Assembly: GCF_000328625.1 (NCBI RefSeq)
Contig: NC_019978.1
Coordinates: 930,001 to 994,000 of the forward strand
DNA length: 64,000 nt
Source of the DNA: Halobacteroides halobius DSM 5150
GTDB lineage: Bacteria > Bacillota > Halanaerobiia > Halobacteroidales > Halobacteroidaceae
Reading direction: 5' to 3'
In this document: piece after piece, positions 1-64,000 of the stretch
How positions within the stretch are numbered: the first letter of the stretch is position 1
How the letters are laid out: the number at the start of each line of letters is the position of its first letter
Program-made: the position numbers and the translations under genes
The notes under the pieces: generated by a model
Told to the model about the DNA's origin: nothing
Database searches by the model: none
Seen by the model: only the letters and a program-made list of their open reading frames with translations

Positions 1-1
1 G

Positions 2-124
2 ACAGAAGAATCAGAAGATTTAACTGAAGAGAAAAAGATAGAAGGGGAAGATAACTTACAAACAGAAGAAAAAGATGATAAGCAGCAAGATTCTGGTGCT
101 ATAGTTTGGGATTTTGATCTATAA
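2..124 (+). CDS. C-terminal end of an unrecognised gene (partial)
   Basis: An open frame enters from the left edge and stops at TAA 122-124, giving 40 residues. The tail is strongly acidic and polar (many E, K, D, Q) and ends in AIVWDFDL. No domain can be assigned. A weak GGG/CCC hairpin followed by T residues lies just after the stop (about 129-152) and may end the transcript. Confidence 0.6.
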   Translation, partial: TEESEDLTEEKKIEGEDNLQTEEKDDKQQDSGAIVWDFDL

Positions 125-251
125 TCTTTCTCGGGGTCACCCGGGAATTTTTAATATGGGACAAGTTCAACGTTGTATCCATATATTACCTTTAACAGAT
201 TTCCCTTTGAACTTATATTATATATTGAATTAAAAAAAGGAGGGAAAAGTT

Positions 252-341
252 ATGGGAGAATATCAAGGTGATGGTATGTTACTAATTGTTTTAGTCTTAA
301 TTATCTTACTTATGCAAGGTGATATGGGAGTTAAGTATTAA
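252..341 (+). CDS. 29-residue hydrophobic peptide, YjcZ-like
   Basis: ATG 252 follows a good Shine-Dalgarno (AAAAAAGGAGGGA, 234-246), and a strong terminator follows the stop, so this looks like a monocistronic small gene. The peptide has a short polar Gly-containing N-terminus, a single hydrophobic segment of about 12 residues (LLIVLVLIILLM) and a short polar tail. The layout recalls the YjcZ family of tiny sporulation-associated membrane proteins of Firmicutes. That family link is by resemblance only. Confidence 0.6.
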   Translation: MGEYQGDGMLLIVLVLIILLMQGDMGVKY

Positions 342-349
342 GAATAAAA

Positions 350-383
350 GGGGGTCGTGCCTAGGCACGACTCCTTTTTATTT
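350..383 (+). terminator. Rho-independent terminator
   Basis: An 11-bp stem (GGGGTCGTGCC at 351-361 with GGCACGACTCC at 364-374, one G-T pair) is followed by TTTTTATTT. It ends the 29-residue peptide gene. Confidence 0.9.
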
Positions 384-549
384 ATTAAACCAATCTATTG
401 TCAATTAGAGGTTGTAGTATTTAGATTTTATTATTAATTTTATTCGTTTTAATAATGTGAAAAAATTACGAGGAAAAATAATATACAGCTAGAAAATAAT
501 ATATAATAAGAATAGAAATGATTATTAATATTGATAGGGAGTGGATAAA

Positions 550-1755
550 ATGAGTGATAATCAACCCGAGATTGAGATTTATACTTTGACCTGGTGTCCT
601 TACTGTCGGAAAGCAAAGTCTTTTTTTCGTAGCAAAGATCTAGCCTATACTGAATATTTGATTGATGAAGCAGAGGGTAAAAAAGAAGAAATGGCTAAGA
701 GGAGTAATGGAGCTAAGACTGTGCCACAGATATTTATTGATGGGCAAAATATTGGTGGTTATGATGATTTAATCGAACTAGAGACTACTGGTAAATTAAA
801 TGAGATGTTAGGTCTTGAGCCTGTTGATTTGGATCAGATCTGGGATTTAGTAATTGTCGGGGCTGGGCCAGCTGGATTGAGTGCAGCTATTTATGGGGCC
901 CGGAAAGGTCTAGAAGTATTAGTCCTTTCCTTATCTTTAGGGGGCCAAGTTATTGAAACTGATATAATTGATAATTGGATTGGGAGTCCGGAGATAACTG
1001 GCGGGGATTTAATGGAGTCTTTTTGGCAGCATACCCAAAAGTATGATGTTCAAGCTAAGTTAGGAGCTGAAGTAACTAATATTAGAACCCAAGATAAACT
1101 AAAAGTAGTAGAAACCACTCAGCAGGAGATTGAAACCCGTTCTGTGATTGTGGCTACAGGAACTCACAATCGTAGTCTAGGTGTTCCAGGAGAACATGAG
1201 TTAAAAGGAAAAGGAGTTCATTACTGTGCTATCTGTGATGGCTATTTATATGCTGGTGATGAGGTAGCTGTGGTAGGTGGCGGTAATTCTGGTTTAGAAG
1301 CAGCTTTAGATATGGCTAAACTGGATAGTAAAGTCAACTTGATTGAGGTTGGTGATCAGTTAGCTGGTGATGAAGTTCTCCAAGAGAAGGTGCAAGCTAA
1401 TGACTTAATCGAGATTTATACCGGCCATGGAGTAGAAGAAATTACAGGTGCTAAAGAAGTAGAAGAGATAGTAATCCGGGATACTGAGACTGGTAAGTAC
1501 CAAACTCTTTCTATCAAGGCAGTTTTTGTAGAAATTGGTTTAATCCCTAATAGTGGGTTTGTAGACCAGCTAGTAGCTACTAATCAGCACAATGAGATTA
1601 TAGTGGACCAGAATAACCAGACTACTGTAGAAGGAATCTGGGCTGCAGGAGATGTAACTGATATTAAGGATAAACAGATAATTGTAGCAGCTGCTGAGGG
1701 AGCTAAGGCTGCTCTAAGAGTGAATGAATATTTACAATTGAATCCAGAGGATTAA
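550..1755 (+). CDS. trxB: Glutaredoxin-thioredoxin reductase fusion
   Basis: The protein has 401 residues. Residues 1 to about 85 are a glutaredoxin-like domain with CPYC at 16-19 and the VPQIFIDG motif that precedes the glutathione-binding loop. After a short linker comes a low-molecular-weight thioredoxin reductase: FAD motif GAGPAG near residue 105, redox pair CAICDG near 226, NAD(P)H motif GGGNSG, and C-terminal FAD motif GIWAAGDV. The family uses NADPH to reduce thioredoxin-like dithiols; the fused glutaredoxin is probably its immediate substrate. ATG 550 was chosen over GTG 541 because the GGGAG ribosome site lies at 537-541. A CopZ-like Fe-S protein follows 35 nt downstream. Confidence 0.93.
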   Translation: MSDNQPEIEIYTLTWCPYCRKAKSFFRSKDLAYTEYLIDEAEGKKEEMAKRSNGAKTVPQIFIDGQNIGGYDDLIELETTGKLNEMLGLEPVDLDQIWDLVIVGAGPAGLSAAIYGARKGLEVLVLSLSLGGQVIETDIIDNWIGSPEITGGDLMESFWQHTQKYDVQAKLGAEVTNIRTQDKLKVVETTQQEIETRSVIVATGTHNRSLGVPGEHELKGKGVHYCAICDGYLYAGDEVAVVGGGNSGLEAALDMAKLDSKVNLIEVGDQLAGDEVLQEKVQANDLIEIYTGHGVEEITGAKEVEEIVIRDTETGKYQTLSIKAVFVEIGLIPNSGFVDQLVATNQHNEIIVDQNNQTTVEGIWAAGDVTDIKDKQIIVAAAEGAKAALRVNEYLQLNPED

Positions 1756-1790
1756 AATAATAGTTACTATTGGTGGAGGGATGGCGAACA

Positions 1791-2192
1791 ATGAAGAATA
1801 ATTTATGTCCACAATGTGATAATTTAGGGCGTGATATTAATTATACTACTGTAGATAGTTTAGTAGAAAAAGAGATAGAAGGGAAAAAATATTCAGTCTG
1901 TCTTACTGAAAATTGTGAAGTAGTTTATTTTAATAATTTAGCTATTTATGAAACTACAGATTTGCGAGTTCAGGTCTGGTTTAAAGAGGATTCTACTGAA
2001 GATTCTCCAATCTGTTATTGTTCTAAATTGACTAGAAAAGAGATTAAGCAGGCAGTGGCTAAGGGCTATAATACTGTTGAGGAGATTAGAGAGTATACTA
2101 CTAAGAAATTGACAGGGCATTGTTTAACCGAAAATCCCTTAGGTGAATGCTGTCATCAGGCTTTACAGGAAGAAATTGCAAAGCAACAGTGA
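1791..2192 (+). CDS. CopZ-like zinc / [2Fe-2S] protein
   Basis: The protein has 133 residues. An N-terminal CPQCDNLG zinc-site pair is followed by two more cysteines (VCLTENCEV). The second half has ICYCSKLTRKEI and a later GHC...GECC, the pattern of the CopZ N-terminal / BFD-type [2Fe-2S] domain. Family members handle copper or shuttle electrons; the substrate here is unknown. ATG 1791 is preferred (GGAGGG at 1775-1780). A seven-codon frame starts at ATG 1781 in another frame and overlaps this start, so weak translational coupling is possible. It is probably cotranscribed with the upstream reductase. Confidence 0.75.
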   Translation: MKNNLCPQCDNLGRDINYTTVDSLVEKEIEGKKYSVCLTENCEVVYFNNLAIYETTDLRVQVWFKEDSTEDSPICYCSKLTRKEIKQAVAKGYNTVEEIREYTTKKLTGHCLTENPLGECCHQALQEEIAKQQ

Positions 2193-2209
2193 AAATTTGG
2201 AGGGATAAC

Positions 2210-2413
2210 ATGAAGTTAACTACCCAGGTGATTGAGTTTGCTAAAGAGCAAGGGGCAGATTTGGTAGGAATAGTTGACTTAGAGGAGACTACTATTCAAG
2301 ATTTAGTAGATAAAGTTAATCAAGTTGATAAAGACTTAAACTGGATTGGAGATAAAATGAGTAAGGTTGGTAGTCCTGTGGATAATAGTAATACCGATAA
2401 GAGAAGAAAGTAA
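2210..2413 (+). CDS. 67-residue protein, possibly a truncated Fe-S oxidoreductase
   Basis: ATG 2210 follows TTTGGAGGG at 2197-2204, so it is probably translated. The first 25 residues (LTTQVIEFAKEQGADLVGI) resemble the start of QueG-type / corrinoid Fe-S reductases, but there are no cysteines and the protein stops at residue 67 in a polar tail. It is either a genuine small protein or the remnant of a longer gene. It lies directly before the terminator that separates this group from the cas genes. Confidence 0.5.
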   Translation: MKLTTQVIEFAKEQGADLVGIVDLEETTIQDLVDKVNQVDKDLNWIGDKMSKVGSPVDNSNTDKRRK

Positions 2414-2452
2414 AGCAGTTAATTAGGAGATTATTATATTTAAATTTATTTA

Positions 2453-2493
2453 CGGGCCAACTTCTTAATTCAAAAGAAGTTGGCCCGTTTTTA
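2453..2493 (+). terminator. Strong rho-independent terminator
   Basis: A perfect 12-bp stem (CGGGCCAACTTC at 2453-2464 with its complement at 2476-2487) is followed by TTTTTA. It insulates the cas1 promoter. The same GGCCAACT stem recurs in the terminator before the WYL regulator (8457-8487). Confidence 0.93.
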
Positions 2494-2518
2494 TGGAAAT
2501 TTAAATTTTTTCGTATCC

Positions 2519-2553
2519 ATTCCCATACTGTTGGGAATTTAGTTTGTTATGAT
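2519..2553 (+). promoter_or_regulatory. cas1 operon promoter with 7-6-7 inverted-repeat operator
   Basis: ATTCCCA (2519-2525) and TGGGAAT (2532-2538) form a perfect inverted repeat with a 6-nt centre. Nine bases later is an extended -10, TGT-TATGAT (-10 at 2548-2553). No -35 consensus is visible because the operator occupies that region. The same arrangement with the same spacing stands before the WYL regulator (8523-8557). Confidence 0.7.
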
Positions 2554-2584
2554 TAGGGTAAATGATTTTGAAAGGAGGAAGATG

Positions 2585-3601
2585 ATGGGCCAACGATCCT
2601 TAGTAGTAGATGATTATGGGATGTTTGTGGGCAAAAAGAGTGAACGGGTGGTAGTTAAGAAGAAGAAAGAGGTGATTGAAGAGATACCTTTTTTTAAATT
2701 GGATGAAATCTTAATTGCTAGTTCAGGGGTTTCTTTTTCTTCTGATTTAATTCAGGAGTGTGCTAAAGCTGGAATTCAAATTGACTTTGTTTCTTATCGA
2801 GGAGATCACTTAGCTAAATTATCATCAGCGGCAATGTTAGGAACAATCAAAACTAGAAGGGAACAATTGTTAGCTTACGAAGACCAGCGAGGAGTAAATT
2901 TAGCAGTATCATTTGCTAAGGGGAAGATAGAGAATCAGATAGTTTTACTAAAGTATTTAGCCAAGTATAGAAAGTCTAAGGACAAGCAGTTATATAATTT
3001 AATTTATGATGGGATTGATAAGATAACTGAAATAAAAAAAGAGTTAGATGAAATTGAGGGAGAACAGATTGGTCAAGTAAGAGAATATATTTTATCTAGT
3101 GAAGGGAGAGCAGCTAAGAAATACTGGAAGATAATAAAAGAGATATTACCAGATGAATTAGGATTTAGTGGTCGAACTACTCAAGGAGCTAAAGATTTAG
3201 TTAATTCACTTTTAAATTATGGCTATGGAGTTCTTTATTCCCGAGTATCAGCAGCTATTTTAAGAGCAGGTTTGGATTTATACGCTGGATTCTTGCATGC
3301 TGATAGACCAGGTAAGCCTTCTTTAACCTTAGATTTAATTGAAGAATTTAGACAGACGATAGTGGACAAGACTGTAATTGGACTACTTAATCAAGGAATG
3401 AAATTTAAAATTGAAGAGGGAAGAATTGCAAAGAAAGATCGGAAAAAACTAGCTAATAAAATCTTAGATAGATTAAAAAGTAAAGAACGATACCAAGGGA
3501 AGAAATTTAGATTAGAGGTCATTTTACAACGTCAAGCTCGTAAGGTTGCTTCTTATGTTAAGGGTAAGAAAAAATATACTCCTTTTGTCAGTGGGTGGTA
3601 A
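2585..3601 (+). CDS. cas1: CRISPR-associated endonuclease Cas1
   Basis: Cas1 is the integrase of the adaptation complex; with Cas2 it inserts new spacers at the leader end of the array. The 338-residue protein has the N-terminal beta domain and the helical catalytic domain. Expected metal-binding residues are visible: Glu in SSEGRAAKKYW, His in AGFLHADRPGK and Glu in LDLIEEFR. ATG 2585 was chosen because AGGAGG at 2573-2578 is 6 nt away; ATG 2582 is possible. An upstream ATG at 2549 lies inside the promoter -10. It is the first gene of cas1-cas2-cas4-csa1. Confidence 0.95.
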   Translation: MGQRSLVVDDYGMFVGKKSERVVVKKKKEVIEEIPFFKLDEILIASSGVSFSSDLIQECAKAGIQIDFVSYRGDHLAKLSSAAMLGTIKTRREQLLAYEDQRGVNLAVSFAKGKIENQIVLLKYLAKYRKSKDKQLYNLIYDGIDKITEIKKELDEIEGEQIGQVREYILSSEGRAAKKYWKIIKEILPDELGFSGRTTQGAKDLVNSLLNYGYGVLYSRVSAAILRAGLDLYAGFLHADRPGKPSLTLDLIEEFRQTIVDKTVIGLLNQGMKFKIEEGRIAKKDRKKLANKILDRLKSKERYQGKKFRLEVILQRQARKVASYVKGKKKYTPFVSGW

Positions 3602-3602
3602 G

Positions 3603-3848
3603 ATGCATATCTTATTAATTTATGATATTTCTGAAGATAAGATTAGGAATAAAGTTGCCGAAGCTTGTAAGGATTTTGGCTTAAAAAGGATTCAATGGAG
3701 TGCTTTTTTAGGCCAACTTAATCATAACCGCAGAGAAGAATTAATGATGAGAATTAGTAAGTTATTAGGTGATAACGAAGGAAATATTAGACTTTATCCG
3801 ATTTGTAGTAAAGATATAAAATTAGTTCATGAGATTAATAGAGTTTAA
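3603..3848 (+). CDS. cas2: CRISPR-associated protein Cas2
   Basis: The 81-residue size and N-terminus (HILLIYDISEDKIRNK) are typical of Cas2, the dimeric scaffold of the Cas1-Cas2 integrase. The beta-strand Asp in LIYDIS and the RIQWSAFLG segment fit the ferredoxin-like fold. The ATG is one base past the cas1 stop, so translation is probably coupled. Cas4 starts 13 nt downstream. Confidence 0.93.
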   Translation: MHILLIYDISEDKIRNKVAEACKDFGLKRIQWSAFLGQLNHNRREELMMRISKLLGDNEGNIRLYPICSKDIKLVHEINRV

Positions 3849-3861
3849 GAAGGTGATTAAA

Positions 3862-4431
3862 ATGCTAATTACTGTAACTGATATTAAGCAGTATATCTAT
3901 TGTCAGCGAATAATTTATTTTACTTATTGTATGCCCTTACAGAGAAAGAAAACTTATAAGATGAAGTTTGGGAAAGAGCAGCATCAGCGTAGTGAAGAAC
4001 TAGAGCCGAGAAGAACTCTACAACGATATGGTTTAGAAGAGGGAGAGAAAAAGTTTGGAGTAGATTTAGTTTCGCAAAGATTAGGTTTAAGAGGGAAGAT
4101 GGATCTGTTAGTAGTTGATGATGATAATTATATCCCAATTGAGCTTAAGTATTCCACTAGGAAACCTGGATTACATCATAAATATCAATTAGCAGCTTAC
4201 TGTTTATTAACTGAAGACAAGTATCAAACTTCAATTAGGAAAGGAGTGATCCATTTGATTCCTAAAAAAGAAACTTTTGAAGTAGAGATTACTGCCAATT
4301 TAAGAAGAAAAGTAAAGCAAGTAATTAAAGAAATCAAAGAACTAATAAGTCTAGAGCAGATGCCAGCTCCTGTAAAAGCAAAGGGCAAATGTAGAGATTG
4401 CGAATACAGAAATTTCTGTGGTGATGTGTAA
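3862..4431 (+). CDS. cas4: CRISPR-associated exonuclease Cas4
   Basis: The 189-residue protein is a RecB-like nuclease that trims prespacers and helps select PAMs during adaptation. It has N-terminal YCQRIIYF with the first cluster cysteine, a PD-(D/E)XK core (GKMDLLVVDD followed by PIELKYS, catalytic D..ExK), and a C-terminal cysteine group CRDCEYRNFC completing an Fe-S site. ATG 3862 follows GAAGGTGATTAAA. The stop overlaps the csa1 start (TAATG). Confidence 0.92.
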   Translation: MLITVTDIKQYIYCQRIIYFTYCMPLQRKKTYKMKFGKEQHQRSEELEPRRTLQRYGLEEGEKKFGVDLVSQRLGLRGKMDLLVVDDDNYIPIELKYSTRKPGLHHKYQLAAYCLLTEDKYQTSIRKGVIHLIPKKETFEVEITANLRRKVKQVIKEIKELISLEQMPAPVKAKGKCRDCEYRNFCGDV

Positions 4432-5348
4432 TGTATTTTTTAACCTCAGAAGAAAGACAAAAGTTGGTGCGAGGATTATTGCCTAAGGCCCGTCAGATGG
4501 AAATTTCAGATGAATTAAGAGGTTGGAACTGGAATCAACCTCCTTTGGAAGCAATGTATGAAGAGAAGTTGGCCCTTTATGAAATAGCAGGGAAGTATTG
4601 TCCTACAGGAAGAGATTTATATTTAAGAAAAGTAGAAGGAGTAAAGACAGAATGGAATCAGGCTATGATTCAGGGGAAAGTATTACATGATACTCTAGCA
4701 GAATTATTAGTTAAAGCTAAGAAACTGATGTATTGCCATGGAATAGAAGGACAAAAGATTATCATAGAGAAATTACAGGAAGTATCTTTTGTTGCTTTAG
4801 AAAAGTGGGAGAGTAAGTTAGACCAAGAATTTTATCTAGAATTAAAAGAAAAAATTAAGTTAATGTGGCAATTTGAATATAATCAATTGGTAGTTAGAAT
4901 GCAAGGTTTATTAGCTAAACAACCTTATATTGGAGTAGATTCTTTAGTTAACTTAACTATTCCGATTGTAGTAGAGCAAAAACTAGATGGATCATTTTTA
5001 GGGCTTAGTTCTTATTTAAGTGCTGATGCCTTTAATTATTGTGAACCAATGATTTTAGATTTAAAATTTGGCAAACCAAAAGATTTTCATAAATTAACGA
5101 TTACTGGCTATGCTTTGGTAATGGAGTCGATCTATTCCTATCCTGTATCAGTTGGTTGTTTAGTATATCCTGAATTTAGGGGAGATAGAATAGTGGTCAA
5201 AAAAGAGTTTGAGATTATTGATGATGAATTACGCCAGTGGTTTATTGAAGAGCGAGATGAGAAGATGAGGATGGTCTGTGAAGAAATTGATCCCGAAGTA
5301 GCTCAAAACTGTTATCAAACTTGTCCTTATTATGAACAGTGTTACTGA
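4431..5348 (+). CDS. csa1: Cas4-related protein Csa1
   Basis: The 305-residue protein starts MYFLTSEERQK and carries RGWNWNQPP and CPTGRDLYLRK, the N-terminal signature of Csa1. Csa1 is a Cas4-like nuclease relative found with subtype I-A adaptation modules. A nuclease-like segment (EQKLDGSFLGLS ... PMILDLKFGKP) and C-terminal cysteines (CYQTCPYYEQC) support the Cas4 relationship. It overlaps cas4 by one base. Having both Cas4 and Csa1 points to subtype I-A-like adaptation. Confidence 0.88.
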   Translation: MYFLTSEERQKLVRGLLPKARQMEISDELRGWNWNQPPLEAMYEEKLALYEIAGKYCPTGRDLYLRKVEGVKTEWNQAMIQGKVLHDTLAELLVKAKKLMYCHGIEGQKIIIEKLQEVSFVALEKWESKLDQEFYLELKEKIKLMWQFEYNQLVVRMQGLLAKQPYIGVDSLVNLTIPIVVEQKLDGSFLGLSSYLSADAFNYCEPMILDLKFGKPKDFHKLTITGYALVMESIYSYPVSVGCLVYPEFRGDRIVVKKEFEIIDDELRQWFIEERDEKMRMVCEEIDPEVAQNCYQTCPYYEQCY

Positions 5349-5374
5349 TATAAAGTAGCCATGGCTACTATCAG

Positions 5375-5394
5375 TTGACAATGTACAATTTACA
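5375..5394. repeat. Dispersed AT-rich repeat, copy A
   Basis: TTGACAATGTACAATTTACA is the inverse of a sequence just past the far end of array 1 (8373-8399). Related copies occur between mutS and mutL (23163-23185). These short units resemble dispersed intergenic palindromes of low-GC genomes. A GTAGCCATGGCTAC palindrome at 5355-5368 lies just upstream, after the csa1 stop. Confidence 0.6.
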
Positions 5395-5436
5395 ATTAAA
5401 TTATAAATACTATTTCAAAGAAAGAAGGGATTAGTG

Positions 5437-5613
5437 ATGAAGGAGAAATATTGTGCTAAGTGTGATGTTTATTATTATACTCCAGAAGGGGAGAAAGAAA
5501 TAGCTGATTGTCCATTTTGCAGTTTAGGTGGCCTAAAAAATGATAATTTAACAGTGAGAGATAAAATGGTGGAAAAAAATTATAAAAATTTTACTGATAA
5601 AAAAGGAATTTAA
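5437..5613 (+). CDS. 58-residue zinc-ribbon-like protein
   Basis: ATG 5437 is preceded by AAAGAAGGGATTAGTG, a usable ribosome site. The protein begins MKEKYCAKCDVYYYTPEG and continues with ADCPFCSLGG, giving two CxxC pairs 18 residues apart, the spacing of a small zinc ribbon or rubredoxin-like knuckle. The C-terminal half is charged. It lies between csa1 and the leader of array 1. The function is unknown; it could be a stray gene or a small accessory factor. Confidence 0.65.
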   Translation: MKEKYCAKCDVYYYTPEGEKEIADCPFCSLGGLKNDNLTVRDKMVEKNYKNFTDKKGI

Positions 5614-5639
5614 GAAGAATAATAGAAATAAAAAGTTAG

Positions 5640-5877
5640 TGATAGAAAAAGTGTTTTCGCAAACCTATCTAAAAAGAATTTTGAATGGAAGTTCTAAAAG
5701 TACTGGATAACACATAAAATACTCGTCAGCCCAGTAGTAACAGTGGTTGAGAAAGGTTTCGCAAAGCCCTAGGGGTTTGCTGTAAGATTCGGTTTGCGAA
5801 AATTTAGGTGTAGATTAGAGAAGGTGAAGTGCTGTGAAGCACTGAAATCATAGGGTTGGGATTATTCATTTCGCGCG
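5640..5877 (+). promoter_or_regulatory. Leader of CRISPR array 1
   Basis: These bases before the first repeat are closely similar to those before array 2 (16885-17121). Shared blocks are TTTTCGCAAA (5654), GTGGTTGAG, TTTCGCAAA (5757), AGATTCGGTTTGCGAAAA (ending 5802), ATCATAGGGTTG and CGCGCG immediately before the repeat. The conservation marks the leader, and therefore array transcription from left to right. Confidence 0.85.
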
Positions 5878-8288
5878 GTTACAAACCTTACTCCGTTAAG
5901 TAGGAGACTGAAAGATGACGGGCCAACTGCTGAAGATGTAGTTGATGACTTCTGTTACAAACCTTACTCCGTTAAGTAGGAGACTGAAAGCACCTAATTC
6001 AACCGTCTTAACGTCGCTATTAGACGTTACAAACCTTACTCCGTTAAGTAGGAGACTGAAAGCTAGCTTGTAATTCTTCTTTGATTATTTGAGTTGTTCC
6101 GTTACAAACCTTACTCCGTTAAGTAGGAGACTGAAAGACTATATCACCTTCGTCTCCCGAAGTTTCAACAAGGTTACAAACCTTACTCCGTTAAGTAGGA
6201 GACTGAAAGTTTAACTATATCAATCGGCTCTTCAAAAGGTGATAATGTTACAAACCTTACTCCGTTAAGTAGGAGACTGAAAGTTATATTATTAATCCAA
6301 TCTAATCTGCAATAATCAGTACGTTACAAACCTTACTCCGTTAAGTAGGAGACTGAAAGATGAACTGACCTATCCAACCTTGCTCGTTAATATATGTTAC
6401 AAACCTTACTCCGTTAAGTAGGAGACTGAAAGTTTATAAAACCACCACCATCATTGGCTTTTTTAAGAGTTACAAACCTTACTCCGTTAAGTAGGAGACT
6501 GAAAGTCAATAGTTAGATAATCTATTGCAGTAGTTACAATAGTTACAAACCTTACTCCGTTAAGTAGGAGACTGAAAGACTCCATAACTATAACCAGATA
6601 AGTCGATATTAAAGTTACAAACCTTACTCCGTTAAGTAGGAGACTGAAAGCCAACTAGAACCAAAGCTATTGTTAATTACGTCAGTCGTTACAAACCTTA
6701 CTCCGTTAAGTAGGAGACTGAAAGGTAAATATTAGGTCTGCATTATCTATATTATTAACTTGTTACAAACCTTACTCCGTTAAGTAGGAGACTGAAAGGA
6801 TATTAGCAATCAATGGATTATAGATAAATCTTTAGGTTACAAACCTTACTCCGTTAAGTAGGAGACTGAAAGGTCTATAAAATTGAATATACTGATTTTA
6901 ATACTAAGTTACAAACCTTACTCCGTTAAGTAGGAGACTGAAAGGCAGCTTGCAGCTCCAACCAATATCTGAGCATTGAAGTTACAAACCTTACTCCGTT
7001 AAGTAGGAGACTGAAAGTTGTTGTTCCTGGAGATCATGATCATAGCTTATGATACGTTACAAACCTTACTCCGTTAAGTAGGAGACTGAAAGGATCCAGT
7101 TGAAGATGACCCTAGTGGACCAGTAGAAGAATAGTTACAAACCTTACTCCGTTAAGTAGGAGACTGAAAGACGCCTGTCAAGGTGCTGAATGTTCGAGGT
7201 GGCAAGATGTTACAAACCTTACTCCGTTAAGTAGGAGACTGAAAGCTGACCTTAGCCCACATACATTACACCTCCTATAGAAGTTACAAACCTTACTCCG
7301 TTAAGTAGGAGACTGAAAGTGTTCATTAACACAAGATACTATTGTAGACAATGGATAGTTACAAACCTTACTCCGTTAAGTAGGAGACTGAAAGATATTC
7401 TACCATTAGTTGTATTGTCAACAGGGTCAGAAGTTACAAACCTTACTCCGTTAAGTAGGAGACTGAAAGACGCTTGAGACGTCGCCTAACTCTACCTCTG
7501 CATTAAGTTACAAACCTTACTCCGTTAAGTAGGAGACTGAAAGATCTACCGAGAAAAAGGACTCAGCAACGATAATTACTTGTTACAAACCTTACTCCGT
7601 TAAGTAGGAGACTGAAAGACTAACTTGTTGCCGATTGAAGGAGAGGCTAATACTGGTTACAAACCTTACTCCGTTAAGTAGGAGACTGAAAGGCAATGCA
7701 GGAGTTAATGAAGTCGCAGGAGTAGTTCAGTTACAAACCTTACTCCGTTAAGTAGGAGACTGAAAGATTCAATCGCCTTACAACAAGCAGTAAGGGATTT
7801 AGATAGTTACAAACCTTACTCCGTTAAGTAGGAGACTGAAAGTATATTTCAGAATTGCATAATCGTACAGCAGAAGAAGGTTACAAACCTTACTCCGTTA
7901 AGTAGGAGACTGAAAGATTGCATTGAAAATATTCTCCCAAATGTAAGTTATAGGTTACAAACCTTACTCCGTTAAGTAGGAGACTGAAAGCAAAAATTGA
8001 TAGTTTCAGCCTAATATGATATAATAAAGTTACAAACCTTACTCCGTTAAGTAGGAGACTGAAAGTTTAATATTAAAAACGGATATGCAATTCAAGTTTT
8101 AGTTACAAACCTTACTCCGTTAAGTAGGAGACTGAAAGACTCACCACCTACCTTATCAGCTAGTTTTAGCAACAAGTTACAAACCTTACTCCGTTAAGTA
8201 GGAGACTGAAAGAGGAAAGTATGCAACTAGTTATAGAACCCCAGTAGATTAGTTACAAACCTTACTCCGTTAAGTAGGAGACTGAAAC
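5878..8288 (+). CRISPR. CRISPR array 1: 33 repeats, 32 spacers
   Basis: The 37-nt repeat begins GTTACAAACCTTACTCC and ends GTAGGAGACTGAAAG; all copies I read carry A at repeat position 13. The hairpin is short (CTCC / GGAG, 8-nt loop), and the 3' end leaves an ACTGAAAG-type 8-nt crRNA handle. Spacers are about 35-40 nt. The leader is on the left. The last repeat (starting 8252) changes its final base (AAAC for AAAG), as expected for a leader-distal terminal repeat. Confidence 0.98.
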
Positions 8289-8372
8289 AGTTTAATAAAA
8301 GAGATAAAGAAAATGATGAACGGGGAGGTTACAGCAACCACTTTAGAGTAATTATAAGTGTTTGTTTTTAAC

Positions 8373-8399
8373 TGTAAATTGTACATTGTAAATTGTCAA
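8373..8399. repeat. Dispersed AT-rich repeat, copy B
   Basis: TGTAAATTGTACATTGT at 8373-8389 is the exact reverse complement of the core of copy A (5375-5394). Array 1 and the small zinc-ribbon gene are therefore bracketed by inverted copies. The surrounding gap 8289-8697 has no supported gene; it holds this repeat, a decayed CRISPR repeat, a terminator and the WYL promoter. Confidence 0.6.
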
Positions 8400-8410
8400 T
8401 TGATTTATTT

Positions 8411-8434
8411 ACTCTGTTAAGTAGGAGACGAAAG
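8411..8434 (+). repeat. Decayed solitary CRISPR repeat
   Basis: ACTCTGTTAAGTAGGAGACG followed by AAAG matches the 3' two thirds of the array 1 repeat with one substitution and one deleted T. It lies 122 nt past the last intact repeat and has no partner repeat. It is probably the eroded distal end of an older, longer array. Confidence 0.75.
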
Positions 8435-8456
8435 AACAAAATATAGGAATAAATGA

Positions 8457-8495
8457 GGCCAACTCTCTTTTTTAAGGGAAGTTGGCCCCATTTTA
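8457..8495 (+). terminator. Terminator between array 1 and the WYL gene
   Basis: GGCCAACT (8457-8464) pairs with AGTTGGCC (8480-8487), followed by CCATTTTAT. The stem is the same sequence as the terminator before cas1. It probably ends the array 1 transcript. Confidence 0.7.
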
Positions 8496-8522
8496 TATAA
8501 AAATCTAATTTTTTTATTGTTA

Positions 8523-8557
8523 ATTCCCACCCAGTTGGGAATGGGATGTGTTATACT
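8523..8557 (+). promoter_or_regulatory. WYL regulator promoter with the shared operator
   Basis: ATTCCCA (8523-8529) and TGGGAAT (8536-8542) with a 6-nt centre are followed, after 9 nt, by the extended -10 TGT-TATACT (-10 at 8552-8557). Arms, centre length and distance to the -10 match the cas1 promoter exactly. The likely ligand is the WYL protein itself (autoregulation). That is inference from proximity. Confidence 0.7.
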
Positions 8558-8697
8558 AATTTTAAGTTAGATTTGGTGGTAGGTAGTGGATTAAGAAAGA
8601 TTAGGTCAAAGTGACAATAAATGTATACTTTTGGAGGAAACTGAAGTTATATCAAGAATAATTAATTATATAGTTTCTTTTATTAGGAGGGAGCTAG

Positions 8698-9693
8698 ATG
8701 AGTAATAATTTAAAGGATGATAATTTAAAGAAAATAAGTAAATTGATTAAGTTTATTAATTTGACAGAAACAAAATATGCGACTTATGATCGAGAAGAAT
8801 TAATGGATATCTTAGATATTTCTGAGACTACTTTTTATCGTTATCTGAAACAACTAAATAATGAAGTTGAAGTTCCTATTAAGTATGATAGAAAGACTAA
8901 AGGTTATAAAATTAGACAAGATTACTATATGAAACCCCCTCAATTAACCCTTTCAGAAACGCTTGCTTTAGTAGTTAGTAGCAATAGTATTTTAAATAAT
9001 AGTCAGTTGCCTTATTATGAAGAAACCAATATGGCTATTACCAAGATTATAGCTAGTTTACCTGATAATATGACTGATTTGCTTTCTGGGTTTGAAGATA
9101 AAATTGATTTTAGTTTAAATTCTTTGGTTGATTATGGTGAATGTCGAGATATTTTTAATAAATTAAGGGATGCAATTCAAAATGAAACTAATGTTTGGAT
9201 GCAGTATTATAGCTATAATAAAGATAAGATTAGTGAACGAGTTGTATCACCCTATATTTTAAACTTTAAGAAAGGTTTCTTGTACTTAATTGCTTATTGC
9301 CATAAGAGAAACGATACTAGGATGTTTAGATTAGATAGAATTAAGAAAATGAAGGTTACTAAAGATAAATTTAAATATCCAGATGATTTCTCCTTAAAAG
9401 AATACTTAGGAAATGCCTGGGGCGTAATGAGAAGTGGAGATGATGTTGAAGTTAAGATTAAATTCACTGGTGATATAGCCAGATGGATTAAAGATAATAA
9501 TTATCATCCTACCCAAGAGGTTGAAGAATTAGAAGGTGATAGTGTTTTAATGAGTTTTGTTACCTGTAGTTTAAATGAAGTTAAAGGCTGGGTTATGAAG
9601 TATGGAGCTAATGCAGAGGTGCTTGAGCCACAAAGTTTAAGAGATGAGATTAAAGAAGATATTGAGAGGATGAATCAAGTATACAATAAATAA
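8698..9693 (+). CDS. WYL-domain transcriptional regulator of the cas locus
   Basis: The 331-residue protein has an N-terminal helix-turn-helix (about 10-75; YDREELMDILDISETTFYRYLK) and a WYL-type sensor region with a C-terminal extension (about 145-330; VWMQYYSYNKDKISERVVSPY, then GFLYLIAYCHKRNDTRMFRLDRI). WYL proteins often regulate CRISPR-Cas and other defence operons in response to nucleic acid ligands. The start has GGAGGGAGCTAG just upstream. It stands alone between array 1 and the interference operon. Confidence 0.87.
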   Translation: MSNNLKDDNLKKISKLIKFINLTETKYATYDREELMDILDISETTFYRYLKQLNNEVEVPIKYDRKTKGYKIRQDYYMKPPQLTLSETLALVVSSNSILNNSQLPYYEETNMAITKIIASLPDNMTDLLSGFEDKIDFSLNSLVDYGECRDIFNKLRDAIQNETNVWMQYYSYNKDKISERVVSPYILNFKKGFLYLIAYCHKRNDTRMFRLDRIKKMKVTKDKFKYPDDFSLKEYLGNAWGVMRSGDDVEVKIKFTGDIARWIKDNNYHPTQEVEELEGDSVLMSFVTCSLNEVKGWVMKYGANAEVLEPQSLRDEIKEDIERMNQVYNK

Positions 9694-9726
9694 GAACCAA
9701 TTCATTTTATTATGAACTGATTCTTA
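9691..9726. terminator. Hairpin between the WYL gene and the mini-array
   Basis: Arms 9692-9705 (AAGAACCAATTCAT) and 9712-9725 form a 14-bp stem allowing two wobble pairs, with a 6-nt loop. On the minus strand it is followed by ATTTATT, so it could end the minus-strand mini-array RNA. On the plus strand it closes the WYL transcript but has a poor T tract. Confidence 0.6.
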
Positions 9727-9734
9727 TATTTGAT

Positions 9735-9813
9735 ACTGTCTCCTAGCTAATGGAGATATAAACTTATAATGCATATAACATAATTACAGTCTCCTAATAA
9801 CGGAGTTATTCTA
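9735..9813 (-). ncRNA. Two-repeat degenerate mini-CRISPR, probable cas-regulating RNA (CreR)
   Basis: Read on the minus strand, pseudo-repeat 1 (about 9810-9783) contains ACTCCGTTA and AGGAGACTG as in the array repeats, then TAAT where the repeat has AAAG. Pseudo-repeat 2 (about 9768-9735) keeps the CTCC / GGAG stem with an 8-nt loop. The short spacer begins at 9782 and reads TATGTTATATGCATTAT. It matches the 5' region of the cas3 operon at 9943-9927 with one mismatch in 17. A consensus-like promoter lies directly upstream. Cas6 could process this RNA and load it into Cascade. Identification as CreR is inference from architecture. Confidence 0.8.
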
Positions 9814-9819
9814 AATTAA

Positions 9820-9849
9820 AATATATCATTGTTGAATATATTTTGTCAA
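9820..9849 (-). promoter_or_regulatory. Promoter of the mini-array RNA
   Basis: On the minus strand, TTGACA (9849-9844) is followed after 18 nt by TATATT (9825-9820) with an extended TGA element. The predicted start, about 9813, is at the edge of pseudo-repeat 1, so the RNA would begin almost directly with the repeat. Confidence 0.75.
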
Positions 9850-9877
9850 TAGTTTTGAAAATTATTTTATTATATGG

Positions 9878-9906
9878 TTGACAAAAGCTGGATTAATTAT
9901 TAAAAT
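9878..9906 (+). promoter_or_regulatory. Promoter of the cas3-cas8-cas7-cas5-cas6 operon
   Basis: TTGACA (9878-9883), a 17-nt spacer and TAAAAT (9901-9906) form a strong housekeeping promoter; transcription should start near 9912-9914. A second TATAAT at 9923-9928 has no clear -35. The promoter diverges from that of the mini-array. Confidence 0.75.
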
Positions 9907-9926
9907 TAAGATAAGAAATGATTATA

Positions 9927-9946
9927 ATAATACATATAACATAAGG
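9927..9946 (-). promoter_or_regulatory. Probable target (protospacer) of the mini-array RNA
   Basis: On the minus strand, CCT (9946-9944) is followed by TATGTTATATGTATTAT (9943-9927). The mini-array spacer is identical for its first 11 bases, has one mismatch, then 5 more matches. CCN is a usual PAM of type I-A and several I-B systems. The site lies 14-30 nt after the predicted cas3 operon start, so bound Cascade would be a roadblock. Confidence 0.75.
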
Positions 9947-9973
9947 TTTGAATAATAAAAGGAGGGATGAATC

Positions 9974-12313
9974 ATAGATATTACTAAATATTATTCAAAA
10001 ATTAAAGAGGGGTTTGAGCCTTTTAAATATCAGAGAGAAGTTGCTGAAGCAATATTAAATGGAGAAAATGTTATCTTGCAGGCTCCAACTGGGGCAGGAA
10101 AGACCTTAGCTTCGACTATGCCTTATATAATTGCTAATGAAGAAGGTATGAATTTTCCTAAAAAATTGATTTATTCTACTCCGAGAAGAACTTTAGTGAA
10201 TAGTTTATATTCTGATATTTTAGATGAGATTAAAAAAGGTGATTTTACTAAAGAGTATGATGTTACAATTCAAACGGGAGAGAAAAAAGAAGATAGATAT
10301 TTTAATGGGGATATTATTTTTACTACTTTTGATCAAAGTTTATCGTCAGCTCTAAGTATGCCAATATCATTATCAAACAGATTAGGGAATATCAATGTAG
10401 GAGCATTTCTATCTTCCTATTTAATCTTTGATGAGTTTCACCTCTTTGATTTAAGTGGATCTTATACTACAACTGTATTGTTATTAGAAAAGCTAAAAGA
10501 TAAAGTCCCTTTCTGCGTTATGACAGCTACTATCTCAGAAGAAAAAATAAATGCTTTAGCTGATAAGTTAGATGCTAGAGTAATTAGAGCAGATAGTTCA
10601 GAATATTTAGCAGATATAGTTACTCAACAAGGTAAGGAACGAAGAATTTTTACTAAAGATAATTCTTTAGATGCTGAAGAAATAGTTAAACTGCATAATC
10701 AAATCGAGGGCCAATCTAAAAAGAGTATTGTAATGTGTAATCGAGTAGAGAATGCTCAACAAATATACGAAGATATAAATAAATTAGTTAATAAGGAAGA
10801 TGGAATAGAGACGTTACTTATTCACTCGAGATTTTTAGATGAAGACCGAAAGAGAAAAGAAAAGCAGATAAAGAAATTATTTGCTAAAGATAATGATGAT
10901 AGCAATGTAATTTTAGTAAGTACTCAAGTTATTGAGGTTGGAATAGACATTACTTCTGATATTATGCATACTGAAATTTCTGCTATAGATTCTTTTTTAC
11001 AACGGATTGGAAGATGTGCTAGATATCGTAATCAAACTGGAAAGGTATATGTTTACGATGTGTTAAATGAAGGAGATAATAAATATTTACCTTATGATGA
11101 TGAGGTTACATTAAAGACATTTTCAGCTTTACAGGAAATTGATGGAGAAGTATTAACCTCTGAACTTTCCCAACAAATAATTGATAGAGTTTATAGTGAA
11201 GAAACAGATGTTGATGCTGTAGCTAATGAAAAGGTAGACTGTAGTTCTGATGAATTTATTAAAGAGAGTTGGAAACTTCCTGATAAAGATAGGTTTAATA
11301 ATTTAATCAGAAATGTAATTGCCTGTAGCATAGTAATTTCTCCTTGGGTATATGATAATTGTTCTCCTTATAACTATCAGAGTTTAAGTATTTCACCTGG
11401 GACATTACGAAGTAAAGTAGCAGAAATAGCTAAAGAAACTGATGATTGGTTAGTAAAAAAAGTAATAGAACGTGATGATGATAGTGATTTTAAATATACT
11501 TATGGAGAAACAACCGCTGATGAGATTTATCCTAATAATCTTTATATTTTAAATCCAGATTACTTTGGATATAATTTAGAAACTGGTTTAGTTTTTGATG
11601 GCACAGGTAAAAAGTTTGACCCATTGCCTATATCAAATCAAGAACCTGATTATGATAATACTTATAAAGAAGAAAGTTATTTGCAGCATATTGAAAGTAT
11701 GAACAAGGAAGTACCAGAATTAGAAAGAGAAATGAGTTATGCAATTGAATTGATTAAGGATGAATTTGATTTGAGTGCTGATGATTTTAGAGATATAGTG
11801 GAGTTTACTATTTGGGCCCATGATTTGGGTAAGTTGCAAGAGGAATGGCAGTTGGCCCATAAAAGAGATGAATATGATTTTATAGCCCATGCGGAAAGAA
11901 AAAGCAAACCGCCAAGCCATGCAGCAGAGAGTTTTTGGATTGTATTAGAATTATTAGAAGATTTTATTTTTGATTACTTAGAGAATGAAGGAAAAATAGT
12001 TGATATTATTGGTAAAGCTATGATTTCACATCATTCTTTAAACTTAAATAGAACTGATAAGTATACTATTTCTACAACTGTTAAAAAACATTTATTAAAT
12101 ATAAATGCTGACTTTTTCACAGAGAAAGATTTAACACAATTTATAAATAAAAGAGCAGATAGATTGCTTTTAAGTTTATCAGTTGGAGAGGATATTTCAG
12201 ATGAAATAAGAGTAAGAAGTATTAATCAATATTTATTCTATTTTGTCTTAGTTAGGATCTTAAGATTAGCTGATCAACGAGCAACTAAAAAGTTAAATCA
12301 AGACAATATTTAG
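9974..12313 (+). CDS. cas3: Cas3 helicase-nuclease, helicase N-terminal and HD C-terminal
   Basis: Cas3 is recruited by target-bound Cascade to unwind and degrade DNA. In about 779 residues the order is superfamily 2 helicase first, HD nuclease last. Visible are Walker A PTGAGKT (about 38-44), DEFH (about 153), TAT motif III, QRIGRCAR motif VI (about 343), HDLGK (about 616) and SHHS (about 685). This order is the reverse of the common HD-helicase Cas3. The frame is open from 9971, but no ATG, GTG or TTG precedes TTG 10076, which would cut away sequence leading into Walker A. GGAGGG at 9961-9966 is 7 nt from ATA 9974; ATC 9971 and ATT 9980 are alternatives. First gene of the interference operon. 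Confidence 0.92.
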   Translation: MDITKYYSKIKEGFEPFKYQREVAEAILNGENVILQAPTGAGKTLASTMPYIIANEEGMNFPKKLIYSTPRRTLVNSLYSDILDEIKKGDFTKEYDVTIQTGEKKEDRYFNGDIIFTTFDQSLSSALSMPISLSNRLGNINVGAFLSSYLIFDEFHLFDLSGSYTTTVLLLEKLKDKVPFCVMTATISEEKINALADKLDARVIRADSSEYLADIVTQQGKERRIFTKDNSLDAEEIVKLHNQIEGQSKKSIVMCNRVENAQQIYEDINKLVNKEDGIETLLIHSRFLDEDRKRKEKQIKKLFAKDNDDSNVILVSTQVIEVGIDITSDIMHTEISAIDSFLQRIGRCARYRNQTGKVYVYDVLNEGDNKYLPYDDEVTLKTFSALQEIDGEVLTSELSQQIIDRVYSEETDVDAVANEKVDCSSDEFIKESWKLPDKDRFNNLIRNVIACSIVISPWVYDNCSPYNYQSLSISPGTLRSKVAEIAKETDDWLVKKVIERDDDSDFKYTYGETTADEIYPNNLYILNPDYFGYNLETGLVFDGTGKKFDPLPISNQEPDYDNTYKEESYLQHIESMNKEVPELEREMSYAIELIKDEFDLSADDFRDIVEFTIWAHDLGKLQEEWQLAHKRDEYDFIAHAERKSKPPSHAAESFWIVLELLEDFIFDYLENEGKIVDIIGKAMISHHSLNLNRTDKYTISTTVKKHLLNINADFFTEKDLTQFINKRADRLLLSLSVGEDISDEIRVRSINQYLFYFVLVRILRLADQRATKKLNQDNI

Positions 12314-12327
12314 GAAGGGGTGAATTA

Positions 12328-14196
12328 ATGGAAAAGTTTTTTATTCCTAAATCTGAAGGGGATTATAGTGATATTTTATTATGTAGGGGAGTAGCTGAAA
12401 TTGTTAAACAAGTTTTTAAACAAAATGAAATAGATGATTTGGATATTTTGATTAAAGATGTGGGCTCTTTTTATGTGATTGAACCCGAAGAAGAATTAAA
12501 AGAAGATTATTTTTCAGATTTAAATTTTAGAACTTTATATCCTCTAATTTTTTATGACAAGATGGACCAAAGACCAAATTATACTGAAGATATAGTTGAT
12601 TTCACTACCGATAAGGAATATAAAGATTGGACTGCTGAGGAAAGAAAGTCTGGCCTAATTAGACAAACTACTGGAATCCCGTTATCAAATAAAATAATGA
12701 ATGATTTACATGAGATAAAAGAATATTTTGGAGAGATATTGTTTACAATTTTAGATTTTTTTAGTGAAGTAAGTAGTGATTATAATCAATTAGCAGAAGA
12801 TTTAGATCAATTGTTTACTAAGATAAAGATTAATAAATTTAAGCAAATTGTAAAATCTAAACTTTCTACTGCTGAAGTATTAGAAATAGAAGAAGAATTA
12901 GATCAACTATGTGCAAAATTTGATAATTATCATTGGAGTAAGCGAAATAAAGTAAAGAAGTTAATCAAAAATAAGTTAGATGAATCAGAAACTACACTAG
13001 ATATTACAGAAAATATTAAGGAAATTTATGACCAGGGAAAGATTGATTTTACTAATAGCCATAATGCGTTAAGTAGTCTATTGCCTAAGCGAGTTAAGGG
13101 ATTGAATATAGGTGATCTATCATCTGATTCTAGTATTACTCCTAAAAATTCATCTGAAGATTGGTTCAAATTGTTCTTAATCTTAATTGGATTTTATAAG
13201 TTGTTTATATTTAAGAGATTACAATCTGGGAATAGATTATATTCAGTTATTATTCCTAATCAAGTGCTATTAGATGACTTTGATGATTTATATTATCAAG
13301 TAGAACCTGATTATTATCCAGCTGATACATTAGAAAAACAAAATATTTTGTTTTTAAGTGATTTTGTTATTAAGCTATTAGATAAGTTAGAAGATTTTAA
13401 TACTCGTAGACGTAGGCGACGAAGGACTAGATTGAAGAATTATATTTTAGGATTAAAAAATGCTTATTTAGTAGATATGGGCCAAAATCATGTCATCAAG
13501 AATATTTATGATCTTAACGTTCCTAATTGGATTATTCTGGATGAAGAGAAGGATAAAACAAAGTTTAAAGAAGTTTTTCAAGAATTTATTGATTTGATTA
13601 AGCCGATTGATGATAAAAATGAGGATATAAAACTATTTCAGGAGTTATATAACTTTTTAACAACTGAAAGAGTTGATTATTTATTAAATTATTATTACCA
13701 ACATGCAATTTTAGCAATGCAAAGATTGGGTAACGATCAAGGAGCAAAAATATATACCAAGCGAGGTGTTAAATTTATTATGAGTAAATTAGATAATGTT
13801 ACTGATAAGAATTATTCATCTATTTTAGAAAATGAAGGATTTAAAAGTTTTGCTAAAGCAATTAGAAATAGTACGTTAGTTCCCATTTATCACAATGATA
13901 AGAAGAAGATTAAATTTGGTTTATTACAGGAATTAAGACGAGCTGCTCTCAATAAAGATACATTAATTACTAAGTTATCAGAGTTTATGGCAGATTATAA
14001 TAATGAAAATGGATTAGAGAATTTTCATAATAATAATCCTATGAGATCTAATTTAACAACTGGTGATTTTGAAGAAATTGTAAGTCTGATTGATAAGCAT
14101 GATTCTAAAATTATTGGGAATATGCTATTAGCTTATGGATTTGGTAAAGATGAAAAAGTAAAAGAAGTTAAAGAGGAGGCAGATAATAATGAGTAA
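12328..14196 (+). CDS. cas8: Cascade large subunit, Cas8-like
   Basis: The 622-residue, acidic, Asp/Glu/Lys/Leu-rich protein has no recognisable catalytic motif. Its place between cas3 and a DevR-type cas7 is where type I loci encode the large subunit that reads the PAM. A run of arginines (FNTRRRRRRRTRLKN, about 355-370) could contact nucleic acid. I cannot assign the Cas8 subfamily by eye; Cas8a1/Csx13 (DevT) is plausible given the DevR-like Cas7. GAAGGGGTG precedes ATG 12328. It overlaps cas7 by 8 nt. No separate small subunit gene is present. Confidence 0.72.
   Translation: MEKFFIPKSEGDYSDILLCRGVAEIVKQVFKQNEIDDLDILIKDVGSFYVIEPEEELKEDYFSDLNFRTLYPLIFYDKMDQRPNYTEDIVDFTTDKEYKDWTAEERKSGLIRQTTGIPLSNKIMNDLHEIKEYFGEILFTILDFFSEVSSDYNQLAEDLDQLFTKIKINKFKQIVKSKLSTAEVLEIEEELDQLCAKFDNYHWSKRNKVKKLIKNKLDESETTLDITENIKEIYDQGKIDFTNSHNALSSLLPKRVKGLNIGDLSSDSSITPKNSSEDWFKLFLILIGFYKLFIFKRLQSGNRLYSVIIPNQVLLDDFDDLYYQVEPDYYPADTLEKQNILFLSDFVIKLLDKLEDFNTRRRRRRRTRLKNYILGLKNAYLVDMGQNHVIKNIYDLNVPNWIILDEEKDKTKFKEVFQEFIDLIKPIDDKNEDIKLFQELYNFLTTERVDYLLNYYYQHAILAMQRLGNDQGAKIYTKRGVKFIMSKLDNVTDKNYSSILENEGFKSFAKAIRNSTLVPIYHNDKKKIKFGLLQELRRAALNKDTLITKLSEFMADYNNENGLENFHNNNPMRSNLTTGDFEEIVSLIDKHDSKIIGNMLLAYGFGKDEKVKEVKEEADNNE
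13780..14196 (+). CDS. Possible internally initiated small subunit (Cas11) within cas8
   Basis: An in-frame ATG at 13780 is preceded by GCGAGGTG (13761-13768, 11-nt spacing). Initiation here would yield a 138-residue product covering the C-terminal region of Cas8. It looks largely helical (FKSFAKAIRNS, LLQELRRAALNKD, EEIVSLIDKH). Internal translation of Cas11 is established for Cas8 or Cas10d genes of subtypes I-B, I-C and I-D, and this locus lacks csa5. Spacing and strength of the ribosome site are only fair. Confidence 0.4.
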   Translation: MSKLDNVTDKNYSSILENEGFKSFAKAIRNSTLVPIYHNDKKKIKFGLLQELRRAALNKDTLITKLSEFMADYNNENGLENFHNNNPMRSNLTTGDFEEIVSLIDKHDSKIIGNMLLAYGFGKDEKVKEVKEEADNNE

Positions 14197-15148
14197 AGAA
14201 GTTTATTCTATTTCTATTAATGGTAAAGTAGGTTTGAATTTGCATGATCTAAATAATGAAAAGTCAGAAGGAAATCAGTTAACAACGAGGAATGTAACTA
14301 TTACTGATGGCGCAGGAAAACTAGCTACAGTCAATGCTGTATCAGGTGATATGTTAAAGCATATTCAATCTAGTCATCTTTATAAAACTGCTAAAGAAAA
14401 TGAAGATTTACCATTATGTCAAGGATGCGAAAAATTTGATGCTAATCGAATCACAATTGATGATGATTTTGATGAGTTTACTAAGGATTCAGATAATACT
14501 AAAACTGATATTGTAGATGAAATGTTAAGTAGATGTGTTTTGGATGATATGGAAGGTATCTTAGTTACAAATAATAAAAAGAATGTGGGGCGAGATTCTA
14601 CTGTAGAATTTGGTTGGTTAGTAGCTATCCCAGAAGAATTTAATTCAGAGAACCTATTCCATGTTAAATATTCTGATTTGGAAAAAAGCGAAGGTAGTGG
14701 CAAAAACGAAGGACAGAATATCTTTTATCGTCCGGTTAATTCGGGCCAATATGCTGTAGTTAATAATCTTGAAATCTCAAGAATTGGTTATAATGATATT
14801 TCTAAAGAATATGCACTAGATAAAGAAGATATTGAGACAAGATACAAAGCATTATTGAAATCGATTATGTTAACTTATTATTCTCCTGAAGGAGCAATGA
14901 GAAATACTCAAGCACCTCATATGACAAGCTTTGAAGGGGTAGTTAGTATTAGTTATAGTTCAGTTCCAGCTCCTACAGTTAGTGCTTTAAATCCAGATTA
15001 TAGTCAACAGATTGAATCTATTACTGAAACTTTAAATGGAATAGGAGAGAAAGTAGAATTAAAAGAGTTCGAATCTATAGCAGAATTTTGTAATATAATT
15101 AAGGAACTTATTGATAATACAGCTCCTTATGGTGCTAAAGAGGAGTAA
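14189..15148 (+). CDS. cas7: Cas7 backbone subunit, DevR/Cst2 family
   Basis: The 319-residue protein opens with SISINGKVGLNLHDLNNEKS, then EGNQLTTRNVTI, NAVSGDMLKHIQSSHLY and LPLCQGCEKFDANRI. These are characteristic of the DevR-type Cas7 family (the 'autoregulator' family of Myxococcus dev). Cas7 polymerises along the crRNA. The C-terminal part has the usual glycine-poor RAMP-like segment (MTSFEGVVSISYSSVPAP). The ATG overlaps the cas8 stop by 8 nt, so the two are translationally coupled. Confidence 0.9.
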   Translation: MSKEVYSISINGKVGLNLHDLNNEKSEGNQLTTRNVTITDGAGKLATVNAVSGDMLKHIQSSHLYKTAKENEDLPLCQGCEKFDANRITIDDDFDEFTKDSDNTKTDIVDEMLSRCVLDDMEGILVTNNKKNVGRDSTVEFGWLVAIPEEFNSENLFHVKYSDLEKSEGSGKNEGQNIFYRPVNSGQYAVVNNLEISRIGYNDISKEYALDKEDIETRYKALLKSIMLTYYSPEGAMRNTQAPHMTSFEGVVSISYSSVPAPTVSALNPDYSQQIESITETLNGIGEKVELKEFESIAEFCNIIKELIDNTAPYGAKEE

Positions 15149-15160
15149 GGAGGGGTTGTT

Positions 15161-15841
15161 GTGTGGTTAGAAATTGAATATTCACCTACTTCATTATTTT
15201 CCTTTAAAGATATTAATGCTACTAATACTGCTGCCACGTCTCTTTTATTTCCGACTCCATTTGGAGTTAAGATGGCTATAATTTCGGAAGCAATTCAGAA
15301 GTATGATTTAGCTAAGGGAGAAGAAGTATTTAAATTAATCAAGGATAAAAAGATTAGATTTAATATTCCTAAAGAAGCAGTGGTTAATAAAACTTTTGGG
15401 AGAATAACTGATTTAAGAAATAAAGTAGGTAGGTCTAAACCTGCTTATAGAGAATATGTATTTTTTAACGGTGAACTGAAAATAGCAATAGACGCTGAAG
15501 AGTTATCTAAGGAAGAAATAAATCTACTAAAAAGATTATTTGTAAGAGTTAATTATTTTGGTAAACGAGCTTCATTTATGCAGTTTAAATCTTTTAATGA
15601 GACAAAAGAATTAGGTAATGGTTATTTACAATTAATGGGAGAAGAAGATGTTCAGTTAGCTAATAAATCTATTATCCAGCTTACTGAAGATATTCCTCCA
15701 GAGGCTACTTTTGCAGAAATTAATATATATAATAGTGAGGAAAAATTAAAAAGAAAGAATAATAAAAGAATATTTACAGTCAATTTAGAAGAAACACTAT
15801 CAGGTGAAGGATATCAATATTACAAGATAGCTAATAGTTAA
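15161..15841 (+). CDS. cas5: Cas5 subunit of Cascade
   Basis: The 226-residue protein begins WLEIEYSPTSLFSFKDINATNT, then LLFPTPFGVKMAII, the N-terminal RAMP pattern of Cas5. Cas5 caps the 5' handle of the crRNA and joins Cas7 to the large subunit. The start is GTG 15161 after AAGGAGGGGTTGTT. The gene is 12 nt after cas7 and 13 nt before cas6. Confidence 0.85.
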   Translation: MWLEIEYSPTSLFSFKDINATNTAATSLLFPTPFGVKMAIISEAIQKYDLAKGEEVFKLIKDKKIRFNIPKEAVVNKTFGRITDLRNKVGRSKPAYREYVFFNGELKIAIDAEELSKEEINLLKRLFVRVNYFGKRASFMQFKSFNETKELGNGYLQLMGEEDVQLANKSIIQLTEDIPPEATFAEINIYNSEEKLKRKNNKRIFTVNLEETLSGEGYQYYKIANS

Positions 15842-15854
15842 ATGGAGGGTTAGT

Positions 15855-16811
15855 ATGGAATTAGAAATAATGAGTTTGAAATTTACTTTAGTAGCAGAAG
15901 ATACAATAAAGTTGCCTCAGCATCCTGGTTCAACATTCCGGGGTGCTTTTGGGCATGGCTTACGAGAGATAGCTTGTAATATAGAGGAGACAAAATGTAA
16001 AGAGTGTGATTTAAAGAGTAGTTGTGCTTATTCATTATTATTTAATCCATTTTTAGTAGGTAAAGAAAAGTTTAGAAATTCTAAGCGTTTTAAAGATAAG
16101 CCACGTCCATTTGTTTTCAAACCTTTAACTAATAGAAAAGAGGTTTTTAGAGAAGGTGAGCAGATAGAGTTTAAATTAAATTTATTTGGTTATCTTGATA
16201 GATTTTTGCCTTATATTATTAAAGCATGGAAGTATTTAGAAAACCAAGGAATTGGCATTGGAAGAGGTAAATTTGTTTTATCAGAAGTTTGGAATCTAAA
16301 TCAAGTTGCAGGTAAGCAAGAGCGAGTATATTCTAAGGATTTTGGTTTTAATCAGATGACAGAAGCTAAAATTACCAAGGAAGATGTTAAGCAGTTTCAA
16401 AATATTTTTACATCCAATAGTATATGTTTGAAATTGGTTACTCCAACATTACTTAAATATAAAGGAGAATTTGTTGATAAGATAGAATTTCATACATTAA
16501 TGAGAAATTTATTTAGAAGGTTAACTAGTTTAAGTTTGTTTTATGGTGAAGAACAGCTTGATATTGACTTTGGTTCTTATCTTGATCAAGCTGAAGAAAT
16601 TGAATTAGTTAAAGATAATACTAGTTGGCAGAGTTGGGAGCGTTACTCTAATCGTCAAAATAAAAGGATAAAAATGAAAGGTTTAGTAGGAGAAGTAGAA
16701 TATAAAGGTAACTTAGAAAAATTTTTATCTTATTTGATATTAGGCCAATATGTTAATGTAGGTAAGAATACTGTTTTTGGATTAGGGAATTATAAATTAA
16801 TAAAGAATTAG
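15855..16811 (+). CDS. cas6: Cas6 pre-crRNA endoribonuclease
   Basis: The 318-residue RAMP protein has PGSTFRGAFGHGLREIAC, a four-cysteine stretch (CKECDLKSSC) and LFNPF near the N-terminus. It also has the GIGIGRGKF loop and a C-terminal GLVGEVEYKGNLEKFLSYLILGQ followed by VGKNTVFGLGNY, all matching the PF10040-type Cas6 of clostridial and archaeal systems. Cas6 cuts each repeat 8 nt upstream of the spacer. It would process both arrays and, by the same logic, the mini-array RNA. Last gene of the operon. Confidence 0.9.
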   Translation: MELEIMSLKFTLVAEDTIKLPQHPGSTFRGAFGHGLREIACNIEETKCKECDLKSSCAYSLLFNPFLVGKEKFRNSKRFKDKPRPFVFKPLTNRKEVFREGEQIEFKLNLFGYLDRFLPYIIKAWKYLENQGIGIGRGKFVLSEVWNLNQVAGKQERVYSKDFGFNQMTEAKITKEDVKQFQNIFTSNSICLKLVTPTLLKYKGEFVDKIEFHTLMRNLFRRLTSLSLFYGEEQLDIDFGSYLDQAEEIELVKDNTSWQSWERYSNRQNKRIKMKGLVGEVEYKGNLEKFLSYLILGQYVNVGKNTVFGLGNYKLIKN

Positions 16812-16884
16812 ATTTAAGAATAGATTTGCAATTAAATCTAAGGTTGTTGCAGGATTTAAGGTTAGAATCAAGAAGATTAAGCAT

Positions 16885-17121
16885 AGAGATAGATTGCTAT
16901 TTTCGCAAAGCTATCTCAAAAGACTTTTTTGTAATAATTTCAGACTGGATTGTTAGTATATAAAATGCTGGTCAGCCTAAGAATAATAGTGGTTGAGGGT
17001 AATTTCGCAAACTCCTAGGGTTTCTGTGCAAGATTCGGTTTGCGAAAATATAGAACGCTTTAGAAGCAAGTAACTGCTGTAAACCCTTGGTATCATAGGG
17101 TTGAAATTTTTATATCGCGCG
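16885..17121 (+). promoter_or_regulatory. Leader of CRISPR array 2
   Basis: Similar over its whole length to leader 1: TTTTCGCAAA (16900), GTGGTTGAG, TTTCGCAAA (17003), ACTCCTAGGG, AGATTCGGTTTGCGAAAA (ending 17048), ATCATAGGGTTG and CGCGCG at the first repeat. The gap from cas6 (16812) to the array holds no supported gene. Confidence 0.85.
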
Positions 17122-18433
17122 GTTACAAACCTTGCTCCGTTAAGTAGGAGACTGAAAGCTAGATGAGCGGATGGGGAGTACAATCAGACATAAGTTACAA
17201 ACCTTGCTCCGTTAAGTAGGAGACTGAAAGTACGGCGATGATCAAAAGAATGGGTTAGATCAATTTCGTTACAAACCTTGCTCCGTTAAGTAGGAGACTG
17301 AAAGCCTGTTTCCTTGACTTGTAATGTTAGTTTTCTGCCGTCGTTACAAACCTTGCTCCGTTAAGTAGGAGACTGAAAGCCTACATAACATTATATATAA
17401 AATTACCGTTTTTTTAATGTTACAAACCTTGCTCCGTTAAGTAGGAGACTGAAAGGTACAGGAGTGGCGATCAGAACAGACGAAAGCCTTAACGTTACAA
17501 ACCTTGCTCCGTTAAGTAGGAGACTGAAAGCAATTCTCATTCCAAGCTTTGTAAGCCATAGCTGCTACGTTACAAACCTTGCTCCGTTAAGTAGGAGACT
17601 GAAAGACGACAGGGGATGAGTGATAGAAATATTAGTATAGTTGGTTACAAACCTTGCTCCGTTAAGTAGGAGACTGAAAGAATAAGTGATGAAATAAGTG
17701 TGACAGCTGGCAAGAGTTACAAACCTTGCTCCGTTAAGTAGGAGACTGAAAGGGTTACTTAACATGGGAAGCTCAACTTAATGCTAACTGTTACAAACCT
17801 TGCTCCGTTAAGTAGGAGACTGAAAGCGGAATCAGAATAGCAGTTGGAACCAGTTTGACGTAGACGGTTACAAACCTTGCTCCGTTAAGTAGGAGACTGA
17901 AAGGCCATTAGAAAGACAGGAAGTTATTCAGTAGACAATCAAGAGTTACAAACCTTGCTCCGTTAAGTAGGAGACTGAAAGTCTTTTTATTCTCCAGCTC
18001 TAATTTTTGCTTTTCTTCTGTTACAAACCTTGCTCCGTTAAGTAGGAGACTGAAAGATTTATTATTAGGATTTTTTCGTTCGATTAAGTAGCCGTTACAA
18101 ACCTTGCTCCGTTAAGTAGGAGACTGAAAGACTATTGCTTTAAGCTCCGGTTTGATTTTTTTAAACTTTGTTACAAACCTTGCTCCGTTAAGTAGGAGAC
18201 TGAAAGCACATTAAGAGTCGTGCTCCATCATTAGTCAAAGCACCTTGTTACAAACCTTGCTCCGTTAAGTAGGAGACTGAAAGCTAATTCTTCCTTAGCA
18301 AACTTCTGTAGGTCTAACTCTGTTACAAACCTTGCTCCGTTAAGTAGGAGACTGAAAGCTAATTCTTCCTTAGCAAACTTCTGTAGGTCTAACTCTGTTA
18401 CAAACCTTGCTCCGTTAAGTAGGAGACTGAAAG
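17122..18433 (+). CRISPR. CRISPR array 2: 18 repeats, 17 spacers
   Basis: The repeat is 37 nt and identical to array 1 except for G instead of A at position 13 (CCTTGCTCC). All 18 copies I read have the G. The last two spacers (18284-18321 and 18359-18396) are identical. Spacers are 35-40 nt. The leader is on the left. The array ends 154 nt before miaB. Confidence 0.98.
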
Positions 18434-18587
18434 ATATAAGTTAAGTTACAAGCTTATTTATTAAAGCTAAAGCGTATAAAATAAGATAGTTTTGCAATGT
18501 TATCTTTCTATGGTATAATATTATTTAGGCTAAAACAAATAATAAACTTGAGTTTATATAGATGATAGGATAAAAGGAGCGATACAT

Positions 18588-19916
18588 ATGTCAACAGAGG
18601 GAAGATATTTCATAAGGACCTACGGGTGTCAGATGAATGAACATGATTCAGAAAAATTAGCTGGAGTTTTAAAGGATATAGGGTATAAGCCAGCTGATGA
18701 ATTAGCAAAAGCAGATGTTATTATTTTAAATACTTGTTGTGTGCGAGAAAATGCTGAGCTTAAGGTTTTTGGAAAGCTTGGTGAAATAAAACAGATAAAA
18801 AAAGAAAATCCAGGTTTGATTGTAGGAATTTGTGGTTGTATGATGCAACAAGAAGAGGTAGTAAATAAGATAAAGCAAAGATATAATTTTGTTGATATTG
18901 TTTTTGGGACACATAATATTCATCGTTTTCCTGAGCTATTACAAGAGATTAAAGCTGAAAATCAAAGTTTAGTTGAAGTTTGGGATGATTCTAGAGAAGT
19001 AATTGGTGATATGCCAACAAACCGTGAGGAAGATCACAAAGCTAAGGTTAATATTATTCACGGTTGTGATAATTATTGTACCTACTGTATTGTTCCGTAT
19101 GTAAGAGGAAGTGAAAGAAGTAGATCACAAGAAGATATTATTAAGGAAATTAAAAAATTAGTAGCTGATGGAGTTAAAGAAGTAATGTTACTGGGGCAGA
19201 ATGTTAATTCTTACGGAAAAGATCTAGGTCAAGATTTAGATTTTGCTGACTTATTAACTGCGGTAAATAAAATTAAGGGATTACCTAGAATTAGATTTAT
19301 GACTTCACATCCACGAGATTTTAGTGATAAATTAATTGAAGCTGTAACTAATTTAGAAAATGTTTGTGAACACTTCCATCTGCCAATTCAATCAGGAAGT
19401 GATAAACTTTTAAAAAAGATGAATCGTGGTTATACTAAAGAGGAATACTTAGATTTAGTGACAAAACTAAAAGCTAAAAATCCTAAAGCAGCAATTAGTA
19501 CTGATCTTATTGTTGGATTTCCTGGAGAGACGGAAGAAGATTTTGCTGAAACTATGGAATTATACAAGCAGGTAAGATTTGATAGAGCATTTACTTTTAT
19601 TTATTCTAAGCGAACAGGAACCCCAGCTGCTAAAATGGAAGAACAAGTTCCAGAAGAAAAGAAAAAAGAACGCCACCAAAGGTTATTAGATTTACAAAGT
19701 AAGATTGGATTAGAAGAAAATAAGAAATTAAAAGGTGAAATAGTAGAAGTTTTAGTGGACGGGCCAAGCAAAAAAGACCCTAATAAGTTATCTGGTAGAA
19801 CCAGAACTGATAAGATTGTTATCATCGAATCGGATCAAGATTTGACAGGCGAGATAATTAATGTTAAGATAAACAAGGCACAAAGTTGGACTTTATTTGG
19901 TAAGATTGTAAATTAA
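18588..19916 (+). CDS. miaB: tRNA-2-methylthio-N6-isopentenyladenosine synthase MiaB
   Basis: This radical SAM methylthiotransferase modifies A37 of tRNAs already isopentenylated by MiaA, which is encoded downstream. The 442 residues comprise the N-terminal UPF0004 domain (RTYGCQMNEHDSE, with cysteines at TCCVREN and GCMMQQ), the radical SAM cluster HGCDNYCTYCIVPYVRG (CxxxCxxC) and a C-terminal TRAM domain (EIVEVLVDG...). ATG 18588 follows AAAGGAGCGATACAT. A TATAAT-type promoter is likely at about 18510-18530. Confidence 0.96.
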   Translation: MSTEGRYFIRTYGCQMNEHDSEKLAGVLKDIGYKPADELAKADVIILNTCCVRENAELKVFGKLGEIKQIKKENPGLIVGICGCMMQQEEVVNKIKQRYNFVDIVFGTHNIHRFPELLQEIKAENQSLVEVWDDSREVIGDMPTNREEDHKAKVNIIHGCDNYCTYCIVPYVRGSERSRSQEDIIKEIKKLVADGVKEVMLLGQNVNSYGKDLGQDLDFADLLTAVNKIKGLPRIRFMTSHPRDFSDKLIEAVTNLENVCEHFHLPIQSGSDKLLKKMNRGYTKEEYLDLVTKLKAKNPKAAISTDLIVGFPGETEEDFAETMELYKQVRFDRAFTFIYSKRTGTPAAKMEEQVPEEKKKERHQRLLDLQSKIGLEENKKLKGEIVEVLVDGPSKKDPNKLSGRTRTDKIVIIESDQDLTGEIINVKINKAQSWTLFGKIVN

Positions 19917-19933
19917 GAAAGGGGATTTTACTT

Positions 19934-20302
19934 ATGGCAATTATGGAAAAAGCACAAAATTTAGCTGATGCTATTGTTAATTCGGAAGAATATAGTAACC
20001 TAAGGGATGCTGAAGCAGAAGTATCTAAAGATGAGTCTGCACAGCAACTTCTACAGCAATATCAAGCTGAACAAAGAAAATTACAAATGGCACAAATGAA
20101 TGGGCAAGAAGTAAATGAAGATATGAAAAATGATCTACAAGCACTTCAAGCTAAAATGCAAGAGAATACTAAAGTTAAAGAACTAATGGATGCGCAACAG
20201 AAGTTTAATAAAGTAATGGAAACTGTTAATAAAGTTATCTCTGGAGCTTTAAGTCCAGAAGAAGAAAATGATGCTGAAGGATGCGGTGGCGGTTGCTGCT
20301 AA
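19934..20302 (+). CDS. ylbF: YlbF/YmcA family regulator (RicF-like)
   Basis: The 122-residue helical protein starts MEKAQNLADAIVNSEEYSNL and is rich in Gln and Lys. It ends with EGCGGGCC, a cysteine cluster that in the RicAFT complex helps hold [4Fe-4S] centres. In Bacillus the complex affects mRNA maturation, sporulation, competence and biofilm. It sits 17 nt after miaB; miaB neighbours ymcA in Bacillus, so the pairing is conserved in kind. Confidence 0.82.
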   Translation: MAIMEKAQNLADAIVNSEEYSNLRDAEAEVSKDESAQQLLQQYQAEQRKLQMAQMNGQEVNEDMKNDLQALQAKMQENTKVKELMDAQQKFNKVMETVNKVISGALSPEEENDAEGCGGGCC

Positions 20303-20314
20303 CCTCATCAATTA

Positions 20315-20349
20315 ACCTCTAAGCCAATTGGCTTAGAGGTTTTTTATTT
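20315..20349 (+). terminator. Terminator after ylbF
   Basis: A perfect 13-bp palindrome (ACCTCTAAGCCAA with its complement, 20315-20340) is followed by TTTTTTATTT. It ends the miaB-ylbF transcript. Confidence 0.93.
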
Positions 20350-20432
20350 ATCTAGAGTATGATATAATAAAGCCTATAGCTTAAAATTTAGCATAATAGA
20401 TATTGTTAATTAGGATACTAGGAGGGAGAAAA

Positions 20433-23069
20433 GTGTCGGATTTAACACCATTGATGCAGCAGTATTTTTCAATAAAAGATAATTATCAAGAAGAGATTTT
20501 ATTCTTTAGATTAGGTGATTTTTATGAGATGTTTGCTAAGGATGCTCAAATAGCAGCAAGAGAATTAGAATTGACCCTCACTGCTCGCAACAAAGGAAGT
20601 GGAGAAGAAACTCCAATGGCTGGAGTACCTTGTAAATCTGCTGAATCCTATATAGCTCAATTAATTGAGATGGGGTATAAGGTAGCAATTTGTGAACAGG
20701 TAGAAGACCCTAAGGCAACAAGTGGATTAGTAAAAAGAGAGGTAGTAAGGGTTGTGACGCCAGGTACAGTGGTTAATAATGACTTATTAGAGGATAAGGA
20801 TAATAATTATTTAGCTGCTATAATAGGAAATCAGGATGGTTTTGGTTTCGCTGTAGTTGATGTTTCTACAGGTGAATTTGTGACTACTCAATTAGACGGG
20901 CCAACCCAAATAAATAAAGTAATTGATGAACTATCACGGATTAATCCAGCAGAAATATTATTAGATAATAAAGTAGAAGAAACGGAAGAAATTATAGAAT
21001 TTATTGATAATCAGTTAAATCCTATTTTATCTAAGACTAAAGAAGGCTTTACAACCAAAGAAGCTTATAGATTATTAACTGATCAATTTGATGTAGTTAA
21101 TTTAGAAGGATTTGGTTGTGAAGAGTTACCGTTAGCTATCCAGGCTGCTGGAGCAATCTTAGATTTTTTAGTTGAAACGCAAAAGAGAAGTTTAAATCAT
21201 ATTAATCAATTAGCAACTTATTCAACGACTGATTATATGGTTTTAGATGCTAATACACGCAGAAATTTAGAACTAACTCAAACAATGCGTGATAAAAGTA
21301 AACGAGGCAGTCTATTATGGGTCCTAGATCAAACAGTAACAGCTATGGGAGGACGAAAGCTAAAAAAGTGGGTTGAACAACCCCTATTAGAATTAGACAG
21401 GATTGAATACCGTCTCGATGCGGTTGAAGAAATTACCAAGAATATTTTTGCTAAAGAAGAGCTTAAAGAATTATTAACAGAAGTATATGATATTGAGCGA
21501 TTATTAGGTAAGATTATTTATGGGTCTGCTAATGCTCGTGATTTGATATCTTTAAAAAGCTCTTTACATATTTTACCTGAGGTTAAAGAGGTTTTAGACC
21601 AATTTAAGACGCCTAAATTAAAAAAGTTACAAGATAATTTAGATAAACTAGAAGATGTAGCTTGCTTAATTGAAAATTCTATTAAAGAAGACCCACCAAC
21701 TACTTTAACGGAAGGAAGTATTATTAAAAAAGGATATGATAATCAGTTAGATGAATTATTAGAGGCTATGGAAAATGGTAAGCAATGGATTATAGATTTA
21801 CAAAAGCAAGAGCGAGAAAGAACCGGAATTAGCTCTTTAAAAGTAGGTCATAATAAAGTCCATGGTTATTATATTGAGGTAACTAAAGCTAATTTAGATG
21901 CTGTACCTGAGGATTACGTTAGAAAACAAACTTTAAGTAACAGTGAACGTTATATTACTCCTGAATTAAAGGATAAAGAATCAGTAATTTTAGGGGCTCA
22001 GGAGAATAGTAAGGAATTAGAGTATAAATTGTTTGTTGAAATTAGAGATAAAGTAGCTCAAGAGACAGAAAGAATTCAAAAATCTGCCACTATATTAGCC
22101 CAATTAGATGCTTTATTATCTTTAGCTGAAGTAGCCTTAAATAATGATTATACTAAACCGCAATTAAATACTGATGATCAAATTGATATTGAGGCTGGTC
22201 GTCATCCTGTAGTAGAAGAGATGATGGAGGAAGAAGTTTTTGTACCGAATGATACTTATCTTGATCAGCAAAGTGATCGGTTTGGAATTATTACTGGTCC
22301 TAATATGTCAGGAAAATCAACTTATATGCGCCAAGTAGCTTTGATTGTTTTATTGGCCCAGATAGGTAGTTTTGTACCAGCAGATAAAGCAAAGTTAAGT
22401 ATTGTAGACCGGATTTTTACTCGAGTAGGAGCTTCTGATGATTTAACTACAGGACAGAGTACATTTATGGTGGAGATGAATGAAGTAGCAAATATTTTAA
22501 ATAATGCTACTGCTAATAGCTTAATTATTTTAGATGAAGTAGGTCGTGGGACAAGTACTTATGATGGCTTAAGTATTGCTTGGGCCGTAACTGAATATAT
22601 TTCTAATCCAGAAAAGATTGGGGCCAAGTCTTTATTTGCCACCCACTATCATGAATTAACTGAACTAGAGGAGAGACTGCCTGGGGTTAGAAATTATAAT
22701 GTAGCTGTTAAAGAAGAAGGTGATGATGTGGTCTTTTTACATAAGATTATCCCAGGAGAAGCCAACCAAAGTTATGGGATTGAAGTAGCCAAATTAGCAG
22801 GAGTACCAAGTGAAGTAACTAATCGCTCCAAAGAGATTTTAGACTGGTTAGAAGAGGAAGAAGACAAGAAGGTTACAGAAGATACAAACCAATCGCAAAA
22901 GAAAGAAAACCAGATTAAAGAAGAAGCAGGACAATTGGCCCTATTCCAAGGCCAGACTAGTGAGGTAGTCCAAAAGTTAAGTAAATTAGATATTATGTCT
23001 TTAACTCCTTTAGAAGCAATGAATAAACTACATCAATTACAACAAAAGGCCCAAGAAGAGGTTAATTGA
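20433..23069 (+). CDS. mutS: DNA mismatch repair protein MutS
   Basis: The 878-residue ATPase recognises mismatches. The N-terminal mismatch-binding Phe-x-Glu motif lies in the RLGDFYEMFAKDA region, followed by connector, lever and clamp domains. The ATPase has Walker A GPNMSGKST (about 622), Walker B LIILDEVGRGTST and the ATHYHELTEL motif. GTG 20433 was chosen because GGAGGGAGAAAA lies just before it and MSDLTPLMQQYF is the usual N-terminus. MutL follows. Confidence 0.96.
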   Translation: MSDLTPLMQQYFSIKDNYQEEILFFRLGDFYEMFAKDAQIAARELELTLTARNKGSGEETPMAGVPCKSAESYIAQLIEMGYKVAICEQVEDPKATSGLVKREVVRVVTPGTVVNNDLLEDKDNNYLAAIIGNQDGFGFAVVDVSTGEFVTTQLDGPTQINKVIDELSRINPAEILLDNKVEETEEIIEFIDNQLNPILSKTKEGFTTKEAYRLLTDQFDVVNLEGFGCEELPLAIQAAGAILDFLVETQKRSLNHINQLATYSTTDYMVLDANTRRNLELTQTMRDKSKRGSLLWVLDQTVTAMGGRKLKKWVEQPLLELDRIEYRLDAVEEITKNIFAKEELKELLTEVYDIERLLGKIIYGSANARDLISLKSSLHILPEVKEVLDQFKTPKLKKLQDNLDKLEDVACLIENSIKEDPPTTLTEGSIIKKGYDNQLDELLEAMENGKQWIIDLQKQERERTGISSLKVGHNKVHGYYIEVTKANLDAVPEDYVRKQTLSNSERYITPELKDKESVILGAQENSKELEYKLFVEIRDKVAQETERIQKSATILAQLDALLSLAEVALNNDYTKPQLNTDDQIDIEAGRHPVVEEMMEEEVFVPNDTYLDQQSDRFGIITGPNMSGKSTYMRQVALIVLLAQIGSFVPADKAKLSIVDRIFTRVGASDDLTTGQSTFMVEMNEVANILNNATANSLIILDEVGRGTSTYDGLSIAWAVTEYISNPEKIGAKSLFATHYHELTELEERLPGVRNYNVAVKEEGDDVVFLHKIIPGEANQSYGIEVAKLAGVPSEVTNRSKEILDWLEEEEDKKVTEDTNQSQKKENQIKEEAGQLALFQGQTSEVVQKLSKLDIMSLTPLEAMNKLHQLQQKAQEEVN

Positions 23070-23138
23070 TAATGAATAATGAACAATTTACAATTAGAGT
23101 TCAAAAGCATAAACCATTATATTTAATAAATGTAGAGA

Positions 23139-23185
23139 CAGGGCGTGCCCTGTATATGGTTTTAATTGTACATTGTCAATTGTTA
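23139..23185. repeat. Palindromic element and dispersed AT-rich repeat between mutS and mutL
   Basis: ACAGGGCGTGCCCTGT (23139-23154) is a perfect 16-bp palindrome preceded by GTAGAG. It is followed by ATTGTACATTGTCAATTG, related to the repeats flanking array 1. Both look like small dispersed intergenic elements; the hairpin could attenuate readthrough into mutL. Confidence 0.5.
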
Positions 23186-23214
23186 ATTATAAATTAGATT
23201 GGGAGGTGAAGCTA

Positions 23215-25050
23215 GTGGGCCAAATCCAAATTTTATCAAAAGAAGTAGCTAATAAAATAGCAGCTGGGGAGGTAGTTGAAAGACCTGCTTCAGTAGTTAA
23301 AGAATTAGTAGAAAATTCAATTGACGCTGGAAGTAGCAAAATAGAAGTTAAAGTAAAAAATGGTGGAAAAGATTTAATCCAAATTATTGATAATGGGGTA
23401 GGTTTAGCTGAAGATGAGGTTAAATTAGCTTTTCAACGCCATGCTACTAGTAAGATTAGTCGGGCTAATGATTTATTTACTTTACGAACTTTAGGGTTTA
23501 GAGGGGAAGCTTTGCCAAGTATTGCTGCTGTATCTAAAGTAGAGATGATTAGTAAGACTGAAGATAGTTTAAGTGGAACAAGACTACAGATAGTCGGAGG
23601 AGAAGTTAAAGCAAGAGAGAGTTGTGGTTGTAGAAAAGGAACTAATATTATAGTACGTGATCTTTTCTTTAATACTCCAGTTAGATATAAATATTTAAAG
23701 CAGACTTCGACTGAAATTGGCCATATAAGTGATATCATTAATCGACTTAGTTTAGCTTATCCTAAGATTAGTTTTTCTTTAATGCATAATGATCGTCAGA
23801 TTGTAGAGACTACAGGAAATGGAAATTTATTAGATGTAATTTTTAATATTTATGGTCGGGATGTAGCTAAAGAGATGATTGAGGTTGACTATCAGGATAA
23901 TTATATGCAATTAACTGGCTATATCTCTAAACCTACTATAACCCGCTCTTCTAGGCGCCACCAGTCTTATTTTGTTAATGATAGATTTATTAAAAGTGGT
24001 TTAATGAGTAAAGCAGTTAAAGAAGCCTACCATACTTTATTAACCATTGATCGTTATCCAATTGTAGTTCTTAAGTTAAAATTAAATCCAGTCCATGTAG
24101 ATGTTAATATTCATCCTACGAAGTTGCAGGCTAAATTTAGTCGGGGGAATGTAGTTTATGAATTAGTTAAAGATGGTGTTAGTAAGGCAATTAAAGAAAG
24201 TGATTTAGTTCCTAAACTAAAGTTAGAAGAAAATGATAAGCAACAAAAAATTAACCAAAAAAAGAAGGTTAAAAAAGAGGAATTTAAGCAGGATGAATTG
24301 AATTTAAAGACTAGTAACACAAATAATACAAAACCTAACACAGGTAATGTTTCTAGCCGAGATACTAAAAAGGAGCGGGCTGAAAAAATTGACAAATTAT
24401 TTAGAGTAGATCAGCCTCAAGTAGAGAATAATAATAAAAAGTCTAAGATAAAAGAAGAAGCGGATAATTATAATGATAAATTTAATCTAGTAGCACTTGG
24501 TCAAATCCATCAAACTTATATTGTAGCTCAAGGACAAGATGGGATGTATATTATAGACCAGCATGCCGCTCATGAAAGGATTATTTATGACCAATTATTA
24601 AGTAAGTTTAAGAAACAAGAGATTCAGATTCAAGAATTATTAGTACCCTTGCAATTAGATCTTACTTACCAAGAAGTCCAATTGTTAAAAGAAAGGAAGG
24701 AAAGATTAGAGGGATTAGGTTTTAATTTAGAGGAATTTGGGGAAAGTAGTTATTTAGTTAGAGGAGTACCAATTCAACTTTATAATTTAGATGATAAACA
24801 ATTGATTTTAGATAGTATAGATAATTTATTAGCTCAAGAGGTTACAGAAAATTATCAATTGGTAGAAGGATTTATCACTATGATGGCTTGTAAAACAGCT
24901 ATTAAAGGTGGAGATAAGTTATCAACGACTGAGATGAATCATTTATTAGGACAGATTAAAGAGTATGATGTAACTAATTGTCCTCATGGAAGACCAGTAA
25001 TGATGCATTTAGGAAAAAAAGAATTAGAAAAGAAATTTAAAAGAAGATAA
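23215..25050 (+). CDS. mutL: DNA mismatch repair protein MutL
   Basis: The 611-residue protein has a GHKL ATPase N-terminus (IAAGEVVERPASVVKELVEN, DNGVG, TLGFRGEAL), a polar Lys/Asn-rich linker (about 335-415) and a C-terminal endonuclease domain with DQHAAHERI (about 448), ACKTAIKGGDKL and CPHGRPV. Those motifs belong to MutL proteins that nick DNA, as in organisms without MutH. GTG 23215 is preferred because GGGAGGTG is 6 nt away. Confidence 0.95.
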   Translation: MGQIQILSKEVANKIAAGEVVERPASVVKELVENSIDAGSSKIEVKVKNGGKDLIQIIDNGVGLAEDEVKLAFQRHATSKISRANDLFTLRTLGFRGEALPSIAAVSKVEMISKTEDSLSGTRLQIVGGEVKARESCGCRKGTNIIVRDLFFNTPVRYKYLKQTSTEIGHISDIINRLSLAYPKISFSLMHNDRQIVETTGNGNLLDVIFNIYGRDVAKEMIEVDYQDNYMQLTGYISKPTITRSSRRHQSYFVNDRFIKSGLMSKAVKEAYHTLLTIDRYPIVVLKLKLNPVHVDVNIHPTKLQAKFSRGNVVYELVKDGVSKAIKESDLVPKLKLEENDKQQKINQKKKVKKEEFKQDELNLKTSNTNNTKPNTGNVSSRDTKKERAEKIDKLFRVDQPQVENNNKKSKIKEEADNYNDKFNLVALGQIHQTYIVAQGQDGMYIIDQHAAHERIIYDQLLSKFKKQEIQIQELLVPLQLDLTYQEVQLLKERKERLEGLGFNLEEFGESSYLVRGVPIQLYNLDDKQLILDSIDNLLAQEVTENYQLVEGFITMMACKTAIKGGDKLSTTEMNHLLGQIKEYDVTNCPHGRPVMMHLGKKELEKKFKRR

Positions 25051-25072
25051 AATTAGTTAGAAGGGGGATATT

Positions 25073-25996
25073 GTGCGAGAATCAATTGTAGCAATTGTTG
25101 GACCAACTGCTGTAGGAAAGACTAAATTATCTTTAACCTTGGCCCAGGATTTAGATGGTGAGATTGTTTCTGCAGATTCAATGCAAATTTATAAAAAGAT
25201 GGATATTGGAACTGCTAAAGCCTCACCTCAAGAACAGAAATTAGTTCCTCATCATATGCTTGATATAGTAGATCCTGCCCAGGAGTTTAGTGTAGCTGAT
25301 TTTCAAGAGCGGGTTGATCAATTAATTCCTCAAATTAGTCAGCGAGATAAGTTACCTATTTTAGTTGGAGGGACAGGATTATATGTTAAAGCTTTAATTC
25401 AAGGTTTTCTATTTCCTGAGATGGAAAAGGATTGGGAATTAAGAAATAGATTAGAAGCAGAAGCTAAAGAAAAGGGAACTCAATTTGTCCATGATAAATT
25501 AAAAGAAATAGATCCTACTTTAGCTGATAAATTACATCCTAATGATATCCGGCGCGTGATTAGAGGAATAGAGGTTTATCAACAGACAGGAAAGACTATT
25601 ACTCATTTTAAGGAAGAAGCTAAAAAGCGGCCTCCTCGTTATCAAGCAGTTAAAATTGGATTAAAAAGAGATAGAGAAAAATTATACGAAAGAATTAATA
25701 AACGAGTAGATCTAATGATCGAAGAAGGTTTAGTTAAGGAAGTACGAGAATTATATAACCAAGGTTATAGCCGAGATTTAACTTCTATGCAAGGATTAGG
25801 TTATAAAGAACTCATAGGATACTTTGAAGATGAATATGATTTAGAAGAGGCAGTACGATTAATTAAACGTAATACTCGTCATTTTGCTAAACGCCAGCTT
25901 ACGTGGTTTAAGCGTGATGATAGTATTCATTGGTTTGATGTAGGGGACTATTCATTTAAGGAGTTAGTCACAGAGGTTAAGCAACTAATTAATTAG
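25073..25996 (+). CDS. miaA: tRNA dimethylallyltransferase MiaA
   Basis: Transfers the dimethylallyl group to A37 of tRNAs, the step before MiaB. The 307-residue protein has P-loop GPTAVGKT (about 10-17), SADSMQIYKKMDIGTAK, GGTGLYVKAL and the C-terminal SMQGLGYKELIGY. The start is GTG 25073 after AGAAGGGGGATATT. It lies 22 nt after mutL, the mutS-mutL-miaA-hfq order common in Firmicutes being interrupted here by spoVK and four small genes. Confidence 0.95.
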   Translation: MRESIVAIVGPTAVGKTKLSLTLAQDLDGEIVSADSMQIYKKMDIGTAKASPQEQKLVPHHMLDIVDPAQEFSVADFQERVDQLIPQISQRDKLPILVGGTGLYVKALIQGFLFPEMEKDWELRNRLEAEAKEKGTQFVHDKLKEIDPTLADKLHPNDIRRVIRGIEVYQQTGKTITHFKEEAKKRPPRYQAVKIGLKRDREKLYERINKRVDLMIEEGLVKEVRELYNQGYSRDLTSMQGLGYKELIGYFEDEYDLEEAVRLIKRNTRHFAKRQLTWFKRDDSIHWFDVGDYSFKELVTEVKQLIN

Positions 25997-26024
25997 GTAA
26001 TTTTGCTAGGAGGCCAAAATTTAT

Positions 26025-26351
26025 ATGAAGTATAGTAAAGAGGTAGGTAAGTTAGTTAGTAAATTAAATGGAACTTCCGATTTAGACTTACTAGCCGAGA
26101 AAGAAAAAGTTACTCCTCAAGAAGTTAGTTGTCAAGCTTGTTCTTGTCAAGCTAGAGAACATGATAGTTACACCTATTGTCCAATAATTGAAGGTTATTT
26201 ATGCCGGATTTGTTGTAGTTATGAATTATGTAATGATTATCAATTAGTTAATAAAATACTAAAGGATGATATTTTTACTTCTGATCAAGAAGTAAGATTA
26301 TTATGTAATAAGTGTGAAAATACAAAGGGAAATATCGAGTATAGTTTATAA
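26025..26351 (+). CDS. Cysteine-rich 108-residue protein of unknown function
   Basis: Ten cysteines occur in 108 residues, grouped as SCQACSCQ, TYCP, LCRICCSYELC and LLCNKC. The pattern suggests binding of zinc or Fe-S clusters. The N-terminal 30 residues are helical and charged. A ribosome site (CTAGGAGGCC) precedes ATG 26025, and a terminator follows the stop, so it is probably the last gene of the mutS-mutL-miaA unit. I do not recognise the family. Confidence 0.75.
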   Translation: MKYSKEVGKLVSKLNGTSDLDLLAEKEKVTPQEVSCQACSCQAREHDSYTYCPIIEGYLCRICCSYELCNDYQLVNKILKDDIFTSDQEVRLLCNKCENTKGNIEYSL

Positions 26352-26360
26352 ATTTGTTTA

Positions 26361-26396
26361 GAGGTGTATTAGATACGCCTCTTTTTATTTTTTTGA
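26361..26396 (+). terminator. Terminator after the cysteine-rich gene
   Basis: GAGGTGTAT (26361-26369) pairs with ATACGCCTC (26373-26381, one G-T pair), followed by TTTTTATTTTTTT. Confidence 0.88.
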
Positions 26397-26444
26397 TTCT
26401 TTTTATTTTCTAAGAAACATATATTAAAAGAAAGGGGGGATTAG

Positions 26445-27419
26445 ATGCCCTTAAATAATACTAATTCTTCTAGAAAGGAGGTACTTCGTCTTTTTGAAGC
26501 AGGGCAGATTTCTATTTCTAAGGTATTTAAGTCTATAAAAGAAGAGGAAGTAGAGCAAATAGGGGCACAAGAAGGGGTTTCTTCTCAACAAGATCGGATT
26601 AAAGAAGTTATTGATGAGTTAAATAAGTTAGTAGGATTAGATAATATAAAAGAATTAGTTAAAGAATTAAAAGCATTTGTTAAAATTCAGCAGGTGCGTA
26701 AACAAAGAGGTTTAAAGTCAGATCCTTTAGTTTTGCATATGATTTTTAAAGGAAATCCAGGCACAGGAAAAACTACAGTTGCTAGAATATTTGGGAAGTT
26801 ATTTAAAGAATTAGGGGTTTTAGAGACAGGAGAGTTACAAGAAGTAGAAAGAGCTGATTTAGTAGGGGAGTATATTGGACATACAGCTAAAAAGACTAGA
26901 GAAGTTATAGATAAAGCTTTAGGTGGGATTTTATTTATCGATGAAGCCTATTCTTTGGCCCGGGGAGGAAAAAAAGATTTTGGTAAAGAAACTATTGATA
27001 CTTTAGTTAAAGAGATGGAGGATAATAAAGATAATTTAATTATTATTTTAGCAGGTTATCCACAAGAGATGGATCATTTTTTAAGTACCAATCCAGGACT
27101 TAAGTCTAGATTTCCGATTCAGATTGAATTTGAAGATTACACACTTGATCAATTAGTAGAGATTGCTAGCTTAATGTTAAAGAATAGAGAATATGAGTTG
27201 ACTTCTCAAGCGGAAACTAAATTTTATAGTTTACTGGCTAAAATCAGACAAGAAAAAGGAACTGATAGTGGGAATGCTAGAACAGTAAGAAATATTATAG
27301 AGAGATTACTTCGTAAGCAAGCGACTAGGTTGGCTGATTTAAAGAGTATTAAGAAAGAAGAATTAATTACTATTACCAAAGCAGACTTACATCAGTTAAC
27401 TATTGATGAAATTTATTAA
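26445..27419 (+). CDS. spoVK: SpoVK/CbbX-type AAA ATPase
   Basis: The 324-residue protein has one AAA module: FKGNPGTGKTTVARI Walker A (about 103-117), FIDEAYSLARGG Walker B, IILAGYP sensor 1, GLKSRFPIQI with arginine finger, and GNARTVRN sensor 2. Stage V sporulation protein K is the Bacillus relative, where it acts in mother-cell spore maturation. The N-terminal 65 residues are a charged helical extension. In Bacillus spoVK is adjacent to hfq; here three small genes intervene. Confidence 0.88.
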   Translation: MPLNNTNSSRKEVLRLFEAGQISISKVFKSIKEEEVEQIGAQEGVSSQQDRIKEVIDELNKLVGLDNIKELVKELKAFVKIQQVRKQRGLKSDPLVLHMIFKGNPGTGKTTVARIFGKLFKELGVLETGELQEVERADLVGEYIGHTAKKTREVIDKALGGILFIDEAYSLARGGKKDFGKETIDTLVKEMEDNKDNLIIILAGYPQEMDHFLSTNPGLKSRFPIQIEFEDYTLDQLVEIASLMLKNREYELTSQAETKFYSLLAKIRQEKGTDSGNARTVRNIIERLLRKQATRLADLKSIKKEELITITKADLHQLTIDEIY

Positions 27420-27444
27420 AATATTTGTGTTGGGGAGGAGGATA

Positions 27445-28044
27445 ATGACTTCAGCAATATTAATCGGACAGCCTAATGTAGGGAAGACATCTTTTTTAAT
27501 TAATTTTGCCCAATATTTAGGGGTTGGAGAGCTTAAATTATTGGTTAAAAGACCAGCAGGATTTACTGCTACTGAAACTTATAAATTAGATACTGCTTCC
27601 CAGTATTTAACTTCTTTTAATTCTCATACAACTAAGGAGCTACAAAGTATAAAGCTTAAGTTACCTGTTGGTAAACAAGATAAAGTAATGCATTTAGTTG
27701 ATACATGTGGATTAGTATCTGGCATTCATTCTAAACAAGAAACTAGGCAAGCTATGTCCCAAACACTGCAACAAATATTTAATAGTCAAATTGTTTTACA
27801 TATGATAGATTTAAGCAAATTAGATTTAGAAGAAGGTTTAGAGAAGATAGACCAGGAATTATATAATTTCTTAAATCTTAAGACTGGTTATAGTATTTTA
27901 GCTAATAAAGTAGATTTAGATACTCAGGGCCAAAGTTTAAAGTTATTACACGATTTAGTAGATGAAAATATAGTTTTTCCTATTTCAGCACTCTACCAAC
28001 AAGGATTTGTTGAAGTTAAGTCATTTCTACTAAAGAATATTTAA
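27445..28044 (+). CDS. Era/HflX-like small GTPase
   Basis: The 199-residue protein is essentially a bare G domain: G1 GQPNVGKTS (about 7-15), a threonine-rich switch region (GFTATETYKLDT), G3 DTCGLV, G4 NKVD and G5 SALYQQG. It has no RNA-binding domain such as the KH domain of Era, so the target is unknown. ATG 27445 follows GGGGAGGAGGATA. It is probably cotranscribed with spoVK and the following membrane protein. Confidence 0.8.
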   Translation: MTSAILIGQPNVGKTSFLINFAQYLGVGELKLLVKRPAGFTATETYKLDTASQYLTSFNSHTTKELQSIKLKLPVGKQDKVMHLVDTCGLVSGIHSKQETRQAMSQTLQQIFNSQIVLHMIDLSKLDLEEGLEKIDQELYNFLNLKTGYSILANKVDLDTQGQSLKLLHDLVDENIVFPISALYQQGFVEVKSFLLKNI

Positions 28045-28060
28045 AAGAAAGGGGAGGAGT

Positions 28061-28603
28061 ATATTTGCTGTAGTTGTAGCTGCTTTATTAGCTGGTTTAG
28101 TAATAAAACTGATGGATGATTATCTAGACCAAGAGATAGATAGATTAAATAATAGAAGCACTTTAGCGCTTAAGCTACAAAGAGGAGTCTTACCCTATAC
28201 TTTATTATTATTTAGTTTTGCAGTTGTGATTAATTCTAAAGTGCCTATTTCTTTATTTTGGGCGAGTTATATTATAGGAATGGGATTTAGTGGCGATCCA
28301 TTACCTTCGGGGATGAGAGGATATCAGGAATCAGTATTTATGGCTGGTTTAGGTTTTTGGATCTTTGGAATTAAAGATTTTTTATTTTCTTTAACAATAA
28401 TTTTATTTATTCAATTAGTTGATGATTATATTGATTATCATGTAGAGAGATATGTTAATCAAAGTAACTTTGTGAATTATTTAGATAAAGTAGGAACCTT
28501 TCTATTAGCAATGTTATGCTTTGGTATTGCTGTAGCTATCAATTGGCAATTAGCTATAATAATAATAATTGTTACTCCAGTAGTTTCATTTTTCTTAGGT
28601 TAG
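28061..28603 (+). CDS. Small integral membrane protein, unknown function
   Basis: Five to six hydrophobic segments are visible: an N-terminal VVVAALLAGLVI, then YTLLLFSFAVVI, FMAGLGFWIFGI, FLFSLTIILFI, FLLAMLCFGIAVAI and AIIIIIVTPVV. The frame upstream of ATG 28112 encodes the first helix and stays open to the ribosome site (AAAGGGGAGG, 28048-28057). The only initiation candidate there is ATA 28061; ATG 28112 has no ribosome site. The start is therefore unusual or the sequence has an error. The family is not recognised. Confidence 0.65.
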   Translation: MFAVVVAALLAGLVIKLMDDYLDQEIDRLNNRSTLALKLQRGVLPYTLLLFSFAVVINSKVPISLFWASYIIGMGFSGDPLPSGMRGYQESVFMAGLGFWIFGIKDFLFSLTIILFIQLVDDYIDYHVERYVNQSNFVNYLDKVGTFLLAMLCFGIAVAINWQLAIIIIIVTPVVSFFLG

Positions 28604-28614
28604 GAGGTGTTCAA

Positions 28615-28818
28615 TTGAACTTTTTATTTATTTTATCAATATTAGTTTCTTTAATATTTGGTTATTTTTTAGGTCGTTTTTTAGGATATAAAAGAGGATT
28701 TAAAGAAGGCTTTTTTGCAGCTCCTTTAATTTATAGACAACAGAGTCTACAGCAAGGAAATTGTTTATTATGTAATAATAAGATGGATAATTTTTCTTTA
28801 AAGGAGGAAAAAAGTTAA
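28615..28818 (+). CDS. 67-residue single-pass membrane protein with a CxxC pair
   Basis: TTG 28615 follows AGGAGGTG (28602-28609), which overlaps the end of the preceding gene. The protein has one N-terminal membrane helix (NFLFILSILVSLIFGYFLG), a basic segment (YKRGFKEG) and a cytoplasmic tail with CLLCNNKM. It is probably coupled to the upstream membrane protein. The function is unknown. Confidence 0.65.
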   Translation: MNFLFILSILVSLIFGYFLGRFLGYKRGFKEGFFAAPLIYRQQSLQQGNCLLCNNKMDNFSLKEEKS

Positions 28819-28892
28819 GTTGTATAGAAAGTATAAATTTAGACAAAGATAAAGAAGATAATTTTATAATATACTAAAAAAGGAGGGATTAT

Positions 28893-29117
28893 ATGTCTGG
28901 GCAAATCAATCTACAAGATAAGTTCTTAAATCAGGCTCGTAAAGCAGATATTAAAGTAACAATATTTTTAGTAAATGGAGTACGTTTATCAGGAATGATT
29001 GAAGGATTTGATAACTTCACTGTAGTAGTTCAAACTGATAAGGGCCAACAACTAGTTTATAAGCATGCTATTTCTACTGTAGTTCCAGCTAAAGGAATAG
29101 ATAATTTATTTGAATAA
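28893..29117 (+). CDS. hfq: RNA chaperone Hfq
   Basis: The 74-residue protein has the Sm1 motif ([23 protein letters not shown] split across strands) and the YKHAIST Sm2 motif; Hfq normally has KHA at this place. It forms a hexamer that binds small RNAs and mRNAs. Start ATG 28893 follows AAAGGAGGGATTAT. dapF follows 22 nt downstream, so the two are likely cotranscribed. Confidence 0.96.
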
Positions 29118-29139
29118 GGTTATAAGGGAGGAAAGAGTA

Positions 29140-29982
29140 GTGAGATTTACTAAGATGCATGGTCTAGGAAATGATTTTGTACTAGTTAATTGTTTTAAAG
29201 AAGAAGTAGAGGAGCCAAGTAAGTTAGCTACTAAGATTTGTGACCGTAATTTTGGTGTAGGAGCAGATGGGTTAGTTTTGATTTTACCTTCTCAATTAGA
29301 TGAAGCAGATTTTAGAATGAGAATCTTTAACCCAGATGGTAGTGAACCAGAAATGTGTGGGAATGCTATTAGATGTTTTGCTAGATATCTTTTTGAACGA
29401 GGTTTAACAGATAAGTTAAATATCAATGTTGAAACCTTAGCTGGGATTATTAAACCTCAATTAATTGTTAATAATGATAAAGTTGAATTAGTTAAAGTTG
29501 ATATGGGAGAACCTAGGTTAAAAAGAAGTAGGATACCTATGGTTGGAGAGGAGCAAGACCAAGTTGTAGGAGCAGAGATTAATGTAGCTGGACAAGAAGT
29601 TGAAGTTACATGTGTCTCAATGGGTAATCCTCATTGTATTATTTTTGTTGATGATATAAAGAAAGCTCCAGTAGAAGAATTAGGACCTAAGGTTGAGGTT
29701 CATGATGCCTTCCCTGAGGACATAAATGTAGAGTTTATTGAAGTAGTTAATGATACAGAGATTGAAATGAGAGTTTGGGAGCGTGGAGCTGGAGTTACCC
29801 TAGCTTGCGGGACAGGAGCTTGCGCTTCTACAGTGGCTTGCATTTTAAATAATTTAACAGCTAATAAGCTAACGGTTCACTTATTAGGTGGAGATTTGGT
29901 AATTGAATGGGATGCAAATAATAATCATGTTTATATGAGTGGACCGGCTACTGAAGTATTTACTGGAGATTGGAAGTTATAA
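29140..29982 (+). CDS. dapF: Diaminopimelate epimerase DapF
   Basis: Converts LL- to meso-diaminopimelate for peptidoglycan and lysine. The 280-residue protein carries both catalytic cysteines: GNAIRCFARY (with EMCGN, first Cys) and ACGTGACAS (second Cys). The N-terminal MHGLGNDFV is typical. GTG 29140 was chosen because GGGAGGAAAG lies just before it and the product starts MRFTKMHG. Confidence 0.95.
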   Translation: MRFTKMHGLGNDFVLVNCFKEEVEEPSKLATKICDRNFGVGADGLVLILPSQLDEADFRMRIFNPDGSEPEMCGNAIRCFARYLFERGLTDKLNINVETLAGIIKPQLIVNNDKVELVKVDMGEPRLKRSRIPMVGEEQDQVVGAEINVAGQEVEVTCVSMGNPHCIIFVDDIKKAPVEELGPKVEVHDAFPEDINVEFIEVVNDTEIEMRVWERGAGVTLACGTGACASTVACILNNLTANKLTVHLLGGDLVIEWDANNNHVYMSGPATEVFTGDWKL

Positions 29983-29988
29983 ATTCTT

Positions 29989-30019
29989 AAGGCGAGAAAT
30001 TATTCTCGCCTTTTTATTT
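29989..30019 (+). terminator. Terminator after dapF
   Basis: AAGGCGAGAA pairs with TTCTCGCCTT around a short loop, followed by TTTATTTT. Confidence 0.9.
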
Positions 30020-30063
30020 TAGTGGTAGGTAAATTATTTAAGGCTGAGAGTGGGGGACTAAAG

Positions 30064-30675
30064 ATGAAGAGAAAGTTATTTAGCTTGGCCCTAATTTGTT
30101 TTATATTGTTAAGCAATGGACAAATACAAGCACAAAGTAAATTTAAACCCCAGTGGCAGAAGATTATAACTAGAAGTAAAAGATTATTACAAAAAGATAG
30201 TCTGAATATGAAAGAAAAATACAAGTTAGCAGTTGCTTATGCTAATTTAGGTAAAATTGAAGCAGGTAATAAATCATTTAAAGAATTAGGTAGAGAAGAC
30301 TGGAAAACAAAATTAAAGGGAGTAATTGTTACCTATCAGAAAAAGATGAAGCAAGGTAAGCCAGATATACAGACGATTAACTATTTAGCTTTTGCTTATT
30401 ATATTGCTAAGCAATATAACAGAGCAGAAGATTTATTTCAGAAAATAATACAGATAGATAGTAAAAATATCTGGAGTTATAATTATTTAGCAGTCACTCA
30501 ATATAAGCAGGAAAAATATGAACAAGCAGAAAAAAATTTAAAGAAATCATTAACTATAGAAGATAATGATTATACACATTTTTTATTAGGAGTTAATTAT
30601 TATAAGCAAGGAAATATACTTAAAGCTATGTATCATATAGGAAAAGGAAAGAAAGCAGTTGATTTATTCTTTTAG
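30064..30675 (+). CDS. Secreted TPR-repeat protein
   Basis: The 203-residue protein has an N-terminal signal peptide (basic KRK, hydrophobic core FSLALICFILL, likely cleavage after QAQ). It then has three to four tetratricopeptide-like repeats (YKLAVAYANLGKIEAG, NYLAFAYYIAKQYNRAE, NYLAVTQYKQEKYEQAE, FLLGVNYYKQGNILKA). It is presumably periplasmic and a protein-interaction scaffold. ATG 30064 follows GGGGGACTAAAG. Terminators on both sides make it monocistronic. Confidence 0.8.
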   Translation: MKRKLFSLALICFILLSNGQIQAQSKFKPQWQKIITRSKRLLQKDSLNMKEKYKLAVAYANLGKIEAGNKSFKELGREDWKTKLKGVIVTYQKKMKQGKPDIQTINYLAFAYYIAKQYNRAEDLFQKIIQIDSKNIWSYNYLAVTQYKQEKYEQAEKNLKKSLTIEDNDYTHFLLGVNYYKQGNILKAMYHIGKGKKAVDLFF

Positions 30676-30702
30676 GCGGTTAGAGCCGTCTTTTTATTTT
30701 TG
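30674..30702 (+). terminator. Terminator after the TPR gene
   Basis: GGCGG (30675-30679) pairs with CCGTC (30686-30690, one wobble), followed by TTTTTATTTTT. The stop codon lies inside the left arm. Confidence 0.75.
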
Positions 30703-30808
30703 AATTATTAAATTTAGTAGGAGGAAAAGCTAATAATTTATCGAATTACTGACAAATAGAGTAAATAATGTAGTGTTATTGGGGCTATAGAGGAGGTCTA
30801 AATAGGGG

Positions 30809-32251
30809 ATGAGAGATATTCTAGAGTTTATAGTAGATAAGCACCCTGGATTTGTAATCATAGCAGATGATACTGGAAAGATAGTTAAGACGAATGGACA
30901 GTGGGGTTTAATTGATGAAAAGTTAGGTCAATTGATAGAGAAGAATATAAGAGAAATTAAATTTTTAAAGAAAATATCAATTCTAGAGACATTAACTGTA
31001 GGTGAGGTGACTTATGGCTATCAAATTTATAGAGAACAAGGTGTAATATATTATAATTTGCCAACTATAATTGATGCTCAAACTAAAGGAGTTATTACTG
31101 TAGGGTTAGTTATGGATCGGAAGTTAACGGGAGTAAGTGATCTTAGTGCATTTTTAAAGGAATCTTCATTAATGAATACGCACCAAGTTGGTATAATTTT
31201 GTCAGATGCAAATGATATAGTTCAGTATATAAACCAAGCCCTTTTAAAAGATAATGGTTTACAATTAGAAGATGTAGTTGGAAGATCCGTAGATTCATTT
31301 TTAAAATCTTCTGTAGATAAAAGTAATGATTTAAGAACAATAGAAAGACAGGTTAAGGAAGAAAATAAATTTATTCATGCTCGAAAGTTTATCACAATCC
31401 AGAAGACAGAAGAATCTAAAATAATAGATATAATCAGTTTTCCCCTTGAACTAGCAGATAAGTTAATAGGTGCTTTAACATTTGTAATAGATATAGAAGA
31501 AATAACGCGGTATAGTAATAAGTTAAGACAGGCACAAAGAATAGAAAAGGTAAGAGAGATGGCTTTTCGAATAATTCATGAGATTAGAAATCCTTTACAA
31601 GAGATTATGGCTGCAAGTGAAATAGGAAGATTAAAGTCACAGACTGATGATACAAGCTTTTACTTTGAAGAAATTAGTAGTAAGATAAGAAAGATTGATA
31701 ATTTATTAAATGATAATTTTCAATTATTTGATGGAGAAAGAATAAAACCTACTAAATTATACGTTAATGAATTATTAGCTGAAATCACAGGTCTGATTCA
31801 AGAAGAATGCCAACAAAAGGGGATTGAATTATTAGTAGAAGCAAAAAATAATAAGACAAAAATAATGGCTGATAAAAAGATTATTATCCAAGCTTTATTA
31901 AATATTATTGAAAATGCTATAGAATTTTTAGAAGGTCATAATGGTATAAAAGAGATAAAAATTAAGTCTTGGGTTGAAGGGACTAATATTCTCTTTAGTA
32001 TTTATAATTCTGGCCCCCCAATAGAAGAAGAAATAAGAGATAATCTTTTTGATGTATTTTCTTCTAGTAAAGGAAGAAACGGAGCAGGATTGGGTTTAAC
32101 AATTACTTATTATATTATAACTAAGTTATATAAAGGAGAAGTTTGGTTTGAAAGTGATAAACAAGGGACAACCTTTTATATTAAATTAGAAAATGCAGTT
32201 GATAAATTAACTTCTAATTTAGATACCTCATATAAAGCAATCACAAGTTAA
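30809..32251 (+). CDS. Orphan PAS sensor histidine kinase
   Basis: The 480-residue cytoplasmic protein has two PAS-like regions (about 1-110 and 125-230), a DHp domain with the phospho-acceptor in FRIIHEIRNPLQEI (about 258) and an ATPase domain (ALLNIIENAIEFL N box, GAGLGLTITYYI G box). There is no transmembrane segment and no response regulator beside it. Orphan soluble PAS kinases in sporulating Firmicutes often feed the Spo0A phosphorelay. That role is only a possibility here. Confidence 0.87.
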   Translation: MRDILEFIVDKHPGFVIIADDTGKIVKTNGQWGLIDEKLGQLIEKNIREIKFLKKISILETLTVGEVTYGYQIYREQGVIYYNLPTIIDAQTKGVITVGLVMDRKLTGVSDLSAFLKESSLMNTHQVGIILSDANDIVQYINQALLKDNGLQLEDVVGRSVDSFLKSSVDKSNDLRTIERQVKEENKFIHARKFITIQKTEESKIIDIISFPLELADKLIGALTFVIDIEEITRYSNKLRQAQRIEKVREMAFRIIHEIRNPLQEIMAASEIGRLKSQTDDTSFYFEEISSKIRKIDNLLNDNFQLFDGERIKPTKLYVNELLAEITGLIQEECQQKGIELLVEAKNNKTKIMADKKIIIQALLNIIENAIEFLEGHNGIKEIKIKSWVEGTNILFSIYNSGPPIEEEIRDNLFDVFSSSKGRNGAGLGLTITYYIITKLYKGEVWFESDKQGTTFYIKLENAVDKLTSNLDTSYKAITS

Positions 32252-32313
32252 TTAAAATAATAGGGATAGAAATAGATTAATTAATAAAAACTAAATATAG
32301 GAGGTAGAGGAAG

Positions 32314-33777
32314 ATGGATCCAACATTTATTATTAGTCCGATTGTAGGTGCTATTATAGGTTATTTTACTAATTGGTTAGCAATAAAAATGCTATTTAAA
32401 CCATTGACTAAAAAGGAGTTCTTTGGTATTAAAATTCCTTTTACACCAGGGGTTATTCCTCGCAGAAGAGAAAAATTAGCTAAAAGTATCGGTGGTGCAG
32501 TAGGTAATCGATTATTGACTCCTGATGCTTTTCAGCGGTTATTACAAGATAAGGAAGTAGAAAAGAAAGTAAGAGAATTTATTAGATTAAAGTTGAGATT
32601 ATTAGAAGAAGAGGAACGGAGCTTAAAGCAAATTTTAAGTGAGGTCTTTTCTAAGGGCCAAGTAGAAAAGTTACAGGGTAATTTAGAGGGTTTATTTATT
32701 AAATTAACTACTAATTTGATTAGTGAAGAGAAGCTAGTATCTTGGCTTGATAACTTCTTTACTAGATTAGATAAAGAGCAACTAGAATCTTATTTGGATT
32801 CAGAAAGTTACCTGCACTTAAAAGAAGAATTAATAGATCAATTAGATAGTACAACTATTAAACAGGCAATATTTTTACTACTAAAGGCAAATATAGAAGA
32901 AGCTAAAAATAGTGAGCAAGAGTTAGCAGAACTTTTGCCTAGTGAAGTAGTTATTAAGTTAAAAGAATGGTTGGCCCAAAATGAACCCCAACTTACAGAA
33001 CAAATAATTGAATTTTTTACTTCAGATTCTATTAAAGAAAAAATAGATCAGAAGTTAGAAGGATTATTAGGAGATAATCCTTTAATGGGTATGTTAGGTG
33101 GAATTAAAAATAGTATTGTAGATAAATTCTTACGTTATTTAATTGAATTCTTAGAAGATCCAGAAAATCGAAAGCAGGTAAAGAAAGAGCTTAATAAATT
33201 TTTAGATTCTTTGTTAAAGACTAAAGTAGCTACTATAGCAAATAAGATAGATGAAGAAAACTTATCTAAATTAGCTGATAAGATTACAAATTATATAGTT
33301 GCTAACCAACAAATTGAGGTAATGATTGATACTTTAGAAGAATTGGCTCTAGAAAATATAAATAATGATGATTTAAATGATAAAATTAAGGATTTAAGTA
33401 AGAAATTAATCTGTTCTAAATCAAGCTTTTTGAGTAACAAGATTAAAAAGTTTATAACAACTCAAACTGATAGCTTTTTAAAACAACCTCTAACTCTTCT
33501 TTTGTCTAATTTATTTGTTTTTAAATTAGAAGAACTAGAAGCTGCAGTAATAAGTATTCTTGAGTATATAATAGAAAACCAATTAGGAGAAATTTTATCT
33601 ATCATAGACTTTAAAGAGATGGTTAAAAGAAAGATTGATTCATTTAATATATTAGAGGTAGAAAGATTATTATTAGACGTAATTGAAACTGAATTAAAAG
33701 CTATTACTTGGTTTGGTGCAATTTTAGGTTTGATGATGGGATTAATAACCCCAATTATTTCTTTGCTTACTGGATAA
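32314..33777 (+). CDS. DUF445 family membrane protein
   Basis: The 487-residue protein begins with a membrane segment followed by YFTNWLAIKMLFKPL and GIKIPFTPGVIPRRREKLA, the N-terminal signature of DUF445 (YheB-like). A long helical, charged middle and a C-terminal hydrophobic segment (FGAILGLMMGLITPIISLL) complete the usual layout. YheB-like proteins are linked to the spore or cell envelope; the activity is unknown. ATG 32314 follows AGGAGGTAGAGGAAG. Confidence 0.88.
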   Translation: MDPTFIISPIVGAIIGYFTNWLAIKMLFKPLTKKEFFGIKIPFTPGVIPRRREKLAKSIGGAVGNRLLTPDAFQRLLQDKEVEKKVREFIRLKLRLLEEEERSLKQILSEVFSKGQVEKLQGNLEGLFIKLTTNLISEEKLVSWLDNFFTRLDKEQLESYLDSESYLHLKEELIDQLDSTTIKQAIFLLLKANIEEAKNSEQELAELLPSEVVIKLKEWLAQNEPQLTEQIIEFFTSDSIKEKIDQKLEGLLGDNPLMGMLGGIKNSIVDKFLRYLIEFLEDPENRKQVKKELNKFLDSLLKTKVATIANKIDEENLSKLADKITNYIVANQQIEVMIDTLEELALENINNDDLNDKIKDLSKKLICSKSSFLSNKIKKFITTQTDSFLKQPLTLLLSNLFVFKLEELEAAVISILEYIIENQLGEILSIIDFKEMVKRKIDSFNILEVERLLLDVIETELKAITWFGAILGLMMGLITPIISLLTG

Positions 33778-33930
33778 ATAAAAATGTGGAAATACTCTTT
33801 AGTTTTGTTATTATTTCTGTTATAATATCTATAGGAAGTTATGGAATATAGAATTTAGATGTATAACTAATATGTACTTGGAAATAATACACACATGTTT
33901 GGTAGTGTTAATTTGGAGGGAGTAGAAGTA

Positions 33931-35955
33931 ATGGAGATCAAAGTAGGGGAACGTGCTGGTTTTTGCTTTGGAGTTGACCGAGCAATGGATTTTGCTCTAA
34001 AAGAAGGCAAAGAAAGCAAAAATTCAGTTCATACTTTAGGGCCTTTAATACATAATCCACAAGCAGTTGACAAATTAAAAAAAGCAGATATTAAAGTAAT
34101 AGATCAGATTGATAAAGTAGATGATGGAACTATAATAATTCGTTCTCATGGAGTAAGACCAAGTATTATAGAAGAGGCAGAGGATAAAGACTTAGATATC
34201 ATTAATGCTACCTGCCCTTTTGTACAACGAGTACAAGAAAAGGCTAAACAATTATATAAAGATGGTTATCAGGTTTTAATCAGTGGAGATAAAGATCATC
34301 CAGAAGTGATTGGTATTTTAGGACATACTGATAACCAAGCAATAGTAGTTGAAGAATTATCAGATTGTAAAGAAGTTAAATTAAAAAGTAAAGTGGGGGT
34401 TGTTGCTCAAACAACTCAATCTCTTAATAAACTTAAAAAACTAGTTGACTACTTATTACCACAGATATCAGATTTAAAGGTGCACAATACTATTTGTACT
34501 ACTACAGGTCAGCGTCAAGATGAAGCAGCTAGATTGGCCCAAGATATGGATCTAATGATAGTGATTGGTGGATATAATAGTGCCAATACCAATCGCTTAG
34601 CAGAAATCTGTCGTGAAAATGGTGCTATAACTCATCATATTGAGCAAGCAGATGAATTGCAAGTAGATTGGTTTTCTAATATTAAAAAGATTGGTGTAAC
34701 AGCAGGGGCATCGACCCCTAACTGGATAATTAAGGAGGTTGTTAGTCGAATGGCAGAAATAAAGCAAGATGTAGAAGAAAAAGAAACTACAGAGGAAAGT
34801 ACTACACTAACAGTAGGTGAAAGAGTAACTGGAACGATTGCTCAATTAACTGAGGATGGTGCCTATATAGATATAGGTGCTAAGACGGAAGGATTTATTC
34901 CTAATAATGAAATAAGTTCTCAACGAGTAGCTTCTTCTGAGATTCTTAGTGAAGGAGAAGAAGTTGAAGTTGAAATAGTAAATCCTGAAGGTGAAGATGG
35001 ACATCCTATTTTATCTAAAAGAAAAGTAGATGAAGAAGCTGCTTGGGCCAAAGTAAAAGAAGCTTATGAAAATGAAGAAATTATTACAGCTAAGGTAGAT
35101 AGAGAAGTAAAAGGTGGATTAGTTGTTAATATTGGTTTAAGAGGATTTATTCCTGCTTCTCATGTAGCAGTCGATTATGTAGAAGATTTAAGTCAATTTG
35201 TAGGTCAAGAGTTAGAACTTAAAGTAATTGAAGTTGAAGAAGAAAATAATAATGTAGTTCTTTCTCGAAAAGCTATATTAGAAGAAGAACTTAGTAAGAA
35301 AAAAGAAGAAATTTTAAATTCTCTTAATAAGGGAGATATAGTAGAAGGTAAAGTTACTAAATTAGTAGATTTTGGTGCTTTTGTTGATTTAGGTGGTGTG
35401 GAAGGTTTATTACACATTTCAGAAATTTCTTGGCAGCGTATTGAACATCCTTCTAAGGTTTTAGAAGAGGGCCAAGAGATTGAAGTTAAAGTATTAGAAG
35501 TTAATCCTACAGAAGAAAGAATTGCTTTAGGTTATAAACAGACTCAGCCAGATCCTTGGGAGCAATTTGATAATAAGTATGATGAGGGAGATAAGGTCAC
35601 AGGAAAGATTACTAAGACAGTTGACTTTGGAGCTTTTATGGAAGTTGAGCCAGGAGTTGAAGGATTAATTCATATTTCTCAATTGTCTCATGAGCATGTA
35701 GCTAATGTAGAAGATGTAGTTACAGCAGGAGATGAAGTAGAAGCAGAAATCCTTAATATTGATATTAATGAAAGAAGAGTTGGTCTAAGTATCAAGGAGT
35801 TAGAATCTGCTCCGGCTAGTCAAGGTCAACCAGCGCGTCAACCTAAATCTAGACCTAATAAAAGAAATAATAATAGACAACAAGATAAAGAGAAAAAGAA
35901 TGGAACTACTATTGGAGATTTAGTTGGAGATGATTTAGAGGATTTATTTAGTTAA
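33931..35955 (+). CDS. ispH: IspH - ribosomal protein S1 fusion
   Basis: Residues 1 to about 285 are 4-hydroxy-3-methylbut-2-enyl diphosphate reductase (last MEP-pathway step), with cluster cysteines in RAGFCFGVDRA, NATCPFVQRV and the CTTTGQRQDEA region. Residues from about 290 carry four S1 RNA-binding domains, including GTIAQLTEDGAYIDIG, GKVTKLVDFGAFVDLG and GKITKTVDFGAFMEVE. The 674-residue protein ends in a basic Arg/Asn/Gln tail. The IspH-S1 fusion is established in clostridia. ATG 33931 follows GGAGGGAGTAGAAGTA; upstream ATG 33895 lacks a site. Confidence 0.94.
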   Translation: MEIKVGERAGFCFGVDRAMDFALKEGKESKNSVHTLGPLIHNPQAVDKLKKADIKVIDQIDKVDDGTIIIRSHGVRPSIIEEAEDKDLDIINATCPFVQRVQEKAKQLYKDGYQVLISGDKDHPEVIGILGHTDNQAIVVEELSDCKEVKLKSKVGVVAQTTQSLNKLKKLVDYLLPQISDLKVHNTICTTTGQRQDEAARLAQDMDLMIVIGGYNSANTNRLAEICRENGAITHHIEQADELQVDWFSNIKKIGVTAGASTPNWIIKEVVSRMAEIKQDVEEKETTEESTTLTVGERVTGTIAQLTEDGAYIDIGAKTEGFIPNNEISSQRVASSEILSEGEEVEVEIVNPEGEDGHPILSKRKVDEEAAWAKVKEAYENEEIITAKVDREVKGGLVVNIGLRGFIPASHVAVDYVEDLSQFVGQELELKVIEVEEENNNVVLSRKAILEEELSKKKEEILNSLNKGDIVEGKVTKLVDFGAFVDLGGVEGLLHISEISWQRIEHPSKVLEEGQEIEVKVLEVNPTEERIALGYKQTQPDPWEQFDNKYDEGDKVTGKITKTVDFGAFMEVEPGVEGLIHISQLSHEHVANVEDVVTAGDEVEAEILNIDINERRVGLSIKELESAPASQGQPARQPKSRPNKRNNNRQQDKEKKNGTTIGDLVGDDLEDLFS

Positions 35956-35967
35956 TTTAAATACCTT

Positions 35968-35999
35968 AAGGCCCTGACATTAATGTCAGGGCCTTTTAT
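35968..35999 (+). terminator. Terminator after the ispH-S1 gene
   Basis: A 13-bp stem (AAGGCCCTGACAT, 35968-35980, with its complement 35983-35995) is followed by TTATTTC. Confidence 0.88.
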
Positions 36000-36057
36000 T
36001 TCTATTTTTTTCATATCCCCCAATAAAGAACATAGATTTAAGATAGGGGGGATGATT

Positions 36058-36636
36058 ATGCTTAATAAAATTTGGTTATCTATGATAATCATTGGTATTT
36101 CAGTTGCAGCTATTAAGGGCCAAATGCAAGCAGTATCAACTGCTATTTTACAATCAGCAGAAGATAGTATTGAAATAATAATAAAATTAATTGGGCCAAT
36201 GTCTTTATGGTTAGGGATAATGAAGGTAGCTGAGAAAGCAGATCTAACAGAAGCATTGGCTAAATTATTTAGACCACTAGCAAGAGTTTTATTTCCTAAA
36301 GTACCTAAAAATCACCCAGCTTTAGGAGCTATTATGATGAATTTGGCTGCTAATTTACTAGGTTTAGGAAATTCAGCTACTCCATTAGGGATTAAGGCAA
36401 TGAACCAATTACAAGAGCTTAACTTTAATAAAAAGACTGCCTCTGATGCAATGTGTACTTTCTTAGTAATAAATACTTCAAGTGTAACATTAATTCCATC
36501 TACAGTATTAGCTTTAAGGATTGGAGCTGGTTCTAGTAATCCTACTGAAATTATAGGCACTACTTTATTTGCTACTGCTGCTTCTACTTTAGCTGGAGTA
36601 TTAGCTAATAAAGTATTTATAAAGTTAGGTGCATAG
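36058..36636 (+). CDS. spmA: Spore maturation protein SpmA
   Basis: The 192-residue membrane protein has GMITLWLGIMK-like (here IGPMSLWLGIMKVAE), PALGAIMMNLAANLLGLGN and TPLGIKAM, the nucleoside-recognition (Gate) domain of SpmA. With SpmB it is required for spore core dehydration in Bacillus and Clostridium. ATG 36058 is preferred over ATG 36052 because GGGGG at 36046-36051 gives normal spacing only to the later one. Confidence 0.92.
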   Translation: MLNKIWLSMIIIGISVAAIKGQMQAVSTAILQSAEDSIEIIIKLIGPMSLWLGIMKVAEKADLTEALAKLFRPLARVLFPKVPKNHPALGAIMMNLAANLLGLGNSATPLGIKAMNQLQELNFNKKTASDAMCTFLVINTSSVTLIPSTVLALRIGAGSSNPTEIIGTTLFATAASTLAGVLANKVFIKLGA

Positions 36637-36639
36637 ATT

Positions 36640-37170
36640 ATGATTGAATTAATTAGTATCTTTTCTCAATGGGCTATTCCTGGGATTATAGTTTTAATCT
36701 TATTAGCTTCAGCCTGGCGTGGAATTAATGTATATGATGCTTTTACTGAAGGAGCAGTCGAAGGGCTAAATACTGGAATAAAAATTGTACCTTATTTAGT
36801 GGCAATGCTAATGGCTATAAGCATTTTTAGAGCTTCTGGAACTTTAGATTTATTATTAAATTTATTAGAACCACCATTAAAAGTACTTGGGGTGCCTAAA
36901 GAGATTATCCCTTTAGGATTAATAAGGCCCTTATCTGGAACAGGATCTTTAGCTTTTGTGAGTGATTTAATTAAACAATATGGCCCGGATTCATTGATCG
37001 GTCGAATAGCTTCAACAATGCAAGGTAGTACTGAAACAACCTTTTATGTAGCAACAGTCTATTTTGGAGCAGTCAATATTAAAAATCAACGCCATGCTAT
37101 CATAGCAGGTTTGATTGCAGATTTAGCAGGTTTTTGGGCTACTATATTCATTTGTCAATTAGTTTTTTAA
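36640..37170 (+). CDS. spmB: Spore maturation protein SpmB
   Basis: The 176-residue polytopic membrane protein has the Gate domain motifs EGAVEGLNTGIKIVPYLVAML and RPLSGTGSLAFVSDLI, and a SMQGSTETTFYV-like segment. It begins 3 nt after spmA, so the pair is coupled. Confidence 0.93.
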   Translation: MIELISIFSQWAIPGIIVLILLASAWRGINVYDAFTEGAVEGLNTGIKIVPYLVAMLMAISIFRASGTLDLLLNLLEPPLKVLGVPKEIIPLGLIRPLSGTGSLAFVSDLIKQYGPDSLIGRIASTMQGSTETTFYVATVYFGAVNIKNQRHAIIAGLIADLAGFWATIFICQLVF

Positions 37171-37263
37171 GATAATAGTTATTTTCAATTATCAAGCAGG
37201 AATTTTGACTATAAACATGGAAGTGATTATATAGTTAATATTTATTAAACAGGAGAGTGAATC

Positions 37264-38085
37264 ATGGTTAAAAAATATATTGATCTTCATTTACATACTA
37301 CAGCATCTGATGGAAGTTTTACACCAACTGAATTAGTGACTAAGGCTAAAGAGTTAGGTTTTAGTGCTATTGCTATAACAGATCATGATACAGTAGATGG
37401 TTTAGAAGAAGGGGCCAAGGTAGCAAGAGAAAAAGGAATTGAATTTGTACCTGGTATTGAACTAAATACAGATTACCAGGATGCAGAAGTTCATGTATTA
37501 GGTTATTATATAGATTATCAGCAACAAAGTTTAAAAGATAAACTAGCAACTCTTAAAGAAGCTAGATTTAATAGAATTAAGAAGATGGTAAACAAACTAA
37601 ATAACTTGGGGTTAGAGATTCAATTTAAAGAGGTAACTAATTTAGCAGATCAAGCAGCTTTAGGTCGGGTGCATTTAGCTAAGGTTATGTTAAATAAAGG
37701 GTATGTTAAAGAATGGGAGGAGGCTTTTGATCAGTATATTGGCAGATCTGCTCCTGCTTATGTTAAAAGAAAGAAGTTGACTCCCTTTCAAGCAATTGAT
37801 TTAATTAAAAAAGCAGGTGGCATACCAATTATTGCTCACCCAGGTTTAGTAAGTCGCCAGGATTTACTATCAGAATTAGTAGCAGCAGGGGCCAAAGGTT
37901 TAGAAGCTTATCATACTGAACATAATCAAGAAGAAATCAACCATTATTTACAATTAGCTAAAGAAAAAAATTTATTAATAACAGGAGGTTCCGATTGTCA
38001 CGGGCCAACTAGAAAGACAGGAATGCTACTTGGAGAGATTAAAGCCCCTTATTCACTATTAGAGAAATTAAAAGAAGTTAGGTAG
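37264..38085 (+). CDS. PHP-domain phosphoesterase (TrpH/YciV-like)
   Basis: The 273-residue protein starts YIDLHLHTTASDGSFTP and has ITDHDTVDG, PGIELNTD, HVLGYYI, IIAHPG and GGSDCHGP. These are the metal-binding motifs of stand-alone PHP phosphoesterases that hydrolyse 3',5'-nucleoside bisphosphates or RNA 5' ends. Histidinol phosphatase, missing from the his operon, also belongs to the PHP superfamily, but the motif order fits TrpH better. It precedes the exbB gene by 12 nt. Confidence 0.88.
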   Translation: MVKKYIDLHLHTTASDGSFTPTELVTKAKELGFSAIAITDHDTVDGLEEGAKVAREKGIEFVPGIELNTDYQDAEVHVLGYYIDYQQQSLKDKLATLKEARFNRIKKMVNKLNNLGLEIQFKEVTNLADQAALGRVHLAKVMLNKGYVKEWEEAFDQYIGRSAPAYVKRKKLTPFQAIDLIKKAGGIPIIAHPGLVSRQDLLSELVAAGAKGLEAYHTEHNQEEINHYLQLAKEKNLLITGGSDCHGPTRKTGMLLGEIKAPYSLLEKLKEVR

Positions 38086-38097
38086 GAGGTAATAAAT

Positions 38098-38715
38098 ATG
38101 CTAAATATTTTACAACAAGGAGGAATAACAATAGTTCCTCTAGTCTTATGTTCTATTGTTAGTGTAGCAGTTAGTCTAGAAAGGTTAATTTATTTAAAAA
38201 GAGCAAAGTCTAATAACTATAATTTAGTTAAGCAAGTAAAATTAGTCCTAAAGAAGGGAAAATTCAGTAAAGCTAAAGAGATAATCAAAGAAGAAAAAGG
38301 GCCCATCGCAGGGATGTTATTACAAGGCTTAAGACATCATGGTAAGAGTAAGTATGAAATTCGGGATAACTTAGAATTACTTGGTCAAAATGAAATTAAA
38401 AAGTTAGAAAAAAGATTAAGAGTTTTAGAATTTATTGCTGCAATAGCACCTTTGTTAGGGTTGCTTGGTACGGTATTAGGTATTATTAACAGTTTCAATA
38501 TTTTAGAGGCTGCTCAAGGTTTAGCTTCACCTAGAGCTTTAAGTTCTGGGATTAGTGAGGCTTTAATTAGTACAGCGGTTGGTTTAGTTGTGGCTATTCC
38601 TACAATGCTAATGTATTCTTATTTAACTAGTTTAGTAGAGAAAAGAACAATGGAAATGAACCAGTGGTTTGTAGATATAGTAGACCTTTTAAGTCAGGAT
38701 GGTAAAAATGTTTAA
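38098..38715 (+). CDS. exbB: MotA/TolQ/ExbB proton channel family protein
   Basis: The 205-residue protein has an N-terminal membrane helix, a cytoplasmic loop and two C-terminal helices with AAIAPLLGLLGTVLGII and SEALISTAVGLVVAIP, the ExbB/TolQ signature. With ExbD it converts proton motive force into movement of TonB. It is first in a coupled exbB-exbD-tonB group. Confidence 0.92.
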   Translation: MLNILQQGGITIVPLVLCSIVSVAVSLERLIYLKRAKSNNYNLVKQVKLVLKKGKFSKAKEIIKEEKGPIAGMLLQGLRHHGKSKYEIRDNLELLGQNEIKKLEKRLRVLEFIAAIAPLLGLLGTVLGIINSFNILEAAQGLASPRALSSGISEALISTAVGLVVAIPTMLMYSYLTSLVEKRTMEMNQWFVDIVDLLSQDGKNV

Positions 38716-39118
38716 ATCAAATTTAAAGAAGCGACTTGATGTTAAATTACTACCAATGATTGATGTCATGTTTTTTTTATTAGTCTTTTTTATGTTATTT
38801 ACTACATTTAAAGTAACACCAGCAGGAATGGAGATTAATCTTCCCCAGGCTAAGACTGTAACTAAACAACAGCAGGATGTAAAGGTAAGAATTAATATCT
38901 CTGCTGAGGGACGATTATCTCTTGATGAACAATTAATTGCTTTTAAAGGTCTTAAAGCTAAGGTCAAAGAGTTAATAAAGAAACAAGCAAATACTTTATT
39001 CGTTATAAAAGCTGACCAGGAAGTAAAGTACAAGAAGATTATTAGGATAATGGATTTAATTCGGCAAGCAGGTGGTTATCGATTAGCTTTAGCAGCAGAT
39101 AAAGAAGATATGGATTAG
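38708..39118 (+). CDS. exbD: ExbD/TolR family protein
   Basis: The 136-residue protein has a single N-terminal membrane helix beginning after LPMIDVMFFLLVFFML. It contains the conserved Asp of ExbD/TolR (MIDVMFF), which carries protons, and a periplasmic domain (VRINISAEGRLSLD, VKYKKIIRIMDLI). ATG 38708 overlaps the exbB stop by 8 nt. Confidence 0.92.
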   Translation: MFKSNLKKRLDVKLLPMIDVMFFLLVFFMLFTTFKVTPAGMEINLPQAKTVTKQQQDVKVRINISAEGRLSLDEQLIAFKGLKAKVKELIKKQANTLFVIKADQEVKYKKIIRIMDLIRQAGGYRLALAADKEDMD

Positions 39119-39126
39119 GTGATGCT

Positions 39127-40065
39127 ATGACTAGAAAAGAGCTTAATACGGAAGATAGCTTAATTAAGTATGTATTGATTTCTTTGATTGTACATGGAGT
39201 AATTTTATACTTTTTGGCCCAGTTAGGTATAGGGGCAGTTCCAGCTTTTAATGAACAGTTAGACTATTATGGTAAGGTAAAGATGATAGAGATTGATAAG
39301 ACTAAACAATTAGGAAAGTTTAAAGAAGAACAAGTAATTAAACAGGAGCAAAAAATAACTAAGCAACAAGAGAAGCCACAAAAGAAGCCACAAGATAAAA
39401 AGAGACCTGAACCAAAAAATAATAAACCGACTAAAAAGGTAACTAAGGTAACTAAAGATAAAGAAGCTAAGCTACAGGAGACTAAACAGTCTAATTCTAG
39501 TGCTCAAAAAAATAACAAACCAAAAGAGGCCAAAGATAAATTATTAACTAGTAAAAAGAGTGATGAAGTAGTAAAGGTAAGTCAGAAAAAAACAAAGCAG
39601 GAGCAAGAGGTAAAGGAAATAAAAACAACAACAAAGAAAAAAGAACCTAAAGTTAAAACGCAAGAGAAAGAATCTCAAGTTAAGTCAAATGAAAAGAAAA
39701 AAGAACAACCAACTAAACAAGTAACAGCTAAGGATAAAAAACCTGCTTCTCCAGCACCTAAGAGTATGATTGTTAAACAAGTAACACCTACTTATCCCAA
39801 GGATGCATCAAATACTGATGTTGAAGGTGATGTTAAGTTACAGGCCAATATTAGTGCTAGTGGTAAGATAAACCAGGTTAAGATTTTAAAATCAGCCAAT
39901 GATATTAGATTAGATAATATAGCTGTTAATACAATTAAGTATGGTTGGGAATTTAAAAGTGCATTAAATAACTATCAATTGATTTTAGTGGTTCATTTTA
40001 AGATGACAGAAGAAGGACGCCAGGTTAGCGTAGAATATATAGACTTATCATTTGTTGAGGAATGA
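39127..40065 (+). CDS. tonB: TonB family energy transducer
   Basis: The 312-residue protein has one N-terminal membrane anchor (VLISLIVHGVILYFL, with the His seen in TonB anchors). A very long Lys/Gln/Glu/Pro-rich linker (about 60-205) can span a periplasm. The C-terminal TonB domain has PTYPKDASNTDVEGDVKLQA and SASGKINQVKILKS. It implies an outer membrane with TonB-dependent receptors. It is followed by a secreted surface protein. Confidence 0.9.
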   Translation: MTRKELNTEDSLIKYVLISLIVHGVILYFLAQLGIGAVPAFNEQLDYYGKVKMIEIDKTKQLGKFKEEQVIKQEQKITKQQEKPQKKPQDKKRPEPKNNKPTKKVTKVTKDKEAKLQETKQSNSSAQKNNKPKEAKDKLLTSKKSDEVVKVSQKKTKQEQEVKEIKTTTKKKEPKVKTQEKESQVKSNEKKKEQPTKQVTAKDKKPASPAPKSMIVKQVTPTYPKDASNTDVEGDVKLQANISASGKINQVKILKSANDIRLDNIAVNTIKYGWEFKSALNNYQLILVVHFKMTEEGRQVSVEYIDLSFVEE

Positions 40066-40076
40066 GGTGTTAGGAG

Positions 40077-42095
40077 TTGAGATACAAATTCAAGTTAGTA
40101 ATGATTACTATGTTAGTAACGATTACTTTATCTGGATTAGCAATAGCTAAAGTTGATGAGCATGGTAATTTAGTATTAGAGAATAATTATATTTCAATAT
40201 TTGTCAACCAGGGCCAATTTAACCAAGGGCGTTTTGCTCTTGATGTTACCGGGGGGGCTCCGCTAAGAGATGGGGATGATGGGAAACCTTTAATTTATGG
40301 ACGCCCGGCTCCTTGGACATCCTATACTACAATTAGGATAGATGGTACTAATTATATTTTTGGGGGTAAGACTAATAAACGGGCTGGTCTTAAGGGAAAG
40401 TATGGGCAAGTAATTACTCCTCCCCAAATAAAGAATAATCAAATTGTTACTAAGTATAAATATGGCAAGATAGTTGTAACTCAAATTTTAAGTTTTGTAA
40501 AGAGTAATACCACTGGCTTACCGGATACAGCTAGGATTAAGTATCGAATAACTAACCAAGGTAAGAAAGCACATCAGATTGGCCTTAGAGTAATGCTTGA
40601 TACGATGTTAGGGAAGAATGATGGAGCGCCATTTAGAATTAAAAATCAGGCAGTAACTAGTGATAAACTATATACTAAAGATGAGTTGGCATCTTTTTGG
40701 CAGGCGTTTGATTCCTTAAATAATCCGCAAGTAACAGCTCAGGGGACAATTCAAGGGCCAACTTTAACTACGCCAGACCGGATTTATTTTACTGATTGGG
40801 GTAGTTTGGCTGATGGAGTATGGAATTTTGATTTTAATCCAGGCCAGAAGTTTTTACGAAAAGGAGAGTTTGAATTAGATAGTGCACTAGCTTTATTTTG
40901 GCAACCAAAAGCTTTACAGCCAGGAGAGACCAGAGAGTATATAACTGATTATGGTTTAGGTGGAATTACTATTGTACCAGGCTTACTATCTTTAGGTGTT
41001 ACTTCACCAGCTAAAGTAATAATGAATAAGCCAGATAAAAGTCTACAGATTATAGCTTATATTCAAAATACAGCTGAAATTGAAGTTAAAGATGTAAAGG
41101 TTAAGTTAGATCTCCCGGCTGGATTGGAGTTGCTTTCTACTAGTCAAATAAAAAGCTTAGGGGATTTAAATCCTCAAGAAACAGCCCAGATAATGTGGAA
41201 GGTGCGCCCTAAAGAATTAAAAACACAAAATTTAGATTATACTGTTAAGGTAACTGCAGATAATACTGATGATAATCAGGTGTCAAGAAGTCTAAAGGTT
41301 GTTGGCCCACCAAAATTAAACTTAGAATTAAAGACTGCAAAGAAGATAAAGGTAAAGAATAATCACTTGCAGCAGGACTCAATTACAATTTATGGAACAA
41401 TAAGTAATTCTGGTGATTCAACTGCTTATGGAGTTAATGCTTATGTTGCCCTACCACCAGGTTTGACTATCAGTGCTGGTGATAGAGCGGAGAAATATAT
41501 AGGTTCTTTAGCACCTCATAGTTCGATTAAGATTCCTTGGACGATAGAACCAGTAGGCTTAATTAAAGGGGACTTACCTTACTTTATTGGTGTAGATAGT
41601 ACGAATGCAGCTAATCAAATTCAGAGTACAAAACTTACTGTTCAAAAACGTCAACCTACAGTTGGTTTCAAAATCAAAGAAGAGACTAAAATAACAGTAG
41701 GAGATTATATTACAGTTCAAATAAAAGTTGATAATATAGCTAACCTATATAGGATAAATAGTAGTATTGGTTATAATCCGCAAGTTTTGGAGCCTATTTA
41801 TATTTCTCGGGGGAGTTTATTTGTTGATAATAATAATTTATTGAGTTGGAGTACTCCTCAGATTAAAAGAGATATTGGAGTGATTAAAGAAATTAACGGG
41901 GCATTGGATACTCCACAGGATATTAAAGAAGATATTGTAGCTAGTATTCACTTTAAAGTTAAATCAGCTGGAGATAGTAATCTAAGATTTATTAAATATA
42001 ATGCTTATAATGATAGTAAAGAATTAATATCAGTTAAGTTACAAGAAAAAGAGTTAGATATCGGAGGGGATCAAGATGAACCAAAGATTAATTAG
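40077..42095 (+). CDS. Secreted multidomain surface protein with a cohesin-like C-terminus
   Basis: The 672-residue protein has a signal peptide (LVMITMLVTITLSGLAIA). A large N-terminal beta-rich domain (about 30-300) follows, then two CARDB/DUF11-like repeats (about 305-405 and 415-520, each with PAGLELLS or PPGLTISAG type motifs), and a C-terminal cohesin-like domain (about 530-660; VGDYITVQIKVDN, SIGYNPQVLEP). It is probably anchored at or beyond the outer membrane. The start is TTG 40077 after GAGGTGTTAGGAG. It overlaps the SLH gene by 20 nt. Confidence 0.75.
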   Translation: MRYKFKLVMITMLVTITLSGLAIAKVDEHGNLVLENNYISIFVNQGQFNQGRFALDVTGGAPLRDGDDGKPLIYGRPAPWTSYTTIRIDGTNYIFGGKTNKRAGLKGKYGQVITPPQIKNNQIVTKYKYGKIVVTQILSFVKSNTTGLPDTARIKYRITNQGKKAHQIGLRVMLDTMLGKNDGAPFRIKNQAVTSDKLYTKDELASFWQAFDSLNNPQVTAQGTIQGPTLTTPDRIYFTDWGSLADGVWNFDFNPGQKFLRKGEFELDSALALFWQPKALQPGETREYITDYGLGGITIVPGLLSLGVTSPAKVIMNKPDKSLQIIAYIQNTAEIEVKDVKVKLDLPAGLELLSTSQIKSLGDLNPQETAQIMWKVRPKELKTQNLDYTVKVTADNTDDNQVSRSLKVVGPPKLNLELKTAKKIKVKNNHLQQDSITIYGTISNSGDSTAYGVNAYVALPPGLTISAGDRAEKYIGSLAPHSSIKIPWTIEPVGLIKGDLPYFIGVDSTNAANQIQSTKLTVQKRQPTVGFKIKEETKITVGDYITVQIKVDNIANLYRINSSIGYNPQVLEPIYISRGSLFVDNNNLLSWSTPQIKRDIGVIKEINGALDTPQDIKEDIVASIHFKVKSAGDSNLRFIKYNAYNDSKELISVKLQEKELDIGGDQDEPKIN

Positions 42096-42741
42096 TCTAC
42101 TATTGGTAGTAGCATTAGTTTGTGGAGGTAGTTTACCTGTTTTTGCTCAAAAAAAGATCGAAGATATATCCCAAGATCATTGGGCGTATCAAAGTGTAGT
42201 TAAATTAATAAATCAAGGCTACTTATCCTTATATGATGGTAATAAATTCAAGGGTGAAGAAGCAGTTACAAGGTACCAGTTAGCTAAGGTGTTAAATAAA
42301 ATAATACAGAATGTAGAACAAAAACAAGTTTCATTACAAAAGAAAGATATTCTAACGTTAAAGAAGTTAGCAACAGAATTTCGATCGGAGTTAGTTAGTG
42401 TAATGAGTAAGACTAATAAACTTGAAAAGAAGGTTGATTCCCTTTCAGACCAGCAAACTATTTTAAAAGAAGATATAATTAAGACTAATCATAAAATAAG
42501 TAATTTAAGACAGGAGTTACTAAGTTTAATTAATGATTTAAGAGAAGAGGCACTAACTAAATTAAGAACAAGAATTACTAAGTTAGAAAAAAGTAATCAA
42601 CAACTAGAAAAGAAGTTACAGCAATTAGAAATTAAAGTAGCTAGCAAGGGTGGAGCAGCAGAAGTTAAAACCCTTAAGCGTAGATTTTATTGGCTAGGTG
42701 CTGGATTAAGTATTGGATTATTATTGTTAATCAATAGGTAA
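42076..42741 (+). CDS. SLH-domain, coiled-coil envelope protein with C-terminal membrane segment
   Basis: The 221-residue protein has a signal peptide (ISLLLVVALVCGGSLPVFA) and one SLH domain (about 27-75; DHWAYQSVVKLINQGYL, with the TRYQLAKVLNKI helix). A long coiled coil (about 80-195) with heptad Leu/Lys/Glu is followed by a hydrophobic end (FYWLGAGLSIGLLLLI). In diderm Firmicutes SLH proteins of the OmpM type tether the outer membrane to peptidoglycan. This short form lacks a beta barrel. Confidence 0.82.
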   Translation: MNQRLISLLLVVALVCGGSLPVFAQKKIEDISQDHWAYQSVVKLINQGYLSLYDGNKFKGEEAVTRYQLAKVLNKIIQNVEQKQVSLQKKDILTLKKLATEFRSELVSVMSKTNKLEKKVDSLSDQQTILKEDIIKTNHKISNLRQELLSLINDLREEALTKLRTRITKLEKSNQQLEKKLQQLEIKVASKGGAAEVKTLKRRFYWLGAGLSIGLLLLINR

Positions 42742-42755
42742 CAGGAGAAAAGATA

Positions 42756-43334
42756 ATGAATAGTAGAGTAATTAAGATAATTTCTTTAAGTTTAGTATTT
42801 GTACTGTTAGGTTCAGTAACGACCCCTTTTATGAGTATAACTGAGGCTGCAGAAATTGACCGAGAAACTGCTTATAAAGGTTTGTTACTAACAGGAATTG
42901 TGGTTTTAACAATCAAATGGTTAACTTCTGATTCACAAGTAGCAACAACAAGGAATACAACTGGCAATTATAGTCAAGATAAGGTTTATTGGTTGGCTAA
43001 AGCTGTTAATGCTGAGGCAAGAGGAGAGCCTTATTTAGGACAAGTAGCAGTAGCGGCAGTAATTCTTAATCGAGTAGCAAGTAGCCAATTTCCTAATACT
43101 ATCTATAGTGTAATCTATCAGCAAGGTCAATTTTCTTCAGTTAAAGATGGTCAGATCAATTTAAATCCTAGTGCGAGTGCTTATCGAGCAGCTAAAGAGG
43201 CTTTAAATGGTAGAGACCCAAGTTTTGGAGCTTTATACTTTTATAATCCTAAAACTTCAAGCTTAGAAGGATTAAAATGGTTAAGGACTCGTGAAGTAAC
43301 TACTAAAATTGGAAATCATGTTTTTGCTAAATAA
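42756..43334 (+). CDS. SleB-type cell wall hydrolase
   Basis: The 192-residue protein has an N-terminal signal or anchor segment and a C-terminal Hydrolase_2 domain: LAKAVNAEARGEPYLGQVAVAAVILNR (catalytic Glu in AEARGE), then QFSSV and ALYFYNPKTS. The SleB family comprises lytic transglycosylases that degrade spore cortex during germination. It ends the exbB-to-SleB cluster with a terminator. Confidence 0.9.
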   Translation: MNSRVIKIISLSLVFVLLGSVTTPFMSITEAAEIDRETAYKGLLLTGIVVLTIKWLTSDSQVATTRNTTGNYSQDKVYWLAKAVNAEARGEPYLGQVAVAAVILNRVASSQFPNTIYSVIYQQGQFSSVKDGQINLNPSASAYRAAKEALNGRDPSFGALYFYNPKTSSLEGLKWLRTREVTTKIGNHVFAK

Positions 43335-43367
43335 TTCCTAGAGTTGGTTCTAGGAATTATTTTTATA
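43331..43367 (+). terminator. Terminator after the SleB-type gene
   Basis: ATAATTCCTAGA pairs with TTCTAGGAATTAT around a short loop, followed by TTTTATAT. The stop codon lies in the left arm. Confidence 0.88.
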
Positions 43368-43409
43368 TAATTTTAGTCACTTTTTATCAGCCATGCTTGA
43401 AATAATAGA

Positions 43410-43436
43410 AATTTAACTTATTTAATTAGTTAAATT
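43410..43436. promoter_or_regulatory. Inverted repeat upstream of the his promoter
   Basis: AATTTAACT (43410-43418) and AGTTAAATT (43428-43436) form a perfect 9-bp inverted repeat with a 9-nt centre. It lies 38 nt upstream of the -35 element of hisZ and is a candidate regulator site. No T-box or attenuator is visible in the short leader. Confidence 0.4.
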
Positions 43437-43473
43437 ACAAACAATAAATTATGAATATAGACTGATAATTTGA

Positions 43474-43502
43474 TTGACAGAGTTAATAATATATGTTATA
43501 TT
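43474..43502 (+). promoter_or_regulatory. his operon promoter
   Basis: TTGACA (43474-43479), 17 nt, then TATATT (43497-43502) with an extended TGT element. Transcription would start near 43509, about 40 nt before the hisZ start. Confidence 0.8.
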
Positions 43503-43550
43503 TTAATAAATCAACACTTTAAAGCGATAAAGGATTAAGGAGGAGATTGT

Positions 43551-44807
43551 GTGACAATAAATAAGTTACAACGGCCAGGAGGAACCAAAGATTTCTTACC
43601 TGATTTAGCAGCTAAGAAAGAATATATAGAAGATCAACTAAATGAAGTATTTACTAAGTGGGGGTATGAGAAGATAATAACTCCTACAATAGAGTATTAT
43701 GATTTATTATCAGAGGCTACGGAAGGGTTACAGACAAAAATGTATAAGTTTTTTAATCGTAAAGGAGAAATAATTGCTTTGCGACCGGAGATGACTGCTC
43801 CAATTGCTCGTTTAGTAGCTACAGAACTTAAAGAAGAGCCACTGCCTTTACGTTTAGCTTATCAAAGTAATGTCTTTAGATATGAGACACCACGGGCTGG
43901 TCGCTATCGAGAGTTTTATCAGGCGGGTATTGAGTTATTTGGTGTTAAAACACCTTTAGGAGATGCAGAAGTAATTGCTATAGCTGCCCAATCTCTTGAG
44001 CAGGCAGGACTAAAGAATTTTAAGATTGATATTGGGGATGTGGATTATTTTACAGGAATTATGGAAGCAGCAAACTTACCAAATTCTTTACAAAATAAAG
44101 TACGGACTGCTCTATCATCTAGAAATTTTGTTGAACTAGAGGAATTATTAACTGCATCTAACCTTACTTTTGAGCAACAAGAGGCTATTTTAAAAGGGGC
44201 CCGATTAAGGGGTGGGCCAAGTGTACTTAAAGAAGCTAAGGAATTAATTGCTAATCAAGCATCATTACAGGCATTAGAAAACTTAAAAGAGGTTTATCAT
44301 AATCTAAAATTACTTGGAGTTGCATCTCATATCTGTATTGATTTAGGTGTTGTAAGGAGTTTTGATTATTATACAGGGATTGTTTTTGAAGGCTATAGTC
44401 AAGATTTAGGTTATACTATTTGTGGTGGAGGCCGCTATGATAAGTTAGTAGAGGAGTTTGGCTATCCTATTTCTGCGACAGGATTTGCTATTGGAGTAGA
44501 TAGGTTATTATTATCACTACAAAAACAAGATTATCAGTTTCCCGATTTTAAAGCGGGGGTTTTATTACTTGTAAATTCAGAGAATAAACAGGAAGGTTTT
44601 GCCTTGGCGGCTGATTTGCGCCAGAGTGGATATCAAGTTGAATTAGAGTTAATAAAGAGAGAGATAAAAGAGATAATTGAGTATGCTAGTACTAAAGGAT
44701 TAGATAGGATTTTAGCTTTAGATGATCAAAAATTAGATTTAGAGTTTAAAAGAAAAGAAATACTAGGAGTTAAGGTTAAAGAAATTAGCTTAAGAAAGGG
44801 GGAGTAA
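43551..44807 (+). CDS. hisZ: ATP phosphoribosyltransferase regulatory subunit HisZ
   Basis: The 418-residue class II aminoacyl-tRNA-synthetase-like protein resembles HisRS (GGTKDFLPDLAA, LRPEMTAPIARL, RAGRYREFYQAGIE, GGGRYDKL). It lies directly before a short HisG, the usual HisZ context. HisZ is needed for activity and feedback control of short-form HisG. The start is GTG 43551 after AAGGAGGAGATT. First gene of the his operon. Confidence 0.93.
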   Translation: MTINKLQRPGGTKDFLPDLAAKKEYIEDQLNEVFTKWGYEKIITPTIEYYDLLSEATEGLQTKMYKFFNRKGEIIALRPEMTAPIARLVATELKEEPLPLRLAYQSNVFRYETPRAGRYREFYQAGIELFGVKTPLGDAEVIAIAAQSLEQAGLKNFKIDIGDVDYFTGIMEAANLPNSLQNKVRTALSSRNFVELEELLTASNLTFEQQEAILKGARLRGGPSVLKEAKELIANQASLQALENLKEVYHNLKLLGVASHICIDLGVVRSFDYYTGIVFEGYSQDLGYTICGGGRYDKLVEEFGYPISATGFAIGVDRLLLSLQKQDYQFPDFKAGVLLLVNSENKQEGFALAADLRQSGYQVELELIKREIKEIIEYASTKGLDRILALDDQKLDLEFKRKEILGVKVKEISLRKGE

Positions 44808-44808
44808 G

Positions 44809-45450
44809 ATGGGCAGATTAAGGATTGCTTTACCTAAGGGTAGAATGTTTGACCCAGCAGTTGAGATTTTACGAAAAGTTGGCTTAGTTAATCGAGAATT
44901 AGATGATGATTCAAGAAAATTAGTCTTACCAGATGAAAAAAATGACGTTGAGTTTATTCTCTCTAAAGCAGTTGATGTTCAGACCTACGTAGAACATGGA
45001 GTAGCTGATCTAGGAGTTGCTGGTAAGGATATATTATTAGAGTCAGAAGCTGATGTCTATGAAGTAGCTGATTTAGGATTTGGAGAGTGTAGGCTAGTTG
45101 TTGCCTTATCTAAGCAAGCAGGAATTACTAGTTTAGAAGAGTTACCATTGACTAGTCGGGTTGCTACTAAGTATACAAATGTAGCTGAAAAATTCTTTAC
45201 TAAAAGAGGTTTTCAGGTGGAATTAGTTAAATTAAATGGTTCGATTGAATTGGCCCCTTTAATTGGATTAGTAGATATGATTGTTGATATTTCTTCAACG
45301 GGAACCACCTTAAAGAAAAATAATTTAGTAGAAATTGGTGAGATAGCTAAATCGTCTGCTAGATTGATTGTTAATCGAGTTAGTTATAAGACTGAAGACC
45401 AACGGATTATAAAGATTATTAAACAAGTAAAAGAAGTTGTTAAAGAGTAA
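44809..45450 (+). CDS. hisG: ATP phosphoribosyltransferase HisG, short form
   Basis: The 213-residue protein lacks the regulatory C-terminal domain of long HisG. It has RIALPKGRMFDPA, GVADLGVAGKDIL and VDMIVDISSTGTTLK, the PRPP-binding motif. It catalyses the first step of histidine synthesis with HisZ. Confidence 0.96.
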   Translation: MGRLRIALPKGRMFDPAVEILRKVGLVNRELDDDSRKLVLPDEKNDVEFILSKAVDVQTYVEHGVADLGVAGKDILLESEADVYEVADLGFGECRLVVALSKQAGITSLEELPLTSRVATKYTNVAEKFFTKRGFQVELVKLNGSIELAPLIGLVDMIVDISSTGTTLKKNNLVEIGEIAKSSARLIVNRVSYKTEDQRIIKIIKQVKEVVKE

Positions 45451-45462
45451 GGAGTGGATAAT

Positions 45463-46752
45463 ATGTTAGATATATTAGATACGGGCCAAGCGGGAGCTAA
45501 AGAAAAATTGGCTACTATTTTAAATCGTTCTTCATTTGATAGTCAAGAACAGATAGATGTTGTCCAAGATATTTGGGATAATATACAAAATAGAGGAATT
45601 GAAGCTGTTTTAGAGTATACGGCTCGTTTTGATGGAGCCAAGCTAGAGCAATTAGAAGTAAGTCAAACAGAGATTAAAGCTGCCTATAAACAAGTTGATC
45701 AAGACTTTCTAGCCGCAATTCAAAAGTCAATTGAAAATGTAAGAAAGTTTCATCAACAACAGTTACGCGAGGATTGGATGGATATTAAGGATGATGGAGT
45801 AATTTTAGGACAAAAGTTTGAACCATTAGCTAGAGTAGGTATCTATGTTCCAGGTGGTAGAGCAGCTTATCCTTCTTCAGTAGTGATGAATGGAGTACCA
45901 GCTAAGGTAGCAGGAGTAGATGAGATAGTGATGGTCTCTCCTCCAGCTAAAGATGGGAGTTTAAATCCTCATACTCTAGTTGCAGCAGCTGAAGTAGGAG
46001 TAGATACTATTTACAAAATAGGTGGGGCCCAAGCTATAGCAGCTTTGAGTTTAGACTTAGCAGAGATTAAAAAGGTAGATAAGATTGTTGGCCCGGGTAA
46101 TATTTATGTGACGTTAGCTAAAAAGTTAGCCTATGGTTACGTAGATATTGATATGTTAGCAGGGCCAAGCGAAATTTTAGTCTTAGCAGACCAAGATGCT
46201 AATCCTAAATATATAGCAGCTGATTTATTATCTCAAGCAGAACATGATCCTATGGCTTCTGCAGTCTTAGTAACTACTTCTAAAGATTTAGCTAAAGAAG
46301 TTAAGCTAGAGTTAGAAGAACAATTAACAAATCTATCTAGAGCCAAGATAGCAAAAGAGGCCTTAAAGAACTATGGAGCTTTATTGGTAGCCAAGGATAT
46401 GGAAGAAGCTATTTCACTAACCAATCAGTTTGCTCCAGAACATTTAGAAGTTAAAGTAGAATCACCTTTCTCTATTTTAGGTAAGTTAAAGAATGCTGGA
46501 GCTATCTTTTTAGGGGAGTATGCAGCTGAACCAATAGGCGATTATGTAGCCGGTCCTAATCACGTTTTACCAACTGGAGGATCAGCTAAATTTTATTCTC
46601 CATTAAATCTTGATGATTTTGTTAAAAAATCTAGCATTATTCATTACTCCAAAGAAGGATTAGATAAGGTTAAAGATCAAGCCTTAAAGATAGCTGAAGT
46701 AGAAGGATTAGATGCACATGCCAATAGTATTCGGGTGCGAATAGAGGACTAA
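45463..46752 (+). CDS. hisD: Histidinol dehydrogenase HisD
   Basis: The 429-residue protein has [48 protein letters not shown] and FAPEHLEV, with the catalytic Glu and His pair in APEHLE. It performs the last two steps of the pathway. ATG 45463 is preferred over GTG 45454 because AAGGAG lies at 45449-45454. Confidence 0.96.
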
Positions 46753-46766
46753 GTTGGAGGGAGAAA

Positions 46767-47354
46767 ATGAGACAAGTAAAGTTAGAACGAAAGACTAGTG
46801 AAACAGAGATAAAATTAGACTTGAACCTAGATGGTAGTGGTCAGGCAGAGATTAAGACCCCAGTTCCTTTTCTTAATCATATGTTAGAGTTATTTACCCG
46901 ACATGGTTTATTTGATCTTAAGTTAAAAGCTAGTGGGGATGTGGAGATTGACGGACATCATACTGTAGAAGATATAGGTATTGTTTTAGGCCAAGCACTT
47001 AAAGAGGCCATTGGAGATAAAAAGGGAATCCAACGCTATGGTGATCAGTTTGTTCCTATGGATGAAGCATTGTTACATACTGCTATTGATTTTAGTGGGC
47101 GCTTTTATCTTAACTTTTCTGAAATAAATTTAAAGGATAAAGTAGGGGATTTTGATACAGAATTAGTAGAGGAATTTTTTAGAGCGCTAGCTTATAATGC
47201 TGGGTTAAATCTACATATTAGACAATTAGTTGGGACTAATACTCATCATATTATTGAAGGGATTTTTAAGTCATTTGCTCGGGCCTTGGCCCAAGCTGTA
47301 AAGTTAGATGATCAGATTAACGGAGTTATGTCAACTAAAGGGAAGTTAGAATAG
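46767..47354 (+). CDS. hisB: Imidazoleglycerol-phosphate dehydratase HisB
   Basis: The 195-residue monofunctional enzyme has [28 protein letters not shown] and [13 protein letters not shown], the metal-binding histidine motifs. No phosphatase domain is fused, and no histidinol-phosphate phosphatase or hisC is in this operon. Confidence 0.96.
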
Positions 47355-47367
47355 CTGAGGTGAAAAG

Positions 47368-47982
47368 ATGATCAAAATTATAGATTATGGTATGGGTAAT
47401 TTAAAGAGTGTAGCCAAGGGCTTTGAAAAGGTTGGCTACCAAGTTGAAATTACTAATGACCCCCAAGAAATCTTAGCAGCTAGAGGTGTAGTATTACCAG
47501 GTGTTGGTGCTTTTAGTGATGCAATGAATAATTTAAGAGAGCTTGAGTTAATAGAACCAATCCAAAAAGTAATTGAGCAAGGAGTTCCTTTTTTAGGTAT
47601 TTGTTTAGGATTACAACTTTTATTTAGTGAAAGTGAAGAATTTGGCTTAACTAAAGGGTTAGATATTATTCCAGGGACAGTAAAGAAGTTTCCGACAGAC
47701 TTAGGACTAAAAATTCCTCATATTGGTTGGAACCAACTTAAGATAGAGCAAAAAACAGAAATTTATCAAGGGTTAGAGGAAGGTGTTTTTCAGTATTTTG
47801 TTCATTCTTATTATGTAGAGCCAGATGATGATGAAGTAATAGCTACAGTAACTGATTATGGATTAGAGTTTGTATCTAGTATTGCTCAAGATAATATTTA
47901 TGCTGTTCAATTTCATCCAGAAAAGAGTAGCCAGGATGGATTGCAAATACTCAATAATTTTGGAGCACTAGTTAAAAGCTGA
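47368..47982 (+). CDS. hisH: Imidazole glycerol phosphate synthase glutaminase subunit HisH
   Basis: The 204-residue class I glutamine amidotransferase has PGVGAFSDAM, GICLGLQLLF with the nucleophilic Cys, and the FHPEKSSQ His/Glu of the triad. It feeds ammonia to HisF, encoded downstream. Confidence 0.95.
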   Translation: MIKIIDYGMGNLKSVAKGFEKVGYQVEITNDPQEILAARGVVLPGVGAFSDAMNNLRELELIEPIQKVIEQGVPFLGICLGLQLLFSESEEFGLTKGLDIIPGTVKKFPTDLGLKIPHIGWNQLKIEQKTEIYQGLEEGVFQYFVHSYYVEPDDDEVIATVTDYGLEFVSSIAQDNIYAVQFHPEKSSQDGLQILNNFGALVKS

Positions 47983-48004
47983 GGATTAGTTGCACTTCTC
48001 AATC

Positions 48005-48115
48005 AGGTATTGTGTAGCTTTTTCCTTAAATAGTTTTTGTTCATTTCATTCACCCTTCATTCAAAGCATATGAACAAAAACTATAAGACAGTCCAAAAGC
48101 CCCACAATACCTTTA
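48005..48115. repeat. Long imperfect inverted repeat inside the his operon
   Basis: GGTATTGTG, GCTTTT and ATAGTTTTTGTTCAT (about 48006-48045) recur in inverse orientation as ATGAACAAAAACTAT, AAAAGC and CACAATACC (about 48070-48112), with a loop of roughly 24 nt. The gap 47983-48353 between hisH and hisA holds this element, a terminator-like hairpin and no supported gene. Confidence 0.7.
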
Positions 48116-48189
48116 ATAATTGCTGGGGAGGGTTTCGCAACGACTCCTAAATTTTTCATTAATGAGTCTTAGTGAACTGGAATAAAAAT

Positions 48190-48243
48190 AAGGTTTGGGT
48201 TAGCTAATCATCTATTTTTGATTAGCTTAACCTTATTTTTATG
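48190..48243 (+). terminator. Terminator-like hairpin between hisH and hisA
   Basis: AATAAGGTT and GTTAGCTAATCA pair with TGATTAGCTTAACCTTATT across a short loop, followed by TTT. It could terminate or attenuate transcription between hisH and hisA. No obvious promoter precedes hisA. Confidence 0.7.
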
Positions 48244-48353
48244 GAAGTGAGCTTAGACGAATTTTGAGAAATTTATCTAGTGAGAAATCCTCTCTTAGCA
48301 ATCTAAAAGTTAAATTTAAAACCAGATTATTAATAAATTAAGAGGTGAAAAGT

Positions 48354-49076
48354 ATGGAAATCATACCAGCGATCGATATTAAAGATGGTGAATGTGTTCG
48401 CCTTTATAAAGGTGATTTTGCCGAAAAAACTGTTTATGGAGATCCAGTGGAAATGGCTAAATTATGGGCCAATAAAGGAGCAAGCAGGTTACATATTGTT
48501 GATTTAGATGGTGCATTAGATGGTCAACCACAAAACTTGGATTTAATTGCGGAAATAATAAATGAGGTTCAGCTACCAGTTCAAGTTGGCGGTGGAATTA
48601 GAGATAAAAAAACAATTAAGCAGTACCTAAATATTGGAGTAGAGCGAGTAATTATTGGTACAGCAGCAATTAAAAACCCTAATTTAGTAATAGATGCAAT
48701 TGATAAGTTTGGTGCAGAAAGAATTGTAGTAGGAATTGATGCTAAAAATGGTCAAGTAGCTACTGAAGGTTGGTTAGAAACATCTGATACTTCAGCTGTA
48801 GAGTTAGGAATTAAAATGAAGAATAAAGGGGTTAAGTGGGTGGTATATACTGATATTAGTCGAGATGGTACTTTAAGCGGACCCAATATTGAAAGTACTA
48901 AAAAGTTAGCTAAAAAGACAGGATTACAAGTAATTGCTTCGGGCGGTATTTCAGATATAGAAGATATTAGGAGTTTAAAAGAGTTAGAAGGCCAAGGAGT
49001 TAAAGCAGCAATTACAGGAAAAGCTCTTTATAGTGAGAGTTTAGATTTAAAAGAAGCAATTGAAGTAACTGAATAA
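48354..49076 (+). CDS. hisA: ProFAR isomerase HisA
   Basis: The 240-residue TIM-barrel enzyme has IIPAIDIKDGECVRLYKG, LHIVDLDGA, VGGGIRD and ASGGISDIEDI. ATG 48354 follows AAGAGGTGAAAAGT; GTG 48345 is less likely. It resumes the his operon after the hairpin region. Confidence 0.95.
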   Translation: MEIIPAIDIKDGECVRLYKGDFAEKTVYGDPVEMAKLWANKGASRLHIVDLDGALDGQPQNLDLIAEIINEVQLPVQVGGGIRDKKTIKQYLNIGVERVIIGTAAIKNPNLVIDAIDKFGAERIVVGIDAKNGQVATEGWLETSDTSAVELGIKMKNKGVKWVVYTDISRDGTLSGPNIESTKKLAKKTGLQVIASGGISDIEDIRSLKELEGQGVKAAITGKALYSESLDLKEAIEVTE

Positions 49077-49088
49077 AGGGGGATTTAA

Positions 49089-49847
49089 ATGTTAGCTAAG
49101 CGAATTATCCCTTGTCTTGATGTAGATCAAGGACGGGTGGTTAAAGGGGTTAATTTTGTTGATATCAAAGATGCAGGTGATCCAGTAGAATTAGCTGCAT
49201 TATATGACAAAATGGGGGCTGATGAACTTGTTTTTTTGGATATAACAGCTTCTAGTGATAAACGTAAGACAATGATAGATGTTGTCAGACGGACTGCTAA
49301 AGAAGTATTTATCCCGTTTACTATTGGTGGGGGGATTAGAACAACAGAAGATATGAGAGAACTGCTAAATGCTGGTGCAGATAAGATCTCTATTAATTCA
49401 GCTGCTGTAAAGAATCCAGAGTTGATAAAAAAAGGAGCTAAGAAATTTGGGAGTCAGTGTATAGTTGTAGCTATAGATGCTAAACGAAGAGAAGATTCAT
49501 GGGAGGTCTATATCCATGGTGGTCGTAAAGCAACAGGACTTAATGTAGTTAAATGGGCCAAAAGGGCAGAACAATTAGGTGCTGGAGAGATACTACTAAC
49601 TAGTATGGATGCTGATGGGACTAAAGATGGTTATAATCTAGCAGTAACTAAAGCTGTTGCTCAAGCAGTAAATATTCCAGTAATTGCTTCTGGAGGAGCA
49701 GGAAATTTAGAACATATTAAAGAAGTTTTTACTAAAGGAGAAGCTGATGCAGCTTTAGCAGCATCTATTTTTCATTTTAAGAAGTATACTATTAAAGAAG
49801 TAAAAAAATATTTAAATCAAGAGGGGGTCCATATTAGATGTCTGTAA
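49089..49847 (+). CDS. hisF: Imidazole glycerol phosphate synthase cyclase subunit HisF
   Basis: The 252-residue TIM barrel has [36 protein letters not shown] and [11 protein letters not shown]. It partners HisH. The C-terminus overlaps the hisIE start by 10 nt. Confidence 0.96.
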
Positions 49848-50485
49848 ATCATTTAGAATTTGATGAAGATGGATTAATTCCTGCTATTATTCAAGATATT
49901 GAAACTAATGAAGTATTAATGATGGCTTATATGAATCAAGAATCTTTAGAAAACACAATCAAATCAGGTAGAACCTGTTTTTGGAGTCGCAGTCGAGACG
50001 AACTATGGTGGAAAGGTGAAACTTCAGGTAATATTCAAGAAGTAGAAGAGATTAAATATGATTGTGATGGTGACACCTTATTACTTAAGGTTAAGCAGAC
50101 AGGAGGTGCTTGTCATACAGGACATAAATCATGCTTTTATCGCGGTATAGAGCGAGATTATGATACAGAAAAGGAATTTGATCCTGAAGAAGTCTATAAT
50201 AATTTAGATGCAGAAATATTAGATGAATTATACCAAGTGATTAAAGATAGAAAAGAGAATCCTAAGCCTGATTCATATACTTCATCTTTATATGAAAAAG
50301 GTGAAAATGCTTTTTTAAAGAAAGTTGGAGAAGAGGCCACGGAAGTAGTAATGGCGGCTAAAGATAGTGACCAAGGGGAACTAATTTATGAATCAGCTGA
50401 TTTAATCTATCATTTACTTGTTGCATTAGTCTACTATGATGTTGAGATTGAAGAGATTTTAAAAGAATTAAAAGAGCGAAGATAA
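49838..50485 (+). CDS. hisI: Bifunctional HisIE
   Basis: Residues 1 to about 115 are phosphoribosyl-AMP cyclohydrolase ([38 protein letters not shown] with metal ligands, [14 protein letters not shown]). Residues about 125-215 are phosphoribosyl-ATP pyrophosphatase ([26 protein letters not shown]). The fusion is common. Last gene of the operon. Confidence 0.95.
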
Positions 50486-50490
50486 TACTT

Positions 50491-50522
50491 TAACTTCTGC
50501 CTAATTAGGCAGAAGTTTTTAG
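50491..50522 (+). terminator. Terminator after hisIE
   Basis: AACTTCTGCCTAA pairs perfectly with TTAGGCAGAAGTT, followed by TTTAGTTTTT. Confidence 0.93.
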
Positions 50523-50624
50523 TTTTTGTTGCTACTTATAATTAATAATTAAAGTTGCTAAGTAAAATAATATATAATACTATAAGAGTGGCTAAAGGAT
50601 TAACTAGAAGTTGGAGGAGATAAA

Positions 50625-51209
50625 ATGGGAAATAGGATGGAACCGATAAGAGAGCGGGATAAAATAATTGAAATTAAGGAGATGCTTAAAAAAAATAAAA
50701 AATACAGAGATTATGTATTATTTGTGTGTGGTATTAACTTTGGTTTAAGGATAGGAGATTTATTAAAGCTTAGGATTAAAGATGTAATTAATTCAGTAGG
50801 AGAGATTAGAGAAACATTTGAAATTGTAGAGCAAAAAACAAATAAGAGAAATGTAATTAAAATTAATCAGCAAGCTAAACAAGCTATTCAATTATTAAAT
50901 AAAAAAACAGAGATAACTAATGACCAGACTAATTATCTTATTTATAATACTAGAGATCAAACTAAGAATATAAGTAGAGTTCAAGCTTATAAGTTAGTTA
51001 AGAAATGGTGCCAGCAGGTAGGATTGAAGAATTTACCGGTTGGCACTCATACTTTAAGGAAGACTTGGGGCTATCATGCTCATAAAAATGGAATAAGTAT
51101 AGAAACCATTCAAGCTAAATATAAGCATGCTAATACTTCAACAACAAGACATTACTTAGGGATTGAACAAAAAGATGTAAATAAAGCTTATGATAAAGTC
51201 AATTTATAA
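50625..51209 (+). CDS. Small tyrosine recombinase
   Basis: The 194-residue protein is a catalytic domain without a core-binding N-terminal domain. Visible catalytic residues are Arg in GINFGLRIGDLL, the HTLRKTWGYHAH box with His and second Arg, a His near KYKHANTSTTRHYLG and the Tyr nucleophile in HYLG. Short integrases of this type often act on local inverted repeats. It lies immediately before a pair of inverted repeats at 51212-51400. It stands alone after the his terminator. Confidence 0.88.
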   Translation: MGNRMEPIRERDKIIEIKEMLKKNKKYRDYVLFVCGINFGLRIGDLLKLRIKDVINSVGEIRETFEIVEQKTNKRNVIKINQQAKQAIQLLNKKTEITNDQTNYLIYNTRDQTKNISRVQAYKLVKKWCQQVGLKNLPVGTHTLRKTWGYHAHKNGISIETIQAKYKHANTSTTRHYLGIEQKDVNKAYDKVNL

Positions 51210-51211
51210 GA

Positions 51212-51410
51212 TTAACAATTTTAATATTCTGTTAAGCTAATTTAATAATTAATCTCTTTTTATATAAAAACATCCCATTTTATTTATATATTATACTAGC
51301 CAAGGTTTATTTTGGCAAGAAATAAACCTATAAGTCGATAATTATTACTATTATAGCATTTATTTTGACAATTTTGTTAACAGAATATTAATTCTGTTAA
51401 TAAAATTGTC
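51212..51410. repeat. Inverted-repeat-bounded segment next to the recombinase
   Basis: TTAATATTCTGTTAA (51221-51235) and its exact complement TTAACAGAATATTAA (51377-51391) bracket about 140 bp. Both lie within 24-bp sites of the form TTAACA-N12-TGTTAA. The right site sits in a 44-bp near-perfect palindrome (51367-51410). The segment holds an extended -10 (TGC-TATAAT) on the minus strand at 51358-51350. It is a candidate invertible switch, or alternatively a set of operator sites for the HD-GYP gene. Confidence 0.5.
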
Positions 51411-51430
51411 GAAAGGGTGAGTAGTAACTG

Positions 51431-52033
51431 ATGAAGATAAAGTTAAATAATAAACCACAACAACAGATTCAATATTCCAAGGAGACTGTAGAAGCTTTAG
51501 CTATGACGATAAATAAAAGGGATTTTTATACAGCTAAACATCAACGTCGAGTTGCTGATTTAGCGGTTAAACTAGCTAAAGAACTTAAATTATCGGAATT
51601 TGAGATTAGAGGTATTGAATTAGCAGCTTTAATTCATGATTTAGGGAAGATAAGTATTCCAATGCATATTCTCGCTAAACCAACAAAATTAACTGTTAAT
51701 GAATTTAATATTATTAAGAATCACCCTCAGACAGGTTATGAGATTACTAAAGATTTGAATTTTCCTTGGCCTATTGCAGAGATGATATACCAACATCATG
51801 AACGTTTAGATGGTTCAGGATATCCAAAAGGATTACAAAAAGGTGAAATTTTATTAGGAGCTAGAATTATAGCAGTAGCTGATATTATAGAGGCTATGAC
51901 TTCACATCGTCCGTATCGACCGGCGAAAAGAATTCGTGTAGCCCAAGAAGAGATTAAAGAAAATCAGGGAGTGCTTTATGATTCAAGAGTAGTACAAGCT
52001 TGTTTAAAAATAATTAGTAAGAAAGGAGAATAA
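51431..52033 (+). CDS. HD-GYP domain phosphodiesterase
   Basis: The 200-residue protein is a bare HD-GYP domain: TAKHQRRVADLA, IHDLGKISIP (HD), HHERLDGSGYPKG (HH and GYP) and ADIIEAMTSHRPYRPA. The family hydrolyses cyclic di-GMP, lowering it and so favouring motility; the chemotaxis genes lie just downstream. ATG 51431 follows GAAAGGGTGAG directly after the long palindrome. Confidence 0.9.
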   Translation: MKIKLNNKPQQQIQYSKETVEALAMTINKRDFYTAKHQRRVADLAVKLAKELKLSEFEIRGIELAALIHDLGKISIPMHILAKPTKLTVNEFNIIKNHPQTGYEITKDLNFPWPIAEMIYQHHERLDGSGYPKGLQKGEILLGARIIAVADIIEAMTSHRPYRPAKRIRVAQEEIKENQGVLYDSRVVQACLKIISKKGE

Positions 52034-52192
52034 ATTATTACAGATAATTTAAAAGCAGAAATAGAATCTTGTCGGGAAAAATTGAGCTTAGAGGTAGAAG
52101 GAAAAGATTTAACCAGTGAAGAAGTTCATAAATTAAGTCAAGAGTTAGATAAAAAGATAGTAGCTTATATGAAGAAAAATAAATCTAATTAA
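52034..52192 (+). CDS. Spo0E-like aspartyl-phosphate phosphatase, non-canonical start
   Basis: The frame after the HD-GYP stop encodes about 52 residues with LKAEIESCREKLS and LSQELDKKIVAYMKK. SQELD is the signature of Spo0E-type phosphatases that dephosphorylate Spo0A. No ATG, GTG or TTG precedes the conserved helix. AAAGGAG at 52022-52028 is 5 nt from ATT 52034 and 8 nt from ATT 52037, so an AUU start is the simplest reading. It would be coupled to the HD-GYP gene. Confidence 0.72.
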   Translation: MITDNLKAEIESCREKLSLEVEGKDLTSEEVHKLSQELDKKIVAYMKKNKSN

Positions 52193-52318
52193 TAACATAT
52201 AAAAGTTACTATAAAACAGAGAGAGTTTATCTGATAATTTGCTTATTTTTGCAGGATTAATAATAAAAATCAAGAAATAGATAAAAGTAAAAGTGTCATT
52301 TAGGAAGGAGGAATTTTT

Positions 52319-52768
52319 ATGGCTAATACAGAGCAGATGATAATCTTTGATATAGGAAATGAGAAGTTTGGAATTAGAATTACTCGGGTTCATGAAATTA
52401 TTAGAATGAAGGAAATTACCGAGTTACCTGATACCTCCGAATATTTTGCCGGAATTATTAATTTACGGGGGGATATTATATCAGTGATTGATTTGCGGCG
52501 TAGATTTGGGGTTAAGAGTAGAGAAGATACTGATGAAACTCGAATTATTGTAGTAGGATTTAAAGGTCAGGATGTAGGATTAATTGTTGATGCGGTATCT
52601 GAAGTATTACATATTGACCCAGCAGATATTGATGATCCACCTCAAAGTATGGTAAGTATTAAGAATAATTATTTAATCGGCATTGCTAAGTCTGAAGATG
52701 ATATGATTAATATTTTAGATTTAGATAATTTATTAGAGTCTAAAGAAGATATCAAAATAGAGAAATAG
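52319..52768 (+). CDS. cheW: Chemotaxis coupling protein CheW
   Basis: The 149-residue protein has MIIFDIGNEKFGIRITRVHEI, the NLRGDIISVIDLR signature and VGLIVDAVSEVL. It links chemoreceptors to CheA. ATG 52319 follows AGGAAGGAGGAATTTTT. First gene of cheW-cheA-cheY-cheB. Confidence 0.95.
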   Translation: MANTEQMIIFDIGNEKFGIRITRVHEIIRMKEITELPDTSEYFAGIINLRGDIISVIDLRRRFGVKSREDTDETRIIVVGFKGQDVGLIVDAVSEVLHIDPADIDDPPQSMVSIKNNYLIGIAKSEDDMINILDLDNLLESKEDIKIEK

Positions 52769-52794
52769 GCTGGTTAAGAAAGGAGGAATAGATT

Positions 52795-54798
52795 ATGGAT
52801 ATGAATGATTTTCAGGAATTATATGCTAGTGAATCCCGTGAGCATTTGGATATATTAAATGATGCTTTATTAACTTTGGAAAATGATCCGCAAAATAGTC
52901 AAATGATTAATGAATCATTTCGAGCAGCACATACTTTAAAAGGGATGGCCGGGACAATGGGATTTGATAAGGTTAGTGAATTGGCCCATGCTATGGAGAA
53001 TGTGTTAGATCTATTTAGAGATGGTGATTTAGTAGTTACTACTGAAGTAATTAATTTATTATTTGAAGCTGTGGATAATTTAGAATTATTAAGTAGTAAT
53101 CCAGATGAAGTAACACAAGAAGAGTTACAGGCATTGATCTTAGAACTTAAAGCAGTTTCTGAGGATAGTACTGGTCAAGATATATCAAATTCTCAACAAA
53201 GTAACAGCAATGAAACAGATGTTAACTTCAATTTAAGTGAAGATGAAATGAAGATTATAGCTGAGACTTCAGGTGAGCCAGTTACTATTAAAGTAAGGTT
53301 AGAAGATGATTGTGTCTTTAAATCTTTACGAGCAGATATGATTTTTGAGGCTTTAGAAGAAGAGGGAGAATTAATTAAGTCACTACCAAGTATAGATAAG
53401 ATTAGAAATGAAGAATTAGAAAATCAATTTTCGGTGTTATTTTTAACTGATAAAGAAAAAAGTGATCTATTAAATTCTTTAACTACTATTTCTGAAGTTA
53501 AGAGAGTAGAAATTAATCAAGTTAGCGATATTAATGAATTAACTAATCAAAAAGAAGAGAAATCTCAAACTGAAGCTAAAAAAACAAAGAATAATGTTAA
53601 ATCTACAGGTTCTAAAACTAAATCTTTATCAAAGCGACTAAAGTCAAGTAGTACTATTAGGGTTGATGTAGAGAGATTAGATTCTTTAATGAATTTAGTA
53701 GCAGAGTTAGTAATTAAAAGGACTCAAGTTGAGTCAGTTGGAGAACAGTACGAGTTAGATGAGTTAAATAAGAAGCTAAAACCTTTAAGTAAGGTAACAA
53801 CTGAGCTACAGGATGCAGTTATGGAAATGAGAATGGTTCCAATTAGCTTAGTCTTTAATCGTTTTCCAAGATTAGTTCGGGATTTGGCCCAAGAGTTAGA
53901 TAAAGAAATAAACTTAGTAATTGAAGGAGAAGAAACAGAGTTAGATAGAACAATTATTGATGAAATTGGAGATCCATTAGTTCATATGATTAGAAATGCA
54001 ATTGATCATGGTATTGAGGATCCCCAAAAGAGAGAAGAGGCAGATAAGGATCCAAAAGGGTTAATAGAATTATCAGCTTTTCATGAAGGAAATAATGTGG
54101 TAATTCAAATTAAAGATGATGGACATGGTATTGATCCAGAAGTGATTAAAGAAAAGGCGCTAGAGAAAGGAGTAGTTGATCAATCTGAATTAGATACGAT
54201 GTCTGACCAAGAAATTATTAATTTAATCTTTGCGCCTGGTTTTTCTACTGCTAGTGAAGTTAGTGATGTTTCAGGTCGAGGAGTAGGAATGGATGTAGTA
54301 AAGAATAAAATTGAATCATTGAATGGTTCAGTTAAGATTGATTCTCAGTTGGGTAAAGGATCAACATTTACTATTAAGTTGCCATTGACTTTATCGATTA
54401 TTCAAGGCTTTTTAACGGAAGTAGCAAATCAAAAATATGTAATTCCATTAGAATCTATTCAAGAAATTATAGATGTAAGTTCAGATGAAATTGAGACAAT
54501 TAGACAAGAAGAAGTTATTTATCGACGTGGAGCTGTAATTCCATTAATTTCTTTACGAGATAAATTGAATAAGGAAAGTGATGAGTTATTAGAAAAAGAT
54601 GAGATATCTACAGTAATTGTTCAAGTTGGTGATGATTACTATGGATTAATAGTTGACTCTATTATTGGACAACAAGAAGTTGTTATTAAACGAATTAATG
54701 ATCTATCTGAAAATGTAGAAAAAATTGCAGGTGGAGCTATCTTAGGTGATGGTAATATAGCTTTAATTATTAATGCAGAAGAGATTATTACAGGTTAA
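52795..54798 (+). CDS. cheA: Chemotaxis histidine kinase CheA
   Basis: The 667-residue protein has a P1 Hpt domain with AAHTLKGMAG (phospho-His about 45). A linker and P2-like region follow (about 130-260), then P3 dimerisation, P4 ATPase (MIRNAIDHGIEDP, DDGHGID, GRGVGMDVVK) and a C-terminal CheW-like P5 domain (VIPLESIQEIID ... YYGLIVDSIIGQQ). It phosphorylates CheY and CheB. Confidence 0.96.
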   Translation: MDMNDFQELYASESREHLDILNDALLTLENDPQNSQMINESFRAAHTLKGMAGTMGFDKVSELAHAMENVLDLFRDGDLVVTTEVINLLFEAVDNLELLSSNPDEVTQEELQALILELKAVSEDSTGQDISNSQQSNSNETDVNFNLSEDEMKIIAETSGEPVTIKVRLEDDCVFKSLRADMIFEALEEEGELIKSLPSIDKIRNEELENQFSVLFLTDKEKSDLLNSLTTISEVKRVEINQVSDINELTNQKEEKSQTEAKKTKNNVKSTGSKTKSLSKRLKSSSTIRVDVERLDSLMNLVAELVIKRTQVESVGEQYELDELNKKLKPLSKVTTELQDAVMEMRMVPISLVFNRFPRLVRDLAQELDKEINLVIEGEETELDRTIIDEIGDPLVHMIRNAIDHGIEDPQKREEADKDPKGLIELSAFHEGNNVVIQIKDDGHGIDPEVIKEKALEKGVVDQSELDTMSDQEIINLIFAPGFSTASEVSDVSGRGVGMDVVKNKIESLNGSVKIDSQLGKGSTFTIKLPLTLSIIQGFLTEVANQKYVIPLESIQEIIDVSSDEIETIRQEEVIYRRGAVIPLISLRDKLNKESDELLEKDEISTVIVQVGDDYYGLIVDSIIGQQEVVIKRINDLSENVEKIAGGAILGDGNIALIINAEEIITG

Positions 54799-54811
54799 GG
54801 AGGGCTTAATC

Positions 54812-55174
54812 GTGGCTAAAAGCGTTTTGGTTGTAGATGATGCACAGTTTATGCGCACAATGTTAAGTAAATTAATTGAAGAAAATGGGTATGAAGTAGC
54901 TGGAGAAGCAGTTAATGGTGAAGAAGCAGTTCAATTGTATCAGGATTTAGCACCAGATTTAGTTACAATGGATATTACAATGCCTAAAATGGATGGGATT
55001 GAGGCAATTAAGGAGATTATGAAACTAGATTCAGAGGCTAGAGTTGTAGTTTGTAGTGCTATGGGCCAAAAGCCAATGGTTATTGAAGCTCTAGAGGCAG
55101 GAGCCAAAGATTTTATAGTTAAGCCAATTAAACCTGAAAAGGTAAAAGAAGCTTTAAAGAATTTAGTTGATTAA
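54812..55174 (+). CDS. cheY: Chemotaxis response regulator CheY
   Basis: The 120-residue receiver domain has VVDDAQFMRTML, the phospho-acceptor Asp in DLVTMDITMPKMDG, CSAMG and IVKPIKPEKV. It matches CheY of the Thermotoga/Bacillus type. GTG 54812 follows TAAGGAGGGCTTAATC, 13 nt after cheA. Confidence 0.95.
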   Translation: MAKSVLVVDDAQFMRTMLSKLIEENGYEVAGEAVNGEEAVQLYQDLAPDLVTMDITMPKMDGIEAIKEIMKLDSEARVVVCSAMGQKPMVIEALEAGAKDFIVKPIKPEKVKEALKNLVD

Positions 55175-55204
55175 TATCTTTGTGGAGATGGAGGTGATGG
55201 AGTT

Positions 55205-56281
55205 ATGGCTTCTAAAATAAAAGTTTTAGTAGTAGATGATTCAGCATTTATGAGAAAAGTAGTTAGCGAACTATTAGAAGAAGATAGAGAAATAGAAGTG
55301 ATTGATAAAGCAAGAAATGGTAGAGATGCCTTACGAAAAATTGAAAAGCATACTCCAGATGTAATTACTTTGGATGTGGAAATGCCTAAAATGAATGGGT
55401 TAGATTTTTTAAAAAGGTTAAAGGGTAAAAAGGCTATTCCAGTGATAATGTTAAGTAGTATTACAACTGAGGACAGTAAGGCAACTATTAAGGCTTTAGA
55501 ATTAGGAGCTTTTGATTTTATCTCCAAGCCTTCAGGTTCCATTTCTTTAGATATAGAAAAAGTTCAAGATGATTTGATTGAGAAGGTTAAATTAGCTGCT
55601 CAAACAAAGGTAAAAAGAAAGTTAAGACGTCAATTTAGAAGTGAAAGAAAGAAGAAACCAAAGTTAAATCAGCAAATTAGTGCTTCTCAAGAGTCAACTG
55701 TTAAAAATATTTCTAATAATCAAGAAAAGCTAGTCATAATTGGTGCTTCTACTGGTGGGCCAAGAGCAGTTAAAGAAGTGGTTAGCAAGTTGCCTGCTGA
55801 TTTAAATGCTGCTGTTTTAATTGTACAGCATATGCCAGCTGGATTTACGGCGTCCTTGGCCCAAAGATTAAATAAAACATCTCAATTAAAAGTTAAAGAG
55901 GCCCAAGAAGGTGATCGATTAGAAGCTGGAGTAGCTTTAGTTGCTCCTGGTGATTATCATATGTTAATAAAGAATAATAAAGTTCAGTTAACTAAAGGGC
56001 CTAAAGTTCATAATGTACGCCCCGCTATTGATAAGACAATAGGTTCAGTAGTTAAAGAATATCAAAATCAAATTGTTGGTGTATTACTAACTGGAATGGG
56101 TAAGGATGGAGCTAAAGGATTAAAACTAATTAAAGAGTTTGGGGGGCAGACAATTGCTCAAGATGAAGCTACTTCAGTAGTTTATGGAATGCCTAGGGTT
56201 GCTTTTGAATTAGGAGCAGTTGATAGTGTAAAGAGAATTTATAAGATAAGTAATGAATTAGTGTCAATGGTTAATAAGTGA
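55205..56281 (+). CDS. cheB: Chemotaxis methylesterase CheB
   Basis: The 358-residue protein has a receiver domain (VVDDSAFMRKV, phospho-Asp in VITLDVEMPKMNG), a basic linker and a methylesterase domain with GASTGGPRAVKEVV (catalytic Ser about 181), VQHMPAGFTASLAQRL (His) and LLTGMGKDGAKGL (Asp). It demethylates or deamidates receptors for adaptation. Confidence 0.95.
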   Translation: MASKIKVLVVDDSAFMRKVVSELLEEDREIEVIDKARNGRDALRKIEKHTPDVITLDVEMPKMNGLDFLKRLKGKKAIPVIMLSSITTEDSKATIKALELGAFDFISKPSGSISLDIEKVQDDLIEKVKLAAQTKVKRKLRRQFRSERKKKPKLNQQISASQESTVKNISNNQEKLVIIGASTGGPRAVKEVVSKLPADLNAAVLIVQHMPAGFTASLAQRLNKTSQLKVKEAQEGDRLEAGVALVAPGDYHMLIKNNKVQLTKGPKVHNVRPAIDKTIGSVVKEYQNQIVGVLLTGMGKDGAKGLKLIKEFGGQTIAQDEATSVVYGMPRVAFELGAVDSVKRIYKISNELVSMVNK

Positions 56282-56283
56282 AA

Positions 56284-56314
56284 GTTAGGGACACGGGATG
56301 CCGTGTCCCTAATT
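56284..56314. terminator. Bidirectional terminator between cheB and the convergent topoisomerase gene
   Basis: A perfect 12-bp stem (TTAGGGACACGG, 56285-56296, with its complement 56301-56312) has A/T-rich flanks on both sides. It serves two converging genes. Confidence 0.8.
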
Positions 56315-56317
56315 AAT

Positions 56318-58696
56318 TTAGGAAAGTGGTAATTTGATTATTTGAACTAGTTTCTCATCTTTTAAATTGATTTGTGAGTACATATTACCTAATCGTTCTG
56401 TTGTAGTAATATCAGATACATTTTTTTCAATAACTTGGCCCTTGTCTGTGACCAATATTATTTTTTCATTAACATTAGCTGATATAATATTTAACAATTG
56501 ATAATCGTCATTACTCATGGTTTTAAGCCCTTTACCATTTCTTTGTTGTAAATTATAATCTGTGATAGGGCTCGCTTTACCTCTACCATTTTCAGTTAAA
56601 GATATAACCACTTCTTCCTTATTGGTAACATTTAGATTAATTACTTCATCATTATCTTCTAAATTAATTCCTTTTCTTCCTTTAGTATTTCTACCAGTAG
56701 GAGAAATCTCTTCTTCTGCAAAATAAATAGTATATCCTTCTTTAGTTCCTAATAGTAATTTTTGTTTGCCATCAGTTACTTGCACTCCAATTACTTCATC
56801 ATCATCTTCAAGATTAATTGCTTTAAGTGAAGAAACACTAGTTTTATATTCTTTACCAACTGTCTTTTTAACTAGCCCATTTTTAGTTGCAATAGTAATA
56901 AAATCATCTTCAACTTCTTCATTTAAAATAAGCACATCAACTATTTTTTCGTCTAGAGGGAACTTAATAAATTCAGATAGATGATCCCCAGTTGATAAGC
57001 TATGGTGTTCAGGGATTTTATGAATCTTTAATAAATGAACTTGACCAGTTTGAGTAAAGAAGAGAAGTTTATTATGACTACGCCCTGACAGTACTTGAGT
57101 AATGTAATCATTCTTTCCAGCTCTAACATTCTCTTTATCATCAGTTCGTTTTAATTTATGATTATAAGAAAGTGAAATAACAGCTTCTTTATCTTTAATT
57201 AAATCTTTTTTATTTAATTTTGCTTCAGAATCATCCTCAATAATCTTAGTTTTTCGCTGGTCACCATATTCTTCTTTTACTTTAATTAATTCTTCTTTAA
57301 TTAGTTTAATCAATTTTGCTTCATTATTTAAGATTGCTTCTAAAGAGTCAATCTTTTCTTTTAGCTCTTGTAGTTCAGTTTCTAATTTATCAATTTCTAG
57401 ACTAACTAATCGTTGTAGCTTCATGTTTAAAATTGCTTTAGCTTGCCTTTTAGTTACTTCTAATTTTCGTTGTAAATTCTTTTTAGCTTTTTTGCTAGAT
57501 TCAGAATTACGGATGATATCAATTACTATATCAAGATTATCAATAGCCTTCTTTAAACCTAATAAAATATGTTGCTTGTCCTTAGTTTCTTTTAGTTGAT
57601 GTTTGGTGCGACGTGTAACAACTTCTTTCCTAAAGTCAATAAAATGTTGTAGAATAGTTTTTAAGTCCATTACTTGAGGTTGTTGATTAATTAAAGCTAA
57701 CATATTAATTCTAATTTTAGACTGTAATGATGTATATTTATATAGACGATTTAAGATAATATCTGGATCAGCCTTACGTTTTAAGTCAATCACAATTCTT
57801 AGTCCTTCTCGATCTGATTCATCTCTGACATCACTGACATTATTGATTTTATTTTTCTTAACAGTATCAGCTATTTCTTTAATCAGTTTTGTTTTATTTA
57901 ATTGATAAGGAATTTCTGTAATTACAACTCTTTTTCTACCTCTACTACGATCTTCAACTGTACTTTTGCCCCGGAGAGTAACTTTTCCTTTACCTGTTTT
58001 ATATGCTTTTTTAATTCCTTTATTACCAACAATTTCTCCTCCAGTTGGGAAATCTGGTCCTGGAATAGTTTCTATTAATTTATCAATTTCTAAATCAGGG
58101 TTTTCCAGTAATTGAGTTAATCCATCTATTACCTCACTTAAATTATGAGGTGGGATATTAGTACTCATCCCGACTGCAATACCACTAGAGCCATTAACTA
58201 ATAGATTAGGAACTCTAGATGGTAAAACTGTTGGTTCCTCTAAAGTACCATCAAAATTATCTACAAAATTAATAGTATCTTCTTCGATATCTTTAAGTAA
58301 CTCTAAGGAAATAGAGGCTAATCTAGCTTCGGTATATCTCATAGCTGCAGCACTATCACCATCAACAGAACCAAAATTACCATGCCCATCAATTAATTTA
58401 TACCTTTGGCTAAAATCTTGAGCCATTCTAACCATAGCATTGTAAACTGCTTGGTCACCATGGGGATGATATTTACCTAATACTTCACCTACAATTCTGG
58501 CTGATTTTTTATGTGGTTTATCAGGTATTAAGCCTAATTTTTTAGTAGCATATAATATTCTTCTATGTACAGGTTTTAGCCCATCTCTAACATCAGGTAA
58601 AGCGCGACCGATGATTACACTTAATGAATAATTTAAGTAAGAATTACGCATTTTATCTTCAATAGTTATTGGATTAATTTGTTGATCTTGTACCAT
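56318..58696 (-). CDS. gyrA: Type IIA topoisomerase subunit A (GyrA/ParC)
   Basis: The 792-residue subunit has the breakage-reunion domain ([32 protein letters not shown], active Tyr in [11 protein letters not shown] about 120) and a C-terminal six-blade domain. The GyrA box appears as QQRNGKG instead of QRRGGKG, so supercoiling ability is uncertain and a topoisomerase IV assignment is possible. It is divergent from the B subunit at 59004. The start is ATG 58696 with AAAGGGGAAAAAAATA upstream. Confidence 0.9.
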
Positions 58697-58921
58697 TATT
58701 TTTTTCCCCTTTCTTATATGTTAGTATTAGTAAGAGCTTATAACAGATAATTTATAAGCAAAAGATTTGATTTTATAAAAATTATTATGTTAACAATGTC
58801 TATTATATCATTAAACAATTAGTTGTAAAATTTTTATATCCTCTTTTTTGTATAGCTTTTATTTTTTTAGTGGAGATTATTTATAAGTTAGAGATATAAC
58901 TTTATAATTTTTCAGAAACAT

Positions 58922-58950
58922 TTGTCATCTTAAATTATATGTGCTATCAT
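58922..58950 (+). promoter_or_regulatory. Promoter of the topoisomerase B-subunit gene
   Basis: TTGTCA (58922-58927), 17 nt, TATCAT (58945-58950) with an extended TGC element. The 307-nt divergent region 58697-59003 holds this promoter, presumably one for the A subunit, and no gene. Confidence 0.65.
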
Positions 58951-58997
58951 AATAAATGTAATATTCTGTTTACAGATGATGGTAATCGAAGGAGTGA

Positions 58998-60914
<1,917 letters not shown>

Positions 60915-60999
60915 TAATTTTGTAAGTTTTCACAGGAGTTGCGACTGAGATGAATATACAATGAGAAGTATAATTATTTAATAAAGGGAGGTAATATTA

Positions 61000-61194
61000 A
61001 TGGATGGCAAGAAGCGAAAAAATATAAAGCCTGGACTCAGTGTTTCAGTTGTCCAAAAACAAGACCAGCGTTCAGGAAAATTAACTGATGGTGTAGTTAA
61101 AGATATTTTGACTAATTCTGCTACACATCCCCATGGAATTAAGGTACGTCTTAAGAGTGGAATAGTTGGTAGAGTAAAAGAAATTAATTCTTAA
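61000..61194 (+). CDS. YwbE family protein
   Basis: The 64-residue protein has IKPGLSVSVVQKQDQRSGKL, TNSATHPHGIKVRL and GIVGRVKEI, the full YwbE (DUF2196) pattern, a small beta barrel of unknown function. ATG 61000 follows AAAGGGAGGTAATATTA. Confidence 0.9.
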   Translation: MDGKKRKNIKPGLSVSVVQKQDQRSGKLTDGVVKDILTNSATHPHGIKVRLKSGIVGRVKEINS

Positions 61195-61211
61195 AAACTA
61201 AATTTTTTATT

Positions 61212-61246
61212 AAAGCCTCTGGAATTTATCCAGAGGCTTTATTTTT
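61212..61246 (+). terminator. Terminator after the YwbE-like gene
   Basis: AAAGCCTCTGGA pairs perfectly with TCCAGAGGCTTT around a 5-nt loop, followed by ATTTTTGTTT. Confidence 0.93.
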
Positions 61247-61402
61247 GTTTATGTGATTTGGATATATCACTTTTTATTGTATAATATTGGAGGGATATGT
61301 TTATTAAGACAGAATATTAAAATAAAGAGTAGTATTTATCATTAAAAATATAAAGGGAATTTAGAGTTGATTAGGTATTAAGGTAAATTTAATTATATAG
61401 GA

Positions 61403-61426
61403 TATTAACGACATATGTCGTTAATA
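61403..61426. promoter_or_regulatory. 24-bp perfect palindrome upstream of the methyltransferase
   Basis: TATTAACGACAT (61403-61414) is followed directly by its exact complement ATGTCGTTAATA (61415-61426). It lies 48 nt before the methyltransferase ATG and is a likely operator. A TetR-type repressor would favour such a site, but none is encoded nearby. Confidence 0.6.
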
Positions 61427-61474
61427 AAAGAGTTATCTGAAATGTGGCTAAATAAATTAGGGGAGTGATTAAAG

Positions 61475-62236
61475 ATGGCACAAGAAAATTTTTATACTGA
61501 AGTATATCCGGATATTATTGAGCAATGGAAATTTTATTTAGAATTATTAGAGTTAAAAAAGGGAGATAAAGTTTTGGATATCGGATGTAATAGAGGAGAT
61601 ACAGAAATTTTTATGATAAATAGCAATTCACAAATAGAAAAAGTGATAGGGGTAGATATAGATGAAAATAAATTAAAGGATGCAAGAAAGAAATTGGAAA
61701 CAAAATTTCATAAAGAAAAGATTGAATTTCAAAAAATGGATGCATGTAATTTAGAATTTGAAGATGGGACTTTTGATAAAATTATATGTGCTGAAACGAT
61801 AGAATGGGTTGATAATCCTAAAAAGGTAATAGAAGAAATAAAAAGAGTATTAAAACCCAACGGAATAGGAATAGTACAGCATACAGATTTTGATAGCCAG
61901 ATTTTCACAACTAATCAATTGAATTTAACAAGAAAAATTATTAATAAATTTACTGATAGTGGTCCAAATGGTACAATAGGCAGAAAACTATTAGGTTTAT
62001 GTAAAAAAGCTAATTTTAAAGAAATAACCCCTCTAGTTTATACAGTAATTAATGAAAACTTTGAGAAAAATTATTATTCTTATCAAATTGCTCATATGAT
62101 GAAAGATTGGCTAGTTAATGAAGATGAAATTGAGGAAGAAAAGTTGAATAACTGGTTAAATGATTTAAAAGAAATAGATGAAAAAAATGATTTCTTCTAC
62201 TCAATAAATAGAAATCTTGTAATTTGTAAAAAATAA
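61475..62236 (+). CDS. Class I SAM-dependent methyltransferase
   Basis: The 253-residue protein has motif I VLDIGCNRGDTE (about 34-45), an acidic post-I GVDIDENKL, motif II (FEDGTFDKIICAETIEWVDN) and the ALKPNG-like loop (VLKPNGIGIVQHTDF). It is a methyltransf_11/UbiE-like small-molecule enzyme with unknown substrate. ATG 61475 follows AGGGGAGTGATTAAAG. The region around it lacks the GGGCCAA motif common elsewhere, which hints at recent acquisition. Confidence 0.85.
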   Translation: MAQENFYTEVYPDIIEQWKFYLELLELKKGDKVLDIGCNRGDTEIFMINSNSQIEKVIGVDIDENKLKDARKKLETKFHKEKIEFQKMDACNLEFEDGTFDKIICAETIEWVDNPKKVIEEIKRVLKPNGIGIVQHTDFDSQIFTTNQLNLTRKIINKFTDSGPNGTIGRKLLGLCKKANFKEITPLVYTVINENFEKNYYSYQIAHMMKDWLVNEDEIEEEKLNNWLNDLKEIDEKNDFFYSINRNLVICKK

Positions 62237-62289
62237 AGTATAAGCGAATCCTAAAATGAATTTTCATGAATATTTTGAGATATCATGAA

Positions 62290-64000
62290 TATGTTGGGAA
62301 AACCCCGCCACACTTCAGATAACAGCACGTTAGCGACATCCCAATTTAGATGTATAAAGAGGGTTGGGCTGACTTACATTAGATTTATGGGTTTATATAA
62401 GATTAGGAGCATTGGCGGGGACGTCGCGAATCTGCGGGACGTTGTATGTCCAGCGAAGCTGGACATATCCAACGGGTGAAAGTCCCGTCAAGGTAAAAGT
62501 CAAAGCCTTGTAGTAGGATAGCAGTGTGGTGAGAGATCTAAACATTGAAGTCTATTGACAAAGATATCGTTAGGATATCGAGCAAGTATTCAGACTATAA
62601 CACCAGTGAACGCATACTAGCTTCGAAAGGGGTAAAATTTGGTGGTCGAACCTTTAACGTCTGGGTGAAGACAGGATATATAAATGAAAATGACTGAAAC
62701 ATTTATATACACCAGCGGAGTATTAGCGGTAGTATGGATACAAGGATATGTCTGGAACTGGAGAAGCCCTACTTCTTCCTGTGAGAAATCACTTGAGCAA
62801 AGAAGATTTTATAACTAAGACCTAGGAAATGAATTGGAAAAGAAGAGGGTGGCGGACGGGTTTGTAGTAGCGAAGATTATGAAGTAAATATAACTTCATA
62901 TAGCAAAGGAACCCTACTATTTAATAATTTCTCTAACAATACAGGAGGTAAGGGTGAAATGATAAAAGCATCCATTAGTTTACAAGACTTGAGAAGGAGA
63001 ATATATCTTAAATCTAAAAAGGAAGAATCTCATAAATTCTGGGGGATGTATGTTCATGTATGCAAAATGGACACACTTAGGAAAGCATATATAATGGCAA
63101 AAGAGAAAGCTGGTTCTTCAGGAATAGATAGAGTGACATTTGAAGATATTGAAGAAATAGGAGTAACAAAATATCTGAAAGAAATAAGAGAAGAACTAGT
63201 AAATAGGACATATAAACCACAGATAAATCGAAAACAAGAGATACCAAAAGAAAATGGGAAAGTAAGAGTGCTAGGAATTCCAACTATTAAAGATAGAATA
63301 GTACAGGGAGCTTTAAAATTAATATTAGAGCCGATATTTGAAGCAGATTTTCAAGAAGGTTCTTATGGATATCGCCCAAAAAGGAATGCTCATCAAGCAG
63401 TAAAGAAAATAGAAAAAGCAATAATAACGGGGAAAAGAAAAGTAATAGACTTAGATTTATCAAATTACTTTGATACAGTAAAACATCATATTCTGCTAGC
63501 TAAAGTGGGAAAGCGAGTAATAGATAAAGATATAATGCATCTGATAAAGCTAATATTAAAAGCTAGTGGAAAAGAAGGTGTACCTCAAGGTGGAGTTATT
63601 TCTCCATTATTTGCTAATTTTTATTTAAATGAAGTTGATAAAATGCTTGAAAGAGCAACCGAGGTGACAAAGAGTAAAGGGAGATATACAGAGGTAGAAT
63701 ATGCCCGCTTTGCAGATGATATTGTAATAGCAGTATCGAGCCATTACAGTATGAATTGGTTGCTTCCAAAAGTAATGAAAAGGCTGAAAGAAGAATTTAA
63801 CAAGATACAAGTAAAGATAAACAAAGAAAAGACTAAGATAGTGAACTTAGAAGAAGGAGATTCAAGAAATTGCTTTTCTTATATCAGAGATTATGTAGAA
63901 AAGAAAGTAAGAAGGTATCTAATGAAGCAGCGGGGAAAACAAGGATATGGCTGGAAGAGATGGAGTAGCGATTGGTTGTACAATAAAGTAGGTTTATTTA
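62290..64000 (+). mobile_element. Group II intron, 5' RNA part and maturase (runs off the window)
   Basis: From about 62290 to 62958 there is no supported gene, but the DNA is structured and more GC-rich than its surroundings. CCCCGCCA (62303) pairs with TGGCGGGG (62412), GTCCAGC pairs with GCTGGAC (62449-62464), and AACGGGTGAAAGTCCCGTC (62470-62488) is typical of group II intron RNA. A maturase frame begins at 62959 where domain IV should be. The exact 5' boundary and domains V/VI are not visible. Confidence 0.85.
62959..64000 (+). CDS. ltrA: Group II intron reverse transcriptase/maturase, internally deleted, 3' partial
   Basis: ATG 62959 follows AGGAGGTAAGGGTGAA. The frame is open to the window end (347 codons). 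RT motifs are present: KAGSSGIDRVTFE, RVLGIPTIKDRIVQGALK, SYGYRPKRNAHQA, DLDLSNYFDTV, GVPQGGVISPL and the catalytic YARFADD. After VNLEEGDS the sequence jumps to RNCFSYIRDYVEKK, which belongs to the C-terminal GIIM region. The usual FLGF, thumb/X segment and WVNYF part are missing (roughly 100 residues). Splicing and RT function are probably lost. Confidence 0.88.
   Translation, partial: MIKASISLQDLRRRIYLKSKKEESHKFWGMYVHVCKMDTLRKAYIMAKEKAGSSGIDRVTFEDIEEIGVTKYLKEIREELVNRTYKPQINRKQEIPKENGKVRVLGIPTIKDRIVQGALKLILEPIFEADFQEGSYGYRPKRNAHQAVKKIEKAIITGKRKVIDLDLSNYFDTVKHHILLAKVGKRVIDKDIMHLIKLILKASGKEGVPQGGVISPLFANFYLNEVDKMLERATEVTKSKGRYTEVEYARFADDIVIAVSSHYSMNWLLPKVMKRLKEEFNKIQVKINKEKTKIVNLEEGDSRNCFSYIRDYVEKKVRRYLMKQRGKQGYGWKRWSSDWLYNKVGLF

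Follow-up and report, generated by a model that had tools for sequence, protein, structure and literature searches.

A putative cas-regulating mini-CRISPR opposite to the cas3 operon of Halobacteroides halobius, with WYL-linked counterparts in related genomes

The minus strand at positions 9732-9849 of the window (the whole 64,000-nucleotide stretch of Halobacteroides halobius DNA that was analysed) most probably encodes a cas-regulating RNA (CreR), in the form of a stand-alone mini-CRISPR that lies opposite to the cas operon and would repress it, a reading to which we assign a probability of about 0.88. The unit fits a CreR because of the covariation between guide and promoter, the mismatches at guide positions 6 and 12, the compensatory changes in the repeat stem, and the absence of the unit where the gap between the WYL gene and the cas genes is short or lacking.

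The host locus and the anatomy of the mini-array

The genome of H. halobius is a single contig of 2,649,255 bp, in which the genes of the CRISPR-Cas locus follow the order cas1-cas2-cas4-csa1, array 1, the WYL gene, cas3-cas8-cas7-cas5-cas6, and array 2. The original prediction referred to a DevR-type system with a WYL regulator; the WYL gene is present, but the type is better given as subtype I-A, based on Cas8a, Cas5a, Cas7a (Cas7/Csa2), and a Csa1-type Cas4 (Cas4a), as recognized by PADLOC and NCBIfam. The main features of the locus are:

5878-8435, plus strand: CRISPR array 1, repeat GTTACAAACCTTACTCCGTTAAGTAGGAGACTGAAAG
8698-9693, plus strand: gene of a WYL-domain transcription regulator (Pfam WYL 4.4e-23, WCX 7.8e-19), the upstream neighbour of the mini-array
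9971-12313, plus strand: cas3 (helicase with HD at the C-terminus), the leading gene of the operon presumed to be regulated, start codon uncertain
12328-14196, plus strand: cas8a (PADLOC Cas8a 6.5e-28)
14189-15148, plus strand: cas7 (DevR/Csa2)
15161-15841, plus strand: cas5a (PADLOC Cas5a 4.6e-87)
15855-16811, plus strand: cas6, presumed processing enzyme for the arrays and the mini-array
17122-18435, plus strand: CRISPR array 2

The final spacer of array 2 is present twice (18284-18396; CTAATTCTTCCTTAGCAAACTTCTGTAGGTCTAACTCT). At the beginning of cas3 (9960-9980), there is no in-frame ATG, GTG, or TTG near the Shine-Dalgarno sequence AGGAGGG, the ATG at 9967 is out of frame (MNHRYY*), and the candidate starts are ATC at 9971, ATA at 9974, ATT at 9980, or a frame shift; the cas3 of Halanaerobium sp. 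MA284 is likewise without a well-spaced ATG.

Two degenerate minus-strand repeats were predicted to flank a short spacer between the WYL gene and cas3, and all of these elements are found there, including the CTCC/GGAG stem with its 8-nt loop in pseudo-repeat 2, and the promoter upstream of pseudo-repeat 1, which recurs in Natroniella sulfidigena, where neither the hexamers nor their spacing differ. From the end of the WYL gene to the cas3 leader, the features are:

9692-9725, no strand assigned: inverted repeat (9692-9705 and 9712-9725), read from the letters, a terminator that the WYL gene and the minus-strand RNA may share
9732-9755, minus strand: pseudo-repeat 2 (psiR2, the 3' repeat), CTCCATTAGCTAGGAGACAGTATC
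9756-9782, minus strand: guide (pseudo-spacer), TATGTTATATGCATTAT, read from 9782 downward
9783-9806, minus strand: pseudo-repeat 1 (psiR1), ACTCCGTTATTAGGAGACTGTAAT, scoring 20/27 against the array repeat, with one loop base missing
9783-9790, minus strand: 8-nt 5' handle of pseudo-repeat 1, ACTGTAAT / ACUGUAAU
9820-9849, minus strand: predicted promoter of the minus-strand RNA, TTGACA-18-TATATT with TG before the -10 (extended -10), score 11/12
9878-9928, plus strand: predicted cas3 operon promoter region, with TTGACA-17-TAAAAT (9878-9906) and TTAAAA-17-TATAAT (9900-9928)
9927-9943, minus strand: protospacer TATGTTATATGTATTAT in the cas3 leader, 16/17, mismatch at 12
9944-9946, minus strand: PAM CCT, adjoining the protospacer

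A strict terminator scan made no call at the inverted repeat, and no Rfam family reached its gathering score in the locus. At one mismatch or fewer, CTCCNNTNNNTAGGAGACNG occurs genome-wide in the two plus-strand arrays and in a single minus-strand copy at 9736-9755, within pseudo-repeat 2. As in a CreR, the unit is a stand-alone mini-array of degenerate repeats near the cas operon. From the handle to the next stem, the guide measures 27 nt, versus about 50 nt in the arrays of H. halobius, whose spacers are 35-41 nt long. Classification as a canonical CRISPR array was rejected, given that the repeats are diverged and the guide is 27 nt in length, rather than near-identical repeats with full-length spacers.

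Across nine pseudo-repeats and three array repeats, 97.9% of the base pairs of the 4-bp stem are kept, three of the four pairs show two-sided (compensatory) changes, and neither the percentage paired nor the covariation score was reached by any of 500 shuffles. In the predicted fold of the H. halobius RNA, the two pseudo-repeats pair with one another and form no separate hairpins, which counts against the CreR reading.

Guide, target, and promoters in H. halobius

The predicted pairing of 11 seed bases, one mismatch, and five matches is confirmed at 9943-9927 of the minus strand, where guide positions 1-11 and 13-17 pair with the target, position 12 is mismatched, and the sequences then diverge. 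A genome-wide search with the pattern of CCN plus the guide recovers exactly one perfect site in 2.65 Mb, all of the others having three mismatches, with the sole exception of the guide itself (two mismatches, no PAM). The observed match was reached by none of 5000 dinucleotide shuffles of the H. halobius gap. The guide is complementary, through seed positions 1-5 and 7-11, to the promoter region of its cognate cas operon, with a PAM adjoining, and this complementarity is partial (16/17 followed by divergence, judged from the sequence, with the 35-41 nt array spacers for comparison), both of which are characteristic of a CreR. The suggestion that CCT is a plausible type I PAM is in keeping with the occurrence of CCT at 9946-9944, and of CCT or CCA in four relatives. 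The search for a PAM through the immune spacers of the H. halobius arrays, compared with a phage collection, gave only chance-level matches, which counts against the CreR reading.

The start site of the cas3 operon is less certain, with two promoter candidates, of which the relatives appear to favour the TATAAT one. As the relatives place the guide target directly after TATAAT, the target in H. halobius may overlap the -10/start region, rather than lying at +14 to +30. The distance of 14-30 nt originally given between the start of the operon and the target is uncertain, given the two candidate promoters. In H. halobius, Natroniella, MA284, and three further relatives (G009, G029, and G038), about 27-50 nt separate the target from the site where the first cas gene presumably starts.

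In the mechanism proposed here, the minus-strand RNA would be transcribed from the TTGACA-18-TATATT promoter, and Cas6 would cut the two degenerate repeats to release a short crRNA-like RNA, which would be taken up by the subtype I-A Cascade that also carries the immune crRNAs. Guided by the CCT PAM and about 16 paired bases (1-11 and 13-17), Cascade would sit on the cas3 promoter or leader, and may block transcription without triggering cutting. This would provide a negative feedback, relaxed whenever crRNAs or anti-CRISPRs draw Cascade away.

Mini-arrays and guide-target covariation in related genomes

A search with cas3 showed this effector operon in five further genomes, and the same slot is filled in Natroniella sulfidigena and Halanaerobium sp. 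MA284. A survey in which the array copies were masked added G005 and G009, and a further survey of the Halanaerobiales cas loci, together with a reading of the WYL-cas gaps, added G029 (L158) and G038, which belong to the same family as MA284 and form a near-identical pair that is not independent. The search criterion that found G005, G009, and G029 allowed any base at positions 6, 12, and 18; G038 was recognized through its likeness to G029; H. halobius was not chosen by a criterion of this type. The survey covers the loci fetched for comparison, which are a subset of genomes.

Within this scope, seven genomes (H. halobius and six relatives) have, in the gap that separates the WYL gene from the effector operon, a unit on the opposite strand; a relative of the WYL gene adjoins the mini-array in all six related genomes. 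The effectors of these loci belong to subtypes I-A (three loci), I-D (G005, with Cas10d at 1e-50 and Cas5d at 2e-40), and I-B (G009, with Cas8b at 1.2e-27, and G029 and G038, with Cas8b at about 1e-156).

No mini-array was seen in the WYL loci in which the WYL-cas gap is at most 166 nt or lacking, with gaps of this size in H. jeridensis, the Soudan MAG, G006, G012, G025, G028, G030, G035, G037, G041, G045, G046, and G053. A mini-array-like remnant is kept in G032, which has no cas3 match. Among 12 stretches from the same phylum that hold more distant relatives of Cas8a (24-31% identical), the eight with a usable array have no comparable mini-array within 600 nt, and the other four have no detectable array. 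Besides G029, the Halanaerobiales cas loci returned AT-rich background matches only. The G010 stretch (L132) has a WYL gene and an array of the same repeat family, with a csa1/cas4-like sequence recognized by eye, and no effector operon within the stretch read.

The guides covary with their targets. Self matches, of a guide on its own leader, amount to 13-16, and cross matches to 2-8, with two exceptions, these being the AT-rich MA284 guide on the G009 region (10) and the near-identical G029 and G038 (13). As in H. halobius, none of 5000 shuffles reached the observed match in Natroniella, G005, or G009, one did so in each of G029 and G038, and 24 in MA284. Positions 6 and 12 are the unpaired positions of type I guides. 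An ungapped search for the best 13-nt match with no preset mismatch positions, which was run afterwards on loci already chosen, places the mismatches at position 12 in H. halobius and at positions 6 and 12 in G005, G009, G029, and G038, and the runner-up matches have four or more mismatches. In the CreA of H. hubeiense, it was shown experimentally that seed positions 1-5 and 7-11 are needed, and that positions 6 and 12 are dispensable (PMC8501985).

The matches in Natroniella and MA284, both of subtype I-A, require a 1-nt bulge, with an extra guide base at position 5/6; the bulged match is strong in Natroniella and, in MA284 taken alone, weakly above chance, and these bulges count against the CreR reading. 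The matches begin with the base that follows the 8-nt handle. Five loci have CCT or CCA as their PAM, and G029 and G038, whose repeat is different, have TTA; the target of G005 is on the other strand. Among the seven genomes with a mini-array in the WYL-cas gap, the comparison of relatives suggested in the original prediction yields no case in which pseudo-repeats persist without the promoter match, each guide matching its own cas leader; the matches vanish between unrelated loci, and the mismatches fall at 6 and 12, as in CreA/Cascade (PMC8501985). On this evidence, the CreR-type autoregulation that had been proposed appears well founded.

Alternative explanations, known systems, and significance

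The matching sequences might instead be two operators bound by the WYL protein or by some other regulator that recognizes DNA, with the likeness of guide and target being incidental. In favour of this, a WYL gene adjoins the unit in each of the seven loci, and the two sequences form a direct repeat on the plus strand of H. halobius. These sequences vary by species, however, even though the WYL protein of H. halobius shares 55-64% identity with its counterparts in Natroniella, G005, and G009. The matches start at the handle, leave out positions 6 and 12, and in five loci adjoin CCT or CCA; the palindrome ATTCCCA-N6-TGGGAAT upstream of cas1 and the WYL gene is, in addition, a better operator candidate. 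An operator pair is very unlikely, then, because the sequences diverge while the handle, the PAM, and the rules for positions 6 and 12 stay. The palindrome or its near variants are located at 2520-2537 (upstream of cas1) and 8524-8541 (upstream of the WYL gene), and also at L063 4156 and L062 15284, and were not found in the cas3 leader. In Halanaerobium relatives (L137, L138, L139, L140, L144, and L145), a GCGACA...TGTCGC-like palindrome followed by GATGGTAAGAT lies just after the WYL gene, and is possibly another WYL operator with a promoter.

An antitoxin of the CreTA/CrePA type, whose guide would repress a toxin gene lying immediately beyond the target, could be suspected from the mini-ORF MNHRYY (strong Shine-Dalgarno, AGA codon) that overlaps the cas3 start in H. 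halobius, and from a small ORF between the target and cas3 in G005. The stretch of the mini-ORF nevertheless corresponds to the cas3 N-terminus of the relatives, the mini-ORF is not seen in Natroniella or MA284, and the G005 ORF (L113 2800-3064) is a transposase HTH (PF01527, 4.7e-7). In H. halobius, the target directly precedes cas3, and no toxin candidate is conserved among the relatives, which is consistent with a CreR; no toxin gene was found under the targeted promoter, and the assignment to CreTA/CrePA was rejected. As the targeted leader runs directly into the cas genes in six of the seven loci (at the short distances given above), and the G005 ORF is a transposase HTH, a toxin-antitoxin pair is more improbable still. 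The least probable alternative is an older CRISPR array in decay, whose match to the leader would be a coincidence. The degenerate repeats and the short guide speak for it, but the unit is on the strand opposite to the nearby H. halobius arrays, has a promoter of its own whose hexamers recur in Natroniella, and shows compensatory stem changes, and the shared syntenic slot in seven genomes, with guide-target covariation, points to a maintained function.

The preferred reading, a CreR, has several parallels. In type II-A systems, tracr-L is a natural single guide through which Cas9 represses its own promoter; the RNA proposed for H. halobius would likewise be a natural guide RNA used for autorepression by the effector, although tracr-L is class 2 and tracrRNA-derived, with no mini-array. 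CreRs, reportedly the subject of work by Liu et al. in Cell Host Microbe in 2023 (cited in PMC12737573, summarized in PMC13131331), are said to be crRNA-like RNAs through which the Cas effector represses the operon that encodes it. They act in subtypes I-B, I-E, and V-A through partial promoter complementarity (reviews PMC13131331, PMC12737573). The present units resemble them, as judged from the sequence, in the putative crRNA-like guide with limited complementarity to the cognate cas promoter and in the absence of a toxin gene, but differ in subtype (I-A in three loci, I-D in one, and I-B in three, versus I-B, I-E, and V-A; PMC13131331), in their constant position beside a WYL gene on the opposite strand, and in the bulge at position 5/6 of two I-A guides. 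The CreA of H. hubeiense CreTA is similar in its guide flanked by two divergent degenerate repeats, its seed of 1-5 and 7-11 with positions 6 and 12 free, and the PAM that adjoins its target, but CreA targets a toxin gene in a I-B system, whereas the H. halobius target is the cas operon of a I-A system, with no conserved toxin mini-ORF (PMC8501985). No report of a CreR in I-A or I-D was found in the literature consulted, which for CreR consisted of reviews.

More tentatively, and with somewhat greater doubt than confidence, the WYL-linked mini-CRISPR slot may persist across effector subtypes (I-A, I-B, and I-D), with the guide being rewritten to follow the downstream effector promoter, and some I-A guides using the extra base at the flipped-out position 6 to weaken binding. 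The bulged guides raise the question of whether Cascade can cope with a target that lacks a base at position 6, and the seven loci represent a natural covariation experiment that supports the 6-nt periodicity of the seed. The presence of a WYL regulator and a putative CreR in one locus offers a testable case of two-layer control of the adaptation and effector genes. Should the repression be confirmed, subtypes I-A and I-D would join I-B, I-E, and V-A as systems with RNA-guided autorepression.
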